41,303 bases of DNA from an uncultured Clostridia bacterium (GTDB lineage: Bacteria > Bacillota > Clostridia > TANB77 > CAG-508): assembly GCA_947594845.1 (NCBI GenBank), contig CANQEI010000011.1:1-41303 (forward strand), given 5' to 3'. Made by a program: the position numbers and the translations under genes. The notes below the pieces were generated by a model. The model saw nothing but the letters and a program-made list of their open reading frames with translations, did no database searches and was not told the DNA's origin. This document shows positions 1 to 41,303 of the stretch, piece by piece (the stretch's first letter is position 1; every line of letters starts with the position of its first letter).

Positions 1-1
1 T

Positions 2-77
<76 letters not shown>

Positions 78-83
78 TTTTAA

Positions 84-124
84 AGTCAACAGTTTTGAGA
101 GAACTCTTAATTGCTGGCTTTTTT
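84..124 (+). terminator. Rho-independent terminator after tRNA-Thr
   Basis: AGTCAACA (84-91) pairs with TGCTGGCT (112-119) with one mismatch and one G-U pair, and a T tract follows. A smaller GAGAG/CTC hairpin lies in the loop. The stem is imperfect, so this is a moderate call. Confidence 0.5.
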
Positions 125-147
125 ATTATCTATATTAAGGAGAGAAA

Positions 148-864
148 ATGGACAAAGTAGTATTAATTACAGGAGCATCAAAAGGAATCGGAAAAGTAAC
201 TGCACAAATGCTAGCTAAAGAAGGATATAAAGTAATTGCAAATTACAATAAATCAAAAAATGAAGCAGAAAAGCTATTAAAAGAAAATAATAATATTGAT
301 ATTTTTAAAGCAGATGTGTCTAAAAGAGATGAATGCAGAGAACTAATAGAATATGCAATTAAAAAATACGGTAAAATTGATGTTTTAATAAATAATGCAG
401 GAATATCAAAATGGGGACTATTTACAGACCTAACAGATGAAGAATGGGAAGAATTAATGAGAACTAACCTATATTCTGCATATTATATGATACAAGAAAC
501 ATTAAAATATATGATTCAAAATAAGTCAGGATGTATAATCAATATTTCATCAATTTGGGGAATGGTTGGAGCATCTTGCGAAGTAGGATATTCTGTGACA
601 AAAGCAGGGATGGATGCACTAACAAAATCTCTAGCAAAAGAAGTAGGACCATCTAATATAAGAATAAATTCTATTGCACCAGGAACAATAGAAACAGATA
701 TGATTTCTGATTTGAGCGAAGAAGATAGAAAAGAAATTGAAATGCAAACACCTTTAAGGAAAATTGGAAAACCAGAAGATATTGCTAAAACAATAAAATG
801 GCTTATTGAAGATGAATTTACGATAGGACAGATTATTTCACCTAATGGAGGATGGATAATATAA
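148..864 (+). CDS. SDR-family oxidoreductase, 3-oxoacyl-ACP reductase-like
   Basis: This 238-residue protein is a classical short-chain dehydrogenase/reductase. It has the NAD(P)-binding TGASKGIG motif at residues 8-15, NNAG at 82-85, and the catalytic set Ser135, Tyr148 and Lys152 (YxxxK). Length and spacing match FabG-type 3-oxoacyl-ACP reductases, which reduce beta-ketoacyl thioesters with NADPH in the cytosol. No other fatty-acid gene is nearby, so a different ketone or sugar substrate is equally possible, and I do not assign fabG. The ATG follows AAGGAG at a standard distance. The gene stands alone between two terminators. Confidence 0.88.
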   Translation: MDKVVLITGASKGIGKVTAQMLAKEGYKVIANYNKSKNEAEKLLKENNNIDIFKADVSKRDECRELIEYAIKKYGKIDVLINNAGISKWGLFTDLTDEEWEELMRTNLYSAYYMIQETLKYMIQNKSGCIINISSIWGMVGASCEVGYSVTKAGMDALTKSLAKEVGPSNIRINSIAPGTIETDMISDLSEEDRKEIEMQTPLRKIGKPEDIAKTIKWLIEDEFTIGQIISPNGGWII

Positions 865-891
865 AAAAAGCACTTTTAAAAGTGCTTTTTT
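864..891. terminator. Bidirectional terminator
   Basis: This is a perfect 28-base palindrome, an A6-GCAC-rich arm with its complement ending in T6. It lies between the convergent SDR gene and the CBM gene, whose stop codon touches its right edge, and can end transcription from both sides. Confidence 0.88.
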
Positions 892-1349
892 TATTCTGTT
901 TTCTTTTTATAATTACCTGAAACTAATTTTGGCAAATATGTAATAATTTTATATATAGCAATTCGAATTTTTTTACTAATTAAGTATGATTTTCTTAATT
1001 TTCGTGGTGAAGCTAAATTGAAATTATCTTCTTGAAGAACAAGACCTGTTTCAATATGTTCAATAGGGAAAATATAGTTTTGACCATCATTATTATCCCA
1101 CTCATTATTTCCATTTTTAAAACAAAATCTTAAAGAATCGCTTTCAGGAAGAGTTAATTCAATTTGAAAACCAAGTTCGGTTTTTTCCATTTTCACATCA
1201 TTTAAATTATCCCAATCAAGACCAAAACCATAATGAATATAAACTTCTGAAGAAGCATCTTGAAAAAATCTACCAGTATAAGAAATTTTTACAGTAGAAT
1301 TTGGTGTTAATTTATCAGTATTAAAAAATATATTTTTAGTTAATTCCAT
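891..1349 (-). CDS. Stand-alone starch-binding-type (CBM25/53-like) domain protein
   Basis: The protein has 152 residues. The N-terminal ~100 residues look like a CBM25/CBM53 alpha-glucan-binding module: VYIHYGFGLDW, then a beta-sandwich, then EWDNNDGQNY, which matches the family's characteristic WDNN-G-NY stretch. The C-terminal ~45 residues are basic and hydrophobic and may contact membrane or another partner. No catalytic domain, signal peptide or membrane anchor is seen, so an intracellular glycogen-associated role is more likely than starch capture (inference). The start was moved: an ATG at 1370 opens the frame, but the only ribosome binding site (AAAGGG) lies inside that extension, about 10 bases before the ATG at 1349. 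Confidence 0.75.
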   Translation of the reverse strand: MELTKNIFFNTDKLTPNSTVKISYTGRFFQDASSEVYIHYGFGLDWDNLNDVKMEKTELGFQIELTLPESDSLRFCFKNGNNEWDNNDGQNYIFPIEHIETGLVLQEDNFNLASPRKLRKSYLISKKIRIAIYKIITYLPKLVSGNYKKKTE

Positions 1350-1402
1350 AATTATTATACCCTTTCTCATTGATGTAAAATATACAGTGCAAATCTATAA
1401 TA

Positions 1403-1431
1403 ATTATACTTATAAACAAAAATAGTTTCAA
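1403..1431 (-). promoter_or_regulatory. Sigma-A promoter of the CBM-like gene
   Basis: On the minus strand there is TTGAAA (1426-1431), a 17-base spacer and TATAAT (1403-1408), placed about 50 bases before the start at 1349. Confidence 0.75.
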
Positions 1432-1490
1432 CATATTTTTACTATATAAAATAAAAAATATATAAATGTTACATTTTTGTAATTTTTACC

Positions 1491-2063
1491 CTATTGTCTA
1501 ACATAAACTTTTCCAATTATAGTAAATTGAGAGCCGTCTTCTATAACAATATCTTTTGCTAAAAGACTATCAGATTTTAACACAATTTTGTTTTTTCTAT
1601 AAAGAATTCGTCTAACTAAAAGCTTATCATTATATTGAAATAATCCCAATTCTCTATGCTCTGGAATTGCATTTAATTCTAAATATAGATAAGAGCCTTT
1701 AGGAGCAGAAGATTTCATTGAATCATCTTGCATAATAAAAGCCAAAGAAGCATTAGGTATAGAAGGTGGACAATAAATCATTGAATTAATATCAGAAATT
1801 AAAGGTATTGTAGTATATGGCATAGCATTTTCTAAATGATATTGCTCACATTCTGGTGTGTATTCCTTATCATACATATTATATAAAGGTTGATAAGGTA
1901 TAGATAAAGCTTTACAAATATCCCTAAGAGTTTTTTGACTAGGATTTCTTTCCCCTTTTTCTATGTGGGTTAAATGCCCAACATTTATTCCAATTACATC
2001 TGCAAGATCTGTCTTTGACAAATTTTGCTTTTCTCTGATAGTAGAAATCATTTTTCCTAACAT
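1491..2063 (-). CDS. XRE-family repressor with S24/LexA-like C-terminal domain
   Basis: This 190-residue protein begins with a Cro/CI-type helix-turn-helix (about residues 2-60; KTDLADVIGINVGHLTHIE and KGERNPS are typical). It ends in an S24/LexA-like fold with DDSM at the usual nucleophile-serine site and a strand reading LLVRRI. In self-cleaving family members the general base is the lysine of a VKR-like strand. Here the aligned residue is Arg, so autocleavage is doubtful and the domain may serve only for dimerisation. The start at 2063 is set by AGGAG 8 bases upstream; the longer frame from 2183 has none. The gene is divergent from the envelope operon at 2251, its likely target together with itself. 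Confidence 0.85.
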   Translation of the reverse strand: MLGKMISTIREKQNLSKTDLADVIGINVGHLTHIEKGERNPSQKTLRDICKALSIPYQPLYNMYDKEYTPECEQYHLENAMPYTTIPLISDINSMIYCPPSIPNASLAFIMQDDSMKSSAPKGSYLYLELNAIPEHRELGLFQYNDKLLVRRILYRKNKIVLKSDSLLAKDIVIEDGSQFTIIGKVYVRQ

Positions 2064-2091
2064 AGTATCACTCCTAACTTTATTTGAACAT

Positions 2092-2120
2092 ATTATATAT
2101 TTAAAAAAATAAAATGTCCA
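2092..2120 (-). promoter_or_regulatory. Promoter of the XRE regulator
   Basis: On the minus strand there is TGGACA (2115-2120), a 17-base spacer and a perfect TATAAT (2092-2097). It lies about 30 bases before the start at 2063 and directly abuts the inverted repeat at 2128-2148. Confidence 0.75.
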
Positions 2121-2127
2121 GTAAATG

Positions 2128-2148
2128 ATATTTTCCCTAGGAAAATAT
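2128..2148. promoter_or_regulatory. Candidate operator: perfect inverted repeat
   Basis: ATATTTTCC, a 3-base spacer and GGAAAATAT form a perfect 9-bp inverted repeat. It sits between the divergent -35 boxes of the XRE gene (2115-2120) and the VanW operon (2148-2153). A dimeric HTH repressor bound here would touch both promoters. A degenerate half-site, TTTCCAATAT, lies at 2158-2167. Confidence 0.65.
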
Positions 2149-2175
2149 TGAAAAAAATTTCCAATATGATAAAAT
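2148..2175 (+). promoter_or_regulatory. Promoter of the VanW/transglutaminase operon
   Basis: TTGAAA (2148-2153), a 16-base spacer and TAAAAT (2170-2175). The -35 box overlaps the last base of the inverted repeat, so a protein on the repeat would be expected to block it. Confidence 0.6.
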
Positions 2176-2250
2176 AATAACATCTGAAAATTTATTTAAA
2201 ATTTTAAATAATAAAACATGTGAAACAAGCCTTGGGAGGGAATAAAAAAC

Positions 2251-4020
2251 ATGGAAAAGTTGAAAGAGAAAACAAAAGAATTAGAAAAAGGAAGTAGAAA
2301 AGAGAAAGGAAAAAATAAAAAAACAAAAGTAAAAATAATTGTAGTAAGTACATCCGTAATTGTAGTGCTTTTATTATTTTCAACTGTATTTGGAATTACT
2401 GCAATGACTAATTCAAAAATAATGAGCGGAATAAGTATTGATAATGTAGATGTATCAGGACTTACAAAAGAACAAGCAATTGATAAAATATCAAAGGAAT
2501 TAGAGGAAAGACAAAAACAAACAATAAAATTAAAATATCAGGATTTTGAAAAAGAATTACCACTAGAACAATTAGAGATAACTTCAAATGCTGAAGAAAG
2601 CGTTGAAAAAGCAGTAGAATGTGGAAGAGATAGTAATATATTTGTAAATAACATAAATGTGATAAAAAGTAAATTTACAAAACAAAATATTGATCTAGAA
2701 ATTAATGTAAATGAAGAAGCATTAGATAAATTTATTGATGAAACAGGTAATGAATTACCAGGATTAGCTCAAGATTATTCTTATAGCATTGATGAAACAG
2801 ATCTTATAATAGCAAAAGGTGTTGACGGAATTGCTATAGATAAAGAAAACATAAAAAACACTATAGAAAATCAAGTAAAAGATTTATCTCAAAAGATAGA
2901 TAATGAGATAGAAATACCGGTAGTTGAAGCTAAAGCAGGCGAAATAGATATAGAAAAAATACATGAAGAAATCTATTCAGAGCCACAAAATGCATATATG
3001 ATTGAAGAACCTTTTCAAGTAGTTGCTGATAAAGATGGAATAGATTTTGCAATATCAATAGACGAAGCAAAAGCACTTCTTTTAGAGGATAAAGAAGAAT
3101 ATATAATACCATTAAAAATAACAAAAGCATCAGTAACAATTGCATCATTTGGTTCAAAAGCATTTCCAAACAGATTAGCAACATTTTCAACTAATTATGC
3201 GGCATCAAACAAAGGCAGAACAACAAATTTATCAATTGCATGCAAAAAAATAAATGGTTATGTATTACAACCAGGAGAAACATTTTCATATAATAAAGTT
3301 TTAGGAAAAAGAACAGTTGAAAATGGATATAAAGAAGCTGCAATATTTACAACAAATGGAGTTGAAAATGGATTAGGTGGAGGAATTTGTCAAATATCTT
3401 CAACATTATACAACTCTGTATTAATGGCAAACTTAGATATTGTAGAAAGACACAATCACTCATATGTAACTTCTTATCTAAAACCAGGATTAGATGCAAC
3501 AGTATCATATGGATCACAAGACTTTAAATTTAAAAATACTAGAAAATATCCTATCCAAATAAAAGCCTCTATAGGTGGAGGAGTAGCAACAGTAAGTATA
3601 TATGGTAAATATGAAGAAACAGAATACAATGTAAAAATAAGTGCAGTAACTACAGAGACAATACCTTTTGAGACTCAAACAATAGAGGATCCAAGTTTAC
3701 CAGCAGGAAAACAAGTTGTAGAAAAAAATGGCTCAACAGGATATAAAAGTGTTACATATAAAGAAGTGTATACAAAAAGTGGAAGTTTAGTATCAAAAAC
3801 TCAAATTTCATCAGATAGATATAAAACAATTACTAAAATAGTAAGAGTAGGAACAGGAGGAGCAGAACCAGCACCAGCGCCAAGCACAACTCCAACTCAA
3901 CCACCAGTACAAAGCCCAGAACCATCACCAACAACCCCTCAACCTTCAACGACTCCAAGTCCAGTTCCAAGCGAAGAGCCAACACCAAGCCCGGATCCGA
4001 ACGGGACATCTGGTGAGTAA
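2251..4020 (+). CDS. VanW-family membrane-anchored protein with G5 domain
   Basis: The protein has 589 residues: a Lys/Glu-rich cytoplasmic tail (1-27), one membrane segment (about 28-51), an extracellular region with two YoaR-type repeats (about 60-300), a VanW domain (about 311-450; FSTNYAASNKGR, LQPGETFSYN and GGGICQISSTLYN are diagnostic), a G5 domain (about 460-533; EVYTKSG) and a Pro/Ser/Thr tail of PSP-type repeats. VanW proteins are linked to peptidoglycan and glycopeptide response, but their reaction is not established; G5 domains bind N-acetylglucosamine or wall polymers. It is the first gene of a four-gene operon, 37 bases before the transglutaminase gene. The ribosome binding site is GGGAGGG. 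No vancomycin-resistance enzyme (VanA/VanH/VanX) is present, so this is not a resistance cluster. Confidence 0.9.
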   Translation: MEKLKEKTKELEKGSRKEKGKNKKTKVKIIVVSTSVIVVLLLFSTVFGITAMTNSKIMSGISIDNVDVSGLTKEQAIDKISKELEERQKQTIKLKYQDFEKELPLEQLEITSNAEESVEKAVECGRDSNIFVNNINVIKSKFTKQNIDLEINVNEEALDKFIDETGNELPGLAQDYSYSIDETDLIIAKGVDGIAIDKENIKNTIENQVKDLSQKIDNEIEIPVVEAKAGEIDIEKIHEEIYSEPQNAYMIEEPFQVVADKDGIDFAISIDEAKALLLEDKEEYIIPLKITKASVTIASFGSKAFPNRLATFSTNYAASNKGRTTNLSIACKKINGYVLQPGETFSYNKVLGKRTVENGYKEAAIFTTNGVENGLGGGICQISSTLYNSVLMANLDIVERHNHSYVTSYLKPGLDATVSYGSQDFKFKNTRKYPIQIKASIGGGVATVSIYGKYEETEYNVKISAVTTETIPFETQTIEDPSLPAGKQVVEKNGSTGYKSVTYKEVYTKSGSLVSKTQISSDRYKTITKIVRVGTGGAEPAPAPSTTPTQPPVQSPEPSPTTPQPSTTPSPVPSEEPTPSPDPNGTSGE

Positions 4021-4057
4021 AAACAGCCAAATCATTAAACTTAGGAGATGGAAGTAA

Positions 4058-6022
4058 GTGTCTAAGAAGAAAAAAAGAAAGAAAAGCCAAAGTAAAAAGA
4101 AAATAAATAGGCAAGTAAAAAAAGAAAGTAAATTACTAACATTTGAGGAACAGAATGTATCAGAAGAAAATAATATAAAAAAATTAGAAATAAAGAACGA
4201 AAATCAACAAGAAATAGGAAAAAACAAAAAAGAAAGTAAATTATTAAACTTTGAAGAACAAGAAGAACTTGAAAAGAAAACAGAAGAGCTAGAAGAAAAA
4301 AAACCAAAAAAAGAAAGTAAACTATTAAATTTTGAAGAGCAAAATCAACCAGAAAAAAATATAGTAAAAGAGAAATTTAAAATAGAAGATAATTCTAAAA
4401 AGAAACATAAGTATTTAAAACATCCAAAAGAAAAAAAGGTTAAAGAAAAGACAAAAAAATCTAGAAAAATAATTTGTTTAATATTAGCAACAATAGCAAT
4501 ATCAACTATTGCTATTGTTGCTATTGGATACACAGAAAAGTATATATTTTGCGTAAAAAAAGACTTAAACATTGAGGTCGGTAGCAAAACAGAAATAGAT
4601 GCAAGAGATTTTTTAAAAGATTACAATGCCGAAGGTGAAATAAAAATATTAACAGATACCTCAGCAATAGATTTTAACAAAATATCAGAATATGATATAG
4701 AACTTGAATATAATAACAAAAAATATTATTCAAAATTACATTTAATTGATACAACACCTCCAGAAGTAAAATTTAAAAATGTAAACGCATATATTGATTA
4801 TATTTTAAATGCAGAAGATTTTATAGAAAGCAAAAATGATGTAACACAAATGACAGTTGAAATAGAAAATCCACCAGAAATAAACGAATTTAAAGAGTAT
4901 AATATAACAATTATAGTAAGGGACGAAGGTGGAAATGAAACAAGAGGAGAAGTAATATTAAATACATCATGGATTAAAAGTGAATTTGTATTAGAATTAG
5001 GAAATATATTGACACATGAAGATCTATTAGCAAATCCAGAAGGAGATAGAGATGTTCTTCCACAAAGTGAATTAGATAGAATAAATGCTAGCCCTGTGGG
5101 AGAATACGAAATAAAAACAGTAAATCAAGGAGTAGAGTTTACTACTAAAATAATAATACAAGATACACAACCACCTAATTTGGTTTTAACAGACGTAACA
5201 ATATATAATGATCAGGAAACAATAGCCAAAGAGGCTTTCATTAAAGAAGTTTCAGATCCATCAGAATACACAACTGAGCTAAAAACAGAAATACCACTAA
5301 AACAAGTTGGAACATACGATATAGAAATAGAAGCTAAAGATATATACGGAAATGCAACAACACAAGTTGCAAAATTGAATATAGTTAAAGACACAACAGG
5401 TCCAATATTTTCAGGGTTAACTGCTATGTCTGTAAGCAAAAATAGTAATGTGGACTGGAATAAAGGAGTATCTGCTAATGATGCAAAAGATGGAAAATGT
5501 GAATTTACAGTAGATACATCAGGATGTAATTTGTCAGTTGCTGGATCATATACAGTAACATACACAACTAAAGATAAGAGCGGAAATACTACAAAGAAGA
5601 CTAGAAATGTAACAGTTAATCCAGATGCTCAAGACGTTTATGCAAAAGCTGATGCATGGCTAGCAAATTCAGGAAGAGATGCATTATCAATAAAGAATTA
5701 TGTATCACAACATATAAAATATTCATCATCAACAAATAGAAGCGAAATATGGGGAGCATGGATGGGATTTACACAACTTAGAGGAGATTGTTATGTTCAT
5801 GCAGCAGCTCTAAATATGATGTTGCAACGTGCAGGATACTCATGCAGAATAGTAGCAGCCACAAATTATGGACATTATTGGAATTTGGTAAATATAGGAG
5901 GCACCTGGAGACATTTAGATGCAACTTATAAAGGACTTGGCTTAATGAACGATGAAGAAAGAAAAGCAACCTTAAAAAATGGAATGGACTGGAATAGAGA
6001 TGCATACCCAAAAGCAGAATAA
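4058..6022 (+). CDS. Membrane-anchored Ig-like protein with transglutaminase-like domain
   Basis: This 654-residue protein starts at GTG with GGAG upstream. Residues 1-137 are a very basic cytoplasmic tail with the 12-residue motif KKESKLLNFEEQ three times (21-32, 57-68 and 84-95; T replaces N in the first). A membrane segment spans about 138-157. Several Ig/cadherin-like beta domains follow (about 165-535; DTTPPEV, DTQPPNL and DTTGPIF mark their joints). The C-terminus is a transglutaminase-like fold with the Cys578, His606, Asp621 triad (GDCYVHAAALN, YGHYWN, HLDAT). Such proteins act on the cell surface as cysteine peptidases or amide cross-linkers; the substrate is unknown. It is the second gene of the operon. 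Confidence 0.88.
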   Translation: MSKKKKRKKSQSKKKINRQVKKESKLLTFEEQNVSEENNIKKLEIKNENQQEIGKNKKESKLLNFEEQEELEKKTEELEEKKPKKESKLLNFEEQNQPEKNIVKEKFKIEDNSKKKHKYLKHPKEKKVKEKTKKSRKIICLILATIAISTIAIVAIGYTEKYIFCVKKDLNIEVGSKTEIDARDFLKDYNAEGEIKILTDTSAIDFNKISEYDIELEYNNKKYYSKLHLIDTTPPEVKFKNVNAYIDYILNAEDFIESKNDVTQMTVEIENPPEINEFKEYNITIIVRDEGGNETRGEVILNTSWIKSEFVLELGNILTHEDLLANPEGDRDVLPQSELDRINASPVGEYEIKTVNQGVEFTTKIIIQDTQPPNLVLTDVTIYNDQETIAKEAFIKEVSDPSEYTTELKTEIPLKQVGTYDIEIEAKDIYGNATTQVAKLNIVKDTTGPIFSGLTAMSVSKNSNVDWNKGVSANDAKDGKCEFTVDTSGCNLSVAGSYTVTYTTKDKSGNTTKKTRNVTVNPDAQDVYAKADAWLANSGRDALSIKNYVSQHIKYSSSTNRSEIWGAWMGFTQLRGDCYVHAAALNMMLQRAGYSCRIVAATNYGHYWNLVNIGGTWRHLDATYKGLGLMNDEERKATLKNGMDWNRDAYPKAE

Positions 6023-6056
6023 AAATATTTACTATAAAAGATTAAAGGTGTAATTA

Positions 6057-7061
6057 ATGAAAAATATTTTAAAAATCATTACTTCAATTCTTATATTTAT
6101 AATTATATTTATGCTATTTACAAGATTGGTAGAACCAAAATATTCAATACATCTAAAAGAAGGAAGCTTTATTAGTGAATACTACGATGAAGACAAAAAT
6201 CATGAAGTAATATTTATTGGAGATTGCGAAGTTTATTCAAATTTTTCACCAATTGAGATGTATGAATCACAAGGAATTACATCATATGTAAGAGGAACAC
6301 CACAACAACTTATATGGCAAAGTTATTCAATTTTAGAAGAAACACTAAAATATGAAAAACCAAAAGTTGTAGTACTAAGTGTTAATTGCATGAAATATGA
6401 CAAACCTGTAAGTGAAGCATATAATAGACTTACAATAGACAAAATGAAATGGTCAAAACAAAAAGTAGATATTATAAAATCATCTATGACAGAACAAGAA
6501 ACATTTTTATCATATATTTTTCCTATAATAAGATATCATTCGAGATGGCAAGATCTAAATAATGAAGATATAGAATATATGTTTAAAGAAAAGAAAAATA
6601 CGTACAATGGATATTACATGATAAAAGATGTTAAGCCAGTAGAAAATTTACCGACCAAAAGAAGTCTCTCAAATTACGAATTTTCTGAAACTTGTTACAA
6701 TTATTTAGATAAAATAACGAATCTTTGCAAAGAAAACAATATTGAATTAATTTTAATAAAAGCACCAAGTGTGTATCCTTTTTGGTACGAAGAATATGAT
6801 AAACAGCTCCAAGATTATGCACAGTCTAAAAATATTAGATATATAAATTTATTAAATAATGTTGAAGAGATAGGGTTAGACTATAATAAAGATACATATG
6901 ATAGTGGAATGCATTTAAACTTATACGGAGCAGAAAAACTATCAAAATATTTTGCTGAGATATTAAAAACAAACTATAACTTAACAGACTTTAGAGAAAA
7001 TAAAGAAATAAATGATATATATCAAAATAAATTAAAAATTTACAATGAAGCTAAAAAATAA
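6057..7061 (+). CDS. Membrane-anchored SGNH/GDSL-like protein with Cys at the nucleophile site
   Basis: The protein has 334 residues. Residues 5-22 form a membrane anchor and the rest is extracellular. The fold signals are SGNH-like: FIGDC at 53-57 where GDS is usual, a central VVVLSVN strand, and DSGMHLN near the end with the Asp282/His286 pair. Ser is replaced by Cys57, so the enzyme would use a thiol nucleophile, or the site has lost activity. Relatives include DltD/AlgX-like acyl-transfer proteins of the envelope, so wall or teichoic-acid acylation or deacylation is plausible but not shown. It is the third gene of the VanW operon, 34 bases after the transglutaminase gene. Confidence 0.75.
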   Translation: MKNILKIITSILIFIIIFMLFTRLVEPKYSIHLKEGSFISEYYDEDKNHEVIFIGDCEVYSNFSPIEMYESQGITSYVRGTPQQLIWQSYSILEETLKYEKPKVVVLSVNCMKYDKPVSEAYNRLTIDKMKWSKQKVDIIKSSMTEQETFLSYIFPIIRYHSRWQDLNNEDIEYMFKEKKNTYNGYYMIKDVKPVENLPTKRSLSNYEFSETCYNYLDKITNLCKENNIELILIKAPSVYPFWYEEYDKQLQDYAQSKNIRYINLLNNVEEIGLDYNKDTYDSGMHLNLYGAEKLSKYFAEILKTNYNLTDFRENKEINDIYQNKLKIYNEAKK

Positions 7062-7074
7062 AAAGGAGAGAAAT

Positions 7075-7587
7075 ATGAAAAAAGGAATTATAATAATATT
7101 ATTAATAATTGCAATACTTGCTATTGCAATTGTTACATGGAGTAATACAAAAAAATCAGAATCAACTAATGAAACATCATCAACTAAATCTGAAGAAGCA
7201 TTTTATTTTAGCGATAATGGAAAAGAACTAAAAATTGGTGAGAATTTTTTAGAAGCAGGCATGCCAGAAGCAAATAATGTATATGAAGCTGAAAGTTGTG
7301 CATTTGATGGTATAGAAAAGACATACACATATAGCAATTATGAAATAACAACATGCCCCAAAGATGGAAAAGAAGAAATACTAACCATATATTTATTAAC
7401 TTCTGAAGTGGAGACAAAAGAAGGAGTTAAAATAGGAGATTCTGTAGAGAAAATGAAAGAAAAATATGGTGAAAATTATAAAGATACAGGTTTATCATAT
7501 ATATATGAAAAAGAAGGAACACAGATAACATTTATTGCAGAAAATGATCAAATAACAAGTATAGAATATAGAGCAATATCAGATTAA
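7075..7587 (+). CDS. Small membrane-anchored extracytoplasmic protein, unknown family
   Basis: This 170-residue protein has an N-terminal membrane anchor (about 3-22) without a lipobox Cys, a Ser/Thr/Glu linker (23-45) and a beta-rich domain. The domain seems to hold two related halves: the second has KIGDSVEKMKEKYGENY followed by ITFIAENDQITSIEY, and the first has LKIGENFLEAGMPEANN. I recognise the style from BamE-like small folds but cannot name a family. The ATG at 7075 is chosen because AAGGAG lies just before it; an in-frame ATG at 7045 would overlap the previous gene without a ribosome binding site. It is the last gene of the envelope operon, 13 bases after the SGNH gene. Confidence 0.7.
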   Translation: MKKGIIIILLIIAILAIAIVTWSNTKKSESTNETSSTKSEEAFYFSDNGKELKIGENFLEAGMPEANNVYEAESCAFDGIEKTYTYSNYEITTCPKDGKEEILTIYLLTSEVETKEGVKIGDSVEKMKEKYGENYKDTGLSYIYEKEGTQITFIAENDQITSIEYRAISD

Positions 7588-7594
7588 TAAAAAA

Positions 7595-7623
7595 GGTACT
7601 TTCAAGCGAAAGTACCTTTTTTT
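7595..7623 (+). terminator. Terminator of the VanW operon
   Basis: GGTACTTTC and GAAAGTACC form a perfect 9-bp stem with a 4-base loop, followed by seven Ts. Confidence 0.92.
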
Positions 7624-7763
7624 ACGAGCTATACAATTTGAACATTCGACTGTAAGATTAAGAATACAGTTAAATCATTAAGCCCGGAATACCAAACTTA
7701 ACAGTATCAATATTAATATGATAAAAATCGGTTAAAATGATTTAATTTGACATTGAAAAGCAT

Positions 7764-7793
7764 AATTAAAAGGCATATGCATGCCTTTTAATT
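7764..7793 (-). terminator. Terminator candidate of the GH10-PHP operon
   Basis: A perfect 13-bp inverted repeat (AATTAAAAGGCAT with its complement, 4-base loop) overlaps the last codons of the minus-strand gene ending at 7788. The U tract on that side is broken, so efficiency is uncertain. The stretch 7624-7763 holds no gene I can support. Confidence 0.55.
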
Positions 7794-8240
7794 TTTACTA
7801 AATATATTTTTTATCTTATTTATAATTTTTCTAAAAATTGATTCTTTATGATTTACCACTGTAACTTCTTTAGTATTTTCAATATTTGGCTTATGATTAT
7901 AATTATTCTTATTTTGGAAAATATCAACATTATATTTTTGTTTTTTTTCCTCTTCTAATTTCATTCTATCATAATTTTGCTTTGCAATGATTTTATTTTT
8001 TTGGAATTCTGTTGCCCAATAATCTCTAAATAATAATATAATAATTCCTTGTGCTATTTTTGAAACATTTTGTTCTTCTAGTGTTTTATTAGGGTCATAA
8101 TTAAATGTATATTCTCTACTAGCATTTGTTTCAAATAACTCAATTTTTTCCTTTGGTATTTTATTATAATTATTTACTGGAATGTATTTTAATATTTCTA
8201 AGACTTCACTATATGCTATTGCATATTTGTTCTCTAACAT
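7788..8240 (-). CDS. Small protein of unknown function, partner of the GH10-PHP fusion
   Basis: The 150 residues are helical and charged. The N-terminal ~80 residues hold the patterns YSEVLEILKYIPVNNYNKIP and LLFRDYWATE; a basic region with a KLEEEKKQKYN helix follows; the C-terminus (IFRKIINKIKNIF) is a clear amphipathic, basic helix suited to the membrane surface. No catalytic motif or signal peptide is seen. I believe similar proteins occur in other gut Clostridia, but I cannot name a family. The ATG lies 4 bases after the stop of the fusion gene, and its AGGAG is inside that gene's last codons, so the two are translationally coupled. Confidence 0.72.
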   Translation of the reverse strand: MLENKYAIAYSEVLEILKYIPVNNYNKIPKEKIELFETNASREYTFNYDPNKTLEEQNVSKIAQGIIILLFRDYWATEFQKNKIIAKQNYDRMKLEEEKKQKYNVDIFQNKNNYNHKPNIENTKEVTVVNHKESIFRKIINKIKNIFSKN

Positions 8241-8244
8241 ATTA

Positions 8245-10854
8245 CTAATCTCCTATGTTTTGGGAATTATCTTGTCCTTCTCTTTGTTCTATCAATTCTC
8301 TTTGTTGCCTTAACTGCGTTTGTTCTATTTTATCTAATAGTGTAAAATCTGTAACACCTTGTATAGATTCTTGCACTAATCCTTGTATAGATTTAGTTTT
8401 TGTTCGATTTCTAGTTAATGTTTCTAATTGTTTATACTGTGTTACTATATGTAGCTGTTCTAATGTCTGCTCACCAATGATTTGCTTTGCTATTTCATAA
8501 TCTTTCTCAGTTGATAGTTGCCCTGGGAAATGTGCATCTTTTCCAAAAATAACAAATAAATCTTTTCCACTTTCTTTTGCAGTTTTAGTTTCCTCTGCAA
8601 CTATCTTCCAAAACTCTGGTGATGGATAAGGTATTCTTCTTTTTAACTCATCAATTGGCAATTTGCCATCTGCCTTTGATGCTATTTTACCAAAATTAAT
8701 CTCTAATGGAATACCTTTTTCAATGGCTTTTCTGCAAATTGCTCTAGTAATCTCTTCTTCTTTTACTCCAAAAGAATCTCTTGCCTGCATAAATAAATCT
8801 GGATGTGCAATAATATCAGGTAATCCTTTATCAATTGCAGATAAAATTGACTCTGCATATAAGTCTAGCACTTTATCACTAATTTGTTTTCCACCATTTC
8901 CTCTTGCTATACCATACTCTTTTCCATCATCATCAATAACGAAATGTTGACCTAAAACCATTTTATCTGTTCTTGATTTTAATTTTTGCAAATGAGCTAA
9001 ATCTCTATTAGAATATTCAAATTCGAAACCAGACTCTATTTCTATTTGTCCTTTATATTTATCTTGTAAATAATGGATAGAAGTCAAATATGAGTCAACT
9101 TCTGCTATATCCATTCTAGAATTTGCTTTATGGTTCATTCCATCTGGAAGTGGAATATGGTCCGTAAAAGCTAATTTTTTAATTCCACCCTTTATGGCAT
9201 TTTTTACCCATTCCTCATCTCCAGTATCTTTTGCTCCATGCCCACATCTTTGAGTATGTGTATGAAAACAGAAATCTTGTATTGGGTTTTGGTTTACTTC
9301 TTGTTTCTTACTTTCTTTAACTCTTAACATATGATCTTGTATTAATTTCATCTCTTCTAAAGACATTACTATTTCTTTATCCACATCTTTACCAGAGAAG
9401 GTAAAACCTGTTGTGTTATCATAGCTCATTCCTGTAACAGATGCTTGTTTTCCATCACAAAAATCACAACATAATTCGTCAGTTACACTCCAAGCTGTAA
9501 TTCCTCTTATTTTTCCATCTCTTACAAAGTCTCTTAACATTTTCATCATATCATTTTGCAATTTTTGTTCATATTTTCTTATTGCCATTAATTCTTCTGG
9601 TGTTGCAGCTTTATAATCGACACCATCTAAACCTTTAGAAATATCTAATTCTGTTACTTCTACTGGTAAGCCAAATTGCTGTAACTCCTCGATTGAATTT
9701 ATTAATCCTCCAAGATCATTTATGTTTGTGTGACATTGTGTTCCAATATGGTCTATAATTTTGCAATTATTACGTTTCTCAAATTCTTGAATCTTTCTAA
9801 TAACTTCAAATATCGTTTTTCTTTTGTCTGGATTTTCAAAATTCCAATCATTATAACCAAAATCAACATTAGGCATTTCTTGTTTTATAGCTAATGCTAT
9901 CTCACATAAATCTTCAACACTTAATTTTGACATCCAGTTATTTGTTCTTTCGGAAAAAGGGGCATGATAATCCACAAACTCATTAAACATATCTATTGTT
10001 GTTGGCACACCTTGTTTTTCGTATTCATTTGCAACTGATGCTACTGCTTTACCGTAATTTTGTAGTGCTGTTCTAAATGCCTCTGCATTTTCTCCTAATA
10101 GTCTATCTGGAAAATCTTTAAAGAATACAAGTGCATTTATTCTTATATCCATACCATGTGCTTTGGCAAATTCGTAACCCTGCCTTAATGGTTCAAGATT
10201 ATAATCTTGTGGCTGTGCCTGTTCTTCATTTTCAGTCTTTATAACACCTGCTACTGTTCCAAATTTTCCTTGCCCATCAAGTGTTAGTCTATTAAATCTA
10301 TTCTGTCCATTTTCTAATTTTTCAACAATATACTTATATAATGCTTCTACTTTTTGATATGTTTTTTCCATATCAACTTCTGCATTTTTGCTATCTGGAT
10401 CGACAGTTTGTCCGTTTTTATCTACTAGAAATGTTAAAATTCCATGTGTTTGATATGCAAAATACTTTTTTATATCTAAAATAGTATCAATATATGCAGG
10501 ATCTATTTCTTTTCCATCAAATAGTTTTTCTAAACTTTCTTTTGATTCCCAATTTGCCCTTATTTGCATTGCATTTTCTAATAAAAAATTTAGAAAATCA
10601 TCTTTATTAGGGATATTAGTTACTTTTTCATCTACCACTTTCCTAATTTTCTGTGTGGTAGTTAGTCCTTTAGAGTTCATTTCTTTAGACATTTGACTGG
10701 TTTGTGATATTTCATCTAAATATTCATAAACTCTTTGCACTGCTTCTTCATGACTTTGTGATTGTTTTATTATATTAAATAAATCTATATTCTGACTATT
10801 TAAGGTTATTCCTCTAACAGTATTCTCATCAGTTAAACTTCCAATTAAATCCAT
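8245..10854 (-). CDS. Cytoplasmic fusion: GH10 xylanase-like barrel plus PHP phosphoesterase
   Basis: The protein has 869 residues and no signal peptide. Residues 1-~110 are helical and unrecognised. Residues ~160-465 match GH10: TENEEQAQP, FAKAHGMDIR, acid/base Glu292 (FNEF), YNDWN at 335-339, IGTQCH at 370-375, nucleophile Glu402 (VEVTELDI) and ITAWSVTDE. The usual subsite residues of RGHTLVWH are lost (RINALVFF), so the substrate is probably not ordinary xylan. Residues ~528-805 are a PHP domain of the histidinol-phosphatase type with a complete metal set: HTH 531-533, CGH 537-539, TDH 564-566, Glu607, His637, AHPD 683-686 and GKDAH 771-775. A glutamine-rich coiled tail follows. The start at 10854 has AGGTG upstream; 41 codons of open frame before it lack a ribosome binding site. 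One operon with the gene ending at 7788. Confidence 0.85.
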   Translation of the reverse strand: MDLIGSLTDENTVRGITLNSQNIDLFNIIKQSQSHEEAVQRVYEYLDEISQTSQMSKEMNSKGLTTTQKIRKVVDEKVTNIPNKDDFLNFLLENAMQIRANWESKESLEKLFDGKEIDPAYIDTILDIKKYFAYQTHGILTFLVDKNGQTVDPDSKNAEVDMEKTYQKVEALYKYIVEKLENGQNRFNRLTLDGQGKFGTVAGVIKTENEEQAQPQDYNLEPLRQGYEFAKAHGMDIRINALVFFKDFPDRLLGENAEAFRTALQNYGKAVASVANEYEKQGVPTTIDMFNEFVDYHAPFSERTNNWMSKLSVEDLCEIALAIKQEMPNVDFGYNDWNFENPDKRKTIFEVIRKIQEFEKRNNCKIIDHIGTQCHTNINDLGGLINSIEELQQFGLPVEVTELDISKGLDGVDYKAATPEELMAIRKYEQKLQNDMMKMLRDFVRDGKIRGITAWSVTDELCCDFCDGKQASVTGMSYDNTTGFTFSGKDVDKEIVMSLEEMKLIQDHMLRVKESKKQEVNQNPIQDFCFHTHTQRCGHGAKDTGDEEWVKNAIKGGIKKLAFTDHIPLPDGMNHKANSRMDIAEVDSYLTSIHYLQDKYKGQIEIESGFEFEYSNRDLAHLQKLKSRTDKMVLGQHFVIDDDGKEYGIARGNGGKQISDKVLDLYAESILSAIDKGLPDIIAHPDLFMQARDSFGVKEEEITRAICRKAIEKGIPLEINFGKIASKADGKLPIDELKRRIPYPSPEFWKIVAEETKTAKESGKDLFVIFGKDAHFPGQLSTEKDYEIAKQIIGEQTLEQLHIVTQYKQLETLTRNRTKTKSIQGLVQESIQGVTDFTLLDKIEQTQLRQQRELIEQREGQDNSQNIGD

Positions 10855-10950
10855 AATATCACCTATATTTATTATAAGTCTTTTGTAAATAAAATATCTC
10901 AAAATATTCATACCATAAACAGATAAAGAATTCAACATTTTAACAATAGA

Positions 10951-10979
10951 AAATGTCAGTAATATATTTACTGACATTT
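10951..10979 (-). promoter_or_regulatory. Perfect 12-bp hairpin in the leader of the GH10-PHP gene
   Basis: AAATGTCAGTAA and TTACTGACATTT flank a 5-base loop. On the minus strand the hairpin is followed by TTTTC, about 95 bases before the start codon. A -10-like TATAAT lies upstream on the same strand at 11006-11011, with a poor -35. It could be an attenuator, an operator or a spare terminator. Confidence 0.5.
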
Positions 10980-11033
10980 AATTTTCTAGATTTAGAATAA
11001 TTAGAATTATAATTAATGTTTTATTTTTCTGAT

Positions 11034-11064
11034 AAAAAAATAGAGAGTTAAAAAATCTCTCTAT
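11034..11064 (-). terminator. Terminator of tRNA-Lys
   Basis: On the minus strand ATAGAGAG pairs with CTCTCTAT across a 9-base loop and is followed by seven Ts, just after the tRNA. Confidence 0.88.
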
Positions 11065-11072
11065 CTTTTTTA

Positions 11073-11148
11073 TGGTGGGCAACGAGGGGGTCGAACCCTC
11101 GACCTTCTGATTAAGAGTCAGCTGCTCTACCAACTGAGCTAGTCACCC
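11073..11148 (-). tRNA. tRNA-Lys (anticodon CTT)
   Basis: This is a cloverleaf on the minus strand. The acceptor GGGTGAC pairs with GTTGCCC using two G-U pairs, the D-arm carries AGCTCAGTTGGTAGAGC, and the anticodon loop is CTCTTAA with anticodon CTT. Discriminator A and CCA (11073-11075) are encoded. Confidence 0.96.
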
Positions 11149-11167
11149 ATAACATAATAACGATAAA

Positions 11168-11196
11168 ATTATAATATCAAACAAACTAAAAGTCAA
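11168..11196 (-). promoter_or_regulatory. Promoter of tRNA-Lys
   Basis: On the minus strand there is TTGACT (11191-11196), a 17-base spacer and TATAAT (11168-11173), about 20 bases before the tRNA. Confidence 0.85.
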
Positions 11197-11224
11197 GGAA
11201 ATAATTTATAATTATTGAAAAAAC

Positions 11225-11253
11225 TTTACATAAATTCAAAAAAGTGGTATAAT
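11225..11253 (+). promoter_or_regulatory. Promoter of the 33-codon gene
   Basis: TTTACA (11225-11230), a 17-base spacer and a perfect TATAAT (11248-11253). The predicted start of transcription is about 30 bases before the small open frame. Confidence 0.75.
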
Positions 11254-11292
11254 AAAAACGTGGTTGAAAAAACTAAAAAAGAGGTGACAAAT

Positions 11293-11394
11293 ATGTTTTT
11301 TGATGAAAATGCATTTTTATTTAGCACATGTAATGATATAGAATATTTACCTAGCATATTTGATGGTAAAATAGATAAAGAAATGTTAATATAA
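11293..11394 (+). CDS. 33-residue small protein, unknown
   Basis: A short frame runs from ATG to TAA with an excellent AGAGGTGA ribosome binding site. It begins MFFDENAFLFSTCND and continues with IEYLPSIFDGKID. The peptide is acidic with aromatic clusters, one Cys, no membrane segment and no secretion signal. The gene has its own promoter and terminator, which argues that it is real. It is convergent with the ABC-F gene, so it is not a leader peptide for it. A small regulatory protein or a regulatory RNA with a short frame are both possible. Confidence 0.6.
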   Translation: MFFDENAFLFSTCNDIEYLPSIFDGKIDKEMLI

Positions 11395-11401
11395 GAAACA
11401 A

Positions 11402-11439
11402 AAAAAGTGAGTGATTTATACGAATATCACTCACTTTTT
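11402..11439. terminator. Bidirectional terminator between small gene and ABC-F
   Basis: AGTGAGTGAT and ATCACTCACT form a 10-bp stem (arms 11406-11415 and 11426-11435), flanked by A and T tracts on the two sides. It can serve both convergent genes. Confidence 0.9.
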
Positions 11440-11447
11440 AATATTAA

Positions 11448-13034
11448 TTAAGAATTAATTTCTTCTAAATAATTATCATAACTACATTCACGAATAATTA
11501 ATTTATTATTATTTAAATCTATAATTTTATTTGCAACAGTCTGAGTCAATTGATGATCATGAGAAGTAAAAATTAAATTTCCTTTAAATTTAGACATTCC
11601 TTCATTTAATGCTGTAATACTTTCCATATCTAGATGATTTGTAGGTTCATCAAATATTAAAAAATTAGCACCAGATAACATTAATTTTGAAAGAACACAT
11701 CTAACTTTTTCACCACCAGATAGAACATTTACTTTTTTTAGGGCCTCTTCACCAGAAAATAGCATTCTACCTAAAAAGCTTCTAACATATGTTTCATCAG
11801 GATCTTTAGAATACTGACGAAGCCAATCTACTAAAAGCATATCTGTATTAAAAAGATAACTATTATCTTTTGGAAAATAATCATGGGTAATAGTAGTTCC
11901 CCAAGTAATAGTTCCAGAATCTGGTTCAACTTCACCAGCGATTATTTGGAATAAAGTTGTTTTAGCAATTTCATTATCAGAAAGAATTGCAATTTTATCA
12001 TCTTTTTTAACAGTAAAAGAAACATTATCTAAAATTTTTTCACCATTAACAGTTTTTGAAACATTTTTAATCTCTAAAATCTCTTTACCAGGTTCTCTAT
12101 CAGGTTTAAAATCAATATAAGGATATTTTCTATTAGAAGGCTTAATTTCATCTAATTCAATTTTTTCTAAAGATTTCTTTCTTGAAGTAGCTTGTTTAGA
12201 TTTAGAAGCATTTGCACTAAATCTTGCAATAAAATCTTGTAATTCTTTAATTTTTTCCTCTTTTTTCTTATTTTGTTCTCTCATTTGTTTCAATGCAAGT
12301 TGACTTGATTCATACCAGAAATCATAATTTCCAGGATAAACTTTAATTTTGCCAAAATCAACATCAGCAATATGTGTACATACTTTGTTTAAAAAATATC
12401 TATCATGTGAAACAACAATAACAGTATTATCAAAATCAATTAAAAAATCTTGAAGCCAATTAATTGTTTTTATATCTAAGTCATTTGTAGGTTCATCCAA
12501 AAGAAGAATATCTGGATTACCAAATAAAGCTTGAGCAAGCAAAACTTTAACTTTATCTTTAGCATCTATTTCTTTCATTAATTTTTCATGTAAAGGTGTC
12601 TCAATACCTAAATCATTTAAAAGAGTTGCAGCATCAGATTCTGCATTCCAACCATCAAGCTCAGCAAAACGTTCTTCAAGTTTTGCTGCCTTCATACCAT
12701 CCTCTTCAGAGAAATCAGGTTTAGAATAAATTTCTTCTTTATCCTTCATAATCTTATATAATTCTTGATTTCCCATAATTACTGTATCTAAAACTCTGAA
12801 ATCCTCATATGCAAAATGGTCTTGCTTTAAAACAGATAGACGTTCACCTTTATCTATAACTACTTCTCCTTTACTTGGTTCTAAATCTCCAGAAAGTACT
12901 TTTAGAAAAGTAGATTTGCCAGCACCATTTGCACCTATAATTCCATAACAATTTCCTTTAGAAAATTTTATATTTACATCTTCAAATAAAACTCTTTTTC
13001 CAAAACGTACTGTAACACCAATAGCGTTTAACAT
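11448..13034 (-). CDS. ABC-F family ATPase (YkpA/YbiT type)
   Basis: This 528-residue protein has two ABC domains and no membrane segment. Domain 1 has Walker A GANGAGKS (34-41), a degenerate signature (EIDAKDKVKVLLAQ) and LLLDEPTND. Domain 2 has LSGGEKVR and LIFDEPTNHLD, but its Walker A is altered (SDNEIAKTTLF), as is usual in the YkpA/YbiT branch. The basic linker KQATSRKKSLEKIELDE joins them. ABC-F proteins act on the ribosome at the E site as translation factors or, in some branches, as antibiotic-resistance proteins. This branch is mostly housekeeping, and no attenuator leader is seen upstream. The start codon has AGGAGG (complement at 13040-13045). Confidence 0.92.
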   Translation of the reverse strand: MLNAIGVTVRFGKRVLFEDVNIKFSKGNCYGIIGANGAGKSTFLKVLSGDLEPSKGEVVIDKGERLSVLKQDHFAYEDFRVLDTVIMGNQELYKIMKDKEEIYSKPDFSEEDGMKAAKLEERFAELDGWNAESDAATLLNDLGIETPLHEKLMKEIDAKDKVKVLLAQALFGNPDILLLDEPTNDLDIKTINWLQDFLIDFDNTVIVVSHDRYFLNKVCTHIADVDFGKIKVYPGNYDFWYESSQLALKQMREQNKKKEEKIKELQDFIARFSANASKSKQATSRKKSLEKIELDEIKPSNRKYPYIDFKPDREPGKEILEIKNVSKTVNGEKILDNVSFTVKKDDKIAILSDNEIAKTTLFQIIAGEVEPDSGTITWGTTITHDYFPKDNSYLFNTDMLLVDWLRQYSKDPDETYVRSFLGRMLFSGEEALKKVNVLSGGEKVRCVLSKLMLSGANFLIFDEPTNHLDMESITALNEGMSKFKGNLIFTSHDHQLTQTVANKIIDLNNNKLIIRECSYDNYLEEINS

Positions 13035-13118
13035 GATAACCTCCTAAAATATAAAACTAAGTAATAGTATACAATATATATAAATAAATTTCAAATTAAT
13101 TACATATATAAATTGGAA

Positions 13119-13147
13119 TTGACATTTTATTTAATAATTAATATATT
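13119..13147 (+). promoter_or_regulatory. Promoter of the secreted C39-like peptidase gene
   Basis: A perfect TTGACA (13119-13124), a 17-base spacer and TATATT (13142-13147), about 40 bases before the start. Confidence 0.7.
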
Positions 13148-13187
13148 ATAATTATGATAATATAAGTATAAGGTAAGGAAAAATAAG

Positions 13188-14552
13188 ATGAAGAAAAGAT
13201 TATTATACATTGGTATAATTGGAATTTTAATATTAATAGTAATTCAAGCACATGTTATATTTGCAGCTGATACAAGCATAACAGTAAATCAAGATAATAA
13301 TGTATCGGAAATAATAGTAAAAAGTGACAAGAAGATAATATTAATAAAAATTTATAAAAAACTGGAAAATGGAAAATATAATTTGTTTTATATTGCCAAA
13401 CCATATAAAACAGAAAAAACATGCAAAATATCTAAAGAAAAGCTTTCAGAAGAAAAGTCAACACAATTTAAAATTGTTATAATAGATGAAGAACACAACA
13501 AAGCAACAACGAATTTTGAATTAGAAAAAATTCAAAAGCCAAGTTATACTCCAGTAGAATCACCAGAGCCTAATCCTTCAAATTCTCCATCACCAACTAA
13601 TTCAGTAGTACCAACTAATTCTTCAACGCCAAGCCCTTCCAACACACCAATGCCAAGCAATCAGCCTAGTCCAAGTACGTCACCAGAGCAGACTGTAACA
13701 GGTATAAAATTAAATAAAACTACATTAAAACTAAAAGCAAGCAAATCAGAAACTTTATCTGCAACGATAACACCAAAAGATGCAAAAGATAAAACTGTAA
13801 CATGGTCAAGCAACAATACTAAAATAGCAACAGTAGATAAAAACGGAAAAGTTAAAGCAAAAGCAGTTGGAACAGCAACAATAACAGCAAAAACAAGTAA
13901 TAACCAAAAAGCAACATGCAAAGTAACAGTAGTACCAAATATATCAAGTTCTACAAAACCAAAATCAGCAAGCGGAAATGGCTATACACAAACAATAAAA
14001 TTAGGCGGAAGAACATTTAAATTATACAAACAATACAGTGGAAATTATGCACAAAAGCATTTTAATTCAGTAAATAACAAAAATACAGGAGGAACAATAG
14101 CAAATATGGGCTGTGGTCCATCATCAATAGCTATTATTTTAAGTGGCTATGGCTATAACTATAATCCTTATGATGTAGGAACAAGGCTTATGAAAAATAG
14201 CAAGCCTTCTGGTTTACCAAGTATGGAGAAAGAATTAAAATCAATAGGAGTAAAGGTAAAAAAACACTCTTATACATCAAATTATAATACTGCATATACC
14301 CAAATGAAACAAGCATTAGAAAGCGGTCACCAAATCGTATTATATGTTGGAAAAAACGGACAGAAAACTGCATGGAAAAATTTTACGGATAGTGGATACC
14401 ATTTTATATCAGTTTTAGGAATAGATACAAGCGATAACAAAGTATTTGTAGGAAATCCAAGTAAAGCAAGTGGATGGTTCAAACTGTCAACAGTAGTAAA
14501 GGCTAGAGGAAATACAAATGGAAATATGGCTGGATGGATAGAAATATATTAA
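13188..14552 (+). CDS. Secreted Big2-domain protein with C39-like cysteine peptidase
   Basis: The protein has 454 residues. A signal peptide (1-26, ending VIFA) is followed by a short N-terminal domain (27-115), a Pro/Ser/Thr linker (about 118-168), a bacterial Ig-like group 2 domain (169-249; VTGIKLNKTTLKL, TVTWSSNN, GTATITA) and a papain-like Peptidase_C39_2 domain (about 268-454). The catalytic Cys309 (MGCGPSS), His405 (GYHFISV) and Asn423 (VGNPS) are visible, in the order and spacing of that family. There is no sorting signal, so it is probably released or held by the wall. Likely targets are surface peptides or peptidoglycan stems; none is shown by context. It is monocistronic. Confidence 0.88.
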   Translation: MKKRLLYIGIIGILILIVIQAHVIFAADTSITVNQDNNVSEIIVKSDKKIILIKIYKKLENGKYNLFYIAKPYKTEKTCKISKEKLSEEKSTQFKIVIIDEEHNKATTNFELEKIQKPSYTPVESPEPNPSNSPSPTNSVVPTNSSTPSPSNTPMPSNQPSPSTSPEQTVTGIKLNKTTLKLKASKSETLSATITPKDAKDKTVTWSSNNTKIATVDKNGKVKAKAVGTATITAKTSNNQKATCKVTVVPNISSSTKPKSASGNGYTQTIKLGGRTFKLYKQYSGNYAQKHFNSVNNKNTGGTIANMGCGPSSIAIILSGYGYNYNPYDVGTRLMKNSKPSGLPSMEKELKSIGVKVKKHSYTSNYNTAYTQMKQALESGHQIVLYVGKNGQKTAWKNFTDSGYHFISVLGIDTSDNKVFVGNPSKASGWFKLSTVVKARGNTNGNMAGWIEIY

Positions 14553-14581
14553 AAAAGTTGCAAAAAATTGCAACTTTTTTT
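14552..14581 (+). terminator. Terminator of the C39-like peptidase gene
   Basis: A-rich GTTGCAA pairs with TTGCAAC and a T7 run follows. The stem begins at the stop codon. Confidence 0.9.
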
Positions 14582-14584
14582 AAA

Positions 14585-14613
14585 TTGAAATAAAAAAAGT
14601 TATTTGGTATAAT
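14585..14613 (+). promoter_or_regulatory. Promoter of tex
   Basis: TTGAAA (14585-14590), a 17-base spacer and TATAAT (14608-14613), 42 bases before the start codon. Confidence 0.8.
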
Positions 14614-14655
14614 AAGCCACGTAAAATTAATATATTCAATGAAAAAGGAGATAAA

Positions 14656-16809
14656 ATGAACATTGCAGAAAAAATAGCAACAGAGCTAAATATAAGAAAA
14701 TCACAAGTTGAAAGCACAATAAAATTAATTGACGATGGAAATACAATTCCATTTATTGCACGTTATAGAAAAGAAGCAACAGGTAATTTAAGTGACGAAA
14801 CATTAAGAGAATTTGGAGAAAGATTAATATATTTAAGAAATTTAGAACAAAGAAAAGAAGAAATAATCAGATTAATAGATGAACAAGGAAAACTTACTGA
14901 TGAATTAAAAGAATCAATAAATAAAGCAGAAATTTTATCAGAACTAGAAGATATATATAGACCATATAAACAAAAGAAAAGAACACGTGCTACAATGGCA
15001 AAAGAAAAAGGACTAGAACCTTTGGCAAATATAATATGTTTACAATCAGATAAAAGAGATTTAAATGAAATAGCAAAAGAATATATCAATCCTGAAAAAG
15101 GTGTTGAAACAGTTGAAGAAGCACTAAATGGAGCAAAAGACATAATAGCAGAACAAATATCTGATAACCCAGAATATAGGAAGAAAATGAAATCATTATG
15201 CTTTAGAGAAGCTGTAATGGTTACAAAAGCAGCAAAGGATGAAAAATCAGCATATGAAATGTATTATGAATTTAGTGAAACAATAAAAACTTTACCTAGT
15301 CATAGAATTTTAGCCATAAATAGAGGTGAAAAAGAAGAATTTTTAAAAGTAAAAATAGAAAAACCTGAAGAAAAAATAATAGATTTTATTAAAAAAGATA
15401 TAATCAAAGAAAAAAATAATCAGTATGATACAATTCTAACCGAAGTAATAGAAGATGCTTATAAAAGACTAATTGAGCCATCTGTAGATAGAGAGATAAG
15501 AACGGATTTGACAGAAAAAGCAGAAGAGAAAGCTATAAAGGTTTTTGGAAAAAATGCAAAACAATTGTTATTACAGGCACCTATAAAAAATATAACAGTA
15601 TTAGGTTTTGATCCAGCTTACAGAACGGGATGCAAATTGGCAGTTATAGACAAAAATGGAAAACTATTAGACACAGCAACAGTATATCCAACAGAACCAC
15701 AAAATGATACAGAAGGTGCAAGTAAGATAATAAATAATTTTATAGAAAAATATGATATAAATATGATTGCAATCGGAAACGGAACAGCATCAAGAGAATC
15801 TGAAATGTTTATATCAGATTTAATAGGAAAAAATAAAAAAGAATTATACTATGCAATTGTAAGTGAAGCTGGAGCATCTGTATATTCTGCATCAAAGCTG
15901 GCTACAGAAGAATATCCAGATATAAATGTTTCTTTAAGAGGAGCAATTTCAATAGCAAGGAGATTACAAGATCCTCTTGCAGAATTAGTAAAAATAGATC
16001 CTAAGGCAATAGGGGTTGGTCAATATCAGCACGACGTAAATCAAAAAAAATTATCAGAAAGTTTAACTGGGGTAGTAGAAGATGCGGTTAATAGTGTAGG
16101 AGTAGATGTAAATACTGCTACTCCGTCATTACTATCATATGTAGCAGGAATAAATAAAACAATAGCTAAAAACATTGTAGAGTATAGAGATACTAATGGA
16201 ACCTTAAAAAATAGAAAAGAACTATTAAAAGTGCCTAAATTAGGGAAATCTGCTTTTGAACAATGTGCAGGATTTTTAAGGATTTTTGGAGGAAAAAATC
16301 CACTTGAAGTAACAGGAGTGCATCCAGAAAGTTATGATAAAGCAGAAAAATTATTAACACAAATGGGATATTCTGTGGATGATTTAACAAAAAATGAGAA
16401 ATTATTGCAAATAAGAGAAGAACTTCAGAAGATAAATATTAAAGAAACAGCTAAAAAATTAGATGTAGGAGAACTAACATTACAAGATATAATAAATGAA
16501 CTTTTTAAGCCTGGAAGAGATCCAAGAGAAGATATGCCGAAACAAATATTAAGAAGTGATGTATTGAAGTTTGAAGATTTAAAAGAAGATATGGTATTAA
16601 AAGGAACAGTAAGAAATGTTACTGATTTTGGAGCATTTGTTGATATTGGAGTAAAACATGATGGATTAGTACATATATCAGAACTTTCAAATAATTTCGT
16701 TAAAAATCCATCTGAAATTGTTTCTGTTGGAGATATTGTAGATGTAAAAGTAATAAAAATAGATCAAGAAAAGCAAAAAGTAAGTTTATCAATGAAAAAT
16801 GTAAAATAA
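14656..16809 (+). CDS. tex: Tex-family RNA-binding transcription accessory protein
   Basis: The 717-residue length is normal for Tex. The order is an N-terminal helical Tex domain (IPFIARYRKEATGNLSDE at about 31-48 is diagnostic), a YqgF-like domain (about 312-440; VLGFDPAYRTGCKLAV), two helix-hairpin-helix motifs (about 480-560; VGVDVNTATPSLLSYVAG) and a C-terminal S1 RNA-binding domain (about 646-714; GTVRNVTDFGAFVDIG). Tex binds structured nucleic acid and is linked to transcription and stress; its exact task is not settled. The gene is monocistronic with AAGGAG before the ATG. Confidence 0.95.
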   Translation: MNIAEKIATELNIRKSQVESTIKLIDDGNTIPFIARYRKEATGNLSDETLREFGERLIYLRNLEQRKEEIIRLIDEQGKLTDELKESINKAEILSELEDIYRPYKQKKRTRATMAKEKGLEPLANIICLQSDKRDLNEIAKEYINPEKGVETVEEALNGAKDIIAEQISDNPEYRKKMKSLCFREAVMVTKAAKDEKSAYEMYYEFSETIKTLPSHRILAINRGEKEEFLKVKIEKPEEKIIDFIKKDIIKEKNNQYDTILTEVIEDAYKRLIEPSVDREIRTDLTEKAEEKAIKVFGKNAKQLLLQAPIKNITVLGFDPAYRTGCKLAVIDKNGKLLDTATVYPTEPQNDTEGASKIINNFIEKYDINMIAIGNGTASRESEMFISDLIGKNKKELYYAIVSEAGASVYSASKLATEEYPDINVSLRGAISIARRLQDPLAELVKIDPKAIGVGQYQHDVNQKKLSESLTGVVEDAVNSVGVDVNTATPSLLSYVAGINKTIAKNIVEYRDTNGTLKNRKELLKVPKLGKSAFEQCAGFLRIFGGKNPLEVTGVHPESYDKAEKLLTQMGYSVDDLTKNEKLLQIREELQKINIKETAKKLDVGELTLQDIINELFKPGRDPREDMPKQILRSDVLKFEDLKEDMVLKGTVRNVTDFGAFVDIGVKHDGLVHISELSNNFVKNPSEIVSVGDIVDVKVIKIDQEKQKVSLSMKNVK

Positions 16810-16810
16810 T

Positions 16811-16843
16811 AAAAAGCGATTATTTTTAATAATCGCTTTTTAT
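16811..16843. terminator. Bidirectional terminator between tex and the UDP-sugar pyrophosphorylase gene
   Basis: AAAAAGCGATTA and TAATCGCTTTTT form a 12-bp stem with a 7-base loop. It lies between convergent genes and has A and T tracts on both sides. Confidence 0.9.
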
Positions 16844-16844
16844 A

Positions 16845-18098
16845 TTAACTAAAAATAGATTTAAATTCCTCTTTCAAATATAGCTTTGTAGCAGTATCAG
16901 GACTGTAAATTCCAACAGGATCTTTTATAGGAGCGAATTCTTTTTCTTCATCTACTCTTAGCAAAGTTATATTATCAAAAAATTTAAAAGAATCAAAAAT
17001 AAAAGTTTCAAATTTATATGAATTTGGTGCTTCAGGGACAATTTTCATTCCTTCATCATTTATATAAGTATTTTTTTTAGTTGCTCTATGATAAGGTAAA
17101 TCTAAATTAGAAATTTTTTCTATTGCATCAATAGAAAACAAATGACACAAGATATTTACATCACGATATAAATATTTTCCATCAATATTTGCATTTGTAA
17201 TTTCATCAGTAATTCGCTCATATCCAAGCATTGCTGGCTTACCATTTTTTCTACAAAATACCCAATCTTGAGAATAAGGATCTTTTTTAAAAATTGTTTT
17301 TGCACCTATTTCAGAATTAGAACTTGTTAAAGCTAAAAAAATAGGATCAGCAATTTTTACCAAAATATTATCTATTCCTGAAACAAAAATCCACTTAACA
17401 CCAGATTGTTTCATTTGAGTAATGAGATTATTTTTCTTTAAAGACTTAAATAAATTACCATTACCATTTGATGCTTCGTGAACCTGATATGGCTCAGAAA
17501 GAAGAATTTTTCCAGTATCAGCTGAAACTATAGGTAATTTATCCTGAATAAAGAAAAAAATTTTATTTTTATCATAGTTAAAATAATTTTTATCTTCGAA
17601 AAATTTTATAGTATCATCATTATTTGTTTCACTTGTCATAATATACCATGGAATCTGGATACCATAACGCTTATTTGCTTGCTTTATTTTATCTGCTAAT
17701 ATTTCAAAAAGAGAAGCCTTTTTAGGAAATAAATTAAGTTCAAAAGTACCTTTAGGACCTTTATGACCTAATCGAGTTCCTTGACCTCCAGCCATTGTTA
17801 AAACAGCATATTGGGACTTTTTTAACATTTCAGTTCCCTGATTTTCTAATTCACGTCTTCGTTTTACAGGAATGTCACTCTTTACAAAATATTCTAAAGG
17901 TTCAATAGTTTCGCCAGATGGAATAGAGATTGTTTTTAAGGAACTATATAAATTATTAATTTTTTGAAAATTGATATTTAAAAGCTGAAAAAGTAATTTT
18001 TGTTTATCAGAATCATTTAAATAATCGTAAAAATTAAGTAACTGTTCTTGATGATATTTTTTCAATCTTTCTTTTATTTGCTCATAGAGAGGATTCAT
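16845..18098 (-). CDS. Eukaryotic-type UDP-sugar pyrophosphorylase (UDPGP/UAP1 family)
   Basis: This 417-residue protein joins UTP to a sugar 1-phosphate (GlcNAc, GalNAc or glucose) to give the UDP-sugar and pyrophosphate. The nucleotide loop is MAGGQGTRLGHKGPKG (102-117), and NGNGNLFKSL and FVSGIDNILVKIADP match the uridine- and sugar-binding segments of UAP1-like enzymes. The family is mainly eukaryotic but also occurs in gut Firmicutes and Bacteroidota, alongside or instead of GlmU/GalU. The sugar cannot be set from sequence alone. It is the last gene of the HD-GYP operon, 20 bases after the phosphoesterase gene. Confidence 0.85.
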   Translation of the reverse strand: MNPLYEQIKERLKKYHQEQLLNFYDYLNDSDKQKLLFQLLNINFQKINNLYSSLKTISIPSGETIEPLEYFVKSDIPVKRRRELENQGTEMLKKSQYAVLTMAGGQGTRLGHKGPKGTFELNLFPKKASLFEILADKIKQANKRYGIQIPWYIMTSETNNDDTIKFFEDKNYFNYDKNKIFFFIQDKLPIVSADTGKILLSEPYQVHEASNGNGNLFKSLKKNNLITQMKQSGVKWIFVSGIDNILVKIADPIFLALTSSNSEIGAKTIFKKDPYSQDWVFCRKNGKPAMLGYERITDEITNANIDGKYLYRDVNILCHLFSIDAIEKISNLDLPYHRATKKNTYINDEGMKIVPEAPNSYKFETFIFDSFKFFDNITLLRVDEEKEFAPIKDPVGIYSPDTATKLYLKEEFKSIFS

Positions 18099-18118
18099 AA
18101 AATTATCCCTTTCTTTTA

Positions 18119-18913
18119 TTAAGACATTGCTTTAGATAAATTTTTTAATAAAATTTCTTTATTTGGAATATTTGAATTTTTTAAACAATTAATTTCTTTC
18201 TCAATATCATAAGGAAGCCTAATTAAATTAATAGAATAAGAAGAAATTTCTTTAGAATCAAGTAATCCTTCTAGTATAATATATGAAGAAAAAGTCGAAA
18301 AGTGTGAAAGATCGACATCTTCATCTGTATTATCAATTTCTATTGGAAGTCCAACACTTCCTGTATTGAAAATTGTTTTATTCTTAAATCTAAAAATATT
18401 AGGAGAGTGTATGTGTGCATATCCAACAATATCTGGAACAGGATCTTTTACAGACTTACCTAAAAATTTAGTATTAGCAAACAACTGCATTGGATTATCT
18501 AATTCAAATTTTGCATATTCATTTTCTGCATTTGAGTGCAAAGGATTAAAAATATGCTTTAAACTAAAAGGGGATGCATGAAATAATCGAATAAGATGTC
18601 CACTAAGATAAAACTCATGAAAGAAAGGCAATTCCCCTAAATACTTTACATTTTCTGGAGACATATTATCAATAGTCCATCTTTGCAAATCAATAACACA
18701 ATTGTGAGCTAATAAATGATCACAATTTCCACGAATGACAACTTCACAGTTTTGTCTAACTAAATTAGTAACTTCGTTTGGATGTACACCTTTAACAGCA
18801 ATATCGCCTAAACAATATATATGGGAGATATTACGATTTTTAATATCTTCTAATACAGTATTTAAAGCTGTAAGGTTGCCATGAATATCAGCAATTATAG
18901 CAATTTTGTCCAT
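18119..18913 (-). CDS. Calcineurin-like metallophosphoesterase (YfcE/MJ0936-like)
   Basis: The protein has 264 residues. Metal-binding motifs run in order: DIH at 9-11, GD at 36-37, GNCD at 62-65 (GNHD/E in most relatives), a later GYAHIHSP in place of GHTH, and NTGSVGLP. It is a cytosolic two-metal phosphodiesterase or phosphatase whose substrate cannot be read from sequence. GGAGG precedes the start. It is the middle gene of an operon between the HD-GYP regulator and the pyrophosphorylase, so a nucleotide-related substrate is an attractive but untested idea. Confidence 0.85.
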   Translation of the reverse strand: MDKIAIIADIHGNLTALNTVLEDIKNRNISHIYCLGDIAVKGVHPNEVTNLVRQNCEVVIRGNCDHLLAHNCVIDLQRWTIDNMSPENVKYLGELPFFHEFYLSGHLIRLFHASPFSLKHIFNPLHSNAENEYAKFELDNPMQLFANTKFLGKSVKDPVPDIVGYAHIHSPNIFRFKNKTIFNTGSVGLPIEIDNTDEDVDLSHFSTFSSYIILEGLLDSKEISSYSINLIRLPYDIEKEINCLKNSNIPNKEILLKNLSKAMS

Positions 18914-18931
18914 TGAAATTACCTCCTATCA

Positions 18932-19975
18932 TTAATATTTTTCATGTATTTCCAAAATTTCATTAAAATTATTATCTAAAATATCTATAAAAATTTGTGC
19001 AATCATTGGATCAAATTGAGATCCAGAACATTTTTTTATTTCGTTTTTTGCCTCTTCAATAGTTGAGGCATCTCTATAAGAACGCTTTGAAGTAATAGCA
19101 TCAAAAGCGTCTGCAACAGAAACAATTCTAGCAAGAATTGGTATTTCTTCACCAGCCAAACCATAAGGATAACCAGCACCATTATAATACTCATGATGAT
19201 ATTTAACAATTGGAAGAATATCCGAAAAAATGCTAGAATTAGACAAAATATGTGCACCTATGGCTGGATGTTCTTTTATTTTCTCATATTCAGATTTAGT
19301 AAGTTTATCTGTTTTTAATAGTATAGCATCAGGAATTCCGATTTTTCCAATATCATGAAAGAAAGAACCTATTTTTAATAATCTCATTTCAGAATCAGAT
19401 AAATTTAGCCTTTCACCAATTAATAAGGAATATTCAGCTACCCTATTAGAATGACCTTTTGTATAAAAATCTTTAGCCTCAACAGTATTTTTTAAAACTT
19501 CAATACTATCTAAATAAGATTGTTCAAGCATAGTATTATACTTTGATAATTCAGAATTCATTTCTCTAATAAGTTTCATTTGATTAATAGATTTAATACC
19601 AGATTCAATTAACAAAGCAAGTTGATCAAAACTCTCACTTTTTTCATAATAACTTTGAACATCTAGTAGACGTATAGTTTCTAACGGAGAAACTAAATCT
19701 TTTGGCTCAGTAATTAATAAAATATATATATCTTTATCAAATGTTCGTATTTCTGCAATTACATAGTCAGTATGAACAGAATTAATAATATAGTCAAGAA
19801 CAATTAAATCAAAGTGTTCTTTCTTTAGCAAATTAATTGCTTCAGATGGCTCCGATATACCAACAACAGTATAATTTTGAAAATATGATTTAACAGAATT
19901 AATAATAGAAGGAATATCAGTTAGAACTAGAATCTTTTCTTTAATAGAATTTTCTTCCATAACACCTAAGCTCAT
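18932..19975 (-). CDS. Response regulator with HD-GYP phosphodiesterase output
   Basis: The protein has 347 residues. A receiver domain (about 13-128) has the phosphoacceptor Asp61 and conserved Lys112. A coiled helix follows (130-160), then an HD-GYP domain (about 160-340) with HDIGKIG at 207-213, HH at 260-261 and NGAGYP at 265-270 (the GYP signature) and DAFDAITSKRSYR. HD-GYP enzymes hydrolyse cyclic dinucleotides, chiefly c-di-GMP. No partner kinase lies nearby. GAGGA precedes the ATG at 19975; a second in-frame ATG five codons on is less well placed. It is the first gene of a three-gene minus-strand operon. Confidence 0.93.
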   Translation of the reverse strand: MSLGVMEENSIKEKILVLTDIPSIINSVKSYFQNYTVVGISEPSEAINLLKKEHFDLIVLDYIINSVHTDYVIAEIRTFDKDIYILLITEPKDLVSPLETIRLLDVQSYYEKSESFDQLALLIESGIKSINQMKLIREMNSELSKYNTMLEQSYLDSIEVLKNTVEAKDFYTKGHSNRVAEYSLLIGERLNLSDSEMRLLKIGSFFHDIGKIGIPDAILLKTDKLTKSEYEKIKEHPAIGAHILSNSSIFSDILPIVKYHHEYYNGAGYPYGLAGEEIPILARIVSVADAFDAITSKRSYRDASTIEEAKNEIKKCSGSQFDPMIAQIFIDILDNNFNEILEIHEKY

Positions 19976-20010
19976 TTCAAATCCTCATAAAATACTTAAA
20001 TCTTTAACAT

Positions 20011-20039
20011 ATTATCTCGTAGTTTTGAAATTAAGTCAA
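20011..20039 (-). promoter_or_regulatory. Promoter of the HD-GYP operon
   Basis: On the minus strand there is TTGACT (20034-20039), a 17-base spacer and GATAAT (20011-20016), about 35 bases before the start at 19975. Confidence 0.75.
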
Positions 20040-20114
20040 TACTTACAAAACAATGAATATTTTATACTTTTTGGGTGAAGATAAAAGAAGAAAATAAAAA
20101 ATAAAGGAGAAAAA

Positions 20115-21215
20115 ATGTATCATGTAGAACGCGAAAATAATAATATATTCTTGCTATTGATGATAATAGCATTAGTAGTATTATTTACAATACTTGCATA
20201 TACATTATTTTTAGATAGTAACAAATATCAATATACAGAAAAGGTTGTTGGTACAAAAATATACAACGAAAATGAAAATAATAATAATTTAGATGAAATA
20301 TTAAATAATACTATAGAGTGTACAGTTGGAATTTCAAAAATAAAAAATGCAGGAAGCACAATATTTTTAGAAAATAGCACAGAAAATTTAGGATTAGGAA
20401 GCGGTGTAATTGTATCACAAGGATATATACTAACAAATCAACATGTTGCTGGAGACAAATATTCACCTTGTTATGTAACAATGCAAAATGGAGTAACAGA
20501 CACAGGGGTAGTTGTTTGGTCAAGTGAAGATTTAGATTTAGCAATAATAAAAATAAATATGAAAGATTTACCAGAAGCAAAAATGGGAGATTCAGAAAAT
20601 ATAAAAATAGGAAATACAGTATATGCAATTGGAAACCCTGTGGGATATGAACTACAAAGGACAGTTACATCTGGAATAATAAGCGGAATTGACAGAACAA
20701 TTAAGTTAGAAGAGGAAAATAAAAAAACATATATGGAAGGACTAATACAAACAGATGCAACAATAAATCAAGGAAATAGTGGAGGACCACTTATAAATCA
20801 AAATGGGGAAGTCATAGGAATTACAACAATAAAAATAGACGATGCAGAGGGGATTGGATTTGCAATACCAATAAATATAGTAAAGCCAATTATAAAAAAG
20901 CTAACCGAAAAAGGTGAATTTATAGAACCATATTTAGGGATATATGGATATGATAAACAAGCAATTCCGTATTTAAGTACAAATCTAAATTTCGACATGG
21001 GAATTTATATAGAAGAAATTGATGCTACAGGACCATTATATAATAGTGGTTTAATGAAAGGCGATATTCTTGAAAAAATAGATGATATGCAGATAGAAAG
21101 CATGAATAAACTAAAAGAATATATATTTAGCAAAAATGTTGGAGACAACGTTAAATTAACAATAAAGAGAAAAAAAGAAATATTTGAAATAAATGTAATT
21201 CTTGGAAAAACATAA
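20115..21215 (+). CDS. HtrA/DegP-like membrane-anchored serine protease with PDZ domain
   Basis: This 366-residue protein has a membrane anchor at about 11-33, a chymotrypsin-like S1C domain (about 60-265) with the triad His110 (LTNQHVAG), Asp141 (DLDLAIIK) and Ser222 (GNSGGP), and one PDZ domain (about 272-362; GPLYNSGLMKGDILEKIDDM). HtrA proteases degrade damaged extracytoplasmic proteins and are usually stress induced. The length and single PDZ fit Gram-positive HtrA. The ATG has AAAGGAG upstream. No CssRS-like two-component system is adjacent. Confidence 0.92.
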   Translation: MYHVERENNNIFLLLMIIALVVLFTILAYTLFLDSNKYQYTEKVVGTKIYNENENNNNLDEILNNTIECTVGISKIKNAGSTIFLENSTENLGLGSGVIVSQGYILTNQHVAGDKYSPCYVTMQNGVTDTGVVVWSSEDLDLAIIKINMKDLPEAKMGDSENIKIGNTVYAIGNPVGYELQRTVTSGIISGIDRTIKLEEENKKTYMEGLIQTDATINQGNSGGPLINQNGEVIGITTIKIDDAEGIGFAIPINIVKPIIKKLTEKGEFIEPYLGIYGYDKQAIPYLSTNLNFDMGIYIEEIDATGPLYNSGLMKGDILEKIDDMQIESMNKLKEYIFSKNVGDNVKLTIKRKKEIFEINVILGKT

Positions 21216-21231
21216 AAAGATTTACATAAAG

Positions 21232-21260
21232 TTGAAGAAAAATATGAAATTTGATATAAT
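21232..21260 (+). promoter_or_regulatory. Promoter of the small membrane protein at 21295
   Basis: TTGAAG (21232-21237), a 17-base spacer and TATAAT (21255-21260). This promoter is in native-looking AT-rich DNA, just outside the patch of different composition. Confidence 0.7.
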
Positions 21261-21294
21261 GAAAGTAGAATTCTTTGAGAAAGGGGTCAAAATA

Positions 21295-21576
21295 ATGAAG
21301 ACTTTTACGCGGATTTGCTGGTGTGTTATTTGGGTTTTAGGGTTTGTTATTATGCGGAATGCTGGAATGGTTGCCAATTATTCGGTTGGATGGTTCGTCC
21401 TTGAGGCAATCGTGAGCTGGATCGCTGCTAATATCCTTCTGAACCACAAGACACTGCTGTACATTGCGTTAGTCATACTCTGTGCAGATCTGATACTAAA
21501 ATTCAGCATCGCAGAACTCTTCTGCTTTGTGATGAGCATAGTGATGTTAATGCTGACAGCGATCAGCAGAAAGTAG
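21295..21576 (+). CDS. Small integral membrane protein, probably acquired
   Basis: This 93-residue protein is almost wholly hydrophobic, with about three or four membrane segments (ICWCVIWVLGFVIM, SVGWFVLEAIVSWIAAN, LLYIALVILCADLIL, LFCFVMSIVMLMLTA) and a short basic end. I do not recognise the family. Codon use is unlike the rest of the window: CTG, ATC, GCG, CGG and TGC are frequent. Start 21295 is chosen because an AAGGGG ribosome binding site sits just before it; the frame from 21202 runs through the promoter. It is followed at once by a strong terminator. Confidence 0.72.
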   Translation: MKTFTRICWCVIWVLGFVIMRNAGMVANYSVGWFVLEAIVSWIAANILLNHKTLLYIALVILCADLILKFSIAELFCFVMSIVMLMLTAISRK

Positions 21577-21601
21577 GGGTGAGTGCACCCCTGCTTTTTT
21601 T
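21572..21601 (+). terminator. Terminator of the small membrane protein
   Basis: AGTAGGGGTG and CACCCCTGCT form a 10-bp GC-rich stem with one G-U pair and a 4-base loop, followed by seven Ts. Confidence 0.93.
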
Positions 21602-21610
21602 ATTTTTAAA

Positions 21611-21644
21611 AGAAAAGACTGCAGAATCTTACGAATCTGCAGCC
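21611..21644 (-). terminator. Terminator of the minus-strand gene in the foreign patch
   Basis: On the minus strand CTGCAGA pairs with TCTGCAG and is followed by TCTTTTCTTTT. It lies about 60 bases past the stop at 21702. Confidence 0.75.
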
Positions 21645-21674
21645 TTCCCCCTCAACAAGTGAGGTATATATAAA

Positions 21675-21691
21675 CATCAGCAGAGCTGATG
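21675..21691. other. Perfect 7-bp hairpin
   Basis: CATCAGC and GCTGATG flank a 3-base loop, between the stop of the minus-strand gene and its terminator. It may be an RNA-end stabiliser or a weak first terminator. Confidence 0.5.
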
Positions 21692-21701
21692 ATTGACGGA
21701 A

Positions 21702-22082
21702 TTATCCGCCAAGAGCAATCCTCCATAGCTTTTTGTCAAGCTCGGAGGAGATTCGGAAACTCGACCAGTTTAAACGAAAGCCATACCACTTTTCTGATTT
21801 CTTATAATAAACCCTTACGTAGTACGAAGATGCCTCATGTGGAGCATACACGAAAAAAGCTACCTTTTCTGGTTCTATTTTCAGTTCTTTTTTGATTAGC
21901 TTTGAAAAATCCTCTTTTACATCGCTGTGATACGATGGAGAGGAACTCTCCAACTGACCAATCAGCGATTCATTATCAATCTTCCGAGGATGAATGCTGA
22001 ACAACCAGAAGATGCTCCAAAGTGCAAGGATTACAACAACAATCCCGATAACGAGTTTCTTTGAATCTAATGTCTTTTTCAT
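21702..22082 (-). CDS. Small membrane-anchored protein, probably acquired
   Basis: The protein has 126 residues, with an N-terminal membrane segment (about 10-29; VIGIVVVILALWSIFWLFSI) and an extracytoplasmic domain ending in YYVRVYYKKSEKWYGFRLNW. I do not recognise the family. Codon use is like that of the neighbour at 21295 and unlike the host. Start 22082 is set by GGAGGT 6 bases upstream; the frame from 22118 has none and reads through a hairpin. The gene is convergent with 21295-21576 and has its own promoter and terminator. Confidence 0.72.
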   Translation of the reverse strand: MKKTLDSKKLVIGIVVVILALWSIFWLFSIHPRKIDNESLIGQLESSSPSYHSDVKEDFSKLIKKELKIEPEKVAFFVYAPHEASSYYVRVYYKKSEKWYGFRLNWSSFRISSELDKKLWRIALGG

Positions 22083-22087
22083 ATTAA

Positions 22088-22106
22088 TACCTCCCGCCCT
22101 TCGGGC
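22088..22106 (-). promoter_or_regulatory. Ribosome binding site with an abutting GCCC-GAA-GGGC hairpin
   Basis: On the minus strand a tight GCCC/GGGC hairpin with a GAA loop (22096-22106) directly precedes the GGGAGGT ribosome binding site (22089-22095). It could modulate translation or protect the mRNA 5' region. Confidence 0.5.
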
Positions 22107-22138
22107 TAAAAAAGACATTGTTAACAGTTTACATAAAT

Positions 22139-22167
22139 ATTATATCATAAGGATCAAAACAAATCAA
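22139..22167 (-). promoter_or_regulatory. Promoter of the 126-residue membrane protein gene
   Basis: On the minus strand there is TTGATT (22162-22167), a 17-base spacer and TATAAT (22139-22144). Confidence 0.7.
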
Positions 22168-22201
22168 TAAAAAAATGTCGAATAAAGATAGACGAAAAAG
22201 C

Positions 22202-22230
22202 TTGACAATAGCCAAATATAAAAATATATT
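22202..22230 (+). promoter_or_regulatory. Promoter of the gene at 22261
   Basis: TTGACA (22202-22207), a 17-base spacer and TATATT (22225-22230), 30 bases before the start codon. Confidence 0.75.
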
Positions 22231-22260
22231 TCTATAAAATAAGTAATTAAGGAGGAAAAA

Positions 22261-22566
22261 ATGAAAAAGTATTATGGAGCGGTTGTGCTTAATAAGGAAG
22301 AACTAAAAGAAAGCAATAGTAACCGTATAGAATTAGAATACTATAAAATTTCAAAAAAGATGAAGGAGAAGCAAAAATCAAGAGAAAGAACATATGGAGT
22401 TGAAATTATAAAAAAAGAGTATTTTAAAAATGGAACCATAAAAGAAAAAAATAATTCTTGTAATTTAACTAATGATGAAAATGTAATAAATAAAATATTA
22501 AATATTTTAAAAATAAATAAAGTAACACCAGTTGCATTAAATGACATTATAGAAGAAGTGTTGTAA
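22261..22566 (+). CDS. Small conserved-type protein, possibly DUF6514-like
   Basis: The protein has 101 residues, is cytosolic and is charged, without catalytic motifs. The pattern TYGVEIIKKE, a beta hairpin, a helix ending ILNILKINKVTPVALNDIIEEVL and the overall size recall small Clostridia proteins annotated as DUF6514. That match is from memory and unverified. The function is unknown. The ribosome binding site is AAGGAGG. It is monocistronic with a strong terminator. Confidence 0.75.
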   Translation: MKKYYGAVVLNKEELKESNSNRIELEYYKISKKMKEKQKSRERTYGVEIIKKEYFKNGTIKEKNNSCNLTNDENVINKILNILKINKVTPVALNDIIEEVL

Positions 22567-22576
22567 TAACAAAAAA

Positions 22577-22620
22577 ATTGAGAAAATTTTAGAAAAATCC
22601 GAAATTTTCTCAATTTTTTT
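22577..22620 (+). terminator. Terminator of the gene at 22261
   Basis: ATTGAGAAAATTT and AAATTTTCTCAAT form a 13-bp stem with a 12-base loop, followed by a run of Ts. Confidence 0.9.
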
Positions 22621-22677
22621 ATTTATATGTTAAATAAAAAATATATGGTATAATAACCAAAAAAGAAAGGAAAAGAT

Positions 22678-23220
22678 ATGGAAGAAAAATTTGATATATT
22701 AAATGAAAGAGGAGAATATATAAATAAATCAGAAACAAGAGAAAAATGCCATAAAGAAGGAATATGGCATAGAGCTGTTGCAGTATTTATAATAAATAAA
22801 AACAATCAAGTATTATTACAAAAAAGAAGCAAAAGTAAGAAAATGTGGCCAGACATGTGGGATATAACAGCAGGGGGTCATGTATTAGCAGGAGAACTAG
22901 GATTTCAAGCAGCAATAAGAGAGGTCAAAGAAGAATTAGGAATTAATGTAGAAAAAAAAGATATTACAATTATAGGAGAATCAATATCAGAAAATATAAA
23001 AGGAGATATAATAGATAGGCATTTTAATGAATATTATATGATTAATAAAAATATTGATGAGAAAAAAATAAAATTACAAGAAGATGAAGTTTCTGAAGTA
23101 AAATGGATAGATAAGGATGAAATTATAAAAAAAATAAAAAATAATTATGATGGAATTACAGCTAAACAAGGATGCTGGGAATATCTAATAAAATATTATG
23201 AATGGAAAGAAAAAAATTAA
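22678..23220 (+). CDS. NUDIX hydrolase (YfcD/IPP-isomerase-like subgroup)
   Basis: This 180-residue protein has a complete NUDIX box GX5EX7REVXEELGI starting at GHVLAGE (about residues 62-84). The upstream segments GIWHRAVAVFIINKNNQVLLQKRS and KMWPDMWDITAGGH are typical of the YfcD-like group. The group hydrolyses nucleoside-diphosphate-linked compounds; the substrate is not predictable. A TATAAT lies at 22649-22654 without a convincing -35. The stop is 11 bases before the TatD start, so the two form an operon. Confidence 0.9.
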   Translation: MEEKFDILNERGEYINKSETREKCHKEGIWHRAVAVFIINKNNQVLLQKRSKSKKMWPDMWDITAGGHVLAGELGFQAAIREVKEELGINVEKKDITIIGESISENIKGDIIDRHFNEYYMINKNIDEKKIKLQEDEVSEVKWIDKDEIIKKIKNNYDGITAKQGCWEYLIKYYEWKEKN

Positions 23221-23231
23221 ATGGAGGACAT

Positions 23232-23999
23232 ATGGAATTTTTTGATTCACATGCACACTATAATGATGAAAAATTTATAAAAAATAGAGAAATATTAATA
23301 AAAGAAATGTACGCAGATGAAATTACGAATATTGTTTGCGCAGGATATAACCTTGAATCATCAAAAACTGCAATAGAAATAGCTAGTAAATTCCACCATG
23401 TGTTTGCAACATGTGGAATATCACCAAACGATTTAGAGAATAAAGTGGAAAATGATTTAGAAAAGATTGAACAAATTGCTCAAAAGAATAAAAAAGTAGT
23501 AGCAATTGGAGAAATAGGGCTAGATTATTATTGGAACAAAGAAAATAAAGAATATCAAAAAGAAATATTTAAAAAACAAATTGGTATAGCAAATAGATTA
23601 AATCTTCCGATAGTAATACATACAAGAGAAGCATTTATTGATACTGTTAAAATTTTAAAGGAAAATCCAGTTAAAAAGAAAGGAATTTTTCACTGTTGTC
23701 CATTAAATCAAGAACTAATAAAAGAAGGCTTAAAATTAGGATTTTACATATCATTTAGTGGAAATATAACTTTTAAAAATGCAAAATCAGAGGAATGTAT
23801 AAAACTTGTACCAAATGATAAAATTTTAATAGAAACAGACAGTCCATATCTTTCACCAGAGCCACATAGAGGAGAAATAAATACTTCAAGTAATGTTAAA
23901 TTAGTTGCCAAGAAAATTGCAGATGTTAAAGAATTATCGTTAGAAAAAATTGCTCAAATTACTAAAGGTAATGCTCAAACAATTTTTGAAATTAGCTAA
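23232..23999 (+). CDS. TatD-family metal-dependent DNase/hydrolase
   Basis: The protein has 255 residues. TIM-barrel metal ligands are visible: DSHAHYND at the N-terminus, GEIGLDYYW, VIHTREA, HCC and ETDSPYLSPEPHRG. TatD proteins are Mg-dependent 3'-5' exonucleases linked to DNA repair and quality control. The start was moved to 23232, which has GGAGG 7 bases upstream; the frame from 23202 overlaps the NUDIX gene. It is the second gene of the NUDIX operon. Confidence 0.92.
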   Translation: MEFFDSHAHYNDEKFIKNREILIKEMYADEITNIVCAGYNLESSKTAIEIASKFHHVFATCGISPNDLENKVENDLEKIEQIAQKNKKVVAIGEIGLDYYWNKENKEYQKEIFKKQIGIANRLNLPIVIHTREAFIDTVKILKENPVKKKGIFHCCPLNQELIKEGLKLGFYISFSGNITFKNAKSEECIKLVPNDKILIETDSPYLSPEPHRGEINTSSNVKLVAKKIADVKELSLEKIAQITKGNAQTIFEIS

Positions 24000-24004
24000 A
24001 AAGG

Positions 24005-24033
24005 TTGAAAAATAAGAAAAATCAATGTATAAT
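24005..24033 (+). promoter_or_regulatory. Promoter of prfA
   Basis: TTGAAA (24005-24010), a 17-base spacer and TATAAT (24028-24033), 32 bases before the start codon. Confidence 0.8.
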
Positions 24034-24065
24034 AGTAATGCTAAAAATGAGAAAGGAAGGTTTTT

Positions 24066-25127
24066 ATGTTTCAAAAATTAGAGGCAGTAGAAAAAAGATA
24101 CGAAGAGCTTAATAAATTGATTAGTGATCCAGAAGTTATTTCAAGACAAAATGAATGGAAAAATCTAATGAAAGAACATAGTGATTTAGTAGAAATAGTT
24201 GAAAAATACAGAGAATATAAAAAAGTAAATGAAGCACTAGAAGAAGCAAAAGAAATGCTAGCCGATAAGGAAATGAAAGAACTTGCAGAAATGCAAATAG
24301 AAGAATGTAAAGAAAAATTACCACAAATAGAAGAAGAATTAAAAATACTTTTAATACCAAAAGACAAAGATGATGAAAAGAATATAATATGTGAAATAAG
24401 AGGAGGAGCTGGCGGCGAGGAAGCAGCACTATTTGCAGGAACATTATTTAGAATGTATTCAATGTATGCAGAAAGAAAACATTGGAAATTAGAAGTCCTA
24501 AATGAAAATGCTACAGAACTTGGTGGATACAAGGAAATATCTTTTATGATTACAGGAAAAGGAGTATACAGTAGACTAAAATTTGAAAGTGGAGTCCATA
24601 GAGTTCAAAGAGTGCCAGATACTGAAAGTAGTGGAAGAATTCATACATCAACTGCAACAGTTGCTGTTTTACCAGTAGTTGAAGATGTAGAGATAGAACT
24701 AAATCCTGCAGACATAAGAATGGAAGTATTTAGAGCATCAGGAGCAGGAGGACAGCACGTAAACAAAACTTCATCAGCAGTTAGGTTAATACATGAACCA
24801 ACAGGAATTATAGCAGAATGCCAAACAGAACGTTCTCAAGTTCAAAATAGAGAATATGCAATGAGATTATTAAAATCTAGAATTTATGAAATAGAAAAAC
24901 AAAAACAAGATGAAGAGCTTGCTAGTGAAAGAAAATCACAAGTAGGAGCTGGTGACAGAAGCGAAAAGATTAGAACATATAACTATCCACAAGGAAGAAT
25001 AACAGACCATAGAATAGGTTTAAGTATTTACCAAATGGAAGATTTTTTAAATGGAAATTTAGATGAAATGATTGATGCTATAACAGCATACGACAGAGCA
25101 GAAAAATTGAAAGGCGAAGAAAATTAA
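24066..25127 (+). CDS. prfA: Peptide chain release factor 1
   Basis: This 353-residue protein ends translation at UAA and UAG. It has GGQ at 228-230 ([17 protein letters not shown]), which reaches the peptidyl-transferase centre, and the RF1-type codon-recognition tripeptide P-D-T at 184-186 (PAT in E. coli); RF2 has SPF at this place. Length and alignment are normal. It is monocistronic here, without the prmC methylase gene that often follows prfA. Confidence 0.97.
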
Positions 25128-25133
25128 AATAAG

Positions 25134-25168
25134 AAAGAGTTGACAAAGAATGTCAACTCTTTTTTTTA
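25134..25168 (+). terminator. Terminator of prfA
   Basis: AAAGAGTTGACA pairs with its complement across a 5-base loop, followed by eight Ts. Confidence 0.94.
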
Positions 25169-25202
25169 TGTATGAAAATAAAAATATAAAATTCTATAAG
25201 AA

Positions 25203-25592
25203 TTATTCATTTTCTTTTTTTATGATTCTACGATATTGAACTAAAGAAAACATGCCAAGTACTAGTGCTAATAAAATAATAAGAGCAAAATTTAAATATG
25301 TATCTTCAATACCAGTTGAAGGCAAATTTTCTGGTGCGTTAGTTGTATTAATACGATTTGCATTCATTGTATTTGATGTGTTTGATGTTGTTCCATTCAA
25401 TGTAGAATTACTTGCAGTTGCATTATTTCCTAAAGAATTTGAAGCTTCATTTTCTGTATTTGTAGTAGATTCATTAGATGAAGTGTTATTAGAAGATGGA
25501 GTTTGAATCTGAGCTGCAAAAGACATTTTAAAAGCAGCAAACACAACTAATATCGCAAGTGCAAGAACAACTATTTTTTTAAAAATTTTCAT
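25203..25592 (-). CDS. Small LPXTG wall-anchored Ser/Thr/Asn-rich protein
   Basis: The protein has 129 residues: a signal peptide (1-26, ending SFA), a low-complexity region rich in Asn, Ser and Thr (about 28-88), then a full sorting signal of LPSTG, a hydrophobic segment (LNFALIILLALVLGMF) and a basic tail (YRRIIKKENE). A sortase would join it to peptidoglycan. After processing, the exposed chain is only about 65 residues with no fold, so it may be a spacer, a glycan carrier or a coat component. No sortase lies in the window. AGGAGGG precedes the start. Confidence 0.88.
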   Translation of the reverse strand: MKIFKKIVVLALAILVVFAAFKMSFAAQIQTPSSNNTSSNESTTNTENEASNSLGNNATASNSTLNGTTSNTSNTMNANRINTTNAPENLPSTGIEDTYLNFALIILLALVLGMFSLVQYRRIIKKENE

Positions 25593-25627
25593 AGTAGCCC
25601 TCCTACAAATATTACTAAGATAAGTAT

Positions 25628-25656
25628 ATTTTAAAGAAATATATAAACAATGTCAA
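25628..25656 (-). promoter_or_regulatory. Promoter of the LPXTG protein
   Basis: On the minus strand there is TTGACA (25651-25656), a 17-base spacer and TAAAAT (25628-25633). Confidence 0.75.
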
Positions 25657-25700
25657 GATATAAGAAAAAAACATTTTAATAAACAAAAATAAATTTTATA

Positions 25701-25729
25701 TTTACAAAAAAACATTTTAAATATATAAT
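25701..25729 (+). promoter_or_regulatory. Promoter of pcrA
   Basis: TTTACA (25701-25706), a 17-base spacer and TATAAT (25724-25729), 32 bases before the start codon. Confidence 0.75.
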
Positions 25730-25761
25730 GCAAACATAAATTCGTAAAATAGGAGATACAA

Positions 25762-28041
25762 ATGAATAGTATAATTGATGAACTTAATGAAAAACAAAAA
25801 GAAGCTGTAATTAACACAGAGGGACCATGCCTTGTAATTGCAGGTGCGGGAAGTGGAAAAACAAAAGTACTTACGCATAAAATTGCATATTTAATGCAAG
25901 AAAAAGATGTTAAACCATGGAATATATTAGCTATAACATTTACAAATAAAGCAGCAAATGAAATGAAAGAAAGAGTTGAAAATTTAGTTGGAGAAGTAGC
26001 CAACGATATGTGGATAGGAACTTTTCACTCTATATGTGTACGTATTTTAAGAAAATACATAGATAGAATAGGCTTTACATCTTCATTTATAATTTTTGAC
26101 ACATCTGACCAAAGAACATTAGTTAAACAATGTTTAAAACAATTAAATGTAGATGATAAATTATTTACAGACAGAGCTGTTCTTTCAGAAATAAGTAATG
26201 CAAAAAATGAAATGCTAGAACCAGACATGTACAAAATGAGAACAAATGGAGAAATGAGAAAAGAAACAATAGCTCAAATATATAATTTATATCAAAGAAA
26301 ATTAAAAGAAAACAATGCGATAGATTTTGATGATATTATAAACTATACTATTAAAATTTTATCAGAAAATCCAGATGTCTTAGAATATTATTCAAATAAA
26401 TTTGAATATGTATTAGTAGATGAATATCAAGATACAAACAAAGCTCAATTTACATTAATATCAATACTTGCAGCTAGACACGGAAACATAACTGTTGTTG
26501 GAGATAATGACCAAGGAATATACTCATTTAGAGGAGCTGATATTACCAATATTTTAAATTTTGAAAAAGATTTTCCTGGAACTAAAATAATTAAATTAGA
26601 ACAAAATTATAGGTGCACTCAGAATATATTAGATGCTGCAAATGCTGTCATAAAAAATAATGAAACAAAATACGAAAAAAATCTTTGGACTGAAAATGGA
26701 AAAGGATGTATGATTAGTATTTTTCGAGGAAACGATGAATACGATGAAGCAAATTTTGTAGTTGAAAATATAAATAGACTACGTAGAGAAGAATATATGA
26801 CATATAACGATTTTGCTATCTTATATAGAATGAATAGCCAATCACGTAGTATAGAAGATATTCTTAGAAGAGAAGATATTCCATACAAAATTGTTGGTGG
26901 TCTAAAATTTTATGAAAGAAAAGAAATAAAAGATATTATTGCATACTTAAGATTAATTCAAAATACTGCTGATAATCTAAGTTTAATAAGAATAATAAAT
27001 GAACCTAAAAGAGGAATTGGAAAAACAAGTTTAGATAACATTGAACAGATAGCAACACAGTCAGAAACTTCAATGTATGACGTAATAAAAAGGGCAGATG
27101 AATTTGGACTAAATAGAGTATTTTTAAATTCTAGAGAATTTATTTCACAAATTGAAGAGCTAAGAAATAAAAAGGATAATATTAAAATATCAGACTTAAT
27201 AAAAGAAACATTAAATAAAACAGGATATACAAAAGCACTTGAAGATGAAGATACAACAGAAGCTGAAACAAGATTAGAAAACTTAGAAGAATTTTTAACA
27301 GTTGCAATAGAATTTGAGGAAGAAATTGCAGAAAATTCATTAGAAGAATTCTTAGAAGGAATAACATTATCTAGTGACATAGATAATACAGATGACACTG
27401 AAAATTCAGTTACATTAATGACACTTCACAGTGCAAAAGGATTAGAATTTCCATGTGTATTTTTAGTAGGAATGGAAGAAGGAATATTTCCTGGATATAA
27501 ATCAATTGGAGAGCCAAAAGAACTTGAAGAGGAGAGAAGACTTTGTTATGTAGGAATAACTAGAGCAAAACAAAATTTATTTTTAAGTTGTGCAAAACAA
27601 AGAACAATATTTGGTTCAACAAGCTGTAATCAGGTTTCAAGATTTATTAAAGAAATACCAAAAGAATTGTTAGACGGGTATGAGGATGCACTACAAGAAA
27701 ATCAAGATAAATCATACGGAGACTACCAATACGAGTGGAAATATGGAAATAGCAAAGTTAATTCCTATAAAGTTGGAAATATTACAGAAATAAATAAACC
27801 TCAAACACAATATGCATTTAAAAGTGCAGAAAGCTTTTTAAACAATCTTAAAAAGACTGAATCAAACGTTGATATAAGCATTTATAGAGCAGGACAAAGA
27901 GTTTATCATAAAAAATTTGGCGAAGGCAAAATAAATTTTGTTGAGCCAGAAGGCGATGATGCAAAAGTTGATATAGACTTTGAAAAAGTAGGACACAAAA
28001 GGCTTATGGCAAAATATGCTGGATTGGAAGTTATAGATTAA
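25762..28041 (+). CDS. pcrA: ATP-dependent DNA helicase PcrA/UvrD
   Basis: This 759-residue superfamily 1A helicase moves 3'-5' and serves in repair, replication-transcription conflict and plasmid replication. Motif I is AGAGSGKT (27-34), motif II DEYQDT (220-225), motif III GDNDQGIYSFRGAD (247-260), followed by EQNYRC, VTLMTLHSAKGLEF and RRLCYVGITRAK. The C-terminal tail (RAGQRVYHKKFGEGKI onward) is the Tudor-like RNA polymerase-binding domain typical of PcrA. Length is slightly above the usual 720-740. It is monocistronic, not next to ligA as in many Bacillota. Confidence 0.96.
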   Translation: MNSIIDELNEKQKEAVINTEGPCLVIAGAGSGKTKVLTHKIAYLMQEKDVKPWNILAITFTNKAANEMKERVENLVGEVANDMWIGTFHSICVRILRKYIDRIGFTSSFIIFDTSDQRTLVKQCLKQLNVDDKLFTDRAVLSEISNAKNEMLEPDMYKMRTNGEMRKETIAQIYNLYQRKLKENNAIDFDDIINYTIKILSENPDVLEYYSNKFEYVLVDEYQDTNKAQFTLISILAARHGNITVVGDNDQGIYSFRGADITNILNFEKDFPGTKIIKLEQNYRCTQNILDAANAVIKNNETKYEKNLWTENGKGCMISIFRGNDEYDEANFVVENINRLRREEYMTYNDFAILYRMNSQSRSIEDILRREDIPYKIVGGLKFYERKEIKDIIAYLRLIQNTADNLSLIRIINEPKRGIGKTSLDNIEQIATQSETSMYDVIKRADEFGLNRVFLNSREFISQIEELRNKKDNIKISDLIKETLNKTGYTKALEDEDTTEAETRLENLEEFLTVAIEFEEEIAENSLEEFLEGITLSSDIDNTDDTENSVTLMTLHSAKGLEFPCVFLVGMEEGIFPGYKSIGEPKELEEERRLCYVGITRAKQNLFLSCAKQRTIFGSTSCNQVSRFIKEIPKELLDGYEDALQENQDKSYGDYQYEWKYGNSKVNSYKVGNITEINKPQTQYAFKSAESFLNNLKKTESNVDISIYRAGQRVYHKKFGEGKINFVEPEGDDAKVDIDFEKVGHKRLMAKYAGLEVID

Positions 28042-28133
28042 AATTACAATTATGTTAAATGTAAAAAAATGTGTTTTATTTTAGAAACTTTATATGTTAT
28101 AATTACTTCGTATAATAAGATGAGGTGATTAAA

Positions 28134-29222
28134 TTGAATCAAATCATGGACCATAGTGGACCAAAAAAAGTGAAAGCACAAAAAAATCCCGCAGACACAA
28201 AAAATATTATAAAAATATATGCAATGATACTAATTATAATATCAATTGCTTTTATTGGAAAAGCCACATATGCCTTATTTGAAAATAAAAAAATAAAAGA
28301 CACTATAGGAATATCTGCTGAAAATACGGAACCTAATATTACATTACATGCAGATCAAGATATAGTTAGTATAACAGTTTCAGCTCAAAACAATATAGAG
28401 GAAATATCATACCAATGGTATAGAGGAGCTGCAACTGCTGAAGATATAAAAATGGCACAAGAAAATTCAAATTCTGAAGAAGTAGAAGAAAATGATGATG
28501 AAGAAATATCTGCAGAAAATGAAAAAGTTGTACCACTTGGAAAACTAATTACAGAAAAAGGAACAGGAAATAAGGAAATGACAGTTCAAAATATTGGAAT
28601 TCCAAGAGGAAATACAAGTCTATACATAAGAATAAAAACTACAGGATCTTCTGTTCCAACAGAATATATCCAAAATTATCATACTGATGTAGGTGTAGAC
28701 AAAATTGCACCAGAAATAAAAGTAACACTACAAGGAAAGAAATTATTAGTTACTGCAAAAGATGAAACGAAGATATCATACATAACATATTCTATTAACG
28801 GAGGAACAGAACAAAAAATAGATAAAGTTGAAAATGGTGAAACAACAATAAAAGCAGAGATAGAGCTAGATGAAACACAAGATTGCCAAATAAAAATATG
28901 TGCAGTGGATGATGCAAAAAATTCAGAAATATATGATAAAACATATTCATTATATGCAGGCACACCAAAAATAGAATTCTTAGCAGAAGAAGATTACAGC
29001 ATTGTTTATGTAAAAATAACATATCCAAAAGGAATAAAGAAAGTAGAATATTCTCTAAACGGAAAAGAAAAAGTAGAAGAATATGATAATCCAGGAGATA
29101 AAAAGGAAGTAAACTTAGAAATAAAAACAGAAGAAGGACATAATGAAATTAAGATTAAAGCATATGCCGAAGAAGAAGAAGTATATGCTGAAGAAGTAGG
29201 AGAATGTGAATACGAACCATAA
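28134..29222 (+). CDS. Membrane-anchored protein with Ig-like domains, unknown
   Basis: The protein has 362 residues: a short basic tail, a membrane segment (about 25-46; IYAMILIIISIAFIGKATYAL), and an extracytoplasmic part with an acidic linker (EEVEENDDEEISAEN) between beta-sandwich domains (TEPNITLHADQDIVSITVS, APEIKVTLQGKKLLVTAKD, TPKIEFLAEEDYSIVYVKI). These look like Ig-like or fibronectin-like wall repeats. No enzyme motif is seen. The start is taken as TTG at 28134, four bases after GAGGTGAT; the GTG at 28125 lies inside that ribosome binding site, and the ATG at 28146 is too far away. A TATAAT lies at 28111-28116 with a weak -35. Confidence 0.72.
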   Translation: MNQIMDHSGPKKVKAQKNPADTKNIIKIYAMILIIISIAFIGKATYALFENKKIKDTIGISAENTEPNITLHADQDIVSITVSAQNNIEEISYQWYRGAATAEDIKMAQENSNSEEVEENDDEEISAENEKVVPLGKLITEKGTGNKEMTVQNIGIPRGNTSLYIRIKTTGSSVPTEYIQNYHTDVGVDKIAPEIKVTLQGKKLLVTAKDETKISYITYSINGGTEQKIDKVENGETTIKAEIELDETQDCQIKICAVDDAKNSEIYDKTYSLYAGTPKIEFLAEEDYSIVYVKITYPKGIKKVEYSLNGKEKVEEYDNPGDKKEVNLEIKTEEGHNEIKIKAYAEEEEVYAEEVGECEYEP

Positions 29223-29238
29223 AAAATACAATAAAGAG

Positions 29239-29265
29239 AAAGACGGAAAAAAATCCGTCTTTTTT
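29239..29265 (+). terminator. Terminator of the Ig-like protein gene
   Basis: AAAGACGGA and TCCGTCTTT form a 9-bp stem with a 6-base A loop, followed by Ts. Confidence 0.9.
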
Positions 29266-29292
29266 ACCTAAGAAATAATTAAGAGAGGTTTT

Positions 29293-30105
29293 ATGGAAAA
29301 AGAGATTTTTGTTTTAGCAACTTTTTTTGTAATTTATGCATTCATAGGATGGGTACTAGAATCTTTATATAAATCAATTTTACAAAAGAAAATTGTAAAT
29401 AGTGGTTTTCTAGCAGGACCGTTTTGCCCAATATATGGTTTTGGAGCATTAATAATGTACCTATCATTAAAAGATGTATCAAATAATATCTTCGTATTAT
29501 TCTTTTTCGGAACGATAGCACTTTCAATGTTTGAGTACATTGTAGGATTGTTTCTAGAACTTGTTTTTAAAACAAAATATTGGGATTATTCTCAAAAGAA
29601 ATTTAACATCCAAGGAAGAGTATGCTTACAAAATTCATTATACTGGGGTATACTTGGAATAATATTTATGAGAGTAATACACCCATTAGTAGAAGATCTT
29701 ATAAGAAAAATACCACAGAATTATTTAATAATTTTAATTGCAATAGGTTTTGTATACTTTGCAATAGATACAATTACAACAATTGTTAAACTTGTAAAAA
29801 TAAATGTTAGACTTTCATCTCTAGAGAAAATTGCGGAAGATATCAAAGAAAAGATAGAGGGTATCAAAGTTAAAACAGAAAATATGCACGAAACAGTAAA
29901 AAGAACAAGAAGAATAAACAAATACGGAATACTAAGAAAAATTGTAAAAGCTAAGCAAATACCAAACACATTGGAAAGCTTACATAATAGACAGAAAGAA
30001 ATTAGTTTTAAACTTGAGAAAAAAACACGAAGATTACGAAAAGCTTTTCCTACAATGAAATCTGAAAAATTATCTAATTTTTTAAATAGTTATAAAAAGC
30101 CTTGA
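29293..30105 (+). CDS. PF06541-type membrane protein (putative ABC transporter permease), copy 1
   Basis: This 270-residue integral membrane protein has about four or five segments. The family signature is the WVLES helix followed by GFLAGPFCPIYGFGAL, then KYWDYSQKKFNIQGRVCL. The C-terminal third (about 170-270) is a cytosolic coiled region of lysine-rich helices that the second copy lacks. PF06541 is named as a type IV ABC transporter permease, but no ATPase gene accompanies either copy and true transport has little support. It has AGAGAGG upstream of the ATG. Confidence 0.85.
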   Translation: MEKEIFVLATFFVIYAFIGWVLESLYKSILQKKIVNSGFLAGPFCPIYGFGALIMYLSLKDVSNNIFVLFFFGTIALSMFEYIVGLFLELVFKTKYWDYSQKKFNIQGRVCLQNSLYWGILGIIFMRVIHPLVEDLIRKIPQNYLIILIAIGFVYFAIDTITTIVKLVKINVRLSSLEKIAEDIKEKIEGIKVKTENMHETVKRTRRINKYGILRKIVKAKQIPNTLESLHNRQKEISFKLEKKTRRLRKAFPTMKSEKLSNFLNSYKKP

Positions 30106-30160
30106 AAATAAGACTTATTTAATATATATATAATATAAGCACTAAACAAAGGAGAAAAAA

Positions 30161-31087
30161 ATGATTCAAGATATTTATATTATTGATAATACTCAAAGTG
30201 TAAAAAATGTTTTGAAGCAAATATTTAAAGATGAAATAGATTATCAATTTCAGTCTGTAAAAACAGACGAGTTAAATGTTGCACTTAAAAATATACCTGA
30301 TATGATAATCATAGATGAAGACACAATAGATATGGATATCGTGGAATTATGCAAAAGTATTAGAGCAAATGAAGATAACAGTATTACACCTATAATAATT
30401 ATTTCTTCTAACTGGGAGAAAGAACACAGAATAGAGATATTAGAACAATCTATAGAATATTTTATAATAAAACCAGTAGATCAAGAATATTTATATTATA
30501 CTGTAAAAAATATCTTAAGATTATTGCAAACCAATAGAAGAATAAGTCCATTAACAGGATTACCAGGCAATGTACAAATACAGGCTGAAATGAAAAAGAG
30601 ATTATTGAATAGAGAAAAATTTGCCATATTTTACTTCGATTTGGACAATTTTAAAGCATATAATGATATATATGGATTTTCAAATGGAGATGAAATAATA
30701 AAATTCACGGCAAGAACAATAGTTAAAAATATACATGATTTAGGTTTGGACGATAGCTTTGTTGGGCATATAGGCGGTGATGATTTTGTTGCCATTACAC
30801 CACAAAATGACTACGAAAAAGTATGCAAAAATATAATAGCTGAATTTGATTCAGAGGTATTAGAATATTACAATGATGAAGATATTGAAAAAGGATTTAT
30901 TGAAGTTGCCAATAGAAGAGGAATAATAGAACAATTTCCTTTAACTTCAATTTCAATAGGAGTTGTAGAAATAGAAGCAGGAAGATTTAGAAATACCCTA
31001 GAAATAGGCGAAATTGGAGCACAAGTTAAGCATCAAGCCAAGTCCATAATGGGAAGCACATTTGTAATAAATAGAAGAAAAAAATAG
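30161..31087 (+). CDS. Receiver-GGDDF response regulator (diguanylate cyclase-like)
   Basis: The protein has 308 residues. Residues 1-122 are a receiver domain with Asp52 in the acceptor loop (IIIDEDT) and Lys104-Pro105. Residues ~128-305 are a GGDEF-fold domain beginning SPLTGLPGN, with the metal-binding FDLDNF (Asp160, Asp162) and GHIGGDDF; the signature is GGDDF (205-209), not GGDEF. No RxxD product-inhibition site is seen. It may make c-di-GMP weakly, or bind nucleotide as a sensor. It could oppose the HD-GYP regulator at 18932. The ribosome binding site is AAAGGAG and the gene has its own terminator. Confidence 0.9.
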   Translation: MIQDIYIIDNTQSVKNVLKQIFKDEIDYQFQSVKTDELNVALKNIPDMIIIDEDTIDMDIVELCKSIRANEDNSITPIIIISSNWEKEHRIEILEQSIEYFIIKPVDQEYLYYTVKNILRLLQTNRRISPLTGLPGNVQIQAEMKKRLLNREKFAIFYFDLDNFKAYNDIYGFSNGDEIIKFTARTIVKNIHDLGLDDSFVGHIGGDDFVAITPQNDYEKVCKNIIAEFDSEVLEYYNDEDIEKGFIEVANRRGIIEQFPLTSISIGVVEIEAGRFRNTLEIGEIGAQVKHQAKSIMGSTFVINRRKK

Positions 31088-31109
31088 AAAAAAACAACTA
31101 TACAAAAAC

Positions 31110-31173
31110 AAGGTTGCATTTAAGTTTTATATTTTAACAAAAGAAAATAAAACTTGAATGCAGCCTTATTTTT
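31110..31173 (+). terminator. Long-stem terminator of the GGDDF regulator
   Basis: Arms 31110-31130 and 31147-31167 pair over 21 positions, allowing two G-U pairs, and T-rich DNA follows. The stem is unusually long. Confidence 0.85.
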
Positions 31174-31423
31174 ATGCAATAAAAAAGATCTTTTAGATTC
31201 TTAACGAACTTTTTTAAAATTAAAAGAAAAAAGTCAATATTAGTCTAAAAATAAGGCTATTTGAAAGTCATTAGATAGATAAAAAAGCCAAAGTCAACCA
31301 ACAAAACTATAAGGAAAAAAGAGAAAAAACAAGAAAGAAAGAGAAATACAGAGAAAAGGTTAAAACAAACTTTAAGAAATCTGTATAAAAACGTAAAAAA
31401 AAGGAAACAATAGAATATATAAA
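31174..31423 (+). other. Gene-free purine-rich stretch
   Basis: About 250 bases before the M23 gene hold no gene I can support. The plus strand is strongly purine-rich (runs such as GGAAAAAAGAGAAAAAAC). The only open frame, on the minus strand, is a low-complexity Phe/Leu artefact. The M23 promoter starts at its right edge, so this DNA is probably not transcribed with that gene. Confidence 0.6.
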
Positions 31424-31452
31424 TTGTCAAAAATGGCTCCAAATGGTATAAT
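31424..31452 (+). promoter_or_regulatory. Promoter of the M23 peptidase gene
   Basis: TTGTCA (31424-31429), a 17-base spacer and TATAAT (31447-31452), 38 bases before the start codon. Confidence 0.8.
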
Positions 31453-31490
31453 AGATAGTGCGTAACAAAAAAATAAAGGAAAAGGAGTGA

Positions 31491-32543
31491 ATGTTTATTA
31501 GTAAGTGTTTAAAATATTATACAAAAAGACTATTAAAATTTTCTAGTATAATCGCTGTTGGTCTTTTAATAATAGCTGGATTCATTTACATTAAATATAA
31601 ACCATTATACAAAGTTACGTTAAATGGTGAAGTAATTGGATACGTAGAAAGTAAAGAGTTAATGCAAGAAAAAATCGAAAACTTCAAAAACAATATGGAA
31701 GGAAATATTACTTCAATAACAATTGAAGATATGCCTCAATATGAACTTGAACTTACGAGTGGAATTAAAGAATCAGATACAAAAGAAGAAATGGTATTAG
31801 CAACGATAAAAGAGAATGCAACAATTATGTGCAAAGTATATGCAATTAAGTTAGACGGAAATATAGAGGCTTTAGTAGAATCTAAAGAAGAGGCTGAAGA
31901 AGTTATTAATGAAATTAAATCAAATGTAACTTCTGAGGTAACACTTAATTTAGAAATAGAAGAGGAAGAAAAAAATAAGAAAGAAATTAATGAAAATGAT
32001 ACAACAATAGAAGTGGCAAAAATAAATGTAAACAAGGATGTTCAAGTTAAAGTAGAAGATTTTGAAAGAAAACAAGCAGAATCAAGAGCTGCAGAAAATA
32101 GGAGAAAACAAGAAGAAGCTTCCCAAAAAGCAGCTGCCTCAACTAAAAAAGGTGATTCAGCACCAGTGCAATCAAGTGGAACTTTTATGAGACCTGTTAA
32201 TGGTGCCAAAATAACATCAAAATATGGACCAAGATCATCAGGTTTCCATACAGGAACAGACTTTGCAATTGCACAAGGAACACCAATATATGCATCTGCA
32301 TCAGGAACAGTCAAGTTCGCTGGTAGAAAAGGAGGCTATGGAAACTTAGTTATAATTGACCACGGAAATGGTTACCAAACATATTATGCACATTGTAGTG
32401 CTTTATATGTATCTGCTGGTCAAAAAGTATCAAAAGGAGAAAACATAGCAGCAGTAGGCTCAACAGGTAATTCCACAGGACCCCATGTACACTTCGAGAT
32501 AAGATACAATGGAAATACTTTGAATCCAGAAAAATATGTTTAG
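31491..32543 (+). CDS. Membrane-anchored M23 (LytM-type) peptidoglycan endopeptidase
   Basis: This 350-residue protein has a membrane anchor (about 17-35), an extracytoplasmic region with helical repeats (YVESKELMQEKIENF and LVESKEEAEEVINEI resemble each other), an alanine/glutamine-rich coiled linker (about 185-225) and a C-terminal M23 domain (about 228-350). The zinc and catalytic residues are His253 and Asp257 (FHTGTD), His301 (YYAHC) and His332/His334 (GPHVHFE). All are present, so it should be an active cross-bridge endopeptidase. GGAG precedes the ATG. Confidence 0.93.
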   Translation: MFISKCLKYYTKRLLKFSSIIAVGLLIIAGFIYIKYKPLYKVTLNGEVIGYVESKELMQEKIENFKNNMEGNITSITIEDMPQYELELTSGIKESDTKEEMVLATIKENATIMCKVYAIKLDGNIEALVESKEEAEEVINEIKSNVTSEVTLNLEIEEEEKNKKEINENDTTIEVAKINVNKDVQVKVEDFERKQAESRAAENRRKQEEASQKAAASTKKGDSAPVQSSGTFMRPVNGAKITSKYGPRSSGFHTGTDFAIAQGTPIYASASGTVKFAGRKGGYGNLVIIDHGNGYQTYYAHCSALYVSAGQKVSKGENIAAVGSTGNSTGPHVHFEIRYNGNTLNPEKYV

Positions 32544-32553
32544 TGATTAAATA

Positions 32554-32600
32554 AAAAAGAGCTATGATGAAATTTTAATGTATTTCAAATAGCTCTTTTT
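32554..32600 (+). terminator. Terminator of the M23 gene
   Basis: AAAAAGAGCTAT (32554-32565) and ATAGCTCTTTTT (32589-32600) form a 12-bp stem with a weaker AAAT/ATTT extension in the loop. Confidence 0.9.
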
Positions 32601-32725
32601 CTATGTCAAATAAATAGTATATGTAATTAAAAACTGGCATAAGTCACAATAGAGTCATACAAGAATATATAAAGAGTATATAAACAAATCCTAACATATA
32701 ATAAAATAAAGATGAGGTGAAGGAA

Positions 32726-32920
32726 ATGCCAGATTTTGTAATCAAAGTAAGAAAAAAGAAAGAATATGAACAATTTACTTGCAGAATAGAAGCAGACTTG
32801 TTAGAGAAAATTAGAAACATAGTAGCAGAAAATGATTTACCATCAGTAAACGAATTTATAAATCAATGTTTGCGTTTTTCTATAGAAAACTTAACAATAA
32901 TGGAAGATACTGATGAATGA
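32726..32920 (+). CDS. 64-residue ribbon-helix-helix-like protein
   Basis: The protein has a basic N-terminus (KVRKKKEYEQ), then FTCRIEADLLEKIRNIVAEN and SVNEFINQCLRFSIENL. The strand with alternating residues, two helices and the xVNEFI turn resemble Arc/CopG-type DNA-binding proteins, including small Clostridia proteins with unlabelled function. The start at 32726 is chosen over GTG 32717, which lies inside the GAGGTGA ribosome binding site. No toxin gene adjoins it. It could control the PF06541 gene 110 bases downstream or act elsewhere. Confidence 0.68.
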   Translation: MPDFVIKVRKKKEYEQFTCRIEADLLEKIRNIVAENDLPSVNEFINQCLRFSIENLTIMEDTDE

Positions 32921-32982
32921 ATACAAAAAAAATGGTTTTTTAATTATTTACAAAGCCTAGATGAAAGCAAAAAAGAAATATA

Positions 32983-33011
32983 TTGAAAAAAATACTTAAA
33001 TATAGTAAAAT
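32983..33011 (+). promoter_or_regulatory. Promoter of the second PF06541 gene
   Basis: TTGAAA (32983-32988), a 17-base spacer and TAAAAT (33006-33011), just before the AGGAG at 33020-33024. The 5' leader would be very short. Confidence 0.6.
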
Positions 33012-33030
33012 ACCGTATGTAGGAGAAAAA

Positions 33031-33711
33031 ATGGGAAAAGACAAAGAAGATTATATATCAAACTTAATATGGTATTTTATTATTTTTAGTGTTATAGGAA
33101 TAATTGTTGAAACATCATTTGGATTTTTAACAATGGGATTTGTAGAAAGCCGAAAAGGATTTGTATATGGACCGTTCTGCCCAATATATGGAGTAGGAGC
33201 TGCACTAATAATTCTTGCATTAGATAGATTTAAAAAATCAAAATTAAAAATATTTTTTTATGGAATGATAGCAGGAGCAGCAGTTGAGTATATAATAAGC
33301 TTTGGATTAGAAGCTTTATATGGACTAAAATTTTGGGATTACAGCTATTTACCATATAATTTGAATGGAAGAATATGCTTAAGATATAGCTCTTATTGGG
33401 GATTTTTATCATTAGGAATGATATATTTGGTAAAACCAAATGTAGACAAACTTATTAATAAAATTCCTAAAAAAAATTTGATTGCTAAAGTTGCTTTTGT
33501 ATTATTATTTATTGATGCAATATTGACATTTGTTGCAATTGATACGTATAAAGAAAGAGCAAAAAGAATATATTATAATGAAGAACCATTACAAGAAACA
33601 ATAATAACTGAAAAACTATTTCCAAACAGCTATATGAAAAAAACATTTCCAAATATAAGATTAAAAACAGATGAAGGAGAAATAGTTTTTGTGAGAGAAA
33701 TAATAGAATAA
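33031..33711 (+). CDS. PF06541-type membrane protein, copy 2
   Basis: This 226-residue protein has about four or five membrane segments and the same core as the copy at 29293: a Glu after the first helix (GIIVETSF), GFVYGPFCPIYGVGAAL, LKFWDYSYLPYNLNGRICL and YSSYWGFLSLGMIYLVKP. It lacks the long coiled C-terminal tail. The start at 33031 has AGGAG upstream; the TTG-initiated frame from 32983 runs through the promoter. The function is not established. Confidence 0.82.
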   Translation: MGKDKEDYISNLIWYFIIFSVIGIIVETSFGFLTMGFVESRKGFVYGPFCPIYGVGAALIILALDRFKKSKLKIFFYGMIAGAAVEYIISFGLEALYGLKFWDYSYLPYNLNGRICLRYSSYWGFLSLGMIYLVKPNVDKLINKIPKKNLIAKVAFVLLFIDAILTFVAIDTYKERAKRIYYNEEPLQETIITEKLFPNSYMKKTFPNIRLKTDEGEIVFVREIIE

Positions 33712-33713
33712 AC

Positions 33714-33750
33714 AAAAGAGAAATTTTTATCATTTCTCTTTTTGTTTTTT
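33714..33750 (+). terminator. Terminator of the second PF06541 gene
   Basis: AAAAGAGAAAT (33714-33724) pairs with ATTTCTCTTTT (33732-33742), followed by a T-rich tract interrupted by one G. Confidence 0.8.
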
Positions 33751-33761
33751 ATCATTCAAGG

Positions 33762-33789
33762 TTGATATTAATAAAAAATATGATAAAAT
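33762..33789 (+). promoter_or_regulatory. Promoter of pgeF-udg
   Basis: TTGATA (33762-33767), a 16-base spacer and TAAAAT (33784-33789), 21 bases before the start codon. Confidence 0.6.
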
Positions 33790-33810
33790 GTGTAAAAATG
33801 AGGAAAAAAT

Positions 33811-34599
33811 ATGATTTTTGAAAATGAAAATATAATACAAAAAGAAAAGAATGGAATTAAATATATACAATTTAAACCACTGCTAGAATTAGGCGTAAAA
33901 AACGCATATTCTCTAAAAAGCAATAACATTATATTCAGAAAAACTGGATATGGTGGAGAAATTGTAGAAGAAGGATATAAAAAAATTTGTGATGCGATTG
34001 GAATTGATTCAAATAATATAGTATTACCACAACAACATCACACAGATAAGATAAAAGTCATAGACAAAAAGTACAAATATAATGAATTGGAAAACATAGA
34101 TGGGGTAATAACAAATTTACAGGATATTGCTCTTGCAACAACGAATGCAGACTGTATACTATATTTACTATTTGACAAAAACAAAAAAGTAATAGGTAAT
34201 ATACATTCCGGATGGAAAGGATCATACCAAGAGATAATTTTAAAATGTATAAATTCTATGATTTTAAATTATAATTGTAGACCAGAAGATATAATTGTTT
34301 GCATATGCCCATCAATTAGAAAATGCTGTTTTGAAGTGGATTCAGATGTAAGAGATTTATTTTATGAGAAATTTTCTTATTTAAAAAATATTAATGAATT
34401 TATAGTAAAAGATGAAGAAAAAAACAAATTTTTTATTGATACTGTGGGAATAAATAACGTTTTGTTAAAAGAAAAAGGAATATTAGAAAAGAATATTTTT
34501 GACTGCAATATATGTAGCTATTGTAATAAAGATATAATTCAATCATATAGAGCAGATAAACCTAATTGGGAATTAGCTACAGCTATAATAAGTTTATAA
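33811..34599 (+). CDS. pgeF: Peptidoglycan editing factor PgeF (YfiH/YlmD family)
   Basis: The protein has 262 residues. The metal and catalytic site of the DUF152 family is complete: His76 (PQQHHTDK), Cys115 (TTNADCI) and His132 (IHSGWKG). CICPSIRKCCFEV matches the family's later conserved block. In E. coli the protein corrects peptidoglycan precursors with serine in place of L-alanine; older annotations call it a multicopper laccase or polyphenol oxidase, and purine-nucleoside activities have been reported for relatives. It is the first gene of a two-gene operon with udg, not in the usual ylm/sep division cluster. Confidence 0.92.
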   Translation: MIFENENIIQKEKNGIKYIQFKPLLELGVKNAYSLKSNNIIFRKTGYGGEIVEEGYKKICDAIGIDSNNIVLPQQHHTDKIKVIDKKYKYNELENIDGVITNLQDIALATTNADCILYLLFDKNKKVIGNIHSGWKGSYQEIILKCINSMILNYNCRPEDIIVCICPSIRKCCFEVDSDVRDLFYEKFSYLKNINEFIVKDEEKNKFFIDTVGINNVLLKEKGILEKNIFDCNICSYCNKDIIQSYRADKPNWELATAIISL

Positions 34600-34614
34600 A
34601 AATAGGAGAAATAA

Positions 34615-35169
34615 ATGATAGAATCTTTTGAAGAATTAGAAGAGCAAATAAAAGACTGTCACAAATGTAAGCTATGCAACAATAGGAATAATATTGTTCT
34701 TGGAGATGGAGATAAAAATGCAAAAGTAATGTTTATAGGCGAAGGACCAGGAGCAGATGAAGATATTCAAGGAATACCTTTTGTAGGAAAAGCAGGAAAA
34801 TTAATGAATCAAGCTTTCAAAGGAATAGGAATAAAAAGAGAGGAAATTTATATAGCCAATATAGTAAAATGTAGACCACCAATGAATAGAAATCCTGAGC
34901 AAGATGAAGTAGATGCATGCCTTGACTATTTAAGAACACAAGTATTATTAGTAAAGCCAAAAATAATTGTATTACTAGGAAGTGTTGCAGTAAAAGCAAT
35001 CTTAGGCAAAGAATACTCAATAACAAAAATAAGAGGAAAATGGATAGAAAAGAAAGACATAAAGTACATAGCAACATTCCATCCAGCAGCTTTATTAAGA
35101 GATGAAGCGAAGAAAATTGTTTTTTGGAAAGATTTGAAAGAAGCAAAAAGAGAAATAGAAAAATTATAG
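34615..35169 (+). CDS. Family 4 uracil-DNA glycosylase (iron-sulphur)
   Basis: This 184-residue enzyme removes uracil from DNA. Four cysteines for a 4Fe-4S cluster are placed as in family 4: Cys15, Cys18, Cys86 and Cys102. The active-site loop is GEGPGADED (42-50) followed by GIPFVGKAG, and the second motif is HPAALLR (156-162). It follows pgeF by 15 bases with AGGAG inside the gap and shares its promoter. Confidence 0.93.
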   Translation: MIESFEELEEQIKDCHKCKLCNNRNNIVLGDGDKNAKVMFIGEGPGADEDIQGIPFVGKAGKLMNQAFKGIGIKREEIYIANIVKCRPPMNRNPEQDEVDACLDYLRTQVLLVKPKIIVLLGSVAVKAILGKEYSITKIRGKWIEKKDIKYIATFHPAALLRDEAKKIVFWKDLKEAKREIEKL

Positions 35170-35186
35170 TGAAAATAAACATAAAA

Positions 35187-35220
35187 AAATAAAGAGCAAT
35201 TAACAGCTCTTTATTTTTTA
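35187..35220 (+). terminator. Terminator of pgeF-udg
   Basis: AAATAAAGAGC and GCTCTTTATTT form an 11-bp stem with an 8-base loop, followed by Ts. Confidence 0.9.
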
Positions 35221-35279
35221 TGCGAAAAGAGTAAATTAAAAAATTAAGAAACTAAAACCAACAAAATATGACTTAATAG

Positions 35280-35308
35280 TTGAAAAAAAACATTTTAATT
35301 GTTATAAA
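35280..35308 (+). promoter_or_regulatory. Promoter of the DUF5711-cvpA operon
   Basis: TTGAAA (35280-35285), a 17-base spacer and TATAAA (35303-35308), 27 bases before the start codon. Confidence 0.7.
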
Positions 35309-35335
35309 TAATATTATAAATAAGGGAGAAATCAA

Positions 35336-36505
35336 ATGAAAAAATATTCTTTGGAAAAATTTAAAGAGAATAAAAAAAATAAAAGAATGACAATAGTAAC
35401 TATAATTACCATAATAGCCATTATAATTTTAATTATTGCAGCTCTTTACATGGCAAATAAAGAATTTAGATCTTTAATTGATAGATATATTTTAAGAAAG
35501 GAAATACTAGAAGAAAAATCAAATAGCATAATAATAGATACAGAAAAATTATCTTTAGTGCATGCATATGATAACAAAATTGCAGTATACACAGAAGGCA
35601 ACTTAAGTTTGTATAATACATCTGCAAAAGAAGTAGCAAATATAGAAATAACACTATCTAAGCCAATAGCTGATTCAGACAAGAAATATTTAGCTTTGGG
35701 AGACCTAGGATCACAAAAAGTATGTTTAATCAAATCAAATAATTTAGTATGGCAAAAAGATATTGAAGGAAGTATCTCTAAAATTTGCGTAAATAAAAAT
35801 GGATATGTAGCTATTTCTGTAACAGGAACAACATATGAATCAATCGTGATGTTATTTAATCCTAAAGGAGAATTACTTTTTACAAAATATTTGTCAACAT
35901 ATGTAATGGCAATAGATATATCAGAAAATGATAAATACTTAGCAATTGCAGAAACAGATAATTCAGGAATTTCTCCAATAACCAAAGTAGAGGTTATATC
36001 AACAGAATTAGCAAGAAAAGATCCAGACAATGCAACAGTAAATACTTATCAAGCAAAAGCAAACGAAATGTTAATAGGATTAAAATATCAAAATAAAAAT
36101 AATTTACTATGCGGATTTGATAGTTATATTGTAAAAATGACTGAAAAAGAAAGCAATAAAATATACGATTTAACAGATCTAACAGCATATATAGATGTAA
36201 TGGGAAAAAATAGCTTTACTAGAGTAGATAAGGAAAAATCAAGTGTATTTAAATCAGATTATAGATTAAAAATAAATAATACAGAAGGAAAAGAAAAATC
36301 ATATATTATTGAAGGAAGCCTACAATCTATAGTTGTGAAAGACAGAATAATTGCATTAAATTTAGGAAAAACAGTTGAGTTTGTAGATAACAATGGAAAA
36401 TTAATAAAAAGATATATTAGTACACAAGAATTTAACAAAATTATTGTATCTGACACAATCGGGGCTATAATATACAAAGACAAAATAAATATTGTAAATT
36501 TTTAA
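35336..36505 (+). CDS. DUF5711-like membrane-anchored beta-propeller protein
   Basis: This 389-residue protein has a basic tail, a membrane segment (about 19-42) and an extracytoplasmic region of repeated four-stranded blades (for example DNKIAVYTEGNLSLYN, DKKYLALGDLGSQKVCLI, NDKYLAIAETDN). It resembles DUF5711 proteins of Clostridia, which are WD40/YVTN-like propellers without enzyme motifs. A scaffold role in the envelope is an inference. It is the first gene of an operon, 13 bases before cvpA. Confidence 0.8.
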   Translation: MKKYSLEKFKENKKNKRMTIVTIITIIAIIILIIAALYMANKEFRSLIDRYILRKEILEEKSNSIIIDTEKLSLVHAYDNKIAVYTEGNLSLYNTSAKEVANIEITLSKPIADSDKKYLALGDLGSQKVCLIKSNNLVWQKDIEGSISKICVNKNGYVAISVTGTTYESIVMLFNPKGELLFTKYLSTYVMAIDISENDKYLAIAETDNSGISPITKVEVISTELARKDPDNATVNTYQAKANEMLIGLKYQNKNNLLCGFDSYIVKMTEKESNKIYDLTDLTAYIDVMGKNSFTRVDKEKSSVFKSDYRLKINNTEGKEKSYIIEGSLQSIVVKDRIIALNLGKTVEFVDNNGKLIKRYISTQEFNKIIVSDTIGAIIYKDKINIVNF

Positions 36506-36518
36506 CGGTGAGGATAAT

Positions 36519-37169
36519 ATGGGGATTTTTATTGATATTGCTATTATATTAATAATGATTATTGCTATATACTTAGGATATAGAAAGGGATTAATAAAAG
36601 TAGCAATAAGCTTTTTATCAGTGATAGTGTCAATTTTAATTGCACTAGTTTTATACAGACCAATAGCACAACAAATAATGAATAATTCACCATTAGAAGA
36701 AAATATAAGTAACTCAATTTATGAAAAAATAAAAGATATCGATTTTACAAACATAAGTGAAGAAGACAAGAATAATGGAATTTTAAACATTGCAGAAAAA
36801 CAAATAAAAATGGCGATGGAAAAATCTGTAGAAGATACTGCTAGATTCGTATCAGATAATTTAAGTATAACAATAGTAGAAGGAATTACATTTATTGGAT
36901 TAATAATAGCTTTAAGACTTATTTTACTTGTTTTAAACCTATTAGCAGATTTTGTTGGAAATTTACCTATAGTAAGACAGTTTAACAAATCTGGAGGAAT
37001 TATATATGGAATAATTGAAGGATTTATAATAATAAATGTATTATTGGCAATAGCATATATAATTAATCAAATATATGGGGATGGTAATATTCAAAAAAAT
37101 ATCCAACAGTCCATACTTGGAGAGATGATATACGAAAATAATTTTATAACAAATACAATTATAAAATAA
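36519..37169 (+). CDS. cvpA: CvpA-family membrane protein
   Basis: The protein has 216 residues and four predicted membrane segments. The first two (about 3-18 and 25-48) flank YLGYRKGLIK, the CvpA-typical loop, and the others lie at about 120-145 and 165-185 with GFIIINVLLAI. CvpA was named for colicin V export in E. coli and is linked to envelope homeostasis; its reaction is unknown. It follows the DUF5711-like gene by 13 bases with GGTGAGG as ribosome binding site. Confidence 0.88.
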   Translation: MGIFIDIAIILIMIIAIYLGYRKGLIKVAISFLSVIVSILIALVLYRPIAQQIMNNSPLEENISNSIYEKIKDIDFTNISEEDKNNGILNIAEKQIKMAMEKSVEDTARFVSDNLSITIVEGITFIGLIIALRLILLVLNLLADFVGNLPIVRQFNKSGGIIYGIIEGFIIINVLLAIAYIINQIYGDGNIQKNIQQSILGEMIYENNFITNTIIK

Positions 37170-37198
37170 TTGAAAAAAATAATCGTGTTTGGTATAAT
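37170..37198 (+). promoter_or_regulatory. Promoter of the LCP gene
   Basis: TTGAAA (37170-37175), a 17-base spacer and TATAAT (37193-37198), starting right after the cvpA stop. Confidence 0.82.
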
Positions 37199-37228
37199 AC
37201 AATATAAATTAGTAGTAGGAGTCGAAAA

Positions 37229-38845
37229 GTGAGTAGAAGAGAAAAACGCGAAAGAGAAGAAATAGAAGAAAAAGAGAAAAAAAAGAAAGAAAAAGAACTT
37301 CATAAGCAGGAAAAATTAGAAGAAAAAAGCAAGAAAAAAACAGAGAAGAAGAAACACCAAAAAGATGATGTTCTAGAAGACAAGAAGAAAAAATCCAAAA
37401 AAACTGACAACGACGAAGAAAAAAAGAAAAAGCATCAAAAAGAAACTGCTCAAGAAAAAGAACAACCTAAAAAAAATAAAAAAGCTGATGACTCAGAAGA
37501 AATTAAAGAAAAAAAAGTAAAAAATAAGAAAAAGTCAAATAAAAAATCCAAAATAACGGTAGGAAAAGTATTCAAAACAATTTTTAGCGTAATTTTTATA
37601 TTAATTCTTTTAGGATTTATATTTTTGGAAGGCTATGTTATAAAAACAGGAAATGAGCATAATTGGGAATCTAAGAAAATGGTTAAAGAAGCTGTAAAAG
37701 ATGTGGCACTTGCTATTACAGGTCAAACAGAAGCTGATATTGCTAACTTAGAACCAATATATTGTTTAATAGTTGGAATAAGTACGGATGAAGGCACAAC
37801 ATTAACAGATACAATTATTGTAGCAGCATATTATCCAAGAACTCAACAAGCTTCAATGCTTTCTATTCCAAGAGATACTTTTGTTGGAAAAAGCGAATCT
37901 ACAGCAGGTGGATATGATAAAATTAATGCACAATATACAGCAGGAGGAATACAGAGACTTTTAGAAAGAGTTAATAAATTTACAGGATTAAATATATCAA
38001 ACTATGTAATAGTAAAAAATGAAGGATTAATACAGGTTGTAGATGCAATTGGCGGTGTTGAATTTAACGTACCAATAGATATGGATTATGATGATCCAGG
38101 ACAAAATTTACACATACACCTAAAAAAAGGTATGCAAAGACTAGAAGGATGGCAAGCAGAAGGACTAGTTAGATTTAGACATAATAATGATAATTCAACA
38201 TATCCTGCAGAATATGGAGATAACGACATTGGAAGAATGAGAACACAAAGAGAATTTATAAAGGAAACAGCAAAACAAACTTTAAGAGTAGGAAATATTT
38301 CTAAAATAAACGAATTAATGAAAATAGCTTTTGACAATGTTGAAACAAATGTAGATTTAAATTATGCAATGAAATATTCACCAGCAATAATAGACTTTGA
38401 CGTATCAGCAATACAATCTGGAAATTTACCAGGTAAGGCAGAAAGATTTGGACCACAAAATGCATGGTTTTTCAAAGTAAATGAAAAAGAAACCAAAGAG
38501 TTAGTAAAAAAACTATTTACATTTAAACAAGAAACATATGAATCTGGAGAAGAAGGTGTTGTACCACTACAACCAGAAAATATAAACTTAAAAGTATTAA
38601 ATGGTTCAGGAAATGAAAAAATAATAAAAGAAACAATAAAAAAATTAGAAGAAAAAGGATATAACGTAGTTGAAGAAGGAATAACAACAATAACAAATTC
38701 AACCAAAGTTATAAACAGAACAGAGAAAAAACCAGAAGTAGTGGATGAACTAATAAGCACATTAGGAAGCGGAACAGAAGTTACAGGAAATGACGAAGGA
38801 AATTATGATTTTACTATCATAATAGGAAGAGATTTAGATAAATAA
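37229..38845 (+). CDS. LytR-CpsA-Psr (LCP) family wall-polymer ligase
   Basis: The protein has 538 residues and a GTG start with AGGAG upstream. Residues 1-~112 are an extreme Lys/Glu cytoplasmic tail. A membrane segment covers 115-137. The LCP domain (about 175-350) has TLTDTIIVAAYYPRTQQASMLSIPRDTFV, then INAQYTAGGIQRL and LVRFRHNNDNS with the catalytic Arg/Asp set. The C-terminus (about 450-535) is a LytR_C domain (INLKVLNGSGNEKI). LCP enzymes move teichoic acid or capsule from the lipid carrier to peptidoglycan. Its tail is far longer than usual. Confidence 0.93.
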   Translation: MSRREKREREEIEEKEKKKKEKELHKQEKLEEKSKKKTEKKKHQKDDVLEDKKKKSKKTDNDEEKKKKHQKETAQEKEQPKKNKKADDSEEIKEKKVKNKKKSNKKSKITVGKVFKTIFSVIFILILLGFIFLEGYVIKTGNEHNWESKKMVKEAVKDVALAITGQTEADIANLEPIYCLIVGISTDEGTTLTDTIIVAAYYPRTQQASMLSIPRDTFVGKSESTAGGYDKINAQYTAGGIQRLLERVNKFTGLNISNYVIVKNEGLIQVVDAIGGVEFNVPIDMDYDDPGQNLHIHLKKGMQRLEGWQAEGLVRFRHNNDNSTYPAEYGDNDIGRMRTQREFIKETAKQTLRVGNISKINELMKIAFDNVETNVDLNYAMKYSPAIIDFDVSAIQSGNLPGKAERFGPQNAWFFKVNEKETKELVKKLFTFKQETYESGEEGVVPLQPENINLKVLNGSGNEKIIKETIKKLEEKGYNVVEEGITTITNSTKVINRTEKKPEVVDELISTLGSGTEVTGNDEGNYDFTIIIGRDLDK

Positions 38846-38873
38846 AAAAAGGGGGCATTTAAGCTCCCTTTTT
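38846..38873. terminator. Bidirectional terminator between LCP and dacF-like genes
   Basis: AAAAAGGGGGC and GCTCCCTTTTT form an 11-bp stem (one G-U pair) with a 6-base loop between two convergent genes. Confidence 0.9.
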
Positions 38874-40173
38874 ATTTTGCAATTACACGACGTTTTCTTC
38901 TACGATTTTTTTTCTTTTTATTTTTTGAAATGTACAATAATATTGCTATTACAATGATAACTCCAATTAATATATATATTAAATTAAAAAAATTAAATTT
39001 TAATTCTAAAACATCATTTCCAGCCAATAAATCAGTGGTATATCTAACACCTTCAACTTCATATGTAATTTTACCAATAACATTACCTTTAGATATAGGT
39101 GCTTTCAAATCTGAATTAATTTCAATATTAGGTTCAACATCAGTATCTTTATTATCATTACTAACTAAAACTGATAAATCTTCAGAAATTAGTAAATCAA
39201 GATTTTTAGTATCTTTAGTTGCATTTTCAACTTCAACAGTTTCAATTAATTGATTTTGGTATTTTAGTTTTCTAAAAGAGTAATTATCAAAAGCATAATT
39301 GAATGAATTTATTGTATCCAAATATCTCCAAGAATTACCGTTAGTTTTTAATGCACCCAATACAACACATATATATTCAATATCATTTTTGACTGCTGAT
39401 GAAACAAGGCAATTTCCAGCCTGGCTAGTATAACCGGTTTTTATACCAGTAGCATATTCATAATAATAATTATCAGAACGATTTCTGCTATCATAAATTA
39501 ATAAATTATTTGAATTAGAAAAAGTTCTAGAATCATTAGGATAAACATCTGTAGCAGGCAAAGTAAATGAAGTTGTTTTTACAATTTCTCTAAAAGTTTC
39601 ATTTTGCATACAATATTTAGCAATTAAAGCCAAGTCATAAGCTGTTGTATAATGATTTTCGTTATGAATGCCATTTGAATTCACAAAATGAGTATTCTGG
39701 CATCCAATTTCTTTTGCTTTTGAATTCATTAACTCAGCAAAAGCTTCTTGCGAACCAGAAATATGTTCAGCTAAAATAACTGCACTTTCATTAGCAGATC
39801 TAAGCATAAGTGCATATAATAAATCTTTTATTGAAAGAGTTTCTCCAATTTGGATATTTGCAGTTGTATAGCCACTTGGAATTGAACGAATAGCATATTC
39901 GCTGGCAGTTGCTGTTTCAGAAAGATTACAATTCTCAATAGTTAATATTGCTGTTAAAATTTTTGTTGTAGATGCAGGATATTTTTGCTGGTAACCATTT
40001 TTTTCATAAATAACTTTTCCTGTTGAAGATTCCATAATTAAAACGGCTTGAGACTGTAGCTTAGATTCTAATTCAGCTGTATTTTCTTCCAGTGTAGCAC
40101 AAAATGAAATAGAGAGAAAATTACAAACTATTAAAAAAGTAAAAAAAGCAATAATTTTTTTGAAAGTCTTCAT
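38872..40173 (-). CDS. D-alanyl-D-alanine carboxypeptidase (PBP5/DacF type)
   Basis: This 433-residue class S11 enzyme trims the terminal D-Ala from peptidoglycan stems. It has a signal peptide (1-26, SFCA), the catalytic SxxK Ser68/Lys71 (PASTTK), SxN at 126-128 (RSANES) and KTG at 245-247. The C-terminal PBP5 domain (about 295-390) is followed by a membrane segment (about 394-415) and a very basic tail (KNKKKKNRRRKRR), so the protein is anchored at its C-terminus. In spore formers dacF and dacB are sporulation genes; nothing here shows that. Confidence 0.94.
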   Translation of the reverse strand: MKTFKKIIAFFTFLIVCNFLSISFCATLEENTAELESKLQSQAVLIMESSTGKVIYEKNGYQQKYPASTTKILTAILTIENCNLSETATASEYAIRSIPSGYTTANIQIGETLSIKDLLYALMLRSANESAVILAEHISGSQEAFAELMNSKAKEIGCQNTHFVNSNGIHNENHYTTAYDLALIAKYCMQNETFREIVKTTSFTLPATDVYPNDSRTFSNSNNLLIYDSRNRSDNYYYEYATGIKTGYTSQAGNCLVSSAVKNDIEYICVVLGALKTNGNSWRYLDTINSFNYAFDNYSFRKLKYQNQLIETVEVENATKDTKNLDLLISEDLSVLVSNDNKDTDVEPNIEINSDLKAPISKGNVIGKITYEVEGVRYTTDLLAGNDVLELKFNFFNLIYILIGVIIVIAILLYISKNKKKKNRRRKRRVIAK

Positions 40174-40209
40174 AAGTTTCTCCTCTTACAATTTATTAAA
40201 TTCTAAATA

Positions 40210-40238
40210 ACTATATCTTATTTTTCGACAAAAAACAA
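40210..40238 (-). promoter_or_regulatory. Promoter of the DacF-like gene
   Basis: On the minus strand there is TTGTTT (40233-40238), a 17-base spacer and TATAGT (40210-40215). Confidence 0.55.
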
Positions 40239-40264
40239 TACATATTTTTAGAAAGGAGTAGGTA

Positions 40265-40879
40265 ATGCCTAGAAAAATCAACAATAAAAAAATTATTATA
40301 ATTATAGCAAGTATTATAGTTGGCATATTAGCAATAGTTAAAATTTTAGATTTATACTATCAGAAACAAAATTATTCTGAAATAAGCTTTAACAATATCG
40401 TTGAAGAAGAAATGCCTAAAGAAGAAGGCACAGAAGAAAAAATAATAGTATATATTACAGGAGAAGTTCAAAATGAAGGAGTAATAGAATTAGAATATGG
40501 AAGCAGAATATCAGATGCAATAGAAAAGGCAGGAGGATTAAAGGAAACAGCCAATATTAAAGAAGTAAATCTTGCATATGAACTAGAAGACGGACAAAAA
40601 ATTTATATACCAAATATAAATGAAACAGAGACTCAAATAATAAATGAGGGCTCTGAAGGAGTTGTTGAAAATGAAAAAGAAGATAAAGTAATAAACATTA
40701 ATAAAGCCACAACTGAGGAACTGCAAAATTTAGAAGGAATTGGGGTTACATTAGCACAAAATATAATAGAATATAGAAGTCAAAATGGAAAATTTAACAA
40801 TATAGAAGAGATAAAAAATGTTCCTGGGATAGGGGAAAATAAATTTAATAATATAAAAGAAAATATAAAAGTAAAATAG
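40265..40879 (+). CDS. comEA: ComEA-like DNA-binding protein (SLBB plus helix-hairpin-helix)
   Basis: The protein has 204 residues: a membrane anchor (about 9-27), an SLBB-type domain (about 60-118; VYITGEVQNEGVIELEYG and LEDGQKIYIPN) and a C-terminal double helix-hairpin-helix (about 142-203; NINKATTEELQNLEGIG and VPGIGENKF). ComEA binds double-stranded DNA outside the membrane during uptake. ComEC, the channel normally encoded next to it, is absent here: a terminator follows directly. It is therefore a candidate competence gene, or a DNA-binding envelope protein, without its usual partner nearby. Confidence 0.9.
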   Translation: MPRKINNKKIIIIIASIIVGILAIVKILDLYYQKQNYSEISFNNIVEEEMPKEEGTEEKIIVYITGEVQNEGVIELEYGSRISDAIEKAGGLKETANIKEVNLAYELEDGQKIYIPNINETETQIINEGSEGVVENEKEDKVININKATTEELQNLEGIGVTLAQNIIEYRSQNGKFNNIEEIKNVPGIGENKFNNIKENIKVK

Positions 40880-40882
40880 AAG

Positions 40883-40920
40883 AAGCGGAGTATTCGCCAA
40901 ACGAATGCTTCGCTTTTTTT
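40883..40920 (+). terminator. Terminator of comEA
   Basis: Arms 40883-40896 and 40902-40915 pair over 14 positions with two G-U pairs, followed by a run of Ts. Confidence 0.92.
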
Positions 40921-41027
40921 CGTTGTTATTAAAATATATGTATAAAAAAAGATTTGCTGAATAAAATAGTAAAAATAATTATTTTATTGATAAACAAACC
41001 TAAAAAAGAATTATTACAAGATAATGC

Positions 41028-41056
41028 TTGACAAAAAGTAATAAAGTATATATAAT
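41028..41056 (+). promoter_or_regulatory. Promoter of tRNA-fMet
   Basis: Consensus TTGACA (41028-41033), a 17-base spacer and TATAAT (41051-41056), 16 bases before the tRNA. It is the best promoter in the window. Confidence 0.92.
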
Positions 41057-41072
41057 ATATAAAGTTTAATAT

Positions 41073-41148
<76 letters not shown>

Positions 41149-41159
41149 CAAATTTTATT

Positions 41160-41193
41160 AGAGTCGCAAGAAATTGTGAACTCTTATTTTTTT
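41160..41193 (+). terminator. Terminator of tRNA-fMet
   Basis: AGAGT pairs with ACTCT, and CAA with TTG after a small internal loop; seven Ts follow. The stem is imperfect. Confidence 0.5.
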
Positions 41194-41220
41194 GACTAAA
41201 AATCTATTTTTACAAAAGTG

Positions 41221-41243
41221 GGGGACAATTTGGGGACAGTCCC
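41221..41243. repeat. Tandem GGGGACA plus GGGAC-A-GTCCC palindrome
   Basis: GGGGACA occurs at 41221-41227 and 41232-41238, and GGGAC-A-GTCCC forms a perfect 5-bp inverted repeat at 41233-41243. The G-rich block stands out in AT-rich DNA about 70 bases after the tRNA. Confidence 0.55.
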
Positions 41244-41303
41244 TACATTTTTATGCAATAAATAGCATAGTTTAGCCTTACTAATTTATATTAAACTTAG
41301 AAA

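Follow-up and report, generated by a model that had tools for sequence, protein, structure and literature searches.

The window analysed here is a stretch of 41,303 nucleotides from an uncultured Clostridia bacterium, and on its minus strand, at positions 8245..10854, it carries a gene that reads as one open frame from ATG to stop and encodes a protein of 869 residues. A glycoside hydrolase family 10 (GH10) barrel and a PHP phosphoesterase domain, both above Pfam cut-offs, are joined in this protein, which we call the cargo; 4 nt past its stop, at 7788..8240 on the same strand, an ORF belonging to a multi-copy family encodes a protein of 150 residues, here called the partner. The initial annotation had described a single 869-residue frame, and while its coordinates hold, the actual coding strand is the minus strand, the plus-strand frame over the same positions being stop-rich. 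An alternative in-frame start further out, at 10977, would yield 910 residues. The N-terminal region of the cargo (residues 1–182, 10309..10854, minus strand as for all features below) is mostly helical in prediction and has no Pfam match ahead of residue 183; its start, GITLNSQNIDLFNII, resembles by eye the starts of other compared GH10 cargos (L021, L068, L071, L080 and L011). A crude hydropathy test found no strongly hydrophobic stretch in the 869 residues, so that no signal peptide is seen, as had been annotated.

Residues 183–460 (9475..10308) matched the Pfam-A GH10 family (PF00331) with E 3.8e-29 (102.3 bits, cut-off 22.1), and a phmmer search of PDB sequences with residues 1–510 returned GH10 xylanases (4l4o, E 1.8e-14). 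An AlphaFold2 model of the whole protein (mean pLDDT 69.7, moderate confidence, from an alignment of 7) matched both GH10 xylanases and HisK/HisJ in a Foldseek search of the PDB, the best GH10 xylanase match having E 5.0e-10. The catalytic glutamates lie in the motifs NEF (E292) and VTELD (E402), and both of them, together with the preceding Asn, the His of the Q-x-H pair and the Trp of the last strand, were present in all seven GH10 cargos compared (the Gln of Q-x-H in six of the seven), which upholds the annotated GH10 fold with Glu292 as acid/base and Glu402 as nucleophile. Equally well founded was the remark that the RGHTLVWH block has been remodelled to RINALVFF: this segment begins at residue 238, and Asn240 replaces what we take to be the conserved His of the -1 subsite (His80 of GHTLVWH), with Phe at the position of, presumably, Trp84. 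The same Asn occurs in L021, L011 and L009, and a His occupies the position in three more distant GH10 cargos (L068, L071 and L080); Asn is thus found in the GH10-PHP types plus their GH10-only relative L011. The domain is a GH10 member by Pfam score, fold and catalytic glutamates and lacks the conserved -1 subsite His; judged from these residues, the sugar site of the GH10-PHP enzyme is altered.

That GH10 enzymes are normally secreted, as the initial annotation put it, is an overstatement, since the intracellular GH10 xylanases IXT6 (2q8x/1n82) and XynB (3emc) are among the closest folds, and a cytoplasmic location of the GH10-PHP protein is consequently no surprise. The cargo shares with these endo-xylanases the barrel fold, the catalytic Glu pair, the Asn ahead of the acid/base, the Q-x-H pair and the last-strand Trp, but differs from them in having INALVFF in place of the GHTLVWH block, some 180 additional N-terminal residues, and a C-terminal PHP domain and tail.

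The PHP domain spans residues 530–812 (8419..9267), with a PF02811 match at residues 530–720 (E 6e-12, 46.6 bits against a Pfam-A cut-off of 26.4). When the remainder of the protein beyond residue 510 was searched against PDB sequences, histidinol phosphatases were returned (E 1.8e-5), and the model gave fold matches to the HisK/HisJ structures 3dcp (E 3.1e-9) and 2yxo (E 5.4e-9). All six motifs carrying the expected metal ligands were found (HTHT, CGH, FTDH, LGQH, AHPD and KDAH), and the His/Asp positions checked were conserved in six of six PHP-bearing rows of an alignment of relatives (A3); the domain is accordingly a PHP phosphoesterase by both Pfam family and metal motifs. HisJ-type matches in NCBIfam reach residue 802 below the curated cut-offs (80.2 against 133 bits and 77.4 against 90.2 bits), and the annotated histidinol-phosphatase type therefore stands at the family level, not for HisJ proper. 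The domain thus resembles HisJ/HisK (2yxo, 3dcp) in fold and His/Asp motifs and departs from them both in these scores and in its fusion behind a GH10 barrel. In G039, elsewhere in the order, Pfam identifies an APH-type kinase fused in front of a relative of this PHP domain.

A scan using one genome per species recovered 16 loci related to the GH10-PHP cargo, eight of which cover both domains (L002–L009), with the PHP frame split in L005 and L006; L011 and L012 have GH10 without PHP, and the remaining loci are cut by contig ends or show a PHP-only match (L017). The L002 cargo is 90% identical to that of the window. L008 retains GH10-PHP with no partner in the fetched stretch, and in L009 a partner copy lies upstream of GH10-PHP, not downstream. 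Six of 56 genomes of relatives, that of the window included, match the cargo: G004 has a divergent GH10-PHP, G033 has PHP alone, G039 and G051 have PHP behind a different N-terminal part, and in G012 the match is confined to residues 814–869. Five other related metagenome-assembled genomes (MAGs) carry the same GH10 and PHP pair within one frame (A3), which argues against a frame or assembly artefact, an explanation we rejected. The GH10-PHP fusion is real, and the architecture that the initial annotation proposed to look for recurs among related MAGs, with domain searches and structure prediction supporting both of its parts. A published GH10-PHP pairing was not found in a search for open-licence papers that use both 'glycoside hydrolase family 10' and 'PHP domain' verbatim.

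The match in G012, restricted as it was to residues 814–869, led to the C-terminal tail (8248..8415) and to the partner gene. The G012 protein, of 295 residues and with no Pfam match, has only the tail in common with the GH10-PHP cargo, and in both cases a copy of one small gene begins no more than 5 nt past the cargo gene. An ADP-ribosyltransferase identity, suspected by look for the 295-residue cargo of L022, was unsupported by searches and was rejected. The tail, which has low pLDDT in the model, is common to otherwise unrelated proteins, including pTERF/mTERF-type repeat proteins, a second GH10 type and proteins without Pfam matches; among the 55 upstream ORFs compared first, BLAST found unrelated cargos to be alike only over their last 40–50 residues (for example, 54% over 48 residues, E 2e-10). 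Cargo tails are slightly acidic on average (mean net charge -2.4).

Sequences around partner copies were collected as 100 fetched stretches, and the 118 loci read together, some of which duplicate one another, contain 120 partner ORFs. A same-strand ORF of at least 110 residues lies directly upstream of 82 of the 120, and 38 have none; the 82 reduce to 69 non-redundant cargos in 45 body clusters, a cluster being defined by the lack of BLAST similarity to other bodies at E 1e-3. Near-duplicates (more than 75% identity) were removed only for the count of 69 and are retained in the 118, 120 and 82, and to be counted as a cargo an ORF had to have at least 110 residues, lie within 65 nt of the partner and overlap it by 85 nt at most. 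Measured against other genes, an ORF of at least 90 residues lies directly upstream of 54 of 77 partners versus 103 of 284 control genes. Many of the 38 partners without an upstream ORF stand alone beside other genes, which counts against the pairing.

Tails were assessed by a jackknife in which each body cluster was left out in turn and its tails scored against a profile of the tails of the other clusters. The eight seed clusters hold 29 tails, counting near-duplicates, and 22 of these were recognised at E <= 3.5e-6. Among the controls, 7 of 360 ORFs reached E < 0.01, namely the GH10-PHP genes of L008 and L009 and, within partner loci, five genes that look mTERF-like by eye. The seven seed-cluster tails that failed were L091, L077, L070 and the GH10 cargos L007, L011, L012 and L021. 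A strict tail motif, sitting at a median of 38.5 residues from the end, marks 22 of the 69 non-redundant cargos and with them 16 body clusters out of 45. It was also found in 13 of 475 controls, eight of them cargo-type genes from partner loci, and no internal cargo stretch among 62 had it; its absence from the other 47 cargos counts against a general link between tail and partner. The tail of the window protein is a weaker version without the LG-x-E-T core, and the jackknife profile recognised the tails of its close relatives L002, L003, L005, L006 and L014.

Payload families were tallied by Pfam over 62 sequences, namely 61 of the 69 non-redundant cargos and one cargo-like gene that follows a partner (L063, 3258-5105). 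At E <= 0.001 these gave mTERF (7), GH10 (5), PHP (2) and transglutaminase-like (2) matches, with single matches that include LRR and amidoligase. Further single matches, to MnmA, an ABC transporter, an alpha/beta hydrolase and a cell-wall hydrolase, probably represent ordinary neighbours, and a few of the 45 body clusters are plainly housekeeping genes. One cargo has a Fic match barely above the cut-off (25.6 against 24 bits), and four detailed scans placed any family above its cut-off in 8 of 40 sequences. A hydrophobic N-terminus was seen in none of 22 motif-bearing cargos, versus 60 of 284 controls (ORFs of 200 residues or more). The mTERF-type repeats in seven of the 62 scanned sequences, and the kind of host, recall the pTERF proteins as presented in PMC11417379, which are known from MAGs, the first of them a ruminant-gut Clostridia MAG, and bind specific DNA (Kd 1.87 nM for pTERF1). 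Section 53 of that paper deals with them as DNA-binding repeats, with no mention of a shared tail or of a partner gene.

In a class-wide sample the partner family was found in 10 of 291 genomes, all ten of them in this order. It was present in 45 of the 52 relatives searched from across the order and, at the level of the taxonomic family, in 228 of 292 genomes, representing 35 of the 39 genera; the genome of the window carries nine copies. The structure prediction gives a small helical fold, at high confidence, over roughly the first 100 residues; confidence is low for residues 110–144, and a short helix is predicted, likewise at low confidence, at 136–147. This helix falls within a cationic amphipathic C-terminus (residues 133–150, 7791..7844): in a hydrophobic moment test the last 24 residues were compared with shuffled versions of themselves, and their amphipathicity was the higher (z > 1.64) in 96 of 109 partners versus 23 of 150 controls, with a mean net charge of +4.7 versus +0.4. 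No family was above cut-off for the partner in Pfam or NCBIfam, nor was there any match at E 0.1 in PHROGs or PADLOC. A known fold was rejected, the best PDB fold match being noise (E 2.2) and the best hit of a profile search of PDB sequences having E 0.13. Across body clusters, cargos with more similar tails tend only weakly to have more similar partners (rho 0.24 over 49 pairs, reached by 15 of 2000 permutations), a figure that still includes the shared ancestry of the genomes. A few searches of the open-licence literature found no description of the tail and partner set.

The surroundings of the cassette differ between relatives. None of ten tested flanking ORFs of the window was found in any of 17 loci (tblastn, E 1e-15), several of which have short flanks; L002, with 10 kb and 9 kb of flanks, still lacks them, and there a tyrosine-integrase-like gene borders the cassette on one side and serine-recombinase-like genes on the other (by eye). 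A tRNA gene precedes the cargo start in two cases, tRNA-Lys at about 220 nt in the window and tRNA-Met at about 290 nt in L005; no tRNA was found at L002, L003, L007 or L009. These changing flanks suggest a mobile-looking cassette. A phage origin was rejected, as no partner or cargo relatives were confirmed in viral contigs, no partner relatives were found in phage records and the cargo, like the partner, had no PHROGs match at E 0.1. Plasmid-borne full-length relatives were likewise rejected (eight plasmid records match parts of the query and none covers 80% of it), as was a defence system, five proteins having no PADLOC match.

By virtue of its C-terminal tail and downstream partner gene, both of which the initial annotation had missed, the GH10-PHP protein belongs to a larger polymorphic set, and its main interest is as a payload of that set. 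We consider it probable, with appreciable room for doubt, that the protein is a bifunctional enzyme and one payload of a tail-tagged cargo and adaptor system. The gene would then be the cargo half of a two-gene cassette, encoding a soluble protein in which a retaining glycosidase of the GH10 type, its -1 subsite altered, is followed by a HisJ-like PHP metallophosphoesterase and in which the last ~55 residues may serve as a docking tail. In the partner, a flexible linker would connect a compact head of helices to the cationic amphipathic helix. The tail would most likely be bound by the head (or by the helix), and the cationic helix would hold both proteins at the membrane, with the enzyme either acting there or being passed on from there. 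One such pair of tail and partner could carry many unrelated payloads in this gut Clostridia order. Besides the lone partners and the cargos that lack the strict motif, points against this reading are the seven tails that failed the jackknife, the weak correlation between tails and partners, the ordinary neighbours among the upstream ORFs, the partner arrangement at L008 and L009 and the split PHP frame of L005 and L006. From the domain content, a combined glycosidase and phosphoesterase activity is plausible, and we infer that the two domains would act on linked substrates, with a phosphorylated beta-glycoside or glycolipid as the candidate substrate; the binding of tail to partner and the targeting to the membrane are put forward on the same footing.

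A somewhat unlikely alternative is that the payloads are effectors or toxins in which the tail is an export signal and the partner an adaptor or chaperone, and which act in another cell, be it a bacterium, a protist or a host. Soluble, signal-less and diverse payloads would fit this, as would their inclusion of Fic-, transglutaminase- and LRR-type proteins and of pTERF-type repeats, whose relatives bind specific DNA. Reverse-arranged substrates of the T7SSb and effectors of the Dot/Icm T4SS have a C-terminal targeting region and small adaptor proteins, which the shared tail and the partner may parallel. The genome encodes a VirD4-type ATPase (E 1.2e-62), as expected for type IV-secreted effectors, with strong matches (E <= 1e-60) in 47 of 48 relatives, and the version of the order is 47–80% identical among eight order genomes of the class sample, whereas matches of at least 350 residues outside the order reach 41%. 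Against export, however, VirD4-like matches extend beyond the order, to 63 of 188 other genomes. ATPase and partner do not always occur together: some genomes have the former but no partner, and G042, with four partners, has only a weak PF02534 match. Unlike in T7SSb and Dot/Icm systems, VirB4 has no match in the window's genome (93% complete) and EssC reaches only 113.8 bits there against a cut-off of 778.4. Among relatives, VirB4 is above cut-off in none of 48 (with sub-cut-off matches in 45) and EssC in 3 of 52, and no VirB4 or relaxase gene lies beside the VirD4-like gene in the loci read. Type VII secretion was rejected on the EssC result. The missing VirB4 and relaxase neighbours in those loci, the absence of a VirB4 match in the genome itself, the rarity of EssC and the case of G042 lead us to keep export as a bold case: an undescribed effector arsenal of an uncultured gut Clostridia order, in which unrelated soluble payloads (GH10-PHP, pTERF-type, Fic-, transglutaminase- and LRR-type) would share a C-terminal signal and a dedicated 150-residue adaptor and be exported into other cells by an order-specific, stand-alone VirD4-like ATPase, is in our estimate unlikely.

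Rather improbable is the idea of the initial annotation, an ordinary cytoplasmic metabolic enzyme, whose GH10 domain would cut a phosphorylated glycoside and whose PHP domain would remove the phosphate, the tail and the next gene being incidental. Both active sites do appear intact, intracellular GH10 enzymes exist, and relatives of the PHP domain in the order that are fused to an APH kinase (L020) or stand alone (L018) fit small-molecule phosphate chemistry. This account nevertheless leaves unexplained a tail common to unrelated proteins, a conserved partner, the differing flanks and the fact that, from a reading of the ORFs, no sugar-use genes lie directly beside the cargo gene within the window.

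Polymorphic toxin systems combine a constant N-terminal trafficking part with a variable C-terminal toxin and a payload-specific adjoining immunity gene. The present set is like them in placing many unrelated payloads on a constant part within mobile-looking cassettes, but its constant part is short and C-terminal, its variable part is N-terminal, and the directly adjoining gene belongs to one conserved family beside up to 45 body clusters. An antitoxin-like role, in which the partner would bind the tail and so keep a harmful payload inactive, would suit a tight pair with the cargo first and the small partner second, a mobile-looking cassette and lone partners serving as solo protectors, yet we regard it as distinctly improbable, because immunity proteins match each toxin whereas this family is conserved across unrelated bodies, and the PADLOC search of five proteins was empty.

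Should tail and partner indeed form a docking pair, as we favour, one short tag and one small adaptor would serve many unrelated proteins in gut bacteria that form a widespread group and are known mainly from MAGs. It would offer a simple export test, a possible setting for the pTERF DNA-binding repeats and a handle by which many orphan genes could be named together.

The partner gene, which in the window encodes 150 aa and lies directly downstream of the cargo gene (the gene for the protein with the shared C-terminal tail), lacked a cargo directly upstream in 38 of its 120 copies, about one-third; 36 of these copies were listed individually, with L062 (4970-5437) and L009 (8503-8958) as examples. 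A tRNA-Lys gene lies just upstream of the window's cassette of cargo and partner on the same strand (11073-11148), and a tRNA-Met gene is found just upstream of the cassette in the related locus L005, and no tRNA gene was found there in L002, L003, L007 or L009.

Additional tail-bearing genes, judged mTERF-like by eye, were observed close to one partner in L083, L074 and L101, with several of them following one another in L083. The 1408-aa cargo of L064 (148-4374), encoded in the same genome as the window, has a tail-like end and gave no Pfam match over the cut-off.

In two MAGs, represented by L005 (9989-12614) and L006, the GH10-PHP frame is broken inside the PHP domain, which may reflect decay or an assembly error. 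Relatives of the window protein's PHP domain were also observed fused to an APH-type kinase, in L020 (580-2373) and probably likewise in L019; in the Pfam scan, which of these two loci covered L020, the kinase part of L020 matched PF01636 (E 3.1e-14), and on its sequence the L020 fusion is a kinase-phosphatase pairing within a single chain.

Upstream of the order's VirD4-like ATPase gene were a J-domain gene (DnaJ-like, by eye) and a conserved gene of ~170 aa, and neither a relaxase nor a VirB4 gene was seen adjoining it (L148, L149, L150 and L154 for both). The VirD4-like gene is a single frame in four loci (L152-L155) and occupies two frames in L148 (~9373, + strand), L149 (~10566-10588, - strand), L150 (~7553, - strand) and L151 (~10263-10285, - strand), where the boundary between the two frames falls exactly at the Walker A loop; an identical short DNA string marks the junction in L148, L149 and L151. 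A conserved programmed frameshift in this gene of the order is possible.
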